NCBI GenBank assembly: GCA_947483415.1
Contig: CANKLV010000003.1
Location: 1 to 41,028, forward strand
DNA length: 41,028 nucleotides
Source: Chitinophagaceae bacterium
GTDB lineage: Bacteria > Bacteroidota > Bacteroidia > Chitinophagales > Chitinophagaceae
Direction of reading: 5' to 3'
Shown: in pieces, positions 1 through 41,028 of the stretch
How positions within the stretch are numbered: position 1 is the stretch's first letter
Layout of the letters: the number at the start of each line of letters is the position of its first letter
Notes under the pieces: generated by a model
Told to the model about the DNA's origin: nothing
Databases searched by the model: none
The model's input: only the letters and a program-made list of their open reading frames with translations
Program-made: the position numbers and the translations under genes

Positions 1-260
1 CTTCTAACACCCAATCCAATTTCTTCAACACATATTTTAGCAACGGCAATGGGGTGTAAAATATAGGGTTCGCCGCTTTTTCGCCGCATGGTTTTATGTG
101 CATTAACCGCCATTTCAAATGCAGAGCGCACAAGCTCTTTATCTCCTGGTTTCATTTTTTGTTTTAAAACCTTCAATAAGCCTCTGTATTCTCTAAGAAT
201 CTCTTTTTTTTCTTCTTCTTCAGAAAGATGGTAGGTTGATATGTTTTCTGTATTTGGCAT
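1..260 (-). CDS. RelA/SpoT family (p)ppGpp synthetase/hydrolase, N-terminal part (truncated by window edge)
   Basis: Minus-strand translation from ATG at 260: MPNTENISTYHLSEEEEKKEILREYRGLLKVLKQKMKPGDKELVRSAFEMAVNAHKTMRRKSGEPYILHPIAVAKICVEEIGLGVR; AHKTMRRKSGEPYILHPIAVA is the RSH HD-domain signature. Not in the ORF track because it runs off the edge. Confidence 0.88.
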   Translation of the reverse strand, partial: MPNTENISTYHLSEEEEKKEILREYRGLLKVLKQKMKPGDKELVRSAFEMAVNAHKTMRRKSGEPYILHPIAVAKICVEEIGLGVR

Positions 261-324
261 GATGATGCACGAATTTACTTTAAAATCATGTAAAAGGAAA
301 GGTTAGAAAATTTAAGGTAAATAA

Positions 325-467
325 TTAAGTTTTTTCCAGTTTGTTCAATAAACGGTCCAATTCTTCATCCGTCCTCGAAAAGGCTCAGTAAACGCAAATG
401 GCAGAAAGCGCCTGCCCCCATATTGTTGACTTGAGGTCACAATTTGTAACCTCAAGATTTCCTGCTT
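325..467 (-). pseudogene. Remnant of an ORF6N-domain protein gene
   Basis: Minus strand 384-467 reads KQEILRLQIVTSSQQYGGRRFLPFAFTE, resembling the ORF6N-domain core (LRSQIVTSS..GGRR.LPFAFTEQG). A second fragment RTDEELDRLLNKLEKT* lies at 325-372 in a different frame; a stop (TAA) sits just upstream of KQE. Confidence 0.6.
430..456. repeat. 27-bp near-perfect palindrome CTTGAGGTCACAATTTGTAACCTCAAG
   Basis: 24 of 27 positions match the reverse complement; lies inside the ORF6N remnant (LRLQIVTSS). Confidence 0.7.
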
Positions 468-642
468 TTATCAAATGCCTTTTCCCAAATGAAGAAAAAT
501 GGCATTGGCATTGAACTTTTTGCCTGAGCCAAAAACACCAACATTTAAAATTACTTTCAAAATTAATGCTGTTTTTTAAAGAAAAGTCCTAAATTCGCCC
601 CCCGATTGCACTAATAATAACATATTGATTTTGCAATCTAAC

Positions 643-724
643 GCGGATGTGGCGAAATTGGCAGACGCACCAGACTTAGGATCTGGCGCCGCGAGGCATG
701 TAGGTTCGACCCCTATCATCCGCA
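643..724 (+). tRNA. tRNA-Leu (anticodon TAG)
   Basis: Acceptor GCGGATG/CATCCGC + discriminator A, anticodon stem-loop CCAGACTTAGGATCTGG, T-loop GGTTCGACCC, variable arm of a class II tRNA. No CCA encoded. Confidence 0.93.
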
Positions 725-830
725 CACATGAAGTTGATAAGTTGATTGTGTTATTGTTTTGTTCCATTACTTTAACCGTTTAACTTATCAACTTTAATTT
801 TTTATCTAAATCGCAAAAAAACGAATATCA

Positions 831-2195
831 ATGTCTACAGTTGAAAGAGTAAACGTCGGGTTATTAACCGATAAGCTAACCGTAAAAGTTTCTACAACGG
901 AATATTTACCAAACTTCGAAAAGAAATTAAAAGAATATAGCAAAACAGCCAACATCCCTGGATTTAGAAAAGGAATGGTGCCTGTAGGCATGATTAAGAA
1001 AATGTACGGACCATCTGTTTTTAACGAAGAAGTGCTAAGAGCTGTTGAATCTAAATTGTACACGTATTTGAACGAAGTGAAGCCAGATATTTTTGGTCAA
1101 CCATTGCCACTTCAAGCATTCAACAATATGGATGTAAACAATCCTCAAGATTATGATTTTTCATTTGAAATTGGATTGAAGCCAGCCTTTGAATTACTAG
1201 ATTTTTCTAAGGAATCATTAACCATCCATAATGTAGAAGTTAATGATGAAATGGTTTCGGAAGAAATAAACCGCATGCAAATTAAAGGCGGAAACATGAC
1301 TGAGCCAGAAGCAATCGACAATGAAGAAAATGTGTTGAATGTTTTGTTTACAGAATGCGATTCAAATGGAAATACAATTGAAGGTGGCATCAGCAAAGAA
1401 AATTCTGTTTTGCTAAAATATTTTACCCCAAAAATGCAAAAAGAATTGATGGGTAAAAAAATGGCAGATTGCGTTGTTTTTCAATTGAGTAAAACGTTTG
1501 AAGGAGATAAGCTTGACATGATGCTTCATGATTTAGGTTTAGACAAAAACGATAAAGAAGCAGCATCTAAATATTTCAAATTGGATATTGTAAAAATTGG
1601 CTTGGTTGAAAAACGCGAATTAAATGAAGATTTTTTCAATGAAGTTTATCCAGGAAAAGGAATTAATACTGAAGCTGAATTACGCGACACATTAAAAGCT
1701 GAAATTGAAAAGCATTGGCAAAGTCAATCAAAAAATCAACTTCACGATCAATTGTATCATTTGTTGTTGGAAAAAACCGCAATGGAATTTCCTGAGGCAT
1801 TTTTAAAAAGATGGGTACAAACAGGAGGCGAAAAACCTAAAACTGCAGAAGAAGCAGAAAAAGAATATCCAACATTTAGCAACCAATTGAAATGGACACT
1901 TATTAGCGATAAGTTAATTCAAGAAAACAAACTTGATGTAACTGATGAAGATTTAAGAACGCACATGAAAGAAGAAGTAATGCGTTATTTCGGACAAATG
2001 AATATGGGCGAAGACATGAGTTGGTTGGATAGCTACATCGACAGAATGATGAAGGATGAAAAGCAAATAGATGCTACTTATAGAAGATTAATCACAGAAA
2101 GATTATTTAGCTTCATGGAAGGTCAGGTAAAAACAAAATCTAAAAAAGTTACACCTGATGAATTGAATGCGATGCAACATAATCATCAGCATTAA
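831..2195 (+). CDS. tig: Trigger factor (ribosome-associated peptidyl-prolyl isomerase/chaperone)
   Basis: N-terminal ribosome-binding motif region IPGFRKGMVPVGMIKKMYG; overall trigger factor layout. Confidence 0.92.
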   Translation: MSTVERVNVGLLTDKLTVKVSTTEYLPNFEKKLKEYSKTANIPGFRKGMVPVGMIKKMYGPSVFNEEVLRAVESKLYTYLNEVKPDIFGQPLPLQAFNNMDVNNPQDYDFSFEIGLKPAFELLDFSKESLTIHNVEVNDEMVSEEINRMQIKGGNMTEPEAIDNEENVLNVLFTECDSNGNTIEGGISKENSVLLKYFTPKMQKELMGKKMADCVVFQLSKTFEGDKLDMMLHDLGLDKNDKEAASKYFKLDIVKIGLVEKRELNEDFFNEVYPGKGINTEAELRDTLKAEIEKHWQSQSKNQLHDQLYHLLLEKTAMEFPEAFLKRWVQTGGEKPKTAEEAEKEYPTFSNQLKWTLISDKLIQENKLDVTDEDLRTHMKEEVMRYFGQMNMGEDMSWLDSYIDRMMKDEKQIDATYRRLITERLFSFMEGQVKTKSKKVTPDELNAMQHNHQH

Positions 2196-2220
2196 TTTTC
2201 TTAAAATATATTTTATAATT

Positions 2221-2250
2221 AAGAGCTCGTTTTATAATGGGCTCTTTTTT
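2221..2250 (+). terminator. Rho-independent terminator after tig
   Basis: AAGAGC-(14 nt)-GCTCTT followed by a T-run. Confidence 0.75.
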
Positions 2251-2407
2251 ATTGTGGGATGTTGGATTGTGAATTTGATTTTGTTCCAGATAGTGATTAG
2301 GTAATAACAAATAAGTAACAAGAAATAAGGAAGTGGAGTTTGTTGCAAAAAATATCATCGGTTACAAACCGGCGCCAATAAAAAACTATTAAAACCTCAT
2401 CTCCTTT

Positions 2408-2432
2408 GATGATTGGTGAAAACACCAACATC
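2408..2432. repeat. REP-like imperfect hairpin GATG(A)TTGGTG-AAAA-CACCAACATC
   Basis: 10-bp stem with one bulged A and AAAA loop in the tig/rng convergent intergenic region. Confidence 0.55.
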
Positions 2433-2499
2433 GGCAGACGAAAATCTCTAACCTTTTGAACGCATTGAACTTATTAAACCTTTTGAACATCATAAACCT

Positions 2500-4047
2500 C
2501 TAAATTTTTATCTCCTCCTCATTTGCGTCAAAAAAGGTAAATTCCGTAAGATGGTAAGTACTTTTTGAAATGATTTTTATGTTCTGTTTGTATTTCCAAA
2601 TCCACTTTAATCTTCTGGAAACAAAACCACTGGTAAGATATGAGTACATAATAGGATGTACGGCGATGGTTAAACCTTTATGCTTTTGCGTAATTAAATA
2701 ATTTAAATTTTTTGCAATCTCGTCTTCAAAAATCAAGGTAGAAGAAATAGTGCCAGATCCATTGCAACTTGGACAAACCTCACTGGTATTGATGTTCATC
2801 TCCGGTTTCATACGCTGCCTGGTGATTTGCATCAACCCAAATTTCGAAATGGGTAGAACGGCGTGTTTGGCTCTATCGTTTCTCATCAACTCTTCCATTG
2901 AATCGGCCAAACGTTTTTTGTTTTCCATCAGCTTCATGTCGATAAAATCAACAACGATAATTCCACCCAAATCGCGCAACCTTAACTGACGTGCAATTTC
3001 TTCAGCAGCTTCAAGATTGGTTTCCAAAGCATTTTGTTCTTGATTATTGCTTACACTTTTATAGCCACTATTTACATCTATAACGTGAAGCGCTTCGGTA
3101 TGTTCGATGATTAGATAAGCACCACTCGGTAAGTTTACCGTTTTACCAAACGAAGCTTTTACTTGTTTGGTAACGCCGTAGGTGTCAAAAATGGCATTCT
3201 CATTTGTATTCAGCGAAATGATATCAAGTTTATCGGGAGCTATTCTTTGTAGATATGTTTTCGTTTCAGCATATAAGGCTTTATCGTTTACTACAATTTT
3301 GTTGAAATCTGCGCTAAGCAAATCCCTTAAAATGCTATTTGTTTTTCCTTGTTCACTTAAAATTCTTGATGGGGGTACAGCTTGACTTAGATTATTTTGA
3401 ATGGTTTTCCAAGTGTTTTCTAAGCTAAGTAAATCTTCATGAAGTTCGGCAGTGCTTTTGCCTTCAGCAGCAGTACGCACAATAACACCAATGTTTTTTG
3501 GCTTTACCGCTTCGATAATTTTTTGCAAACGCTTCCTTTCATCTGAAGAATGTATTTTTCTTGAGATGGCAACAATATCATTGAAAGGCGTAACTACAAC
3601 AAATCTTCCTGGGAGAGAAATTTCACAAGTTAGTCGGGGTCCTTTTGCAGCAATGGGTTCTTTCAAAATTTGAACAAGCACATTGGGCTTTCCGGTGAGT
3701 ACTTCGTTTATTTTTCCTGTTTTGAGAATTTCTGGTTCTACTTTAAACTTCGAAAAATCAATTGGTTCACCTTTTTTTTGATTCGTACAAATGTTCGTAA
3801 ACTTTAATATAGAGCGAACATAAGGACTAAGGTCAGTATAATGAAGAAAAGCGTCTTTTTCAAAGCCTACATCAATAAAAGCTGCATTCAATCCCGGGAT
3901 AAGTTTTTTTACTTTTCCAATATAAATGTCTCCAACCGCAAAGTTGGCATCTGCATTTTCACTGTGTAACTCTACTAATTTCTTATTTTCCAGCAAGGCA
4001 ATTTCAACACCTTGTGGAATAACGTTAATGATTAATTCCTTGGTCAA
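2500..4047 (-). CDS. rng: Ribonuclease E/G family protein
   Basis: S1-like N-terminus (GDIYIGKVKKLIPGLNAAFIDVGFEKDAFLHYTDL), DFIDMK catalytic motif, Zn-link CPSCNGSG. Confidence 0.92.
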   Translation of the reverse strand: MTKELIINVIPQGVEIALLENKKLVELHSENADANFAVGDIYIGKVKKLIPGLNAAFIDVGFEKDAFLHYTDLSPYVRSILKFTNICTNQKKGEPIDFSKFKVEPEILKTGKINEVLTGKPNVLVQILKEPIAAKGPRLTCEISLPGRFVVVTPFNDIVAISRKIHSSDERKRLQKIIEAVKPKNIGVIVRTAAEGKSTAELHEDLLSLENTWKTIQNNLSQAVPPSRILSEQGKTNSILRDLLSADFNKIVVNDKALYAETKTYLQRIAPDKLDIISLNTNENAIFDTYGVTKQVKASFGKTVNLPSGAYLIIEHTEALHVIDVNSGYKSVSNNQEQNALETNLEAAEEIARQLRLRDLGGIIVVDFIDMKLMENKKRLADSMEELMRNDRAKHAVLPISKFGLMQITRQRMKPEMNINTSEVCPSCNGSGTISSTLIFEDEIAKNLNYLITQKHKGLTIAVHPIMYSYLTSGFVSRRLKWIWKYKQNIKIISKSTYHLTEFTFFDANEEEIKI

Positions 4048-4155
4048 AATTTTTTAATTTATGACAACCATGCATAACGGTATGAAAAAACAATTAACAC
4101 AAAATTTCATGTTAATGTAATAAAGTAGGTAGGTAATTCACACACCTAAACAAAG

Positions 4156-4201
4156 AAAAAAATCAATTGCATACAAGCACAATATAGTGATTGTATGCAA
4201 T
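4156..4201 (-). terminator. Strong hairpin + T-run terminator (minus strand), between the 29-aa ORF and rng
   Basis: ATTGCATACAA (4166-4176) / TTGTATGCAAT (4191-4201), inner CAC/GTG; followed on the minus strand by TGATTTTTTT. Confidence 0.7.
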
Positions 4202-4235
4202 ACACAATTAGTCAAACTAAATATGATGTTTGAAA

Positions 4236-4325
4236 TTATTTCTTCTTATGACGATTTTTTCTTAAACGTTTTTTACGCTTATGAGTAGCGATTTTATGAC
4301 GTTTTCTTTTTTTACCACAAGGCAT
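4236..4325 (-). CDS. 29-aa highly basic AURKAIP1/COX24-domain-like (putative ribosomal) small protein
   Basis: ORF MPCGKKRKRHKIATHKRKKRLRKNRHKKK*; resembles small Bacteroidota proteins annotated as AURKAIP1/COX24 domain-containing. Below the ORF-track size cutoff. Confidence 0.82.
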   Translation of the reverse strand: MPCGKKRKRHKIATHKRKKRLRKNRHKKK

Positions 4326-4369
4326 AACCGAGTCTTTTTTGTTTAAAAATATTATTTACAACGTTTGCT

Positions 4370-5221
4370 TTACTTTGTTTCAAGCAATTTAATTCTATTA
4401 TCTACTTCTTTTGAGTATTCAGGGTTATTGGCTAAACGCTTACTTACATTATACCATTTGATTGCATCTGCTTTATTTCCTTGAGCTGCATAAGTATCGG
4501 CTAAAAAAGCAATAGCTTCCAGATTATCAGGCTGTGCAATGATAACTTTTGTAAGTCTTGGTATGGCTTTATCGTACTGACCTGAAACATAACCTCCAAT
4601 ACCCAGCACCAATTGCGCTTTCATATTGGTTGAATCTCGTCTAACTACGCCTAACAATTCCAAAATTCCTTTCATGGTTTGTTGCGGATCCCCATTTCTT
4701 CCTTTTCCAAATACATAAGAACTACCCAATCCAATTTTTAAATCATCATTATTCGGATTTAATTTTATGGCCTCTTGAAAAAGTTGAATCGCTTCGTCTG
4801 ATTCCCAGGCCAACATTGCTTCATCATGTTCATCCCGAAGCAAGATTAAAAATTGTTGGGCAGCGAAGGTGAGGTTTTTTTCTGAATTATCCAACTTTGC
4901 GGCCTCACTAATATAAAAAGCATACAATTTAAAATTTTGAGCCGTGTCTTTCCAGAATTTTGCTGCAGTTTTAAACCCAATTATTTTTTGAGATTTATCT
5001 GCTGTTTGCAGGTATGAATTTTCTATTTCGGCAATACTTTTAGACAGTTGGGGAGATAATTTCTGCTTTTCTTGCAGAATAAATTGTTGAACATCAAATT
5101 GTTTTGAAGCTTCAGGTTTTAATTGTTGAGTAGGCTTATTTTCGGTAGTGGTTTTTCCAAAATAAAATAAAATCAAAACGAATGCGAACCCAATTGCAGC
5201 GATTAAATATTGTTTTTTCAA
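4370..5221 (-). CDS. Tetratricopeptide repeat protein, N-terminal membrane anchor
   Basis: N-terminal TM (YLIAAIGFAFVLILFYFG) and TPR-like repeats (AIKLNPNNDDLKIGLGSSYVFG, AQPDNLEAIAFLADTYAAQGNKADAIKWY). Confidence 0.8.
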   Translation of the reverse strand: MKKQYLIAAIGFAFVLILFYFGKTTTENKPTQQLKPEASKQFDVQQFILQEKQKLSPQLSKSIAEIENSYLQTADKSQKIIGFKTAAKFWKDTAQNFKLYAFYISEAAKLDNSEKNLTFAAQQFLILLRDEHDEAMLAWESDEAIQLFQEAIKLNPNNDDLKIGLGSSYVFGKGRNGDPQQTMKGILELLGVVRRDSTNMKAQLVLGIGGYVSGQYDKAIPRLTKVIIAQPDNLEAIAFLADTYAAQGNKADAIKWYNVSKRLANNPEYSKEVDNRIKLLETK

Positions 5222-5261
5222 AGTAAAACCGCGGATTTAAAATGCGGAGGGCAAATGTACA

Positions 5262-5585
5262 TTAATCTTCATTATCATCCTTTACTTTTGGCGCTTCTTT
5301 AATATTGGGTGAGGATTTTACTTCATGCATAAATTCTTTTGCCGGCTTAAATGCAGGAATAAAATGCGCTGGAATATGCACAGAAACATTTTTCTTGATG
5401 TTGCGCCCAACTTTAGCCGCACGTTTTTTTATTATAAAACTTCCAAATCCCCGGATGTAGATGTTTTCGCCATGCGACAATGAGTTTTTTACTTCTCTCA
5501 ACATCGTTTCAATCGTTACAAGTACATCCACTTTTGGAATGCCTGTTTTCTCGGAAATAACGTGTATTAAATCAGCTTTTCTCAT
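5262..5585 (-). CDS. HU/IHF family DNA-binding protein
   Basis: MRKADLIHVISEKTGIPKVDVLVTIETML...GENIYIRGFGSFIIKKRAAKVGRNIKK...HIPAHFIPAFKPAKE. Confidence 0.92.
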   Translation of the reverse strand: MRKADLIHVISEKTGIPKVDVLVTIETMLREVKNSLSHGENIYIRGFGSFIIKKRAAKVGRNIKKNVSVHIPAHFIPAFKPAKEFMHEVKSSPNIKEAPKVKDDNED

Positions 5586-5679
5586 ATCAAATTTTTTTTA
5601 TTAGTAAATTAAAAAATATTTCTCGAAAAACAAAATAATCTAGTGAATATCAATTTATTTATAACAAATTTACATTCAA

Positions 5680-6765
5680 ATGGATGTGAGAGAAAAATCT
5701 GTACAGTTATTTTTTGTGTCAACTTTGATGTATTGGAATCAAAACCAAAACAATCGATCAATGCCTTGGAAGGGAATTAAGGATCCCTATAAAATATGGC
5801 TAAGTGAAATCATTTTACAGCAAACTAGGGTAGAGCAAGGTTTGGCGTACTACAATAATTTTGTAAAAAAATATCCAACTATCAATGACTTAGCCAATGC
5901 AAATGAAAATGAGGTATTTAAAAATTGGGAAGGTTTAGGATATTACAGCAGATGTAAAAATCTTATTGCAACGGCTAAGTTTATCTCCAATGAAAAATCC
6001 GGTGTTTTCCCAAATACGTACGAAGAGATTTTGAATTTAAAAGGAGTTGGTCCATACACCGCTGCAGCCATTTCTTCTTTTGCGTTTAACCTGCCTCATG
6101 CTGTGGTTGATGGCAATGTAATGCGCATACTTACTCGATTTTTTGGTATTGATACGCCAATTGATTCTACCGAAGGAAGGTATTTGCTTAATGAACTTGC
6201 ACAAAATTTGTTAGACAAAAGAAAAGCTAACATATATAATCAGGCCATTATGGATTTTGGCGCTACCGTATGTAAGCCCAAGCAACCCAACTGCAAAACT
6301 TGTAACTTTTCTGAAAATTGCTATTCCTTTAATTACTCAACTCCAGAAGCTTTCCCCAAAAAATCTAAAGCAAAAGCCAAAACAAATCGATGGTTTATAT
6401 ATTTTGTACCAGTTTACAAAAACAAAGTCTTAGTAGGTAAAAGACAGCAAAAAGATATTTGGCAAAACCTCTTTGAATTTCCAAAAATTGAACTTAACGA
6501 ATTTCCTACTTTAGACCTTTTGTATAATTCACAAAACATTGATTTGATTAAAAAAATGAATTTAATTATTTCAGAAATTCCACCATTTCAGGTCCAATTA
6601 CTCACGCACCTTAAGATTCATGCTTGCTTCATTGATGTTAATTTGAATAAAAAAATCCAATTTAAGCATTTTGAATACGTAAGTCCGGAATCTTTAAAAA
6701 GTTTGCCTTTTCCCAAAATAATTGCTTCATTTATCCAATCGAATAATTTTCAAAAATCGAGTTGA
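5680..6765 (+). CDS. mutY: A/G-specific adenine glycosylase
   Basis: LSEIILQQTRVEQG, HhH LKGVGPYTAAAISSFAF, VVDGNVMRIL, FeS cluster C-X6-C-X2-C-X5-C (CKPKQPNCKTCNFSENC), C-terminal NUDIX-like region. Confidence 0.93.
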   Translation: MDVREKSVQLFFVSTLMYWNQNQNNRSMPWKGIKDPYKIWLSEIILQQTRVEQGLAYYNNFVKKYPTINDLANANENEVFKNWEGLGYYSRCKNLIATAKFISNEKSGVFPNTYEEILNLKGVGPYTAAAISSFAFNLPHAVVDGNVMRILTRFFGIDTPIDSTEGRYLLNELAQNLLDKRKANIYNQAIMDFGATVCKPKQPNCKTCNFSENCYSFNYSTPEAFPKKSKAKAKTNRWFIYFVPVYKNKVLVGKRQQKDIWQNLFEFPKIELNEFPTLDLLYNSQNIDLIKKMNLIISEIPPFQVQLLTHLKIHACFIDVNLNKKIQFKHFEYVSPESLKSLPFPKIIASFIQSNNFQKSS

Positions 6766-6828
6766 ATTTATTTTTATGATGTATCTTTAATCAATAGCCA
6801 AAGCTTTTTTTAATAAAAAAAAGCACCT

Positions 6829-8223
6829 TTGCAAAAACAAAATTGCCTTTTTAAAGCAATTTATTTTTTAATTAAAAAAATCATTTTGGATTATTTGTCT
6901 GTTTTAAATGTATTGTTTGTTTGTTTTTTAAGCATTTCGCAAACAGCAACAACAATTTTACTTATAACGGTATTGATTTTATTTCTTCTATCTTTTATTA
7001 TTTCGGGCAGTGAAGTCGCCTTTTTTTCATTATCCAACAAAGACATAAATATTTTAAAGAAACGTAAAAATCCATCATTTAGAAGGGTGGTTCAATTGTT
7101 GGAAAATCCCAAAACACTTTCTGCAACAATGCTTATAGCCAATAGTTTTGTGAATATTGGCATTATCATTATTTCAAATTTATTACTCGATAATTGGATT
7201 CAAACCCTTGCTTTAACTTGGATAGCTGGGTTTCTTTTAAAAGTAGGGTTAGTTAGTGTTTCATTACTTTTATTTGCGGTTATCCTTCCAAAAATTTGGG
7301 CAACACATCATAAGCTTTGGTTTGCAACAAGTTTTTCTTTAATCGTTGAGATTTTAGATAGTTTGTTTTTTAGAATCAGCAAAAAATTTATTTTGTATAG
7401 CGACAATATAGAAAATAAAATATCTCCAGAAAAAAAGAAAGGTCGCAATCAAAGTAACTTGGACAATGCAATAGATTTGTTGCCCGAAAATGAAGCTTCG
7501 ATAGAAGAAAAACAAATCTTAAAAGGCATCAGAAAATTTGGAGATACGATAGTAAAACAAGTGATGCGTACACGACTAGACGTTAGTGGCATTGAATCTA
7601 AATTGACACTTTTAGAAATTATAAAACTGTCAGAGGATCTACATTACTCTAGACTTCCAGTTTATAAAGGAAATTTGGATGAAATCATCGGTGTATTACA
7701 CATCAAAGATTTGTTGCCGTTCTTGAATGAAGAAATCAATTTTGATTGGCATCCATTAATTAGAAATCCATTTTTTGTACATGAGCAAAAATTGATTGAA
7801 GATTTGCTACAAGAGTTTAGAGCGAAGCGTACACATTTTGCAATTGTAGTAGATGAATTTGGCGGTACTTCTGGCATTATAACCCTTGAAGATATTTTGG
7901 AAGAAATCATAGGAGAAATAAAAGATGAGTTCGACGATGAGGAAAGTATCAACAAAAAAATAGATGACTTTACTTTTATTCTTGAAGGCAAAACGATGAT
8001 TAATGATGTTTGTAAAATACTTAATCTTTCTTTAGATACTTTTGACGATGTGCGTGGTGAGAGCGATTCCTTAGCAGGCTTGATTCTTGAAATTGCTGGA
8101 GCATTTCCACAAATTGATGAACCATTGGTATTTAAATCTTTTACTTTTTATGCTATGGAGATTAATAAAAACAGAATTGATAAAATAAAGATTGTTATTT
8201 TAAATAATCAATCTGCTCAATAA
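6829..8223 (+). CDS. gldE: Gliding motility-associated protein GldE (CNNM/hemolysin-like, CBS domain pair)
   Basis: DUF21-like TM domain (IISGSEVAFFSLSNKDI), CBS region, GGTSGIITLEDILEEIIGEIKDEFD; directly followed by gldD. The true start is probably downstream of 6829 (e.g. TTG at 6886), because 6829 overlaps a CACCTTTG promoter-like element. Confidence 0.85.
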   Translation: MQKQNCLFKAIYFLIKKIILDYLSVLNVLFVCFLSISQTATTILLITVLILFLLSFIISGSEVAFFSLSNKDINILKKRKNPSFRRVVQLLENPKTLSATMLIANSFVNIGIIIISNLLLDNWIQTLALTWIAGFLLKVGLVSVSLLLFAVILPKIWATHHKLWFATSFSLIVEILDSLFFRISKKFILYSDNIENKISPEKKKGRNQSNLDNAIDLLPENEASIEEKQILKGIRKFGDTIVKQVMRTRLDVSGIESKLTLLEIIKLSEDLHYSRLPVYKGNLDEIIGVLHIKDLLPFLNEEINFDWHPLIRNPFFVHEQKLIEDLLQEFRAKRTHFAIVVDEFGGTSGIITLEDILEEIIGEIKDEFDDEESINKKIDDFTFILEGKTMINDVCKILNLSLDTFDDVRGESDSLAGLILEIAGAFPQIDEPLVFKSFTFYAMEINKNRIDKIKIVILNNQSAQ

Positions 8224-8232
8224 AAAAATTAT

Positions 8233-8916
8233 ATGATTTACAAACGTACCCTAATTTGTTTTTTGACCATATTCGTCTTTATAATTGCTTGCAACTCAGA
8301 TTACACTTCAAAAAAGAAAGGATATTTCGACATTTCACTTCCTAATCATATCTATCAAGCTTTTGAAAGAGCAGATTTTCCTTACGATTTTGAATACCCA
8401 ACTTATGGTAAAATTGCTCAAGACAGTACATATTTTGATGTTAATCCAGAAAATAAATATTGGATAAATGTAGAATTCCCTGATTACAATGCGCGTTTGT
8501 TTTTAAGCTACAAAAAAATTGGCGGTAAAGCATTGTATAAATTAAAGCAAGCAGACGGTACATACAAAGACTCAATGGGTATTAATCAATTTCAATTGTT
8601 GATAAATGATGCGTTTAATTTAACCAACAAAAACGATGTAATTGCCAGTTCAATTATGGATAGCGCAATGGTTACGCCAAATAATATCAATGGGGTGTTT
8701 TTTACAGTCGGTGGAAATGCAGCTACTGCGCATCAGTTTTTCTTAACGGATACAACTTCAAACTTTATTCGTGGCGCTTTGTATTTTGATGCCAGCCCCA
8801 ATGCCGATTCAATAAAACCTGTTCAACAATTTTTGCGAAAAGACATAGAACATCTCATCAATACTTTTAAATGGAAAAATGGCAATAACAATACAATTAC
8901 TGGTAAAAAAATATAG
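8233..8916 (+). CDS. gldD: Gliding motility lipoprotein GldD
   Basis: Lipobox ..IIACNS, GYFDISLPNHIYQAFE..DFPYDFEYPTYGKI, location after gldE. Confidence 0.85.
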   Translation: MIYKRTLICFLTIFVFIIACNSDYTSKKKGYFDISLPNHIYQAFERADFPYDFEYPTYGKIAQDSTYFDVNPENKYWINVEFPDYNARLFLSYKKIGGKALYKLKQADGTYKDSMGINQFQLLINDAFNLTNKNDVIASSIMDSAMVTPNNINGVFFTVGGNAATAHQFFLTDTTSNFIRGALYFDASPNADSIKPVQQFLRKDIEHLINTFKWKNGNNNTITGKKI

Positions 8917-8964
8917 CCCAATAAACTTTACTTTCTATTCCTTATTCCAACGTATTTTTGCACC

Positions 8965-9600
8965 ATGATAGCCATAGATAATGTATTGCTAAGCGACAAA
9001 ATAATAAGCGATCAATTTGTTTGCGATTTAACAAAATGCAAGGGGGCTTGCTGTGTTGATGGTGATGCGGGTGCGCCACTAGATCGTAAAGAACTTAAAG
9101 AAATTGATGCTGTTTTTGATGCTGTTTATCCTTATTTGAATGAGGAAAGTAAAAAAGAAATCGAACTTCAGGGACGATTTATTTACGATAAAGAATTTGG
9201 TTGGGTTACGCCAACAATTAAAAGTAAAGTTTGCGTTTACGGAATTATTGATGATGCAGGAATTGTAAAATGCGGGATAGAGCAAGCTTATTTAGATGGA
9301 AAAGTTTCCTGGAAAAAACCAATCAGCTGCCATCTTTATCCAATTATTGCTAAAAAAAGTAAAGATGGGATAACCGAATTCGCTAATTATGAGCCTCGCG
9401 AAGATCATTGCAAAGCGGCCTGCTCGCTTGGAAAAAAACTAAAAGTACCTGTTTACGAATTTTTAAAAGAACCCTTAATTCGTAAGTTTGGCTTCGATTT
9501 TTACGAAGCATTAGAGGCGACAGCACAACATTTGAAAAAAGAAAATGGAAGCCCCCATCCCCAAACCCTTCCCCCGAAAGGTGAAGGGGGTCAAATCTAA
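8965..9600 (+). CDS. DUF3109 family protein
   Basis: CDLTKCKGACCVDGDAGAPLDRKEL.. and KPISCHLYPI...CKAACSLGKK Cys-rich pattern. The C-terminal 14 or so residues come from a repeat (see findings). Confidence 0.85.
   Translation: MIAIDNVLLSDKIISDQFVCDLTKCKGACCVDGDAGAPLDRKELKEIDAVFDAVYPYLNEESKKEIELQGRFIYDKEFGWVTPTIKSKVCVYGIIDDAGIVKCGIEQAYLDGKVSWKKPISCHLYPIIAKKSKDGITEFANYEPREDHCKAACSLGKKLKVPVYEFLKEPLIRKFGFDFYEALEATAQHLKKENGSPHPQTLPPKGEGGQI
9550..9600. repeat. GC-rich hairpin repeat CCCCATCCCCAAACCCTTCCCCCGAAAGGTGAAGGGGGTC
   Basis: CCCTTC (9566-9571) / GAAGGG (9583-9588) inverted repeat; GC-rich patch in an AT-rich genome. Confidence 0.6.
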
Positions 9601-9634
9601 TTCTGAATTTGATTTCGTTCCGGATTAAGCTTTC

Positions 9635-9655
9635 AACACCAAACACCAAACACCA
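9635..9655. repeat. Short tandem repeat (AACACCA)x3
   Basis: Three perfect 7-bp copies directly upstream of the 9672 CDS. Confidence 0.7.
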
Positions 9656-9671
9656 AACGTAAAAATAAAAA

Positions 9672-10484
9672 ATGAAAAAAACTTTCCCCCATTTACCCTT
9701 TGCTTTATTTGCTTTGGTGATTTTATCTGTTAGTGGCTGCTCCGTAAATAAAGCCAAAATCGACAATGATTTAAAATCATTCTTTGATGATAAAAAAGTT
9801 GAAGGATGCTTTACGATGTTAGACAATGCTACCGGAGAAATTACGGTGTATAATATGGGCTTAGATACCATGCGTTTTCTACCCGCTGAAACTTTTGATG
9901 TTTTAAACGGAATGATTGCTCTACATACAGGTGTGTTGACAGACGAAAAAATGAATCTTAATATTTCGAATTTGGATTCAAATAATGTGTCAAAAAATTT
10001 AAACATTACAGAAGCGTTTAAATCTAATTCACTTCCTTTTTTTCAACAAGTTGCAAAAAATATAGGATACGATACATTGCAAAGTTGGGTGGATAGCGTT
10101 TCTTATGGAAATAAAAAGTTGGGTGAACAAGTTGATCAATCTTGGATAAATAACACAACAAAAATTTCACCAGATGAACAACTTGGCTTCATGAAGCATT
10201 TATACTTTGATCAACTTCCCTTTAGAAAATCGGTTCATACCAGTATGAAAGAGTTGATGGTGGTCAATGATAACACCGACTATAAGTTATCTTACAAGAC
10301 TGGAACTGGAAAAAACGAAAAAAATGAAAATATTGGTTGGACAATTGGATGGATTGAAGAGAACAGGCATGTATATTTCTTTGTGACACTTTTGAAATCC
10401 AACAAAGAAGAATTGAAAAAAAATAGTGTAGACATTACAAACTCAATTTTAAGTCATTACGGATTCTTTAAAGGAAAAAAATAA
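9672..10484 (+). CDS. Class D beta-lactamase / penicillin-binding transpeptidase-like lipoprotein, predicted catalytically impaired
   Basis: Lipobox (VSGC); RFLPAETFDVLNGMIALHTG aligns with class D RFLPASTFKIxNxLIALETG; SYGN and YKTGTG motifs; GWTIGWIE. Confidence 0.82.
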   Translation: MKKTFPHLPFALFALVILSVSGCSVNKAKIDNDLKSFFDDKKVEGCFTMLDNATGEITVYNMGLDTMRFLPAETFDVLNGMIALHTGVLTDEKMNLNISNLDSNNVSKNLNITEAFKSNSLPFFQQVAKNIGYDTLQSWVDSVSYGNKKLGEQVDQSWINNTTKISPDEQLGFMKHLYFDQLPFRKSVHTSMKELMVVNDNTDYKLSYKTGTGKNEKNENIGWTIGWIEENRHVYFFVTLLKSNKEELKKNSVDITNSILSHYGFFKGKK

Positions 10485-10488
10485 TATT

Positions 10489-12462
10489 ATGCAATTGTAT
10501 TGCGAATCATTAACAACGTACAAAAGATTGCCAACACGTGAAGTGAAAATTGGTAATTTAATCATTGGTGGAAATAATCCTATTCGGGTGCAAACCATGA
10601 CTACTACTGATACAATGGATACTGAAGCTACCGTTGAACAAACTATTCGATGTATTGAAGTGGGTGCTGAGTTGGTGAGAATTACAGCACCTTCAAAAAA
10701 AGAAGCAGAAAATTTACAACTCATAAAAGATGCGTTAAGAAGTAGAGGCTACGATACACCGTTAGTTGCGGATATTCATTTCACGCCTAACGCTGCCGAA
10801 ATCGCTGCAAAGATTGTAGAGAAAGTTCGCGTAAATCCGGGCAATTATGTAGATAAGAAAAAGTTTGAACAAATTGATTATACTGATGAGGAATATCTCG
10901 AAGAAATAGAAAGAATCAGAGAACGTTTTACCCCGCTGGTGTTGATTTGTAAAGAACACGGCACCGCAATGCGCATCGGCACAAATCATGGTAGCTTGAG
11001 CGATCGTATCATGAGCCGTTATGGCGATACCGCAATTGGAATGGTTGAAAGCGCGATGGAGTTTTTAAGAATTGCTCGAAGCGAAGACTATCACAATATT
11101 GTGCTGAGTATGAAAAGCAGCAACCCTCAGGTAATGGTTCAAGCGTATCGATTATTGATTAGTCATATGATGCAAGAGTTTGGCGAATGTTATCCTTTGC
11201 ATCTTGGTGTTACAGAAGCTGGTGATGGTGAAGATGGAAGAATTAAATCTGCTATTGGCATTGGCACTTTATTAGAAGATGGAATTGGCGATACCATTCG
11301 GATATCCTTAACCGAAGACCCCGAATTTGAAATACCGGTTTGTAAAGATTTGATTGAGCGCTATCAAAAAAGAAATGCTTCAAACTTATCAAATGTTCCA
11401 AGTATTGAAAAACTAATTTTAAATCCGTTTGAATATTGCAGAAGAAATAGTTTTGAAGTTGGTAATATCGGTTCGAAAAATGTTCCAGTTGTAATTGCTG
11501 ATTATAATAAACACAGTGAATTACAACCCAATGATTTAAAAGAAATTGGATATTATTATGATGAAGCTACAGACAAATGGACAATAGCGGATACGGCAGC
11601 AGATTATATTTTTTGTAAAAAAGAACCTGATTTTAAATTGCCCGGCACGCTTAATGTGTTATTGAATTATTCCGACTGGCAATTGGCTTCCGACAAAGAA
11701 AAATGCAGCCCACTTCTTACAGATGCTGAATACTTAAATGTTACAGATTCAAAATCGAACACGTTAAATTTTGTGATGATTGATTGTTATTCTGATGGAT
11801 ATAACACGGATAAAATCCAACCTGTTTTTGAAAAATTAAAAACAGATCATACGGCTATTATTTGTTTGAGTTCAATGAATGAAAACGCTGTTCAATCCAT
11901 CCGAAGCATGTTTGTGGAGTTGATGAAGAACGATATAAAAAATCCGGTAATTATCATTTGCGATAGTAATCATTCAACAACCGATAAAAGTTTAATTCAT
12001 TACGCAGTAGAAACCGGAGCGTTGCTAATTGACGGACTAGGTGATGGTGTTTGTTTCGGTTATCATTATTCAAATCCAGAGATTAAAACACCTTTGTCCT
12101 TGCTTAATTCAATTGCCTTTGGCATTTTGCAAGCCGCACGAACAAGGATTTCAAAAACAGAATATATCAGTTGCCCAAGCTGTGGCAGAACACTTTTTGA
12201 TTTACAAGAAACTACCGCAAAAATCAGGGCTGTCACGAATCATTTAAAAGGCGTAAAAATTGCCATCATGGGTTGTATTGTAAATGGGCCTGGTGAAATG
12301 GCAGATGCTGATTTTGGCTATGTTGGAAGTGGTGTTGGAAAAATTACTTTGTATAAAGGAAAGGAAATTGTGAAAAGAAATGTAAACAGCGATGTAGCCG
12401 TTGAAGAATTGATTCTATTATTGAAAGAAAATAATGCTTGGGTAGAAACGACCAAGCTATAA
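10489..12462 (+). CDS. ispG: 4-hydroxy-3-methylbut-2-en-1-yl diphosphate synthase (GcpE/IspG), long form with central insertion
   Basis: RVQTMTTTDTMDTEATVEQ..., VADIHFTPNAAEIAAK, KVRVNPGNY, C-terminal YISCPSCGRTLFDLQ...GCIVNGPGEMADADFGYVG. Confidence 0.95.
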   Translation: MQLYCESLTTYKRLPTREVKIGNLIIGGNNPIRVQTMTTTDTMDTEATVEQTIRCIEVGAELVRITAPSKKEAENLQLIKDALRSRGYDTPLVADIHFTPNAAEIAAKIVEKVRVNPGNYVDKKKFEQIDYTDEEYLEEIERIRERFTPLVLICKEHGTAMRIGTNHGSLSDRIMSRYGDTAIGMVESAMEFLRIARSEDYHNIVLSMKSSNPQVMVQAYRLLISHMMQEFGECYPLHLGVTEAGDGEDGRIKSAIGIGTLLEDGIGDTIRISLTEDPEFEIPVCKDLIERYQKRNASNLSNVPSIEKLILNPFEYCRRNSFEVGNIGSKNVPVVIADYNKHSELQPNDLKEIGYYYDEATDKWTIADTAADYIFCKKEPDFKLPGTLNVLLNYSDWQLASDKEKCSPLLTDAEYLNVTDSKSNTLNFVMIDCYSDGYNTDKIQPVFEKLKTDHTAIICLSSMNENAVQSIRSMFVELMKNDIKNPVIIICDSNHSTTDKSLIHYAVETGALLIDGLGDGVCFGYHYSNPEIKTPLSLLNSIAFGILQAARTRISKTEYISCPSCGRTLFDLQETTAKIRAVTNHLKGVKIAIMGCIVNGPGEMADADFGYVGSGVGKITLYKGKEIVKRNVNSDVAVEELILLLKENNAWVETTKL

Positions 12463-12477
12463 TAATTAAACATACAA

Positions 12478-14079
12478 ATGATACAAACTGATTTTTTAGT
12501 GATTGGATCTGGCATTGCAGGGTTGACCTATGCACTAAAAATAGCGCAAGATTTTCCAAGTAAAAAAATAACCATTCTTACCAAAGCCAACTCCGACGAA
12601 ACCAATACCAAATATGCTCAAGGCGGAATTGCTGCAGTGATGAATCTGGATGCAGATAGTTTTAACAAACATATTGAAGATACTTTAATTGCAGGCGATG
12701 GAATATGCAATGAAAAAGTAGTTGAATTGGTGGTGAAAGAAGGCGTTGACCGAATTGAGGAAATGATTTCATGGGGTGCAGAATTTGATAAGCATGAAGG
12801 CGGAGATTTTAAATTAGGCAAAGAAGGGGGACATAGTGAAAATAGAATCCTTCATCACAAAGATATTACGGGTTTGGAAATGGAAAGAGCGCTTCTCGAA
12901 TCCATAAAAAAGCATAAGAATATAGAATTAATTAGCCATTGTTTTGTGTTGGATTTAATTACACAACATCACCTTGGATATTTGGTTACTAAATCAACGC
13001 CTGATATAGAATGCTATGGCGTTTATGTTTTAAATCTTGAAAATAAAAAAGCAGAAAAAATTATTTCTAAAACCACCATGCTTGCTACTGGCGGCAATGG
13101 GCAAGTGTATAGAACAACTACAAATCCTACAATAGCTACTGGTGATGGTGTTGCCATGGTTTATCGTGCAAAAGGAAGAATAGAAAATATGGAATTTATT
13201 CAGTTTCATCCAACTGCATTGTATGAAGCTGGTGTAAAAGGTCATTCGTTTCTCATAACGGAAGCGGTTAGGGGCGATGGTGCTATTTTGAGAAATTCAA
13301 ATGGAGAAGCCTTTATGCAGAAATATGATGCACGTAAAGATTTGGCGCCAAGAGATATTGTAGCAAGGGCAATTGATCAGGAAATGAAAATTAACGGAAC
13401 CGAGTTTGTTTATCTTGATTGCAGAGAAATGGATCAAGAGAACTTCAAAGCGCATTTCCCTAACATCACCAATAAATGTTTAAGCATAGGCATTGATGTT
13501 GCTAAAGATTTAATTCCTGTTGCTCCAGCAGCGCATTACAGCTGTGGTGGCGTAAAAACAGATGAATGGGGTAGAACGTCAATAAAAAATTTATTTGCTA
13601 CTGGAGAATGCGGCAGTACTGGTTTACATGGCGCAAATCGTTTGGCGAGTAATTCATTGCTTGAAGCCATGGTTTTTGCACATCGAAGTTATTTGGCAGC
13701 ATCAAAAGAAATTGAACAAATCACTTATAGAAGCGATATCCCCGATTGGAATATGGAAGGTACAACCGCGCCAAAAGAAATGATTTTAATTACCCAAAGT
13801 TTGAAGGAGCTTAAATTGTTGATGAGTGATTATGTTGGTATTGTAAGAAATGACGAACGTTTACAAAGAGCCAATTGTAGATTAGACTTGCTCCATGATG
13901 AAACAGAAAGATTGTATGAAAAAACAGAAGTTTCTCCACAGCTTTGCGAACTCAGAAATATGATTACTGTTGCTTACCTAATAGTAAAAAGTGCGGAACT
14001 CCGAAAAGAAAGCAGGGGCTTACATTTCAATACAGACTATCCTTATAAAAACACATTGTTACAAAATACCGTACTCTAA
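12478..14079 (+). CDS. nadB: L-aspartate oxidase
   Basis: FAD GSGIAGLTYALK, NTKYAQGGIAAV, EGGHSENRILHHKDITG, GANRLASNSLLEA. Confidence 0.94.
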   Translation: MIQTDFLVIGSGIAGLTYALKIAQDFPSKKITILTKANSDETNTKYAQGGIAAVMNLDADSFNKHIEDTLIAGDGICNEKVVELVVKEGVDRIEEMISWGAEFDKHEGGDFKLGKEGGHSENRILHHKDITGLEMERALLESIKKHKNIELISHCFVLDLITQHHLGYLVTKSTPDIECYGVYVLNLENKKAEKIISKTTMLATGGNGQVYRTTTNPTIATGDGVAMVYRAKGRIENMEFIQFHPTALYEAGVKGHSFLITEAVRGDGAILRNSNGEAFMQKYDARKDLAPRDIVARAIDQEMKINGTEFVYLDCREMDQENFKAHFPNITNKCLSIGIDVAKDLIPVAPAAHYSCGGVKTDEWGRTSIKNLFATGECGSTGLHGANRLASNSLLEAMVFAHRSYLAASKEIEQITYRSDIPDWNMEGTTAPKEMILITQSLKELKLLMSDYVGIVRNDERLQRANCRLDLLHDETERLYEKTEVSPQLCELRNMITVAYLIVKSAELRKESRGLHFNTDYPYKNTLLQNTVL

Positions 14080-14093
14080 AACAATCTTTTTTT

Positions 14094-15002
14094 ATGTACC
14101 ATATCGTTTATGGCTTTTTTTATTTGATTTCATTACTGCCGTTTTTCATCCTTTATCGAATCAGTGACTTCTCCTATTTTATAGTATACTATGTTGTAAA
14201 ATATAGAAAAGATGTAGTGATGAATAATTTACAAATAGCCTTTCCTGAAAAATCTCTTTCAGAAAAAATACAAATTGCCAAAAAGTTCTACAAGAATTTT
14301 ACGGATACTTTTATTGAAACCATTAAAATGATCAGCATATCAGATAAAGGGTTTAATAAAATGGTTGATTCGGATTTAACTGAAGCCATTAAAATGGCTG
14401 AAACAGAAAAATCTATTCAGTTTCATGCTGGCCATCAATTTAATTGGGAATTGGCAAATTGGGTTATTGCTAGAGACATGCCGATTCCTTTTATTGGCAT
14501 TTATATGAAAATTGGAAGTCCTGCAATTAATAAAATATTTTATAATCTGCGTTCTAAAAAAGGAACAATTCTGGTATCAACACACGAGTTTAAAAATAAA
14601 ATGCATGCTCTTTTCAATAGTCAATATTGTATTGGATTGGCTGCCGATCAAAACCCTGCTCACGGATATAATGCCTATTGGCTAAACTTTTTTGGGAAGC
14701 CAGCGCCATTTGTAACTGGTCCCGAAAAAGGGGCAATCAAAAATAATACGGCTGTAATTTTTATAAAACTTATAAAAATTAAACGCGGAAAATATAAATT
14801 TGAAACCGAGGTTTTAATAGAAAATGTTTCGAATCTAAAAGAAGGCGAGTTAACCCGATTGTATCGCGATAAATTGGAAGAAATCATTCGTGATAATCCT
14901 GATAATTATTTATGGAGTCACCGCAGATGGAAATGGCCATACAAAAGTGAATATGCAGAAAAATGGATAGATGATGCGCCAATACCAACCGTTGAACTAT
15001 AA
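14094..15002 (+). CDS. Lysophospholipid/lipid A acyltransferase (LpxL/HtrB family)
   Basis: N-terminal TM; acyltransferase motif HAGHQFNWELAN; AADQNPAHG; WSHRRWK. Confidence 0.88.
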   Translation: MYHIVYGFFYLISLLPFFILYRISDFSYFIVYYVVKYRKDVVMNNLQIAFPEKSLSEKIQIAKKFYKNFTDTFIETIKMISISDKGFNKMVDSDLTEAIKMAETEKSIQFHAGHQFNWELANWVIARDMPIPFIGIYMKIGSPAINKIFYNLRSKKGTILVSTHEFKNKMHALFNSQYCIGLAADQNPAHGYNAYWLNFFGKPAPFVTGPEKGAIKNNTAVIFIKLIKIKRGKYKFETEVLIENVSNLKEGELTRLYRDKLEEIIRDNPDNYLWSHRRWKWPYKSEYAEKWIDDAPIPTVEL

Positions 15003-15061
15003 ATAGTAATCGTTTATTTTCACTTTTAAATTATTAGCTTTACACTACATCAACGTTTTAA

Positions 15062-16093
15062 ATGTCCAAGGAAACAAAAAATACCAGCAAGGAAATCTTA
15101 CAATCTCCCGATAAGGAGTTTGAAAATAATATACGTCCGGGCTATATCAAAGAATTTAGCGGACAAGGTCAGATTATAGAAAACATCAGCATTTTTATAA
15201 AAGCATCTAAAATGCGTGGCGAAGCTTTGGACCATATTTTATTTCATGGCCCTCCAGGCTTAGGAAAAACAACGCTTTCGAGAATTGTAGCCAATGAGAT
15301 GGGTGTTAGCATTAAAGAAACTTCAGGTCCTGTAATTGAAAAGCCAGGAGATTTAGCGGGTTTACTCACCAATTTAGAACCCAATGATGTGTTGTTTATC
15401 GATGAGATTCATCGATTAAGCACGGTTGTGGAAGAATATCTCTATGCCGCTATGGAAGATTTTAGGATAGATATCATGATTGATAGCGGCCCAAATGCAA
15501 GAAGCGTGCAACTTACATTGAATCCTTTTACTTTAATCGGCGCTACTACAAGAAGCGGATTATTAACTTCGCCGTTGCTTTCAAGGTTTGGCATTAAATC
15601 GCGACTTGAATATTACGATTCAGAAACGTTGAAAAATATTTTGTTGAGAAGTGCTTCTATTTTAAATTCTAAAATCACCAGTGATGCGGCTGGTGAAATT
15701 GCCAGAAGAAGTAGGGGAACGCCTCGTATTGCCAATGGTTTATTGCGAAGGGTGCGTGATTTTGCGCAGGTTCTAGGTAATGGCGTTATTGATATGAATA
15801 TTACAGAACATGCATTGCGTTCGTTAAATGTTGATCAGTATGGATTAGATGATATGGACAATAGAATTTTAAGTACCATTATCGAAAAGTTTAAAGGAGG
15901 ACCTGTGGGCATTACTACAATTGCTACAGCTGTTGGCGAAGAACCCGGAACATTAGAAGAAGTGTATGAACCATTTTTAATTCAGGAAGGATTTATCATG
16001 CGGACGGCAAGAGGCAGAGAAGTAACTGAGAAAGCGTACAAGCATCTTGGAAAAATTCCACGTAAAAATGGAAATCAAATCGATTTATTTTAA
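15062..16093 (+). CDS. ruvB: Holliday junction branch migration DNA helicase RuvB
   Basis: Walker [39 protein letters not shown]-terminal wHTH. Confidence 0.97.
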
Positions 16094-16102
16094 GCCGATT
16101 TT

Positions 16103-16720
16103 TCAACCCCATAAATATCTGCAAGCATAGGTTCTGTATGGGCTCCATGATGACGCAATTTCAGCCATGCTTATTTTCATGTTTTTCTTATTGGAGTTGT
16201 CTATTTCAAATAAGGCGCACATTTTTTGTTGAATGCCCAAGTCGTCTACAGCAAATACATCTTCTCTTCCTAGCGCAAACATCAATATCATTTCTACTGT
16301 CCATCTTCCAACGCCTTTAATCTGAATAAGTAAATCGATTAACGTTTCATCATCCATTTTATTAAGCTTGCTATCCGTAAGTTTTTGCTCTAGAAAAAAA
16401 TTACAAACATTTAAAAGATAATTGGTTTTAGATTCAGACAAGCCTATTCCTTTTAACGTATCGAATGGGGTAGAAATGATTTCTTCTAAACTTGGTTTTT
16501 TGCTATCGTACAAATTTAAAAATCGCTGTTGAATAATCTTAGCCACTTTTGTACTCAATTGCTGACTGATGATTGAAAAACAAATCCACAAATAAATGTT
16601 TTTCTCTTTTTTTAAAACAATAGGATCTTGAATTGAAATGATTGATTTCAATTTTTTGTCTTTGTTCAAATGTTTGATATGGTCCAAAATGTAATAATGT
16701 TTAAATCCACTTTCCAGCAT
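16103..16720 (-). CDS. DNA-3-methyladenine glycosylase, AlkA-like HhH-GPD
   Basis: HhH LLIQIKGVGRWTVEMILMFALGREDVFAVDDLGIQ with catalytic Asp. Confidence 0.88.
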   Translation of the reverse strand: MLESGFKHYYILDHIKHLNKDKKLKSIISIQDPIVLKKEKNIYLWICFSIISQQLSTKVAKIIQQRFLNLYDSKKPSLEEIISTPFDTLKGIGLSESKTNYLLNVCNFFLEQKLTDSKLNKMDDETLIDLLIQIKGVGRWTVEMILMFALGREDVFAVDDLGIQQKMCALFEIDNSNKKNMKISMAEIASSWSPYRTYACRYLWG

Positions 16721-16735
16721 CTAGTATCCAGCAAA

Positions 16736-18244
16736 TTAAGCTACTCCCCAAGTTGTGTTTCCTTCTTTATCATCTTTAATCAGAATGCCAAGTTGTGTAA
16801 GTTGGTTTCTAATTTTATCAGAAGTAGCAAAGTCTTTATTCGCTTTGGCTTCTTTTCTAATGTCAAGTAGCAATTGCATAATTGGGTTCAGCAACTCATT
16901 GTTTTGATCATTCACATTGGTTAAGCCAAATACATCTTCTAAAAAAACGTGAAACGAATCTTTCATTTTTTGTAAAGTAGAAGCGCTAATGGCATCAAAA
17001 GGAATCAATCCATCTTTTAGTGAATTGATAATGGGCGCTATTTCAAACATATTGGCAATTACCCTTGGACTGCCAAAATCATCATCCATAAATATTTCAA
17101 ACTCATTTAACCAATTGGTTATTTTCGAATCGAGCTCAGCATCTGTAGGTGATGTGGTATTTGATACAGGTAAATTTTTCAAAACCTCGTAAGCATCCCA
17201 TAAACGCTTCAATGCTTTTTCACTTGCTGATAAAGCATCACTGCTAAAATCTAAGGTGCTTCTGTAATGACTTTGTAAAATAAAAAAACGAACCGTCATT
17301 GGATGAAAGGCTTGCGTTAAAAGTGGATGATTGCCACTAAACATTTCCGTTAGTTTAATAACGTTGTTGTAACTTTTTCCCATCTTTCTGCCGTTGATGG
17401 TTATCATATTATTATGCATCCAATATTTCACAGGTGCAGAATGATTGCAAATGGTACTTTGTGCAATTTCACTTTCGTGATGGGGAAACAACAAATCCAT
17501 TCCACCACCATGAATATCGAAATTAGATCCTAGATATTTTGTAGCCATTGCAGAACATTCAATATGCCAACCTGGGAAACCGTCACCCCATGGGCTTTTC
17601 CAACGCATGATGTGTTCTGGAGGTGCCGCTTTCCATAATGCAAAATCGGCAGCTTCTCTTTTCTCTTGTTGTCCATCTAATTCTCTACTAACATCTTCTC
17701 TATTTCCAGCGTCTAATAATTCATCAATAACACGCCCACTTAATTTTCCATAATCATGTGAAGCGGCATATTTTTTTACATCAAAATAAACCGAACCATT
17801 TACTTCATAAGCATATCCTTTTGAAATAATGTCTTCAATCATTACAATCTGTTCAACGATGTGTCCAGTTGCAGTGGGTTCAATGCTTGGTTCTACACAA
17901 TTAAACTGCTTCATTGCCCAATGAAAAAGGTTCGTATATTTTTGAACCAACTCCATAGGTTCTAATTTTTCTATCTGCGCTTTTTTACTCACTTTATCTT
18001 CTGCCTCTTTTCCTTCTTCTTCAAAATGGCCAGCATCTGTAATATTGCGCACATAACGTACTTTGTATTTCTTGTAGGTTAGATAACGATACACAACATC
18101 AAAACTAATATAAGGACGCGCATGACCTAAATGACTTTCGCCACTTACTGTTGGTCCGCAAACATACATGCCCACATAACCTGGAGTAATGGATTCGAAA
18201 ATTTCTTTTTTTCTAGTGTAAGAATTGTAAATATGTAATGCCAT
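16736..18244 (-). CDS. cysS: Cysteinyl-tRNA synthetase
   Basis: CGPTVSGESHLGHARPYISFDV, GWHIECSAMA, KMGKSYNN (KMSKS-like). Start adjusted to the internal Met (MALHIYNSYTRKKEIF). Confidence 0.95.
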   Translation of the reverse strand: MALHIYNSYTRKKEIFESITPGYVGMYVCGPTVSGESHLGHARPYISFDVVYRYLTYKKYKVRYVRNITDAGHFEEEGKEAEDKVSKKAQIEKLEPMELVQKYTNLFHWAMKQFNCVEPSIEPTATGHIVEQIVMIEDIISKGYAYEVNGSVYFDVKKYAASHDYGKLSGRVIDELLDAGNREDVSRELDGQQEKREAADFALWKAAPPEHIMRWKSPWGDGFPGWHIECSAMATKYLGSNFDIHGGGMDLLFPHHESEIAQSTICNHSAPVKYWMHNNMITINGRKMGKSYNNVIKLTEMFSGNHPLLTQAFHPMTVRFFILQSHYRSTLDFSSDALSASEKALKRLWDAYEVLKNLPVSNTTSPTDAELDSKITNWLNEFEIFMDDDFGSPRVIANMFEIAPIINSLKDGLIPFDAISASTLQKMKDSFHVFLEDVFGLTNVNDQNNELLNPIMQLLLDIRKEAKANKDFATSDKIRNQLTQLGILIKDDKEGNTTWGVA

Positions 18245-18326
18245 TTTTAATAAATATAGGTACAAAGATAAGGTTGGGAAACGAACAGAATAAGAGAAAA
18301 TCCCATTCGTACTTTTGAATGTATAA

Positions 18327-19454
18327 TTAGTGATTTAATTTAACATCCGAAACAATTGGATAATGATCACTTAATTTCTTCTTTACCCTTGTGAACTGGT
18401 TAATTTCAAATTTTTTATCTACAAAAATATTGTCGATTCTTAAAGTAGGCAAAATGCCTGAGAACGTATTTCCAATACCAGAACCAGTTGATCTAAATGC
18501 ATTATTCAGGGTTTCTCCAATTAGATTGTATGCGTAACTATTCGGCAAATCATTAAAATCACCACAAAGGATTACTGGGTAAGGACTTTTATCGACTTCT
18601 AATTTTATGTTTTCTATTTGTTCTTTCCTTTTTATGAATCCAGTCTTTAATTTTTTAATGACCGATTTGGTTTGATAATAACTATAGTCGTCTGTTAAAC
18701 TTGGGTTTTCGATATACATTTTATTGGTTGGTGAAAACCGAAGGGATTGCAAATGAATATTAAACACCCTAATCGTATCAGTAGCTTCTCTTACAACATC
18801 TATGTATTGATAAATGGCGTTATAATTTTTTTTCTCAACTACAATTGTTTTTTTATTTACAATCGGAAACTTGCTAAATGTTATGATTCCAAAATGGTGA
18901 TTTCTATCAAAGTCTAATTTTTTATCGTAAGCATAATGGTAATTTTTTATGCCAAGTTTTTTTTGATAATCGGGAATATAATTAATGGCATTTCTGGTAG
19001 AATCGCTGGCTACCATTTCTTGAAAGCATGCAATATCTGGATGAAATGAGTTTATAATCTCAATCATTTTTGTTTTTTTTTCGGGATGTGTTTTATGTTC
19101 AAGAATTACAAAATGTTCAACATTCCAACTCATCACCCGAATATTATCTCTGTCTTTTTTGTAATTGAAACTTTCTAATCTCCATTGAAACACATGCTGC
19201 AAGGGCATCCAACAAACAACAATGCTGATTAAACTGATTAAGGTTAAAACAGGCCTTATGAAAAGCCAAAAGAAAAAGAAAAAAACATTAAGTATGAAAA
19301 AATAAAATGAAGCAAGATTAATTATATTAAAAATCCAATGGCCTCCAATCGGGGACTTGACGCCATAAATACTCAATAACAGCAATATGGCTAAGCATAC
19401 ATTTGCTGTAATTAAAATGGTTTTGCCAGCTTTTCGAAAGAAATTATTAGCCAT
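18327..19454 (-). CDS. Endonuclease/exonuclease/phosphatase family membrane protein
   Basis: TM N-terminus; MSWNVEHF, CFQE, LCGDFNDLPNS, LSDHYPIVSDV motifs. Confidence 0.9.
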   Translation of the reverse strand: MANNFFRKAGKTILITANVCLAILLLLSIYGVKSPIGGHWIFNIINLASFYFFILNVFFFFFWLFIRPVLTLISLISIVVCWMPLQHVFQWRLESFNYKKDRDNIRVMSWNVEHFVILEHKTHPEKKTKMIEIINSFHPDIACFQEMVASDSTRNAINYIPDYQKKLGIKNYHYAYDKKLDFDRNHHFGIITFSKFPIVNKKTIVVEKKNYNAIYQYIDVVREATDTIRVFNIHLQSLRFSPTNKMYIENPSLTDDYSYYQTKSVIKKLKTGFIKRKEQIENIKLEVDKSPYPVILCGDFNDLPNSYAYNLIGETLNNAFRSTGSGIGNTFSGILPTLRIDNIFVDKKFEINQFTRVKKKLSDHYPIVSDVKLNH

Positions 19455-19543
19455 TCTTAAAGTTACGCATCTAAAAACAATTGCTTTATAAATTCAAAAG
19501 AAATAGTTTTTGAAAAAAAAGGATCAGATGATGATTTTATTTG

Positions 19544-20485
19544 TTATTCTTCGGAAGCTTTTTTCAAAACTGTTTTTTCTTCTTCTGATAAAGCATCATA
19601 TCCTTGAAGATTGATTTTATCTAAAAGTTCGTCAACCTTTTGTTGATTAACGTGCATTGTTTTAGAAAAAGGTTTTCTACTGCCGGTGTTGTAAAAAACT
19701 TTATCTTTTATGGATTCTTTCGAATCTTTTTTTTGCGGGGTGAGTAGGTTAATGATCCAGGTATAAAATTGGTTCATCCAAATACTCAGATCTATTCCTT
19801 TTTTCAACAACCAAACAATTAAAACGCCAGCAATAGCACCACCAATATGCGATAAACTATGTGCCGCCTCCATACTTGCCACACCTGCAAAATCTATTAT
19901 AACATAAATCGCCAAAAGAACCCAAATGGGAATACCTTTTCTGATTTGAGTGAAGAAACGATGGTCGGGTGCCATCATTGTTGTAGCGGCTGCAACTGCC
20001 ATAGTAGCTGCATTTGCACCAATTAAACCTGCATGTGTAATGTTTCCTTTGATGGGAGATATTAAATAATGTGCTGACATAAAAACAACTGCGCCCATAA
20101 AGCCACCATAAATGTATGTTGGAATCAATCTTTCATTTCCCAAATACTGCTGAAAAACATATCCAAATGCCCAAAGCCAAAGCATATTGCTTAAAATGCG
20201 CATCAGTCCTGCATTTGTATCGCTAAACATGTAAGTAATTATAGTCCATGGACGATGCAAAAACAAATTTATATCCGCTGGAAGCTCAATCCATTTTATA
20301 ATTCCATCATAAAATGCTGATAAAGTTTTGTCGTCGAAAAAAAAGGCGACTTGTAAAAAAAGTAAGGTCATAAAAAAAACGGCATTGACCACAATTAGTG
20401 CCACCAATGCATTGTTATCGCTTCCAAATCGCAATAAGTTTCTCTTCTGATTTTTGTACTCAATAAATCTATCTGATTCTCCCAT
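19544..20485 (-). CDS. Rhomboid-family membrane protein, predicted protease-dead (GANA in place of GxSx)
   Basis: Rhomboid fold signature with HIGGAIAG, but active-site loop reads GLIGANAATMAVAAA. Confidence 0.82.
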   Translation of the reverse strand: MGESDRFIEYKNQKRNLLRFGSDNNALVALIVVNAVFFMTLLFLQVAFFFDDKTLSAFYDGIIKWIELPADINLFLHRPWTIITYMFSDTNAGLMRILSNMLWLWAFGYVFQQYLGNERLIPTYIYGGFMGAVVFMSAHYLISPIKGNITHAGLIGANAATMAVAAATTMMAPDHRFFTQIRKGIPIWVLLAIYVIIDFAGVASMEAAHSLSHIGGAIAGVLIVWLLKKGIDLSIWMNQFYTWIINLLTPQKKDSKESIKDKVFYNTGSRKPFSKTMHVNQQKVDELLDKINLQGYDALSEEEKTVLKKASEE

Positions 20486-21172
20486 TTAAAAAAAAGTTTT
20501 TTTATTTGTTTTGTTCCAAAAAATTACAATAATTAATCCGGCTATGGCGCCGCCCACATGTGCAAAATGCGCCACATTATCACTAGGTGAGTTGGTTACT
20601 CCACCAAAAATATCAAATGCAATTAATGCCGTTAATGCCCATTTGGTTTTAATGGGAAATGGAATTGGGAAAATATACAATTGTGTATTTGGAAAAGTAA
20701 ATGCATAAGCGGCTAAAACACCCATAATTGCTCCAGATGCACCAACTGTGGCATTCATTGATAACATGTTTTGATACAACTCTATATTTTCTTGCGACAT
20801 GAAATTATGATCATATCCCCAGTTGCTATAGGCATAACTTCCCATTTGAGCTACTCCAGCTACCAAGCCACAAATCAAATAAAAGATTAAAAATCTTTTA
20901 TGCCCCCAAAGTTTTTCCATCAATGCACCAAACATCCATAATCCAAACATGTTGAATAACAAATGAAAAAAGCTGCCATGCATAAACATGTGCGTTACCA
21001 ATTGGTATGGTTGATATACATCGGATTTAAAATGATGTAATGCAAATAAATCGTTTATGGCATTGTCATTTCCACTTCCCGCAAAAGCCAATTGTGCCAC
21101 GTATGCAATGGTATTGATAATGATAAGATTTAATACAATTGGGGTGTCTCTCTGTAAACTTCTAAATTCCAT
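20486..21172 (-). CDS. Rhomboid family intramembrane serine protease
   Basis: HMFMHGSFFHLLFNMFGLWMFG, GASGAIMGVLAAYA, HFAHVGGAIAGL. Confidence 0.92.
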   Translation of the reverse strand: MEFRSLQRDTPIVLNLIIINTIAYVAQLAFAGSGNDNAINDLFALHHFKSDVYQPYQLVTHMFMHGSFFHLLFNMFGLWMFGALMEKLWGHKRFLIFYLICGLVAGVAQMGSYAYSNWGYDHNFMSQENIELYQNMLSMNATVGASGAIMGVLAAYAFTFPNTQLYIFPIPFPIKTKWALTALIAFDIFGGVTNSPSDNVAHFAHVGGAIAGLIIVIFWNKTNKKTFF

Positions 21173-21188
21173 TTTTCAAAGTTAAGTG

Positions 21189-22604
21189 TTAATCATTTGA
21201 TTTTAGTGTAAGCAATACCACACATTCAATATGATGGGTATGCGGAAACATATCTACCGGTTGTACTTTTTCTACTTGATATTTCTCCGACAAAAGCGCT
21301 AAATCTCTAGCTTGGGTTGCGGTGTTGCAACTTACATACACAATTTTTGGCGCTTCCATTTCTAATAATTTAATCACCAATTTTTCATGCATGCCCACTC
21401 TTGGTGGATCTGTAATTACCACATCCGGTTTTCCATGGGTAGTAAAAAATGCATCGTTACAAATTTTAATTACATCTCCTGCAAAGAATTCTGCATGATT
21501 AATATTGTTGAGTGCTGCATTTTTTTTCGCATCTTCAATCGCATCTTCAATCACTTCTACACCAATTATTTTTTTAGCACCTTCACTTACAAATAGTCCG
21601 ATGCTTCCCGTACCGCAATATAAATCATACACAATTTCTTGCCCAGTTAGTCCCGCAAAGGATTTCGTTATATCATATAATTTTTCGGCTTGTTTGGTGT
21701 TGGTTTGGAAAAATGATTTTGGACTAATCATAAAATTTAAAGCTCCCAATTTTTCCATGATAAAGCCTTTGCCATAGTACACTACAGGCGTTAAATCATA
21801 AATTGTATCGTTCCATTTTGGGTTAATGGTATACAGTAATGTTGTAATTGACGGAACTTTTAATAAAAGGAAATCGAGCATTTCTTTTGTATTGGCTTCG
21901 TCTTCATGATTCAAACAAATATTTACCATTAATTCGCCGGTAGTTGAAAAGCGAATGATGATATTTCTTAACCAACCTGTATGATCGCGGATATTGTAAA
22001 ATTCCAATTCCTTTGACTTGGCGTAATCGCGGATGGTATTTCTGATAACATTATTTACATCGTCTAATAAAAAGCATTCTTGTATATCAATTATTTTGTC
22101 AAAGATGCGCGGGGCGTGGTATCCAAGTGCATTTTGTGGAGAGATGCTAATTTCGGAGTCGATTTCGTCATTGGTAAGGTAGCGCTTATTGCTAAACGTA
22201 AATTCCAATTTGTTTCGATATTGAGTGGTTTTTTCGGAGCCTACAATTGGTAAAATTTCTGGAATGTCGATTTTGCCAATTCTTTTTAAATTTTGTTCGG
22301 CTTCTTGTTGTTTATACTCCAATTGCTTTTCGTAAGGAAGCATTTGCCATTTACAACCGCCACAAACGCCAAAATGTTTACAAAATGGCGCTAGTCTGTT
22401 GGATGCAGGTTCAACAATTTTTATGGCCCTACCTTCGGCCCAATCTTTTTTACTTTTTACTATCTGAATATTTACAATATCTCCGGGAATTGCGCCAGAA
22501 ACAAAAACCACTTTGCCTTCATGGCGAACCAGCGATTTTCCTTCAGCAGCATAGTCGGTCACCTCAATATTTTCCAGTATAATGTTTTTATTTTTTTTTC
22601 GCAC
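21189..22604 (-). CDS. 23S rRNA (uracil-C5)-methyltransferase, RlmD/RumA family
   Basis: TRAM-like N-term, FeS CKHFGVCGGCKWQ, SAM motif VYDLYCGTGSIGLF, DPPRVGMHEK, VYVSCNTATQARDL. Confidence 0.93.
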   Translation of the reverse strand: MRKKNKNIILENIEVTDYAAEGKSLVRHEGKVVFVSGAIPGDIVNIQIVKSKKDWAEGRAIKIVEPASNRLAPFCKHFGVCGGCKWQMLPYEKQLEYKQQEAEQNLKRIGKIDIPEILPIVGSEKTTQYRNKLEFTFSNKRYLTNDEIDSEISISPQNALGYHAPRIFDKIIDIQECFLLDDVNNVIRNTIRDYAKSKELEFYNIRDHTGWLRNIIIRFSTTGELMVNICLNHEDEANTKEMLDFLLLKVPSITTLLYTINPKWNDTIYDLTPVVYYGKGFIMEKLGALNFMISPKSFFQTNTKQAEKLYDITKSFAGLTGQEIVYDLYCGTGSIGLFVSEGAKKIIGVEVIEDAIEDAKKNAALNNINHAEFFAGDVIKICNDAFFTTHGKPDVVITDPPRVGMHEKLVIKLLEMEAPKIVYVSCNTATQARDLALLSEKYQVEKVQPVDMFPHTHHIECVVLLTLKSND

Positions 22605-22726
22605 GGCACAAAAATAACCTTTAATCGTTTAATTTAATTTGTTAATGATTTGTAATTTTGCGAATCAGCCTTTTAAAATAAAAAAAAACGCTTTATTTTA
22701 GATACATTTGACAACATTTTTAAATT

Positions 22727-24190
22727 ATGAGAAAACAAATTTTACTTTCCAGTCTATTTTTATTTTCAACCATTCTTGCTTTTTCTCAACAAGCAAAAAC
22801 ACAAAAAAAAGAATCCTTTACCGTAACCCTAAAAACCCCGAGTTACAATGAAGGGCTTGCTTACTTATGCTTTCATTATGGTAAAAATTTAAATATTGAA
22901 GATTCGGCCGTGGTGAATGCAAAAGGAGTGGCGATATTTAAAGGAGATAGAAAGCTTCCAGCTGGTATTTATGCCATTGTTTTTCCAGGTAAACGTTACA
23001 CATTTGATTTTTTTGTAAGTAAAGAACAAGAAATCAATATTGAAGCGGATACATTAAACCTTCAAAATCCAAAAATTACAGGATCAAAAGAAAATAATCT
23101 ATTTCAAGAATACCAAAATACAGTGGGTATAAAAGGTGGTTTGTTACAACGCGAACGTACGGCTTATAGCGCTTCAAGAACAGCAAAAGATTCTGCATTA
23201 CATCTAGAAAATTACAACCGTTTTAATAAAGAGCTTATTGATTATAGAGATACTATCATGGTAAGATATCCGGAATCAATGATGACTGCGATGCTTTATG
23301 CTATGAAGGAACCAGATATTTTGATAAAAAAACCAAAGAACAGACAAGACTCAGTAGACAATTATAATTACTACAAAAAGAAATATTGGGAAGGCGTAAC
23401 GTTTATGGATGAATCTGTAATAAGAACACCATTTTTCTTGCCAAAATTTGAGCGTTATTACAGAGAGATTATGCCTCAATCATCTGATAGTATTATTAAA
23501 GATTTAGACTATAAATTATTGTTGGCGCGTAGCTGCCCAGAGATGTATAAGTTTATGTTGAACTGGTTTACAGATGAATATATCCAGCCAAAATACATGG
23601 GACAAGATGCGATTTTTGTACATCTATTTGAAAAGTATCATAGTAAAGGTTTATCAAGTTGGTTGAATGAAAAGCAGATGGAAACCATTTCGAGAAGAGC
23701 GTACATGCAAATGAGCAATTTAATTGGTGTAAAAGCGGCTGATTTAGAAATGGTGGATTCAACCGGGAAGCCGATGAATTTATATAATGTAAATGCCGAG
23801 TATACTATGGTGATATTTTGGGATCCAACCTGCGGACATTGTAAAGAAGAAGTTCCAAGAATAGATTCGCTATACAGGGCAACTTGGAAAGCGCGTGGCG
23901 TAAAAATTTACTCTGTATTATCGGATAATGATAAATATAAAGAGTGGGTAAATTATTTGAAAGAACACAATCTAGGGGATTGGGTAAATATTTACGAAAC
24001 CAAAGCGATGGAAAAAAAGGTTTCTGATGAATCAAGAGCCAGCTTCCGTCAATTATATGATGTGATTCAAACCCCAACTTTGTTTTTGTTGGATAAAGAA
24101 AAACGCATCATTGGCAAAAAATTAGGATGGGAGCAATTAAATGATTTATTAAAAGCCAAATGGAGCAATAGTTCGGATAAAAAAGAATAA
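22727..24190 (+). CDS. Thioredoxin-like (TlpA/ResA-like) protein with DUF4369/DUF5106-like N-terminal region
   Basis: Signal peptide, C-terminal thioredoxin fold VIFWDPTCGHCKEEVPRIDSLY with CxxC, QTPTLFLLDKE. Confidence 0.87.
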   Translation: MRKQILLSSLFLFSTILAFSQQAKTQKKESFTVTLKTPSYNEGLAYLCFHYGKNLNIEDSAVVNAKGVAIFKGDRKLPAGIYAIVFPGKRYTFDFFVSKEQEINIEADTLNLQNPKITGSKENNLFQEYQNTVGIKGGLLQRERTAYSASRTAKDSALHLENYNRFNKELIDYRDTIMVRYPESMMTAMLYAMKEPDILIKKPKNRQDSVDNYNYYKKKYWEGVTFMDESVIRTPFFLPKFERYYREIMPQSSDSIIKDLDYKLLLARSCPEMYKFMLNWFTDEYIQPKYMGQDAIFVHLFEKYHSKGLSSWLNEKQMETISRRAYMQMSNLIGVKAADLEMVDSTGKPMNLYNVNAEYTMVIFWDPTCGHCKEEVPRIDSLYRATWKARGVKIYSVLSDNDKYKEWVNYLKEHNLGDWVNIYETKAMEKKVSDESRASFRQLYDVIQTPTLFLLDKEKRIIGKKLGWEQLNDLLKAKWSNSSDKKE

Positions 24191-24211
24191 TCTTTCTTAT
24201 AAATTTCAACA

Positions 24212-26143
24212 ATGAAAAAAATTATTTTGTTGTCAGCAAAAATGCTGATGGGTATTACTTTATTTGCTCAACAACCCTTAATAAATTACGGTAAGCATTC
24301 AATAAGTAAGGTTGAGTTTTTGAAAGCATATAATAAAAATAAACCTGCATCAGACAACACCAGAGAAAAATCAGTCAAGGAATACGTGGATTTATATGCC
24401 AACTTCAAAATGAAGGTAATGGAAGCGATGGAATTGAGGTTAGATACTGCAGAACAGTTCAAAGCAGATGTAGATAATTTTCGCAAACAAATCATTGAGA
24501 ATTATCTAAGTGATGAAAAAACATTTAATGCCCTTACAGATGAAGCATACACCAGAAGTTTATCAGATTTACATGTAGTAAGATATTCTGTTACGATTGA
24601 TGAAAACACTTCACCTGAAGATAGCATGGCAAAATATAATGCCATTAAAGCAATTTCAGAGCAATTAAAAAAAATGCCCAATTCAAGGATTAATAATTCA
24701 GAAAGTCCATTGGTTGATTATTCAGATATGGGATTTTTAACCGTTTTCTCTTTGCCTTATGTGTATGAGAATATCGTTTACGGATTAAAACCTGGTGAAA
24801 CGTCAAGCCCTTATCGTGCAAAAAAAGCTTGGCATGTATTTAGTGTTTTAGAAAAAAGAAAAAGTGTGGGTAAATGGAAAATGGCACAAATATTATTTTC
24901 AACGCCAGAAAATGCTGATGAGGCAATTATGCAAGTATTAAAGGTTAAAGCAGATTCTGTGTATACAATATTAAAAAATGGTGCAGATTTTTCGAATCTA
25001 GCAAAATTTGTAAGTGATGATAAGCTAACCTATTTAAATGGAGGCGAACTACCAGAGTTTGGAACCGGTAAGTATGATAATGTATTTGAATCAGAAGCAA
25101 TAAGACTAAATAAAGATGGCGATATTTCTGAACCATTTCAAACTTCATTTGGCATACATATTTTAAAAAGACTTTCTCAAACGCCTGCTCCGGTATTAAA
25201 AGCCGATGACAACTGGTTGTATGATTTAAAACAAAAACTTCAACAAGACGATCGTATTAAAATAGCCAAAGATAAATTTGCAAAAGACATCATTACCAAA
25301 ATAGGATTCAAATTAACGAATGCAGTAAAAGCAGAAGATTTATTCAATTTTGCGGATAGCGTTATGTTTGATTTTGAAATTCCAGATGCACCTGCAACCA
25401 AACCCATCAGTAAAAAAGTGCTTATCAATTTTACAAAAGGGAATGCTACGGGTGAAGACTGGTTGAATTTTGTTAGAGATTACAAAGGCAATCCTGATTT
25501 GTTTAAAATGGAAACCAACGCAATGCTTTGGGAGAAATTTAAAACTTATGCTTCTTTAAATTATTATAAAAATAATCTTGAGTTTTATAATGCAGATTTT
25601 GCGTATCAAATGCAGGAATTTAAAGAAGGAAACTTGTTGTTTGAAATTATGGAGAAAAATGTATGGTCAAAAGCTTCTTCTGATTCTGTAGGTTTACGCG
25701 CATATTATAATGCGCATAAAAACCAATACATCTGGTCTAAAAGTGCCGACGTGTTGATTATGAACGCGGTATCTGATGACATTGCAAAAGCAGCAAAAGA
25801 AAGCATACAAAGTGGCGTGAATTGGAAAGAACTTGTAGAAGTAAATCAAGGCGAATTGCAAGGCGATAGCGGAAGATTTGAACTAACACAAATTAATGCG
25901 GATTCTACAGCTGCTGAAGAAAGCTATTCGCAAGTAACAATTAACAGCGATGGAACGGCAGGATTTATGAAGTACTTAAAATTCTACAATGACGGCGAGC
26001 AGCGTAGCTTTGAAGATGCTAGAGGAATGGTTATAAACGATTACCAAGGGGTAGTTGAAAAAAGATGGCTTGCAGAACTACAAAAAAAATATCCTGTAAA
26101 AATTAATCAGCAATTGTTGAAAGAGATTATTCAAAAGCAATAA
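24212..26143 (+). CDS. Parvulin-type peptidylprolyl isomerase (PpiC/SurA-like)
   Basis: Signal peptide; WKMAQILFSTP...GADFSNLAKFVSDDKLTYLNGGELPEFGTGKYDNVFESEAIRLNKDGDISEPFQTSFGIHILKRL. Confidence 0.88.
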   Translation: MKKIILLSAKMLMGITLFAQQPLINYGKHSISKVEFLKAYNKNKPASDNTREKSVKEYVDLYANFKMKVMEAMELRLDTAEQFKADVDNFRKQIIENYLSDEKTFNALTDEAYTRSLSDLHVVRYSVTIDENTSPEDSMAKYNAIKAISEQLKKMPNSRINNSESPLVDYSDMGFLTVFSLPYVYENIVYGLKPGETSSPYRAKKAWHVFSVLEKRKSVGKWKMAQILFSTPENADEAIMQVLKVKADSVYTILKNGADFSNLAKFVSDDKLTYLNGGELPEFGTGKYDNVFESEAIRLNKDGDISEPFQTSFGIHILKRLSQTPAPVLKADDNWLYDLKQKLQQDDRIKIAKDKFAKDIITKIGFKLTNAVKAEDLFNFADSVMFDFEIPDAPATKPISKKVLINFTKGNATGEDWLNFVRDYKGNPDLFKMETNAMLWEKFKTYASLNYYKNNLEFYNADFAYQMQEFKEGNLLFEIMEKNVWSKASSDSVGLRAYYNAHKNQYIWSKSADVLIMNAVSDDIAKAAKESIQSGVNWKELVEVNQGELQGDSGRFELTQINADSTAAEESYSQVTINSDGTAGFMKYLKFYNDGEQRSFEDARGMVINDYQGVVEKRWLAELQKKYPVKINQQLLKEIIQKQ

Positions 26144-26182
26144 CTAATAAATCTTTACAGGACTTAGAGAAATGTTGAAGGA

Positions 26183-26605
26183 TTAGGATTTCCCTTTTCT
26201 TTCTTCCATTTTCTTTAAACGTTGTTTCTTTAATTTCTCTACCATTTTCTTTCTGAATTCGTTGTCTTTGATAAAGAACAAGTTTGTTTTTTCAGCGCCT
26301 AAAACTTTAATAAACTTATCGTTGTATTTTTTCTTAGTGTTTAAATTGGCTTCCTCTTTTTCTAAAACATTTTGTACTCCTTTGTTTGATGCCATTAAAT
26401 CTTCGTTATAAAGGTGATGAATTGGCCAGAACTTCTCCGCTTCTGTTTCAGATAAGTTCAATTCTTGTGTAATAAAAGCGATGTATAATGACTTTATTTT
26501 TTGTCTTCCTGGTTGATTGTCTCCTAAACCATTTGGATTTTTTTGTGCAAAAACACCCGTTACAGATGCTACAAAAAAGAGTGCGGTTAAAAATTGGTTT
26601 TTCAT
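26183..26605 (-). CDS. Small secreted protein of the type annotated as sensor of ECF-type sigma factor
   Basis: Signal peptide; IAFITQELNLSETEAEKFWPIHHLYNED; gene order with the downstream two ORFs. Confidence 0.7.
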   Translation of the reverse strand: MKNQFLTALFFVASVTGVFAQKNPNGLGDNQPGRQKIKSLYIAFITQELNLSETEAEKFWPIHHLYNEDLMASNKGVQNVLEKEEANLNTKKKYNDKFIKVLGAEKTNLFFIKDNEFRKKMVEKLKKQRLKKMEERKGKS

Positions 26606-26642
26606 GTTTTTATTTTTAAAATTTAAAATAATTGGTTGTTGA

Positions 26643-27341
26643 TTAGTTGATTTTTTCAGCCGTTTTTAAACTGGATAAATAATTGTCAACGGCTTCTTCA
26701 TCATACAAGAGATCATCATTATCTAAATTGATTTCGTCTTCATTTAATGATGCTACTAAAGCTGCATTTACATCATATCCATTTTCTTCCAAATAATTTG
26801 CCATTTCTTTTTCATCAATTTGCTCAAATTCTGATTCGAAGCTATTATTTAAAATGATTTTTTTTGCTTCTTTTTCTATCAAAGAAATTCCTTCATCTTG
26901 CTTTTTAGGTAAATTAATGACAATGGCAAATCCTATTAATCCAACAATAACAGCTGCGATTAATTTTATCCAAATATGATTTTTAGAAATTGATATGACT
27001 TTTGCCGGTTTTTTTACAGCTTGTAAAATATTATCAGGCAATGTTTTAAAATATGTATTCGGTACTTGGTACGGGTTTTCTATTATTGGGGTTGATAAAA
27101 TAAGATTTTCTTCTTCTGGAGAATCCGTATTTTTTATTTTATCAAGTATAATTTCAGGGAGTTGATCGAAATAGTTTTCAGATGTTTCAAAAACAGGGGA
27201 TTCAATACATTTAATTAAAACTTCAGATTGAGCATGGTCAAAATAACCTTCTGGAACTTCGAATACATTACATTTTGGAATATTTGCAACTACTTCACTG
27301 ATGGTTAAAAGCTCTTCTTGTATGTTTTCGTTTTGATTCAT
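26643..27341 (-). CDS. Putative anti-sigma factor-like single-TM protein with three PxxYFxxLPxxIL-type repeats
   Basis: Adjacent to an ECF sigma factor; one TM (IWIKLIAAVIVGLIGFAIVINL); repeats VPEGYFDHAQSEVL, TSENYFDQLPEIIL, VPNTYFKTLPDNIL. Confidence 0.65.
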   Translation of the reverse strand: MNQNENIQEELLTISEVVANIPKCNVFEVPEGYFDHAQSEVLIKCIESPVFETSENYFDQLPEIILDKIKNTDSPEEENLILSTPIIENPYQVPNTYFKTLPDNILQAVKKPAKVISISKNHIWIKLIAAVIVGLIGFAIVINLPKKQDEGISLIEKEAKKIILNNSFESEFEQIDEKEMANYLEENGYDVNAALVASLNEDEINLDNDDLLYDEEAVDNYLSSLKTAEKIN

Positions 27342-27373
27342 GTCGGTTTAAGACGGATTGTTTTTAAATATGT

Positions 27374-27961
27374 TTAATGATTTAAAATAAAGTCTTCAAT
27401 TTTTTTTACGGCATGATGATAACTGGCTTTTAAAGCACCTTCACTTGTTTCCAAAACAGTGCTCATTTCGCCGTAAGGCATTTCTTCGTAGTATCTTAAT
27501 AAAAATACAACGCGTTGTTTTTCAGGGAGTTTTTGAATGGCCAACTGAAGTTTCCATTCTATTTTGTTTGAATCGAAATGTTGGTCTGCAACAATTTTAT
27601 TGGATAAGTTTGATTCTTCATTGCTAAAAGAAATGGATTTTCTTTTGTTTTGTGAAGCTATAAAAGTGAGGCTTTCATTGGTTGCGATTTTATAAAGCCA
27701 AGTGTAGAGTTGGCTGTCTTCTCTAAAATTGGCTAGTCCTTTCCACACTTTAATAAATACATTTTGTAAAACATCATTGGCATTTTCATGTTCTACAACC
27801 ATTCTTCTAATATGCCAATATAATCGTTCTTGATATTTTTTAATGATTTTGGTAAACGCGGCTTCTTTATTAATATCATTTTTGAACTGAAAGATTAAAT
27901 CAACGTCTTCATCAGGATTTATCATAGTCAAATTTATTTGAAAAAAAGTTAAGACATACAA
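27374..27961 (-). CDS. RNA polymerase ECF sigma factor (start probably the internal Met, giving 27374..27925)
   Basis: Region 2 ENANDVLQNVFIKVWKGLANFREDSQLYTWLYKIATNESL; region 4 LPEKQRVVFLLRYYEEMPYGEMSTVLETSEGALKASYHHAVKKI. Confidence 0.93.
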   Translation of the reverse strand: MYVLTFFQINLTMINPDEDVDLIFQFKNDINKEAAFTKIIKKYQERLYWHIRRMVVEHENANDVLQNVFIKVWKGLANFREDSQLYTWLYKIATNESLTFIASQNKRKSISFSNEESNLSNKIVADQHFDSNKIEWKLQLAIQKLPEKQRVVFLLRYYEEMPYGEMSTVLETSEGALKASYHHAVKKIEDFILNH

Positions 27962-28013
27962 TTCCCGTAGAGGTTTAACTAACCAAATTCTATTTTAAAA
28001 AAATCAGAAAGGG

Positions 28014-28970
28014 TTACTTTTTTCTTGAGATTGATTTTTCAGCTGCTGCTGCGATGTGATTGGCATCCAAACCATATTTCACCAATAAATCAGCCGGCTT
28101 TCCACTTTCTCCAAAAGTATCATTTGTGCCAATGTATTCAATTGGAATAGGACAATGTTTCGAAGCAACTTGAGCGATGCTATCACCCAAACCGCCAATG
28201 ATATTGTGCTCTTCCGCAGTAACGGCGCAACCTGTTTTTTGAATTGAGGAAAGTATTGCTTCTACATCAAGTGGTTTGATGGTATGAATATTTATAACTT
28301 CTGCAGAGATGCCTTTTGCTTCAAGTAATTTAGCCGCTTCAACAGCAAGCCAAACCAAATGGCCGCAAGCGAAAATGCTCACATCGGTTCCATTTGCAAG
28401 TACTTGTGCTTTTCCCAATACGAAATCAGATTCTTGTGTAAACATTGGCCAAGCTGGACGACCAAAACGTAGATAAACTGGTCCTTCCATATTTGCAATT
28501 GCTTTTGTAGCTGCTTTAGTTTGAGCGTAATCGCAAGGAACTACAACTGTCATGTCTGGCAACATTTTCATCATGCCAATGTCTTCAAGAATTTGGTGTG
28601 TAGCGCCGTCTTCTCCAAGTGTCAGTCCTGCATGAGAAGCACATATTTTTACATTTTTCCCGCTATAAGCAATACTCTGACGAATTTGATCATAAACCCT
28701 TCCGGTAGAAAAGTTAGCAAATGTAGTGGTGAAAGGAATTTTTCCGCCAATCGTTAATCCAGCAGCGATGCCCATCATATTGGCTTCGGCTATTCCGCAT
28801 TGAATGAAACGCTCAGGAAATTCTTTAATAAATCCATTAAGTTTAAGAGAGCCAGCTAAATCAGCAGTTAATGCAATGATATTTGGATTTTCTCTTGCCG
28901 CTTCTAAAATTCCATCTCCAAATCCACTTCTTGTATCTTTTGTTCCTGTTGATTGTATTTTTGATAGCAT
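28014..28970 (-). CDS. Transketolase C-terminal half (split transketolase)
   Basis: Pyr and C-terminal domains only: RSGFGDGILEAARENPNIIALTADLAGS...ERFIQCGIAEANMMGIAAGL...HAGLTLGEDGATHQILEDIGMM. Confidence 0.9.
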   Translation of the reverse strand: MLSKIQSTGTKDTRSGFGDGILEAARENPNIIALTADLAGSLKLNGFIKEFPERFIQCGIAEANMMGIAAGLTIGGKIPFTTTFANFSTGRVYDQIRQSIAYSGKNVKICASHAGLTLGEDGATHQILEDIGMMKMLPDMTVVVPCDYAQTKAATKAIANMEGPVYLRFGRPAWPMFTQESDFVLGKAQVLANGTDVSIFACGHLVWLAVEAAKLLEAKGISAEVINIHTIKPLDVEAILSSIQKTGCAVTAEEHNIIGGLGDSIAQVASKHCPIPIEYIGTNDTFGESGKPADLLVKYGLDANHIAAAAEKSISRKK

Positions 28971-28988
28971 ATTGTAACTTTTGTGTTG

Positions 28989-30020
28989 TTATTTATTTTG
29001 GTTTAAATTTTTCAGTTTCAATTCCCATTGCCAAGCAGTGCGCATCATATCCTCCAAATTAAACTGTGGCACCCAACCCAGCAACTGTTTTGCTTTTTCA
29101 TTATTTGCATAAATGCCCATAATATCGCCTGACCTTCTTCCTGATATTTGGTAATTCAATTTGGTTTCACTAACTTTTTCAAATGTATTTATCACTTCTA
29201 AAACAGTGTATCCATTACCAGTGCCCAAATTGAATATTTCGCAATTGTGGGTATTCTTTTGCGCGATTAAATAATTTAATGCTAATGTATGCGCATGTGC
29301 AATATCCGAAACATGTATATAATCTCTTACGCAACTTCCATCACGGGTTGGATAATCATTTCCAAAAACTTGCATTTGAGGCAATTTACCAATGGCAGTT
29401 TGTGTTATAGCAGGAACAAGATTTGCAGGTTTTCCAATGGGCAATTCTCCAATTTCTATCGAAACATGTGCACCAACTGGATTAAAATATCTGAGTAAAA
29501 TAGATTGAATATTGTTGCTGTAGACGGTTTGCTGTACAATTTGTTCGCCCATTTGTTTGGTATAACCATATGGCGATTCGGCAAGTTTGGTGGGGGTTTC
29601 TTCAATCACCGGACTTTCATCTGGATTTCCATAAACAGTACAAGAAGAAGAGAAAACAAAATTCGGGATAGAAAATTCTTCGCAACATCGTAAAATATTT
29701 ATCAAAGAATTGATGTTGTTATCGAAATAACGCAATGGATGTTCTACTGATTCTCCAACCGATTTAAAAGCGGCAAAATGTATAATTCCAACGATATCAG
29801 GGTTTTCTTGAAAAACCGCGTGAGTATCATCAAATACACATAAATCAACCAGGTAATTTTTTATTTTTTTTCCAGTAATGCGGTCAACCCCGTCTAAAAT
29901 ACTGGCATTACTTCTACTGTTGTTATCTGCAGATATTACGTCAAATCCGTGTTGAATTAAATCAACCATAGTATGCGAACCTATATAACCACAACCGCCT
30001 GTAACTAGAATTTTATTCAT
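28989..30020 (-). CDS. galE: UDP-glucose 4-epimerase
   Basis: MNKILVTGGCGYIGSHTMVDLIQHGF; SSSCTVYG; SPYGYTKQMGEQI; start adjusted to internal Met. Confidence 0.94.
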   Translation of the reverse strand: MNKILVTGGCGYIGSHTMVDLIQHGFDVISADNNSRSNASILDGVDRITGKKIKNYLVDLCVFDDTHAVFQENPDIVGIIHFAAFKSVGESVEHPLRYFDNNINSLINILRCCEEFSIPNFVFSSSCTVYGNPDESPVIEETPTKLAESPYGYTKQMGEQIVQQTVYSNNIQSILLRYFNPVGAHVSIEIGELPIGKPANLVPAITQTAIGKLPQMQVFGNDYPTRDGSCVRDYIHVSDIAHAHTLALNYLIAQKNTHNCEIFNLGTGNGYTVLEVINTFEKVSETKLNYQISGRRSGDIMGIYANNEKAKQLLGWVPQFNLEDMMRTAWQWELKLKNLNQNK

Positions 30021-30098
30021 AATACTTTTTGCAAAAAAACTTGCTTCTAAATAATGCACAAAGAAAACGAAAAACTACGAAGTGACCCTAATAAAATT

Positions 30099-31520
30099 TT
30101 AAGCGGCCGGGAAAAACATGTGAATCAATCCATAAATAATGGCTGCAACTAATGCACTAATTGGAATGGTTAATATCCAAGCCCATAATAAATTGATGGT
30201 TACACCCCAACGAACAGCGGAAAGACGTTTTGTAGCGCCAACACCAATGATTGAACCCGTGATGGTATGTGTTGTGCTCACTGGAATGCCCATTTGTTCG
30301 GTCATGAATAAAGTAAACGCTCCTGATGTTTCGGCAGCAACACCTTCAAGTGGCGTTACTTTAGTGATTTTAGACCCCATTGTTTTAATGATTTTCCAAC
30401 CACCGCTAATGGTGCCTAATCCAATGGCAGTATAACAAGCTAAAGGAACCCAAGTTAATTCTTTTAAAACTGCACCAACATCTCCATAGCGTTGACTATT
30501 ATATGCAACAAACGCTGCTCCAATAATCCCCATCACTTTTTGAGCATCGTTTCCACCATGTCCAATACTGAAAGCAGCGGATGAAAGCAACTGAAGTTTT
30601 TTGAACATATTAGCTGTTCTATAAGCAGTTGGCGTACTGATTTTTTCGGAATAAAAATACACCACTATGAAAATGACAATCATTCCAAAAATGATATTTA
30701 CGATTAAAGAGTTGTCTGATTTTTTTACGGCAGAAATGAATTTTTTATCATCAATAGATTGATCGACATTCATTTTAATTGTAGCCGTTAATTTTTCGGC
30801 ACCCAAAGATTTATATTCCTTGAGATAAGGTTGAATTTTATCTATTTTTTGTTGAGTTTGTTCAAGTTCTATTTTCTTTGCTGAGTTATTTAGAGCTTCC
30901 TTCTTTAAGGCTTCAATTTTATAATACTTTGTAATGTTTTCTTTTAATTTGTTTTGTTCAAACTGTGCAAATAAAAACCAAGTGACAATGGAAACCAATA
31001 CAATTATGCCGATTTTAAGCCAGAAATTTTGAATAATGGTAACGATGGTTATAAAAATAGAAATGGCCATTCCAATTAATGGCGCCAGAAAAATAAATAA
31101 TATGATTTCTGAAATCTTTTTTATTTCAATAATGGTTTCAATTGGAGAAAACCCGTTTTTTAAAATGGCGTGTGTAATTGCAGCTCCGGCAAATCCACCG
31201 ATTAATGTGTGAGATGAAGAAGAGGGAATTCCGAACCACCAAGTAAGCAAGTTCCAAAAAATAGCAGCAATTAATCCAGATAAAATAACAGGAAGGGTAA
31301 TGTATTCAGCGTGTACAGTTTTACCAATGGTGTTGGCAACTGCATGATCCTGAAATAGAAAAAACGCTACAAAATTAAAAGTAGCTGCCCAAATTACAGC
31401 TTGTGTTGGCGTAAGTACTTTAGTAGAAACAACGGTTGCAATAGAATTTGCCGCATCATGGAATCCATTTATGTAATCAAAGACTAAGGCAAGTATTACA
31501 ATTACTATCAGTAAAGTCAT
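30099..31520 (-). CDS. Inorganic phosphate transporter (PiT family)
   Basis: DYINGFHDAANSIATVVSTKVLTPTQAV, GIPSSSSHTLIGG, SIGHGGNDAQKVMGII, GIPVSTTHTITGSIIGVG. Confidence 0.94.
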   Translation of the reverse strand: MTLLIVIVILALVFDYINGFHDAANSIATVVSTKVLTPTQAVIWAATFNFVAFFLFQDHAVANTIGKTVHAEYITLPVILSGLIAAIFWNLLTWWFGIPSSSSHTLIGGFAGAAITHAILKNGFSPIETIIEIKKISEIILFIFLAPLIGMAISIFITIVTIIQNFWLKIGIIVLVSIVTWFLFAQFEQNKLKENITKYYKIEALKKEALNNSAKKIELEQTQQKIDKIQPYLKEYKSLGAEKLTATIKMNVDQSIDDKKFISAVKKSDNSLIVNIIFGMIVIFIVVYFYSEKISTPTAYRTANMFKKLQLLSSAAFSIGHGGNDAQKVMGIIGAAFVAYNSQRYGDVGAVLKELTWVPLACYTAIGLGTISGGWKIIKTMGSKITKVTPLEGVAAETSGAFTLFMTEQMGIPVSTTHTITGSIIGVGATKRLSAVRWGVTINLLWAWILTIPISALVAAIIYGLIHMFFPAA

Positions 31521-31569
31521 AAGTCATTTTTAAATCTATGCTAAAATAATGGATTGATTTATTTTAGTT

Positions 31570-32238
31570 CTACGCATATTTAATAATAATAGATTCAATG
31601 ACATTAGCTACATCCTCGCATTTATCAGTTACAATTTCCATTACTTGATAAATTTCTCTTTTTTTAATCACTTCTTTAGCATCAGGCTCTGTAGCAAAAA
31701 GATTTTCAATACTCATATCAAATACATGATCGGCTTGATTTTCAATGTTGTTTATCGCTACCAAAGCGTCTGTAATTTTGCGCATGTTTTTCATGTCTCT
31801 TATTTCAACTACAGCGTTATGTACCTGGTTACAACCCAAAGTAATTAAATCGGCCATTTTTCTGATGCCTTCATCATTTGGATTTACATGATAAAAATTG
31901 ATCTTTTTTGCTGATGCATAGATATAATCTGCAATATCATCTAATGCAGTTGCTAAATAATGTATGTCTTCTCTATCGAATGGCGTAATGAAATTTTTAC
32001 CCAATTCTGTAAAGATTTGGTGGGTATAATCATCATTCAAATGCTCCATATCTTCTACTTCTTTAATCAAAGCCTGACGCTTTTCATAGTCATCCTCATT
32101 TACAATAGCTACTAATTTAGCACCCATTTTTACCAAAACGGTTGAAACGTTTTCAAAAAGCTGGTAAAATATCTTGTCTTTTGGTAGAAAGATTTTAAAA
32201 ATTGTGTTGAAAGCCATATTAAATTGTTTATCGGACAA
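31570..32238 (-). CDS. DUF47 family protein (PhoU-like, PiT partner)
   Basis: VEDMEHLNDDYTHQIFTELGKNFITPFDREDIHYLATALDDIADYIYA; located directly upstream of the PiT gene. Confidence 0.93.
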   Translation of the reverse strand: MSDKQFNMAFNTIFKIFLPKDKIFYQLFENVSTVLVKMGAKLVAIVNEDDYEKRQALIKEVEDMEHLNDDYTHQIFTELGKNFITPFDREDIHYLATALDDIADYIYASAKKINFYHVNPNDEGIRKMADLITLGCNQVHNAVVEIRDMKNMRKITDALVAINNIENQADHVFDMSIENLFATEPDAKEVIKKREIYQVMEIVTDKCEDVANVIESIIIKYA

Positions 32239-32367
32239 ATGTAATTTTTTAGTTTAGTTATTTATCAGAATTTTAAAAGATAATTTTTACTTAACGTTGG
32301 ATATTGAAAAAGCTATTTTTAAAATATTATCACCAGAGTTTTTAAATTGATTTAGAAAACTGAATTT

Positions 32368-33342
32368 TTAAGGTTCGATAAAATCTATTTCTAAAAGTTG
32401 TTTTCTTTTATGTTCAATTTTAGTCTTATTATTTTTTGAGTATTTGTCAAACATTTTAAATAATAAAATCAAGAACCCGGCGGCTAAAAAAATAAACCAC
32501 CATTCTGTTTTCATTTCTACATCATTGACATCTATTTTTTTATTTTGTAATGAAAAAATAAACATCATAACGATTATTATTCCATTATTGAGAAAATGAG
32601 CAATTATATTTACCCAAATGTTTTTTGATTTGTAATAAAGCAATCCAAGTGCAAAACCAAGTATAGCTCTACTTAAAAATAGAAATATTGACCCATGGAC
32701 CAAGCTAAAAAGTAAAGAGGAAACGGCAATCGCTAGGATTGGTTTCTTCCACCAATTCACCAATAGATTTTGTAAAGCAGCCCTAAAAAATACTTCTTCG
32801 AATAATGCGGGTAAAAATGCCATAATAAACAAAGCCAAAAACAAATCTGAAGCATCGTTCATTTTACTAAATATCATCACATTCTCGCTGTAAGTTTTTT
32901 CTAAACTGAGTGCCAATGTATTTAATTGATGAAAATGACTAACGATAGATTTTGAGAACTCTGCCAAAGGTTCGGCCATTAAATTGGCTGAAAACATAAC
33001 GAGAAAGCCAATCAATATTTGAAATCCGTTTATGTATTTATTAAAGCCCAACCAAAAAATGTTTTTTCCATTGCATATCCTAGAATAAATAAAAGCGGGT
33101 ACAAAAAACAAAAAGAAAGTGTTGAAAAACTGCATCCATCGCATTAAATTGATGTTCTCTGGTTTTTTAATGGCATCCATTATTGCTTTTTCAATTCCAT
33201 TAAATCCAGTGTTTTTGGGAATCATTTGCATGCCCATTGCAATTTGAACAATTGTAGCAATAATAACACAACCTCCAATTAGGACTAATAAAATTCCCAA
33301 TTGTCCCATTCCGGTAAAACCTTTATTGCTTTTATATTGCAT
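32368..33342 (-). CDS. CPBP family intramembrane metalloprotease
   Basis: FEEVFFRAALQNLL (EExxxR), FSLVHGS (FxxxH), IIAHFLNNG. Confidence 0.9.
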   Translation of the reverse strand: MQYKSNKGFTGMGQLGILLVLIGGCVIIATIVQIAMGMQMIPKNTGFNGIEKAIMDAIKKPENINLMRWMQFFNTFFLFFVPAFIYSRICNGKNIFWLGFNKYINGFQILIGFLVMFSANLMAEPLAEFSKSIVSHFHQLNTLALSLEKTYSENVMIFSKMNDASDLFLALFIMAFLPALFEEVFFRAALQNLLVNWWKKPILAIAVSSLLFSLVHGSIFLFLSRAILGFALGLLYYKSKNIWVNIIAHFLNNGIIIVMMFIFSLQNKKIDVNDVEMKTEWWFIFLAAGFLILLFKMFDKYSKNNKTKIEHKRKQLLEIDFIEP

Positions 33343-33388
33343 AACCAGTTATTTAGCTGTAATTTAGCGTGCAATATACAAATTATCT

Positions 33389-34426
33389 ATGCCCAAAATT
33401 GACAATATACAATTACCAGAATTTCCTATTTTACTTGCACCTATGGAAGATGTGAGTGATCCACCTTTTCGCGCTGTTTGTAAAGACAACGGAGCAGATT
33501 TAATGTACAGTGAATTTATTAGCAGCGAAGGTTTGATACGCGATGCCATTAAGAGTTTGAAAAAATTAGATTTCAGTGAAGAAGAACGTCCATTTGGCAT
33601 TCAAATATTTGGCGGAGATGAGGAGGCAATGGCGATGAGTGCAAGGATTTGCGAAACGGTAAACCCTGATTTAGTAGACATAAATTTTGGTTGTCCGGTG
33701 AAAAAAGTAGTAAGTAAAGGTGCTGGCGCAGGTGTACTGAAAGATATCGATTTAATGGTTCGTTTAACAGAAGCCGTTGTAAAAAGTACCAATTTGCCCG
33801 TGACAGTAAAAACAAGATTGGGTTGGGATGAGCAATCAAAAAACATAGAAGAAGTTGCGGAGCGTATGCAGGATGTTGGTGTGAAAGCTTTAGCTATACA
33901 TGGTAGAACAAGGGCGCAATTATACAAAGGAGAAGCAGATTGGAGTTTAATTGCCAAAGTGAGAAACAATCCGAGGATGCATATTCCGATTTTTGGAAAT
34001 GGAGATATCGATAGTCCACAAAAAGCATTGCTATACAAAAATCGATATGGGGTAGATGGGATAATGATAGGTCGTGCTGCCATTGGATACCCTTGGATTT
34101 TCCGCGAAATAAAAGCTTATTTAAAAGATCAAACTTTACTTCCTCCACCAACATTAGCCGAAAGAATTGAAGTGTGTAAAAAGCATTTGCATAAATCAAT
34201 TGATTGGAAAGGTCCGATAGTGGGCATCAACGAAATGCGTAGACATTATACCAATTATTTAAAAGGACTTCCGGGTATAAAAGAATTCAGATATCGACTG
34301 GTAACCTTAAATTCGCCTCAAGAAATCAACGAGGTGCTTGATGAAATAACTGCACATTATTCAGAGTATCAATTTCCGCATATTCCGATTGAGATAATAG
34401 ATTACCATCAGAAATGTCCGTTGTAA
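33389..34426 (+). CDS. dusB: tRNA-dihydrouridine synthase (DusB-like)
   Basis: LAPMEDVSDPPFRAVCKDNGADLMYSEFI, DINFGCPVKKVVSKGAGAGVL, HGRTRAQLYKGEADW, NGDIDSP. Confidence 0.93.
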   Translation: MPKIDNIQLPEFPILLAPMEDVSDPPFRAVCKDNGADLMYSEFISSEGLIRDAIKSLKKLDFSEEERPFGIQIFGGDEEAMAMSARICETVNPDLVDINFGCPVKKVVSKGAGAGVLKDIDLMVRLTEAVVKSTNLPVTVKTRLGWDEQSKNIEEVAERMQDVGVKALAIHGRTRAQLYKGEADWSLIAKVRNNPRMHIPIFGNGDIDSPQKALLYKNRYGVDGIMIGRAAIGYPWIFREIKAYLKDQTLLPPPTLAERIEVCKKHLHKSIDWKGPIVGINEMRRHYTNYLKGLPGIKEFRYRLVTLNSPQEINEVLDEITAHYSEYQFPHIPIEIIDYHQKCPL

Positions 34427-34469
34427 AAAAACATTACAACATCGAATAATTGAATTAATCATTTTGTAA

Positions 34470-34495
34470 GTTAATTTCCCCAAATTGAAATTAAC
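34470..34495. promoter_or_regulatory. Leader hairpin GTTAATTTC-CCCAAATT-GAAATTAAC, ending 3 nt before the RAYT ATG
   Basis: Perfect 9-bp inverted repeat with 8-nt loop. Confidence 0.6.
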
Positions 34496-34498
34496 ACT

Positions 34499-35020
34499 AT
34501 GAATATTTTTAATTCTAAAATCCAAGGTCGAAAATCTTTTCGATTAAGAGATTTTGATTACGCTCAAGATGGACTTTATTTTCTTACCATCAATTGCCAC
34601 AATAGGAGAAGTCTTTTTGGAGAAATTCAATTAAATAAGCATGAGAAATTCAAAGTTGAAATGCAATTAAGTGATGCAGGTAAAATAGCAAATCAATGTT
34701 GCTTAGATATTCCAAATCATTTTCCAAATGTAATTTTACACGATTATATAATTATGCCCAATCACATTCATGCAATTATTGAATTAAATAACAAAGTAGG
34801 GGTTGAAAATCTTCAACCTCGACGAAATGAATTTCAAAAAATCATTCCTGGTTCTATTGGATCAATTGTGCGAGGTTTTAAAATTGGCGTAACCAAATGG
34901 ATGCGACAAAATACAGACATACATGATGTTTGGCAACGTAATTATTACGAAGTCATAATTAATAATGACCAAGCATATAATGAAATATCAATGTACATTT
35001 CAAATAACCCCAAAAATTGA
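34499..35020 (+). mobile_element. REP-associated tyrosine transposase (RAYT; Y1/IS200-like HUH transposase)
   Basis: RKSFRLRDFDYAQDGLYFLTINCHNRRSLFG; HUH YIIMPNHIHAIIEL; SIVRGFKIGVTKWMR; VWQRNYYEVIINND with candidate catalytic Tyr. Confidence 0.92.
34796..34823. repeat. REP-like palindrome copy 1 inside the RAYT CDS (GTAGGGGTTGAAAATCTTCAACCTCGAC)
   Basis: Core GGTTGAA-AATC-TTCAACC stem-loop; encodes VGVENLQPR. Confidence 0.8.
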
Positions 35021-35039
35021 CTTGAAGAAGATGAAAAAT

Positions 35040-35067
35040 GTAGGGGTTGAAAATCTTCAACCCTTAC
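35040..35067. repeat. REP-like palindrome copy 2 downstream of RAYT (GTAGGGGTTGAAAATCTTCAACCCTTAC)
   Basis: 12-bp stem (one G-T pair) with AATC loop; identical to copy 1 over GTAGGGGTTGAAAATCTTCAACC. Confidence 0.85.
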
Positions 35068-35071
35068 AAGT

Positions 35072-35089
35072 AAAATCTTCAACCCTTAC
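35072..35089. repeat. REP-like half copy AAAATCTTCAACCCTTAC
   Basis: 18-nt exact direct repeat of 35050-35067. Confidence 0.85.
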
Positions 35090-35721
35090 GACTGCATCAA
35101 ATTATGTTCAAGTGCATATAAAGTGAGTGCAGTATTGGTTTTCATGTTCATCTTTGTTAAGATTCTTGAACGATAAGTACTTACTGTTGTTAAGCTCAAA
35201 AGCATAGAGTCTGCAATTTCAGAAATGGTTTTTCCAGACGCCAGCAATTGAAGCACCGTAAATTCCCGGTCAGATAGGATATGGTGAAGCGGCGCGCCAT
35301 TATTTTTATCAACTATAGAAGCTAGTTTTTCTGCAACATTTGGGGTAATATATTTTTTTCCATTAAGCACCCTTTTAACTGCGTCAACCAATTCTTCTGG
35401 CGCCAAATCTTTACTCAAATAGCCCGATGCCCCAGCCTTTAAAACACGAATGGCATAATGATCTTCGGAGTGAATGCTTAAAATTAAAACGGGCAGTTTG
35501 GGTCTTAATAATTTAATTTGTGGCAATGCATCTAATCCACTTCTTCCTGGCATAGATAAATCACTAATGACCAAATCCCAATTTTTTTGAATGATTTGTT
35601 CAATCATAGATTCCGCATCTTTTGCTTCGCCGATATTACAATCAGGGAAACCTTCCTGCAATATTTGTTGAATGCCTTTTCTTACAACGGTGTGATCGTC
35701 AGCAATTAAAATGTCAAGCAT
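35086..35721 (-). CDS. NarL/LuxR-type response regulator
   Basis: Receiver DILIADDHTVVRKGIQQIL..DLVISDLSMPGRSGLD..KAGASGYLSKD; LuxR HTH LSDREFTVLQLLASGKTISEIADSMLLSLTTVSTYRSRIL. Confidence 0.95.
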   Translation of the reverse strand: MLDILIADDHTVVRKGIQQILQEGFPDCNIGEAKDAESMIEQIIQKNWDLVISDLSMPGRSGLDALPQIKLLRPKLPVLILSIHSEDHYAIRVLKAGASGYLSKDLAPEELVDAVKRVLNGKKYITPNVAEKLASIVDKNNGAPLHHILSDREFTVLQLLASGKTISEIADSMLLSLTTVSTYRSRILTKMNMKTNTALTLYALEHNLMQS

Positions 35722-38185
35722 CTTGTAAATTATTTTTAGGGATTTGTAAATTCAAAATCGTGCCTTTATTCAGCGTACTCTTAATGGTTAATATGCCGCC
35801 AATCATAATCGCTCTTTCTTTCATGCCCAATAATCCTAAACTTCTTTTGTTTTTATCTGATGAATGATCAAATCCAATTCCATTGTCTTCTATTTTAAAA
35901 ATATAATGATGATTGAATTCAGAAAAAACAGTTGTAACCATTGTTGCTTTTGAATGCCTAAGAATATTGGTTAAACTCTCTTGGAATATTCTGAAAATAG
36001 CGGTTGATATTTTTTGATCTATTGTTGAAGTTACGTTTTCTGCTACAAAACTGGTTTCAATATTATAGTGATTTTGAAATTCATCAGATTCCCATTCCAA
36101 AGCAGAAATAAGCCCCAAATCATCTAAAATACTGGGCCTGAGTTGAGCCGCAATTCTTCTAACCGTTTTTAATGTTTGATCAGATAATGCGATACTTTGA
36201 TTGATGTGGTTTGAAATTTCCGGTGTTGCATTTATTAATTTTTTATTCAACCAAGAGATGCTCATTTTTAATCCGGTTAATTGCTGACCTAATTCATCAT
36301 GTATTTCCCTTGAAATTCTTGTTCTTTCTTCTTCTCTGATGTTTTGCAAATCTGTTGCCAAATTTCGTAATTCTTGTTGAACTTTTACGCGCTCCGAAAT
36401 ATCAATGCCTACGCCCATCATACAATCTTGGTCTCCCATTTTAATATAAATACCGGTAAAATAATAAGGAATTCTTCGACCATCTTTTGTAAGTAAATCT
36501 GCCTCAATTGAATCTGCTCCGTTTTCGAAAACACCATTTATTTTTTCTATAAGAATTGATTTGTTTTCTTCTACAAAAAAATCAAGTGGATGTAATCTAG
36601 CCATCTCTTTCTTATTGTAACCGGTTATGTTTAGAATATTATCATTCCATCTCATGAAATCACCTTCTTTATTGAACATATAAAAAATCCCTGGTAAACT
36701 GTTTATGAGCCCATCAGACAATTCCTTTTCATTTATAATTTCTTGCTTTATTTCTTCTTCAATGGTGATATTTTGTACGCACCCTACAAGTCTTGTTGGT
36801 TCTCCGTTTTCGTTGTAAATGATGATTGATTTGTTAACCAATATTAGCCACTCAACTTCATTTTTTTTGAACCTGTATTTAAAATAAAAAATCGTTTTTT
36901 TGTTAACAAGTGTATCTGTAATAAGCGTGTTTAATGTAGTAAAATCTTCTGGGTGAATTCGAGATTGCAATTCATCGTAAAAAATATATTCATCAACAAT
37001 TTTTTTGAAATAGCTTAAGTATTTTTTATTTCCCCAAATTTTATCACTGCCAAATTTCATATCCCAAATGGCATCATCAGTTGCCTCCATCATTAATTCA
37101 AATCGTGTATTTATCAGTTTTTGCTCACTTATTTTTAATTCAACTTCTTTTTCAAGATTTTTTTGAATATCAATTTGGTTTGAAATATTTCTAATTACGG
37201 TTACGGTGCCAATGGCTTTATTTTGTTCGTCGTAAAAGTTAGAGGTTGAAGCATTAACATTAATTGGCGCTCCGTCTTTACTTATGTAAATTAAGTTCCC
37301 GTTCCACTTTTTATCCAAATCTATTTTGGAAAGTACTTCTTCTAAATTGCTGGCTCCGAAATCTGTTTTTAATAAAATGGATAATCGAACACCAACAGCT
37401 TCTGCTTTGCTAAATCCAAATAATTGTTCTGCATAAATGTTCCAATCTGTAATTATAAAATTTTTATCCGTTGTAATAATTGGGTCATAAATGTTTAATA
37501 AGATAGAACTGTTCAGTTGTAAAAGGCGTTCTCTAATTCGAAGTTTTTTTAGTTTGCGAAAAATCCAAAAAAACATAAAACCAAAAAACAAAATTGAAAT
37601 GGTATATCCAATGTTAATAATAGCAAATCGGTTATTCAACAATTTGTTATTTAAGTAATTTGATTTTTCAAGTTTATTAATGTTTTTTTCCGAAAATGCA
37701 GCATGTTCAATTTCAAACGCATTCATTAATGAAATTCCTTTGCTCGATGAAACAAAATGATTTGCTGAATCATGCCCCCATTTTTTTCTTACGTTAATCG
37801 ATTCTTTTAAAAAATAAATATTATTTTCTATAGCAGATTTAAGTTTTTCAAAATCATCTTTCTCGTTATTTTTTTCGCCTTTTAAATTTTGTAATTCAAA
37901 AATGTTTTTGCGAAGTGAATCTTCAAAGTTTAGAAAGTTGGCAACGTGCACTTCATTGTTTTCAATTAAATAATTCAATTGTAAAGTTTCTAATTGCTTA
38001 AGGTTATCATTTATCTTTTGTAATTGATTTAATCTTTTTAAAGATGTTTCAATATTGGTTGATTCCGTATACGCTGCTTTTAAATCGTAATAAGTGATCA
38101 AAATAAAATACAAAAGTCCAAGTGTGGCCAATGTAAAAGAAATAAGCACAAAAGACTTGGTTTTCTTAATGTTCATGATGAGCAA
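35714..38185 (-). CDS. Multi-PAS sensor histidine kinase (HisKA_3/NarX-type)
   Basis: Two TM segments flanking an N-terminal sensory region; several PAS domains; EERTRISREIHDELGQQLTGLKMSISWL; HATPase ESLTNILRHSKATMV..IEDNGIGFD..SLGLLGMKERA. Overlaps the response regulator by 8 bp. Confidence 0.95.
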   Translation of the reverse strand: MLIMNIKKTKSFVLISFTLATLGLLYFILITYYDLKAAYTESTNIETSLKRLNQLQKINDNLKQLETLQLNYLIENNEVHVANFLNFEDSLRKNIFELQNLKGEKNNEKDDFEKLKSAIENNIYFLKESINVRKKWGHDSANHFVSSSKGISLMNAFEIEHAAFSEKNINKLEKSNYLNNKLLNNRFAIINIGYTISILFFGFMFFWIFRKLKKLRIRERLLQLNSSILLNIYDPIITTDKNFIITDWNIYAEQLFGFSKAEAVGVRLSILLKTDFGASNLEEVLSKIDLDKKWNGNLIYISKDGAPINVNASTSNFYDEQNKAIGTVTVIRNISNQIDIQKNLEKEVELKISEQKLINTRFELMMEATDDAIWDMKFGSDKIWGNKKYLSYFKKIVDEYIFYDELQSRIHPEDFTTLNTLITDTLVNKKTIFYFKYRFKKNEVEWLILVNKSIIIYNENGEPTRLVGCVQNITIEEEIKQEIINEKELSDGLINSLPGIFYMFNKEGDFMRWNDNILNITGYNKKEMARLHPLDFFVEENKSILIEKINGVFENGADSIEADLLTKDGRRIPYYFTGIYIKMGDQDCMMGVGIDISERVKVQQELRNLATDLQNIREEERTRISREIHDELGQQLTGLKMSISWLNKKLINATPEISNHINQSIALSDQTLKTVRRIAAQLRPSILDDLGLISALEWESDEFQNHYNIETSFVAENVTSTIDQKISTAIFRIFQESLTNILRHSKATMVTTVFSEFNHHYIFKIEDNGIGFDHSSDKNKRSLGLLGMKERAIMIGGILTIKSTLNKGTILNLQIPKNNLQDA

Positions 38186-38226
38186 CTTAATTTAGTTTGT
38201 AAATATATTTTAATCTACAAACAAAA

Positions 38227-38499
38227 CTAAACATGCATAAATAATCGTATGCAAGTCCAATAAAGGGCAATCAATGCAATAAGTAAAGAAACAGGAATGA
38301 CTATTTTTTTACGATACCATGTTTCGGAGCCATATGGCTTACCAATGATAAAATAAGCAAGAAGTAGAATGATGATTTAGATAAATAAATGACCATAGAA
38401 TTTTCTGAATATCAAAAGAGATTTCCACTTTGTTCTAATCAACATTTTATTTCTATCGACCATTACAATATGGCTAATGGTTATTAAAAAAAATTTGAC
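38227..38499 (-). pseudogene. Small membrane protein remnant with an in-frame stop
   Basis: Single minus-strand frame reads VKFFLITISHIVMVDRNKMLIRTKWKSLLIFRKFYGHLFI*IIILLLAYFIIGKPYGSETWYRKKIVIPVSLLIALIALYWTCIRLFMHV*, one internal TAA (38377-38379). Confidence 0.5.
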
Positions 38500-38611
38500 T
38501 TAATATCTATTTGTAGCTTCGTAGAAATTCGTTTAATCCTTGCTTATAGTAAGATTCATTTTTTGCTATTGTTTTTTTTATACCTTATTTTTGATTAAAT
38601 AAAATATAAAA

Positions 38612-39322
38612 ATGAGCATTAAAATCGCCAGATTTACCAAGTCTATTTTCGTTAAATTTAAACTGCACTTAATTTTTGGATTTTTGGAAGGATTTTTTAT
38701 ACAATTCGCACAACTAATTAAAATGTCGAAATGGATAAATGAAAGTAGGGATATCGATGGCAATGATTTTTTTTCAAAATGGGATTATGAAAAGAGATTT
38801 AAACTTTACAGTAATATAATTCAAAATGAAAAATTAGAGGAGGAAATAAATTATTTAGAGTTTGGCGTTGCTTCTGGAGTGTCATTTGAATGGTGGATGA
38901 AAAAAAATACAAATGCTTCATCGCGATTTTACGGCTTCGATACTTTTACCGGTTTGCCAGAAGATTTTGGACAATACAAAAAAGGGTATTTTAATTCAGG
39001 ATCTATTCCAGTTATTATTGACAATAGAGGAAAATTTTATCAGGGATTATTTCAGCAAACATTACCTGGTTTTTTGAAGGAGTTTGATAGTACAAAACGA
39101 AATGTGGTAATGATGGATGCTGATCTTTATACGGCAACTTTATACACGCTTACTAGCCTTGCTCCTTATTTAAAAAAAGGAGATATTATTTTGTTTGACG
39201 AGTTTTGTGTTCCTACACATGAATTTAAGGCTTACCAGGACTTCATTAATAGTTATTATGTAGAGTTAGAGCCCATTGGAGTAGCCAACAACTATTACTT
39301 CATTGCATTTAAAATTAAATAA
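38612..39322 (+). CDS. Class I SAM-dependent methyltransferase (TylF/MycF-like)
   Basis: INYLEFGVASGVSFEWWMKK, FYGFDTFTGLPEDF, VVMMDADLYTATLYTLTSLAPYLKKGDIILFDEF. Confidence 0.8.
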   Translation: MSIKIARFTKSIFVKFKLHLIFGFLEGFFIQFAQLIKMSKWINESRDIDGNDFFSKWDYEKRFKLYSNIIQNEKLEEEINYLEFGVASGVSFEWWMKKNTNASSRFYGFDTFTGLPEDFGQYKKGYFNSGSIPVIIDNRGKFYQGLFQQTLPGFLKEFDSTKRNVVMMDADLYTATLYTLTSLAPYLKKGDIILFDEFCVPTHEFKAYQDFINSYYVELEPIGVANNYYFIAFKIK

Positions 39323-39489
39323 CAAACTGTTATTTGTGTTGGTCTTTTCAATGTAAAATCAAGCAGCATTTTTTAAAATGGAATGGACGATTGTATCAAA
39401 GCCATAAAAAACCGTTTTTTGAACTTATTCAATTTGAACAACAAATCAGTTCAGAATTTTAAGATCAATTCTCATTTTGTTATTAATAA

Positions 39490-39691
39490 AAACAAATGAA
39501 TTGTACGCAGATCATTTGTCGAATGGTACTGATGGATTTGAGTTCGAAATTTTGGGTTGATGTTTGCGTTTGGTAATTTTTTAACGAAATATCCTGCATA
39601 TCCACGTAAACTTATATCCTCTATTTCTAAAAATTTGTTGTATTTTAATTGGATGGGCGAAATGTATTTCGAAGATAAGCGTAATGGGTAG
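39490..39691 (+). pseudogene. Frameshifted C-terminal gene fragment, family unknown
   Basis: Two overlapping frames: TNELYADHLSNGTDGFEFEILG* then FGLMFAFGNFLTKYPAYPRKLISSISKNLLYFNWMGEMYFEDKRNG*; protein-like composition, no shared start. Confidence 0.4.
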
Positions 39692-39719
39692 TCATAAATA
39701 AAAGTAACTAAATACTAAA

Positions 39720-40304
39720 ATGAAAATACTATTGATTTTACTTGCAATAATCCTAACAGCTTTTACAACTGTTCAACTTTATTTAATAAAAGGACAAAGA
39801 AATATTGAAAGATACCCTTACGTTGTCAATAAAAAATACAAGCAATTTGAAATAAGAACTTATGAAACTACTTTATTTACTTCAGTCAAACTCTCCACAA
39901 AAGGGTATAAAAATTCTTCAAGTAAAGGGTTCTCTATTTTAGCTGGATATATTTTTGGAAATAATGAAAGAAGTGAAAAAATAGCTATGACTTCTCCTGT
40001 TTCGATGTCATTAGACGACTCGATGACTATGATGTTTATGGTTCCTAAGAAATTTAATAAGGACATGCTTCCTAAGCCAAATCAATCAGGGATAGAATTT
40101 AAAGAAGAACCTGCAAAAACCGTTGCAGCGATAGGTTTTGATGGTTGGGCTAATGATGCTAAAATAGAAAAGTATAAACAGCAATTAAAAGCAGCATTAG
40201 ATGCTGAAGGTATCAAGTATTCGAATCGATTTTATTTCTTTGGCTATAATGCACCCTTTGAAGTGTTTAGTCGAAAAAATGAAATTATAGTTGAATTGCA
40301 GTAA
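39720..40304 (+). CDS. SOUL heme-binding family protein
   Basis: YPYVVNKKYKQFEIRTYE, GFSILAGYIFGNNERSEKIAMTSPV, MMFMVPKKF, RFYFFGYNAPFEVFSRKNEIIVEL. Confidence 0.92.
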   Translation: MKILLILLAIILTAFTTVQLYLIKGQRNIERYPYVVNKKYKQFEIRTYETTLFTSVKLSTKGYKNSSSKGFSILAGYIFGNNERSEKIAMTSPVSMSLDDSMTMMFMVPKKFNKDMLPKPNQSGIEFKEEPAKTVAAIGFDGWANDAKIEKYKQQLKAALDAEGIKYSNRFYFFGYNAPFEVFSRKNEIIVELQ

Positions 40305-40365
40305 GAAAGGTTTTGTAGATAATCTATAAACCATAATACCAACAGAAACGTAGAAAAATTGTATT

Positions 40366-40733
40366 TTATTTAGCTGTTGAATCAGTGGACTCTTTCATGG
40401 CTTCTTTCATAGTTTCTTCAAATTCTGATAAACCGTTTTTCATTTCCTTCATAAGCATGGGGATTCTTATTTGACTATATCTATCAATTAATTCATTTGC
40501 TTTATCTCTTTCTTCTTCGGTCATTTTGTATTCATTCAATTCAAAATCTTCTTTGAATTTTTTCATTCTGCGATCAGCATCTTTCCACTCTTGTTCAGTT
40601 AGAGTGCCGGGATTATTTTTCGCTTTTTTATCACCGATTCTATATCACTTTGAAATTTAAGCTTATTGGTATTGCAGGAAAAAAGTAATGCAATTATTGA
40701 AAATACAGTAATAATTAAAAATCCTTTTCTCAT
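40366..40733 (-). pseudogene. Small lipoprotein gene split by a -1 frameshift at an A_AAA_AAG heptamer
   Basis: Frame A from ATG 40733: MRKGFLIITVFSIIALLFSCNTNKLKFQSDIESVIKK; frame B after CTTTTTT (40623-40629): AKNNPGTLTEQEWKDADRRMKKFKEDFELNEYKMTEEERDKANELIDRYSQIRIPMLMKEMKNGLSEFEETMKEAMKESTDSTAK*. The ORF track lists only part of frame B (40366-40566). Confidence 0.65.
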
Positions 40734-40844
40734 TTAAAATACATTTAATATATTGATGATAAAATTTATTAAATCTTAGAGTTCGATTGGGAATAGATTA
40801 TTAGTTATACAGACATCTTAAATTAAGTAATATGAATTTAGGAT

Positions 40845-41028
40845 TTAAACTATTAATAAAAAAAGAATTAAAGAAATTTGTTCACTACTCTTCGATAAAA
40901 AATTAATAAAATCGCCATGATAAAGTAATAGGCCGTGGGAATTGGGTTGATACTTTTTCCAATACTTTAGTCCTTTTAAATTACTGCTGTCAGGTTTAGT
41001 TGCTGATTTGATTTCAGGCGGTGCGTAA
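40845..41028 (-). CDS. C-terminal end of a DUF4143-type AAA ATPase (truncated by window edge)
   Basis: Minus-strand open frame: YAPPEIKSATKPDSSNLKGLKYWKKYQPNSHGLLLYHGDFINFLSKSSEQISLILFLLIV*; EIKSA..NLKGLKYW resembles the DUF4143 C-terminal nuclease-like domain. Confidence 0.6.
   Translation of the reverse strand, partial: YAPPEIKSATKPDSSNLKGLKYWKKYQPNSHGLLLYHGDFINFLSKSSEQISLILFLLIV

Follow-up and report, generated by a model that had tools for sequence, protein, structure and literature searches.

We identified a RAYT (TnpAREP) gene in the window, the whole stretch of 41,028 nucleotides from a Chitinophagaceae bacterium that was analysed here, and found that its coding sequence contains, in frame, a copy of the REP palindrome that is dispersed through its own genome. 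The locus is quite probably a REPtron, made up of a subclass 2.4 TnpAREP/RAYT and a cognate REP family, in which in-frame REPs are tolerated in the linker of the protein and are gained, lost and swapped there. A REP within a RAYT gene was already published in 2018 for subclass 2.4 (Quentin et al. 2018, BMC Genomics 19:475, PMC6006769), and the window is a further case. It is a clean, testable one: a domesticated transposase whose coding sequence holds its own substrate. The features of the locus are collected in Table 1.

Table 1. Features of the RAYT locus in the window
Feature	Position	Strand	Basis
RAYT / TnpAREP-type HUH-Y1 transposase ORF, 173 aa	34499..35020	+	NCBIfam NF047646, AlphaFold2 model, 4er8 match
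HUH motif N88-H-I-H91	34760..34771	+	P87, H89 and H91 invariant in the 50-sequence alignment A1
Linker loop (residues 97-119) that joins the HUH strand (89-96) to helix 120-138	34787..34855	+	AlphaFold2 model; highly variable in A1
In-gene REP: GTAG foot and 9-bp stem (one G-T pair), peptide VGVENLQP	34796..34823	+	Sequence, ssDNA folding
Tyr166 of the Y-motif YISNNP	34994..34996	+	Y166, N170 and P171 invariant in A1
TGA stop where homologs have a nearly invariant Trp (alignment column 295); tail W..D.. absent	35018..35020	+	Alignment A1
Downstream full REP: GTAG foot, 12-bp stem, GTAA foot on the opposite strand	35040..35067	+	Sequence, ssDNA folding
18-nt half copy, the 3' half of the REP	35072..35089	+	Sequence repeat

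The ORF encodes a RAYT/TnpAREP. Its AlphaFold2 model (pLDDT 88) matched 4er8, a RAYT with its REP hairpin, as the top PDB structure (TM 0.61/0.64, E 1.8e-7), followed by the IS608 and ISDra2 transposases. The HUH histidines H89 and H91, W145 and Y166-ISNNP are conserved across the 50 homologs in A1. The identification of the ORF as a RAYT with a REP, first made in the sequence-only reading, was upheld by its NHIH, WQ and Y166-ISNNP motifs, by a fold closest to 4ER8 and by the dispersed REP family described below. Profile searches were less clear: the NCBIfam RAYT model NF047646 scored 54 bits (E 1.5e-14), below a cut-off of 80 that is a detection threshold and not a biological feature of the family, and Pfam Y1_Tnp (PF01797) had no match to the RAYT protein or in its own genome. 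These two results, together with the loss of the C-terminal tail, count against our explanation. The genome holds one RAYT homolog, i.e., this is not a multicopy insertion sequence, and a homolog was present in 154 of 396 Bacteroidota genomes.

Subclass 2.4, which corresponds to Bertels group 4 in that study, is abundant in Bacteroidetes and Cyanobacteria and is marked by the motifs NH[IFV]H, WQ and YIxNNP; its tnpAREP genes contain REPs in frame between HuH and Y, in a variable region that was modelled as a peripheral extension (PMC6006769). The window RAYT likewise has NHIH (88-91), W145-Q146 and Y166-I-S-N-N-P, a variable insertion between beta3 and alphaC (loop 97-119) and an in-frame REP (residues 100-107). 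The published REPs of this subclass, from Bacteroidetes, Cyanobacteria and other phyla, are GTAG-footed long or double-foot REPs (PMC6006769), whereas the window REP has GTAG on one side and GTAA on the other, and the window protein stops before the conserved C-terminal Trp. Every subclass 2.4 feature testable here was found in the window RAYT, and its motifs and layout would place it in the subclass.

The window RAYT has no extra C-terminal domain, and its ORF stops two residues past YISNNP. Homologs run on as NNPxxWxxD.. past the Y-motif; the window protein lacks this tail because a TGA replaces the nearly invariant Trp, and the gene may therefore be decaying. Although the catalytic motifs are preserved, enzyme function may be reduced; alternatively, the TGA may be a draft error. 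We rejected a reading of TGA as Trp in the source organism, as TGA terminates 5 of 33 long ORFs in the window. A stop also occupies this codon in the RAYT of locus L254, a gene that is broken in other ways too.

The palindrome GTAGGGGTTGAAAATCTTCAACC lies in frame within the ORF at 34796-34818, where it encodes V100-G-V-E-N-L-Q-P107, and a second, identical GTAGGGGTTGAAAATCTTCAACC lies downstream of the ORF at 35040-35062. As the RAYT stop codon occupies 35018-35020, the downstream REP begins 20 nt later; reading on, it would give VGVENLQPLQ. The 18-mer AAAATCTTCAACCCTTAC is present at 35050-35067 and again at 35072-35089. The initial description of this layout, a hairpin in the RAYT ORF, a full copy 20 nt past the stop and then a half copy, was thus confirmed in all particulars. 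Comparable half copies trail three other REPs of the same genome (L014, L021 and L064). Both full copies fold as hairpins when treated as ssDNA, as had been proposed: the in-gene 28-mer forms a 9-bp stem including one G-T pair (-6.1 kcal/mol, z -4.8), and the downstream REP forms a 12-bp stem (-8.3 kcal/mol, z -4.6). The in-gene REP has retained its GTAG foot, and its 3' foot has drifted (CCTCGAC vs CCCTTAC). Allowing up to 3 mismatches, the stem matched the window 4 times, compared to 0.09 matches expected by chance. An Rfam search with the hairpins matched no family; two matches elsewhere, with E about 0.9, are attributable to chance.

The downstream copy sits between two convergent genes, a reverse-strand gene for a LuxR-type response regulator and the forward RAYT gene. 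Read on the minus strand, each of the two hairpins has a T-rich tail after it and scores as terminator-like (2 such hairpins vs 0.2 expected). These observations would suit a palindrome that serves mainly as a terminator for the two genes, with the in-gene copy as a by-product. We consider this quite improbable, as it leaves unexplained the in-gene copy itself, the GTAG foot, the RAYT-specific distribution and the linker hairpins found across phyla; a terminator role and a REP role are in any case compatible. The half REP also supplies the TAA stop (35086-35088, minus strand) of the response regulator gene (35086-35721).

The hairpin belongs to a genuine REP family. A genome-wide search allowing up to 2 mismatches, the check proposed at the outset, returned many further copies, with 41 forward and 44 reverse matches in the 1.9 Mb, 223-contig genome and none for a reversed control; most near-palindromic sites are counted twice in these tallies. 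Within the loci fetched from this genome we found 46-48 distinct sites with up to 3 mismatches, yielding the consensus GTAGGGGTTGAA[A/T]AT[T/C]TTCAACCCTTAC. Of 46 REPs checked against ORFs of 150 aa or more, just one falls within such an ORF, the copy in the RAYT gene. A chance coding palindrome followed by a local duplication might have been suspected, given that the window has two identical full copies at a distance of 244 nt. This account is refuted by the genome-wide copies, and its likelihood is practically nil: approximately 46 dispersed copies share the foot and stem, the reversed control gave nothing, and homologs have other palindromes at the same place. The sequence-only reading had named, as grounds for such an account, a lack of further genomic copies and of palindrome conservation at synonymous sites in homologs; we found both the copies and the conservation. 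As it also suggested, the dispersed repeat may have arisen from the in-gene copy, though in this genome that copy is one variant among several and its 3' foot has drifted.

We determined how the REP is distributed across 28 genomes by counting its 20-mer in the forward orientation. It occurred 38 times in its own genome, two times in G023, a genome with this stem at its RAYT locus, and at most once in each of the other 26; there was no occurrence in G091, a genome of the same genus without a detected RAYT homolog. Whole-genome counts for four further stems showed that each occurs mainly in genomes whose RAYTs bear that stem or a close variant, with few exceptions. A second copy within the same 20-kb region was found for 27 of 79 in-gene hairpins, compared to 1.1 expected from other regions; this 34% is a lower bound because the 20-kb test misses most genomes with few dispersed copies. 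These further copies of in-gene stems were 68-fold denser within 500 bp of the RAYT, a count from which L146, with its 11 copies of CGCCAGAGGCCTCTGGCG, was left out. At this locus (G231), CGCCAGAGGCCTCTGGCG occurs eleven times outside the RAYT within one 20-kb region. By contrast, the in-gene stem is the sole copy within 2 mismatches in G155, G330, G354 and G323, so simple landing from a large dispersed pool fits poorly there.

Within the RAYT, the residues coded by the REP (100-107) sit in a low-confidence coil (97-119) before helix 120-138; in the AlphaFold2 model, mean pLDDT is 57 for residues 101-110 and 79 for residues 111-120, compared to more than 90 in the core. Absorption of a cognate REP into this tolerant, predicted disordered loop is well supported. 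It had been one of three suggestions made from the sequence, and it also agrees with the published subclass 2.4 pattern (PMC6006769). Hairpins occupy the same place in homologs. Among 102 homologous genes taken from 20-kb regions of Bacteroidota genomes, 78 (76.5%) have a linker hairpin (score of at least 8), compared to 5.4% of synonymous shuffles. In the alignment of homologs, a check suggested in the original reading, the linker is highly variable. A separate scan of 78 genes from several phyla, including Clostridia, Cyanobacteria, Pasteurellaceae and Spirochaetota, found linker hairpins in 45%, compared to 3.7% when shuffled. A GTRG or CYAC foot was present on 112 of 139 linker hairpins, compared to 10% at random positions, and none of 68 forward GTRG feet was in the phase that gives a TAG stop. 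An excess of hairpins upstream of HUH (21.6% vs 5.2%) was set aside, because the stop-to-stop ORFs include upstream DNA with REPs in that part.

The DNA of the in-gene REP is conserved beyond the peptide alone. In pairs with 50-95% protein identity, third bases at fourfold sites were identical at 90-100% inside hairpins and at 45-68% outside; these pairs are non-independent, and only those with at least 3 shared fourfold codons were used. L081 and L083 share an 18-nt REP core that each translates in a different frame, and the like is seen in L114 and L268.

In-gene REPs are gained, lost and swapped in frame. At the orthologous loci L078 and L079 of sister species, which share 86% identity over 20 kb, a 60-nt REP-bearing segment is present in frame in L079 and absent from L078. 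As other relatives have a REP at this place, a loss in L078 is no less probable than a gain in L079. The RAYT genes of L204 and L254 have flanks that are 97% and 94% identical and a linker that is 54% identical, with different REPs, and the in-gene stem of L254 is similar to the REP that follows the L204 gene. Since L254 is broken (frameshift, altered HUH and stop), this pair speaks for replacement and not for function. G007 (L082) has three adjacent RAYT copies with two different in-gene stems. In a tree built from the core, the in-gene hairpin must have been gained or lost 26 times or more to account for the well-supported branches, under a label that also counts hairpins decayed below threshold; the window gene is itself just below threshold.

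It is possible, though rather unlikely, that the in-gene hairpin is selected as a functional cis element and not merely tolerated. It might serve autoregulation, via mRNA structure or via the RAYT protein binding its own gene, or act as a seed that restarts a REP family after horizontal transfer. A cis site for autoregulation or self-targeting had also been among the suggestions made from the sequence, and REPs do cluster strongly within and beside RAYT genes. The hairpin is near-universal in linkers, yet no other of the 46 REPs in the window genome is inside a long ORF; synonymous sites are strongly conserved, some genomes have the in-gene copy alone, and an identical 18-nt stem core is kept in 13 Clostridia genes whose surroundings have diverged. 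However, the hairpin is absent from about a quarter of homologs, among them L077, which groups with support as sister to the window gene; the stems vary in sequence and in reading frame, and homogenisation with neighbouring REPs would yield equal conservation. A related idea, which we consider unlikely, is that the in-gene REP is a built-in template: a subclass 2.4 RAYT gene would move with its own cognate substrate, would start REP families anew once transferred and could change specificity when its linker cassette is exchanged.

Under the REPtron explanation that we prefer, the RAYT, a HUH/tyrosine single-strand nuclease-ligase, probably recognises the GTAG foot and hairpin on ssDNA and, by analogy with the E. 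coli, S. maltophilia and Marinomonas enzymes, would cut and rejoin near the REP. REPs would accumulate beside and within the RAYT gene, and as in-frame inserts are tolerated in the disordered loop, the hairpin would become peptide (VGVENLQP in the window). The in-gene REP would then turn over while being kept as DNA, through re-insertion or gene conversion from neighbouring REPs, or through selection on the hairpin. We infer that the RAYT itself does the inserting. Landing by chance from a dispersed pool is hard to reconcile with hairpins in three quarters of RAYT linkers, so that cis preference, homogenisation with neighbouring REPs or selection is presumably at work. We came across no publication that describes insertion by a subclass 2.4 RAYT.

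In the established biochemistry of TnpAREP enzymes, from a study of groups 2 and 3, GTAG plus a hairpin is recognised on ssDNA, and the cut is made at a CT or CA dinucleotide close to the REP (PMC8266576). E. coli TnpAREP (4ER8) and the group 2/3 duos (PMC8266576) have the same fold and catalytic motifs as the window RAYT, and the substrate logic, GTAG plus hairpin on ssDNA, is expected to be common to the E. coli enzyme and this one. Unlike in the window, the E. coli REP has a bulge and the C-terminal tail of E. coli TnpAREP contacts GTAG. The GTAG REP superfamily and its REPtrons (Di Nocera et al. 2013, PMC3733652) consist of GTAG-tagged palindromes that are mostly intergenic and adjoin RAYT genes, with some within genes, and that at times supply the stop codons of neighbours. 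The window palindrome is similarly multicopy and dispersed, has a GT[AG]G foot and has copies flanking the RAYT, whereas the intragenic cases highlighted in that study are in repair and other genes and not in the RAYT itself. Rickettsia palindromic elements are also short palindromes in frame in coding genes; unlike the window REP, they are spread over many unrelated genes, and some match CGTC repeats without a known dedicated transposase (PMC3733652). Synonymous conservation, in-frame presence and absence, the linker swap and one REP in two frames are details that we did not find in the available papers. Natural substrates and alleles for three questions come from two pairs, the sister species that differ in the presence of the REP and the genes with swapped linkers: do RAYTs mobilise REPs at all, do they act by preference on their own gene, and is the hairpin within the gene of any importance?

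Finally, we made several further observations on linkers and on repeats near REPs. The core shared by the thirteen Clostridia RAYTs is GCGGGAGCAAGCCCCCGC (L218, L226, L237, L250, L258, L263, L264, L269, L270, L271, L274, L280 and L282), in nearly all of them followed by CTAC on the coding strand, i.e., in the opposite orientation. Four linkers have grown into long in-frame repeat runs (L099 in G023, L111 in G011, L116 in G315 and L178 in G427) and look as if REP-derived peptides had multiplied; the run in G023, VGVGNNNVRVGNNN..., is partly found at a second site further downstream. Dispersed arrays with a 9-bp period (AACCTCnnA repeated) had 99 matches in the window genome and none for the reversed control. 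Many of these arrays lie within 200 bp of a REP, for example at C37:9909-9941 beside the REP at C37:9876, at C145:289-321 beside C145:260 and at C12:22704 beside C12:22735. Repeats rich in GTTCAA adjoin REPs as well.
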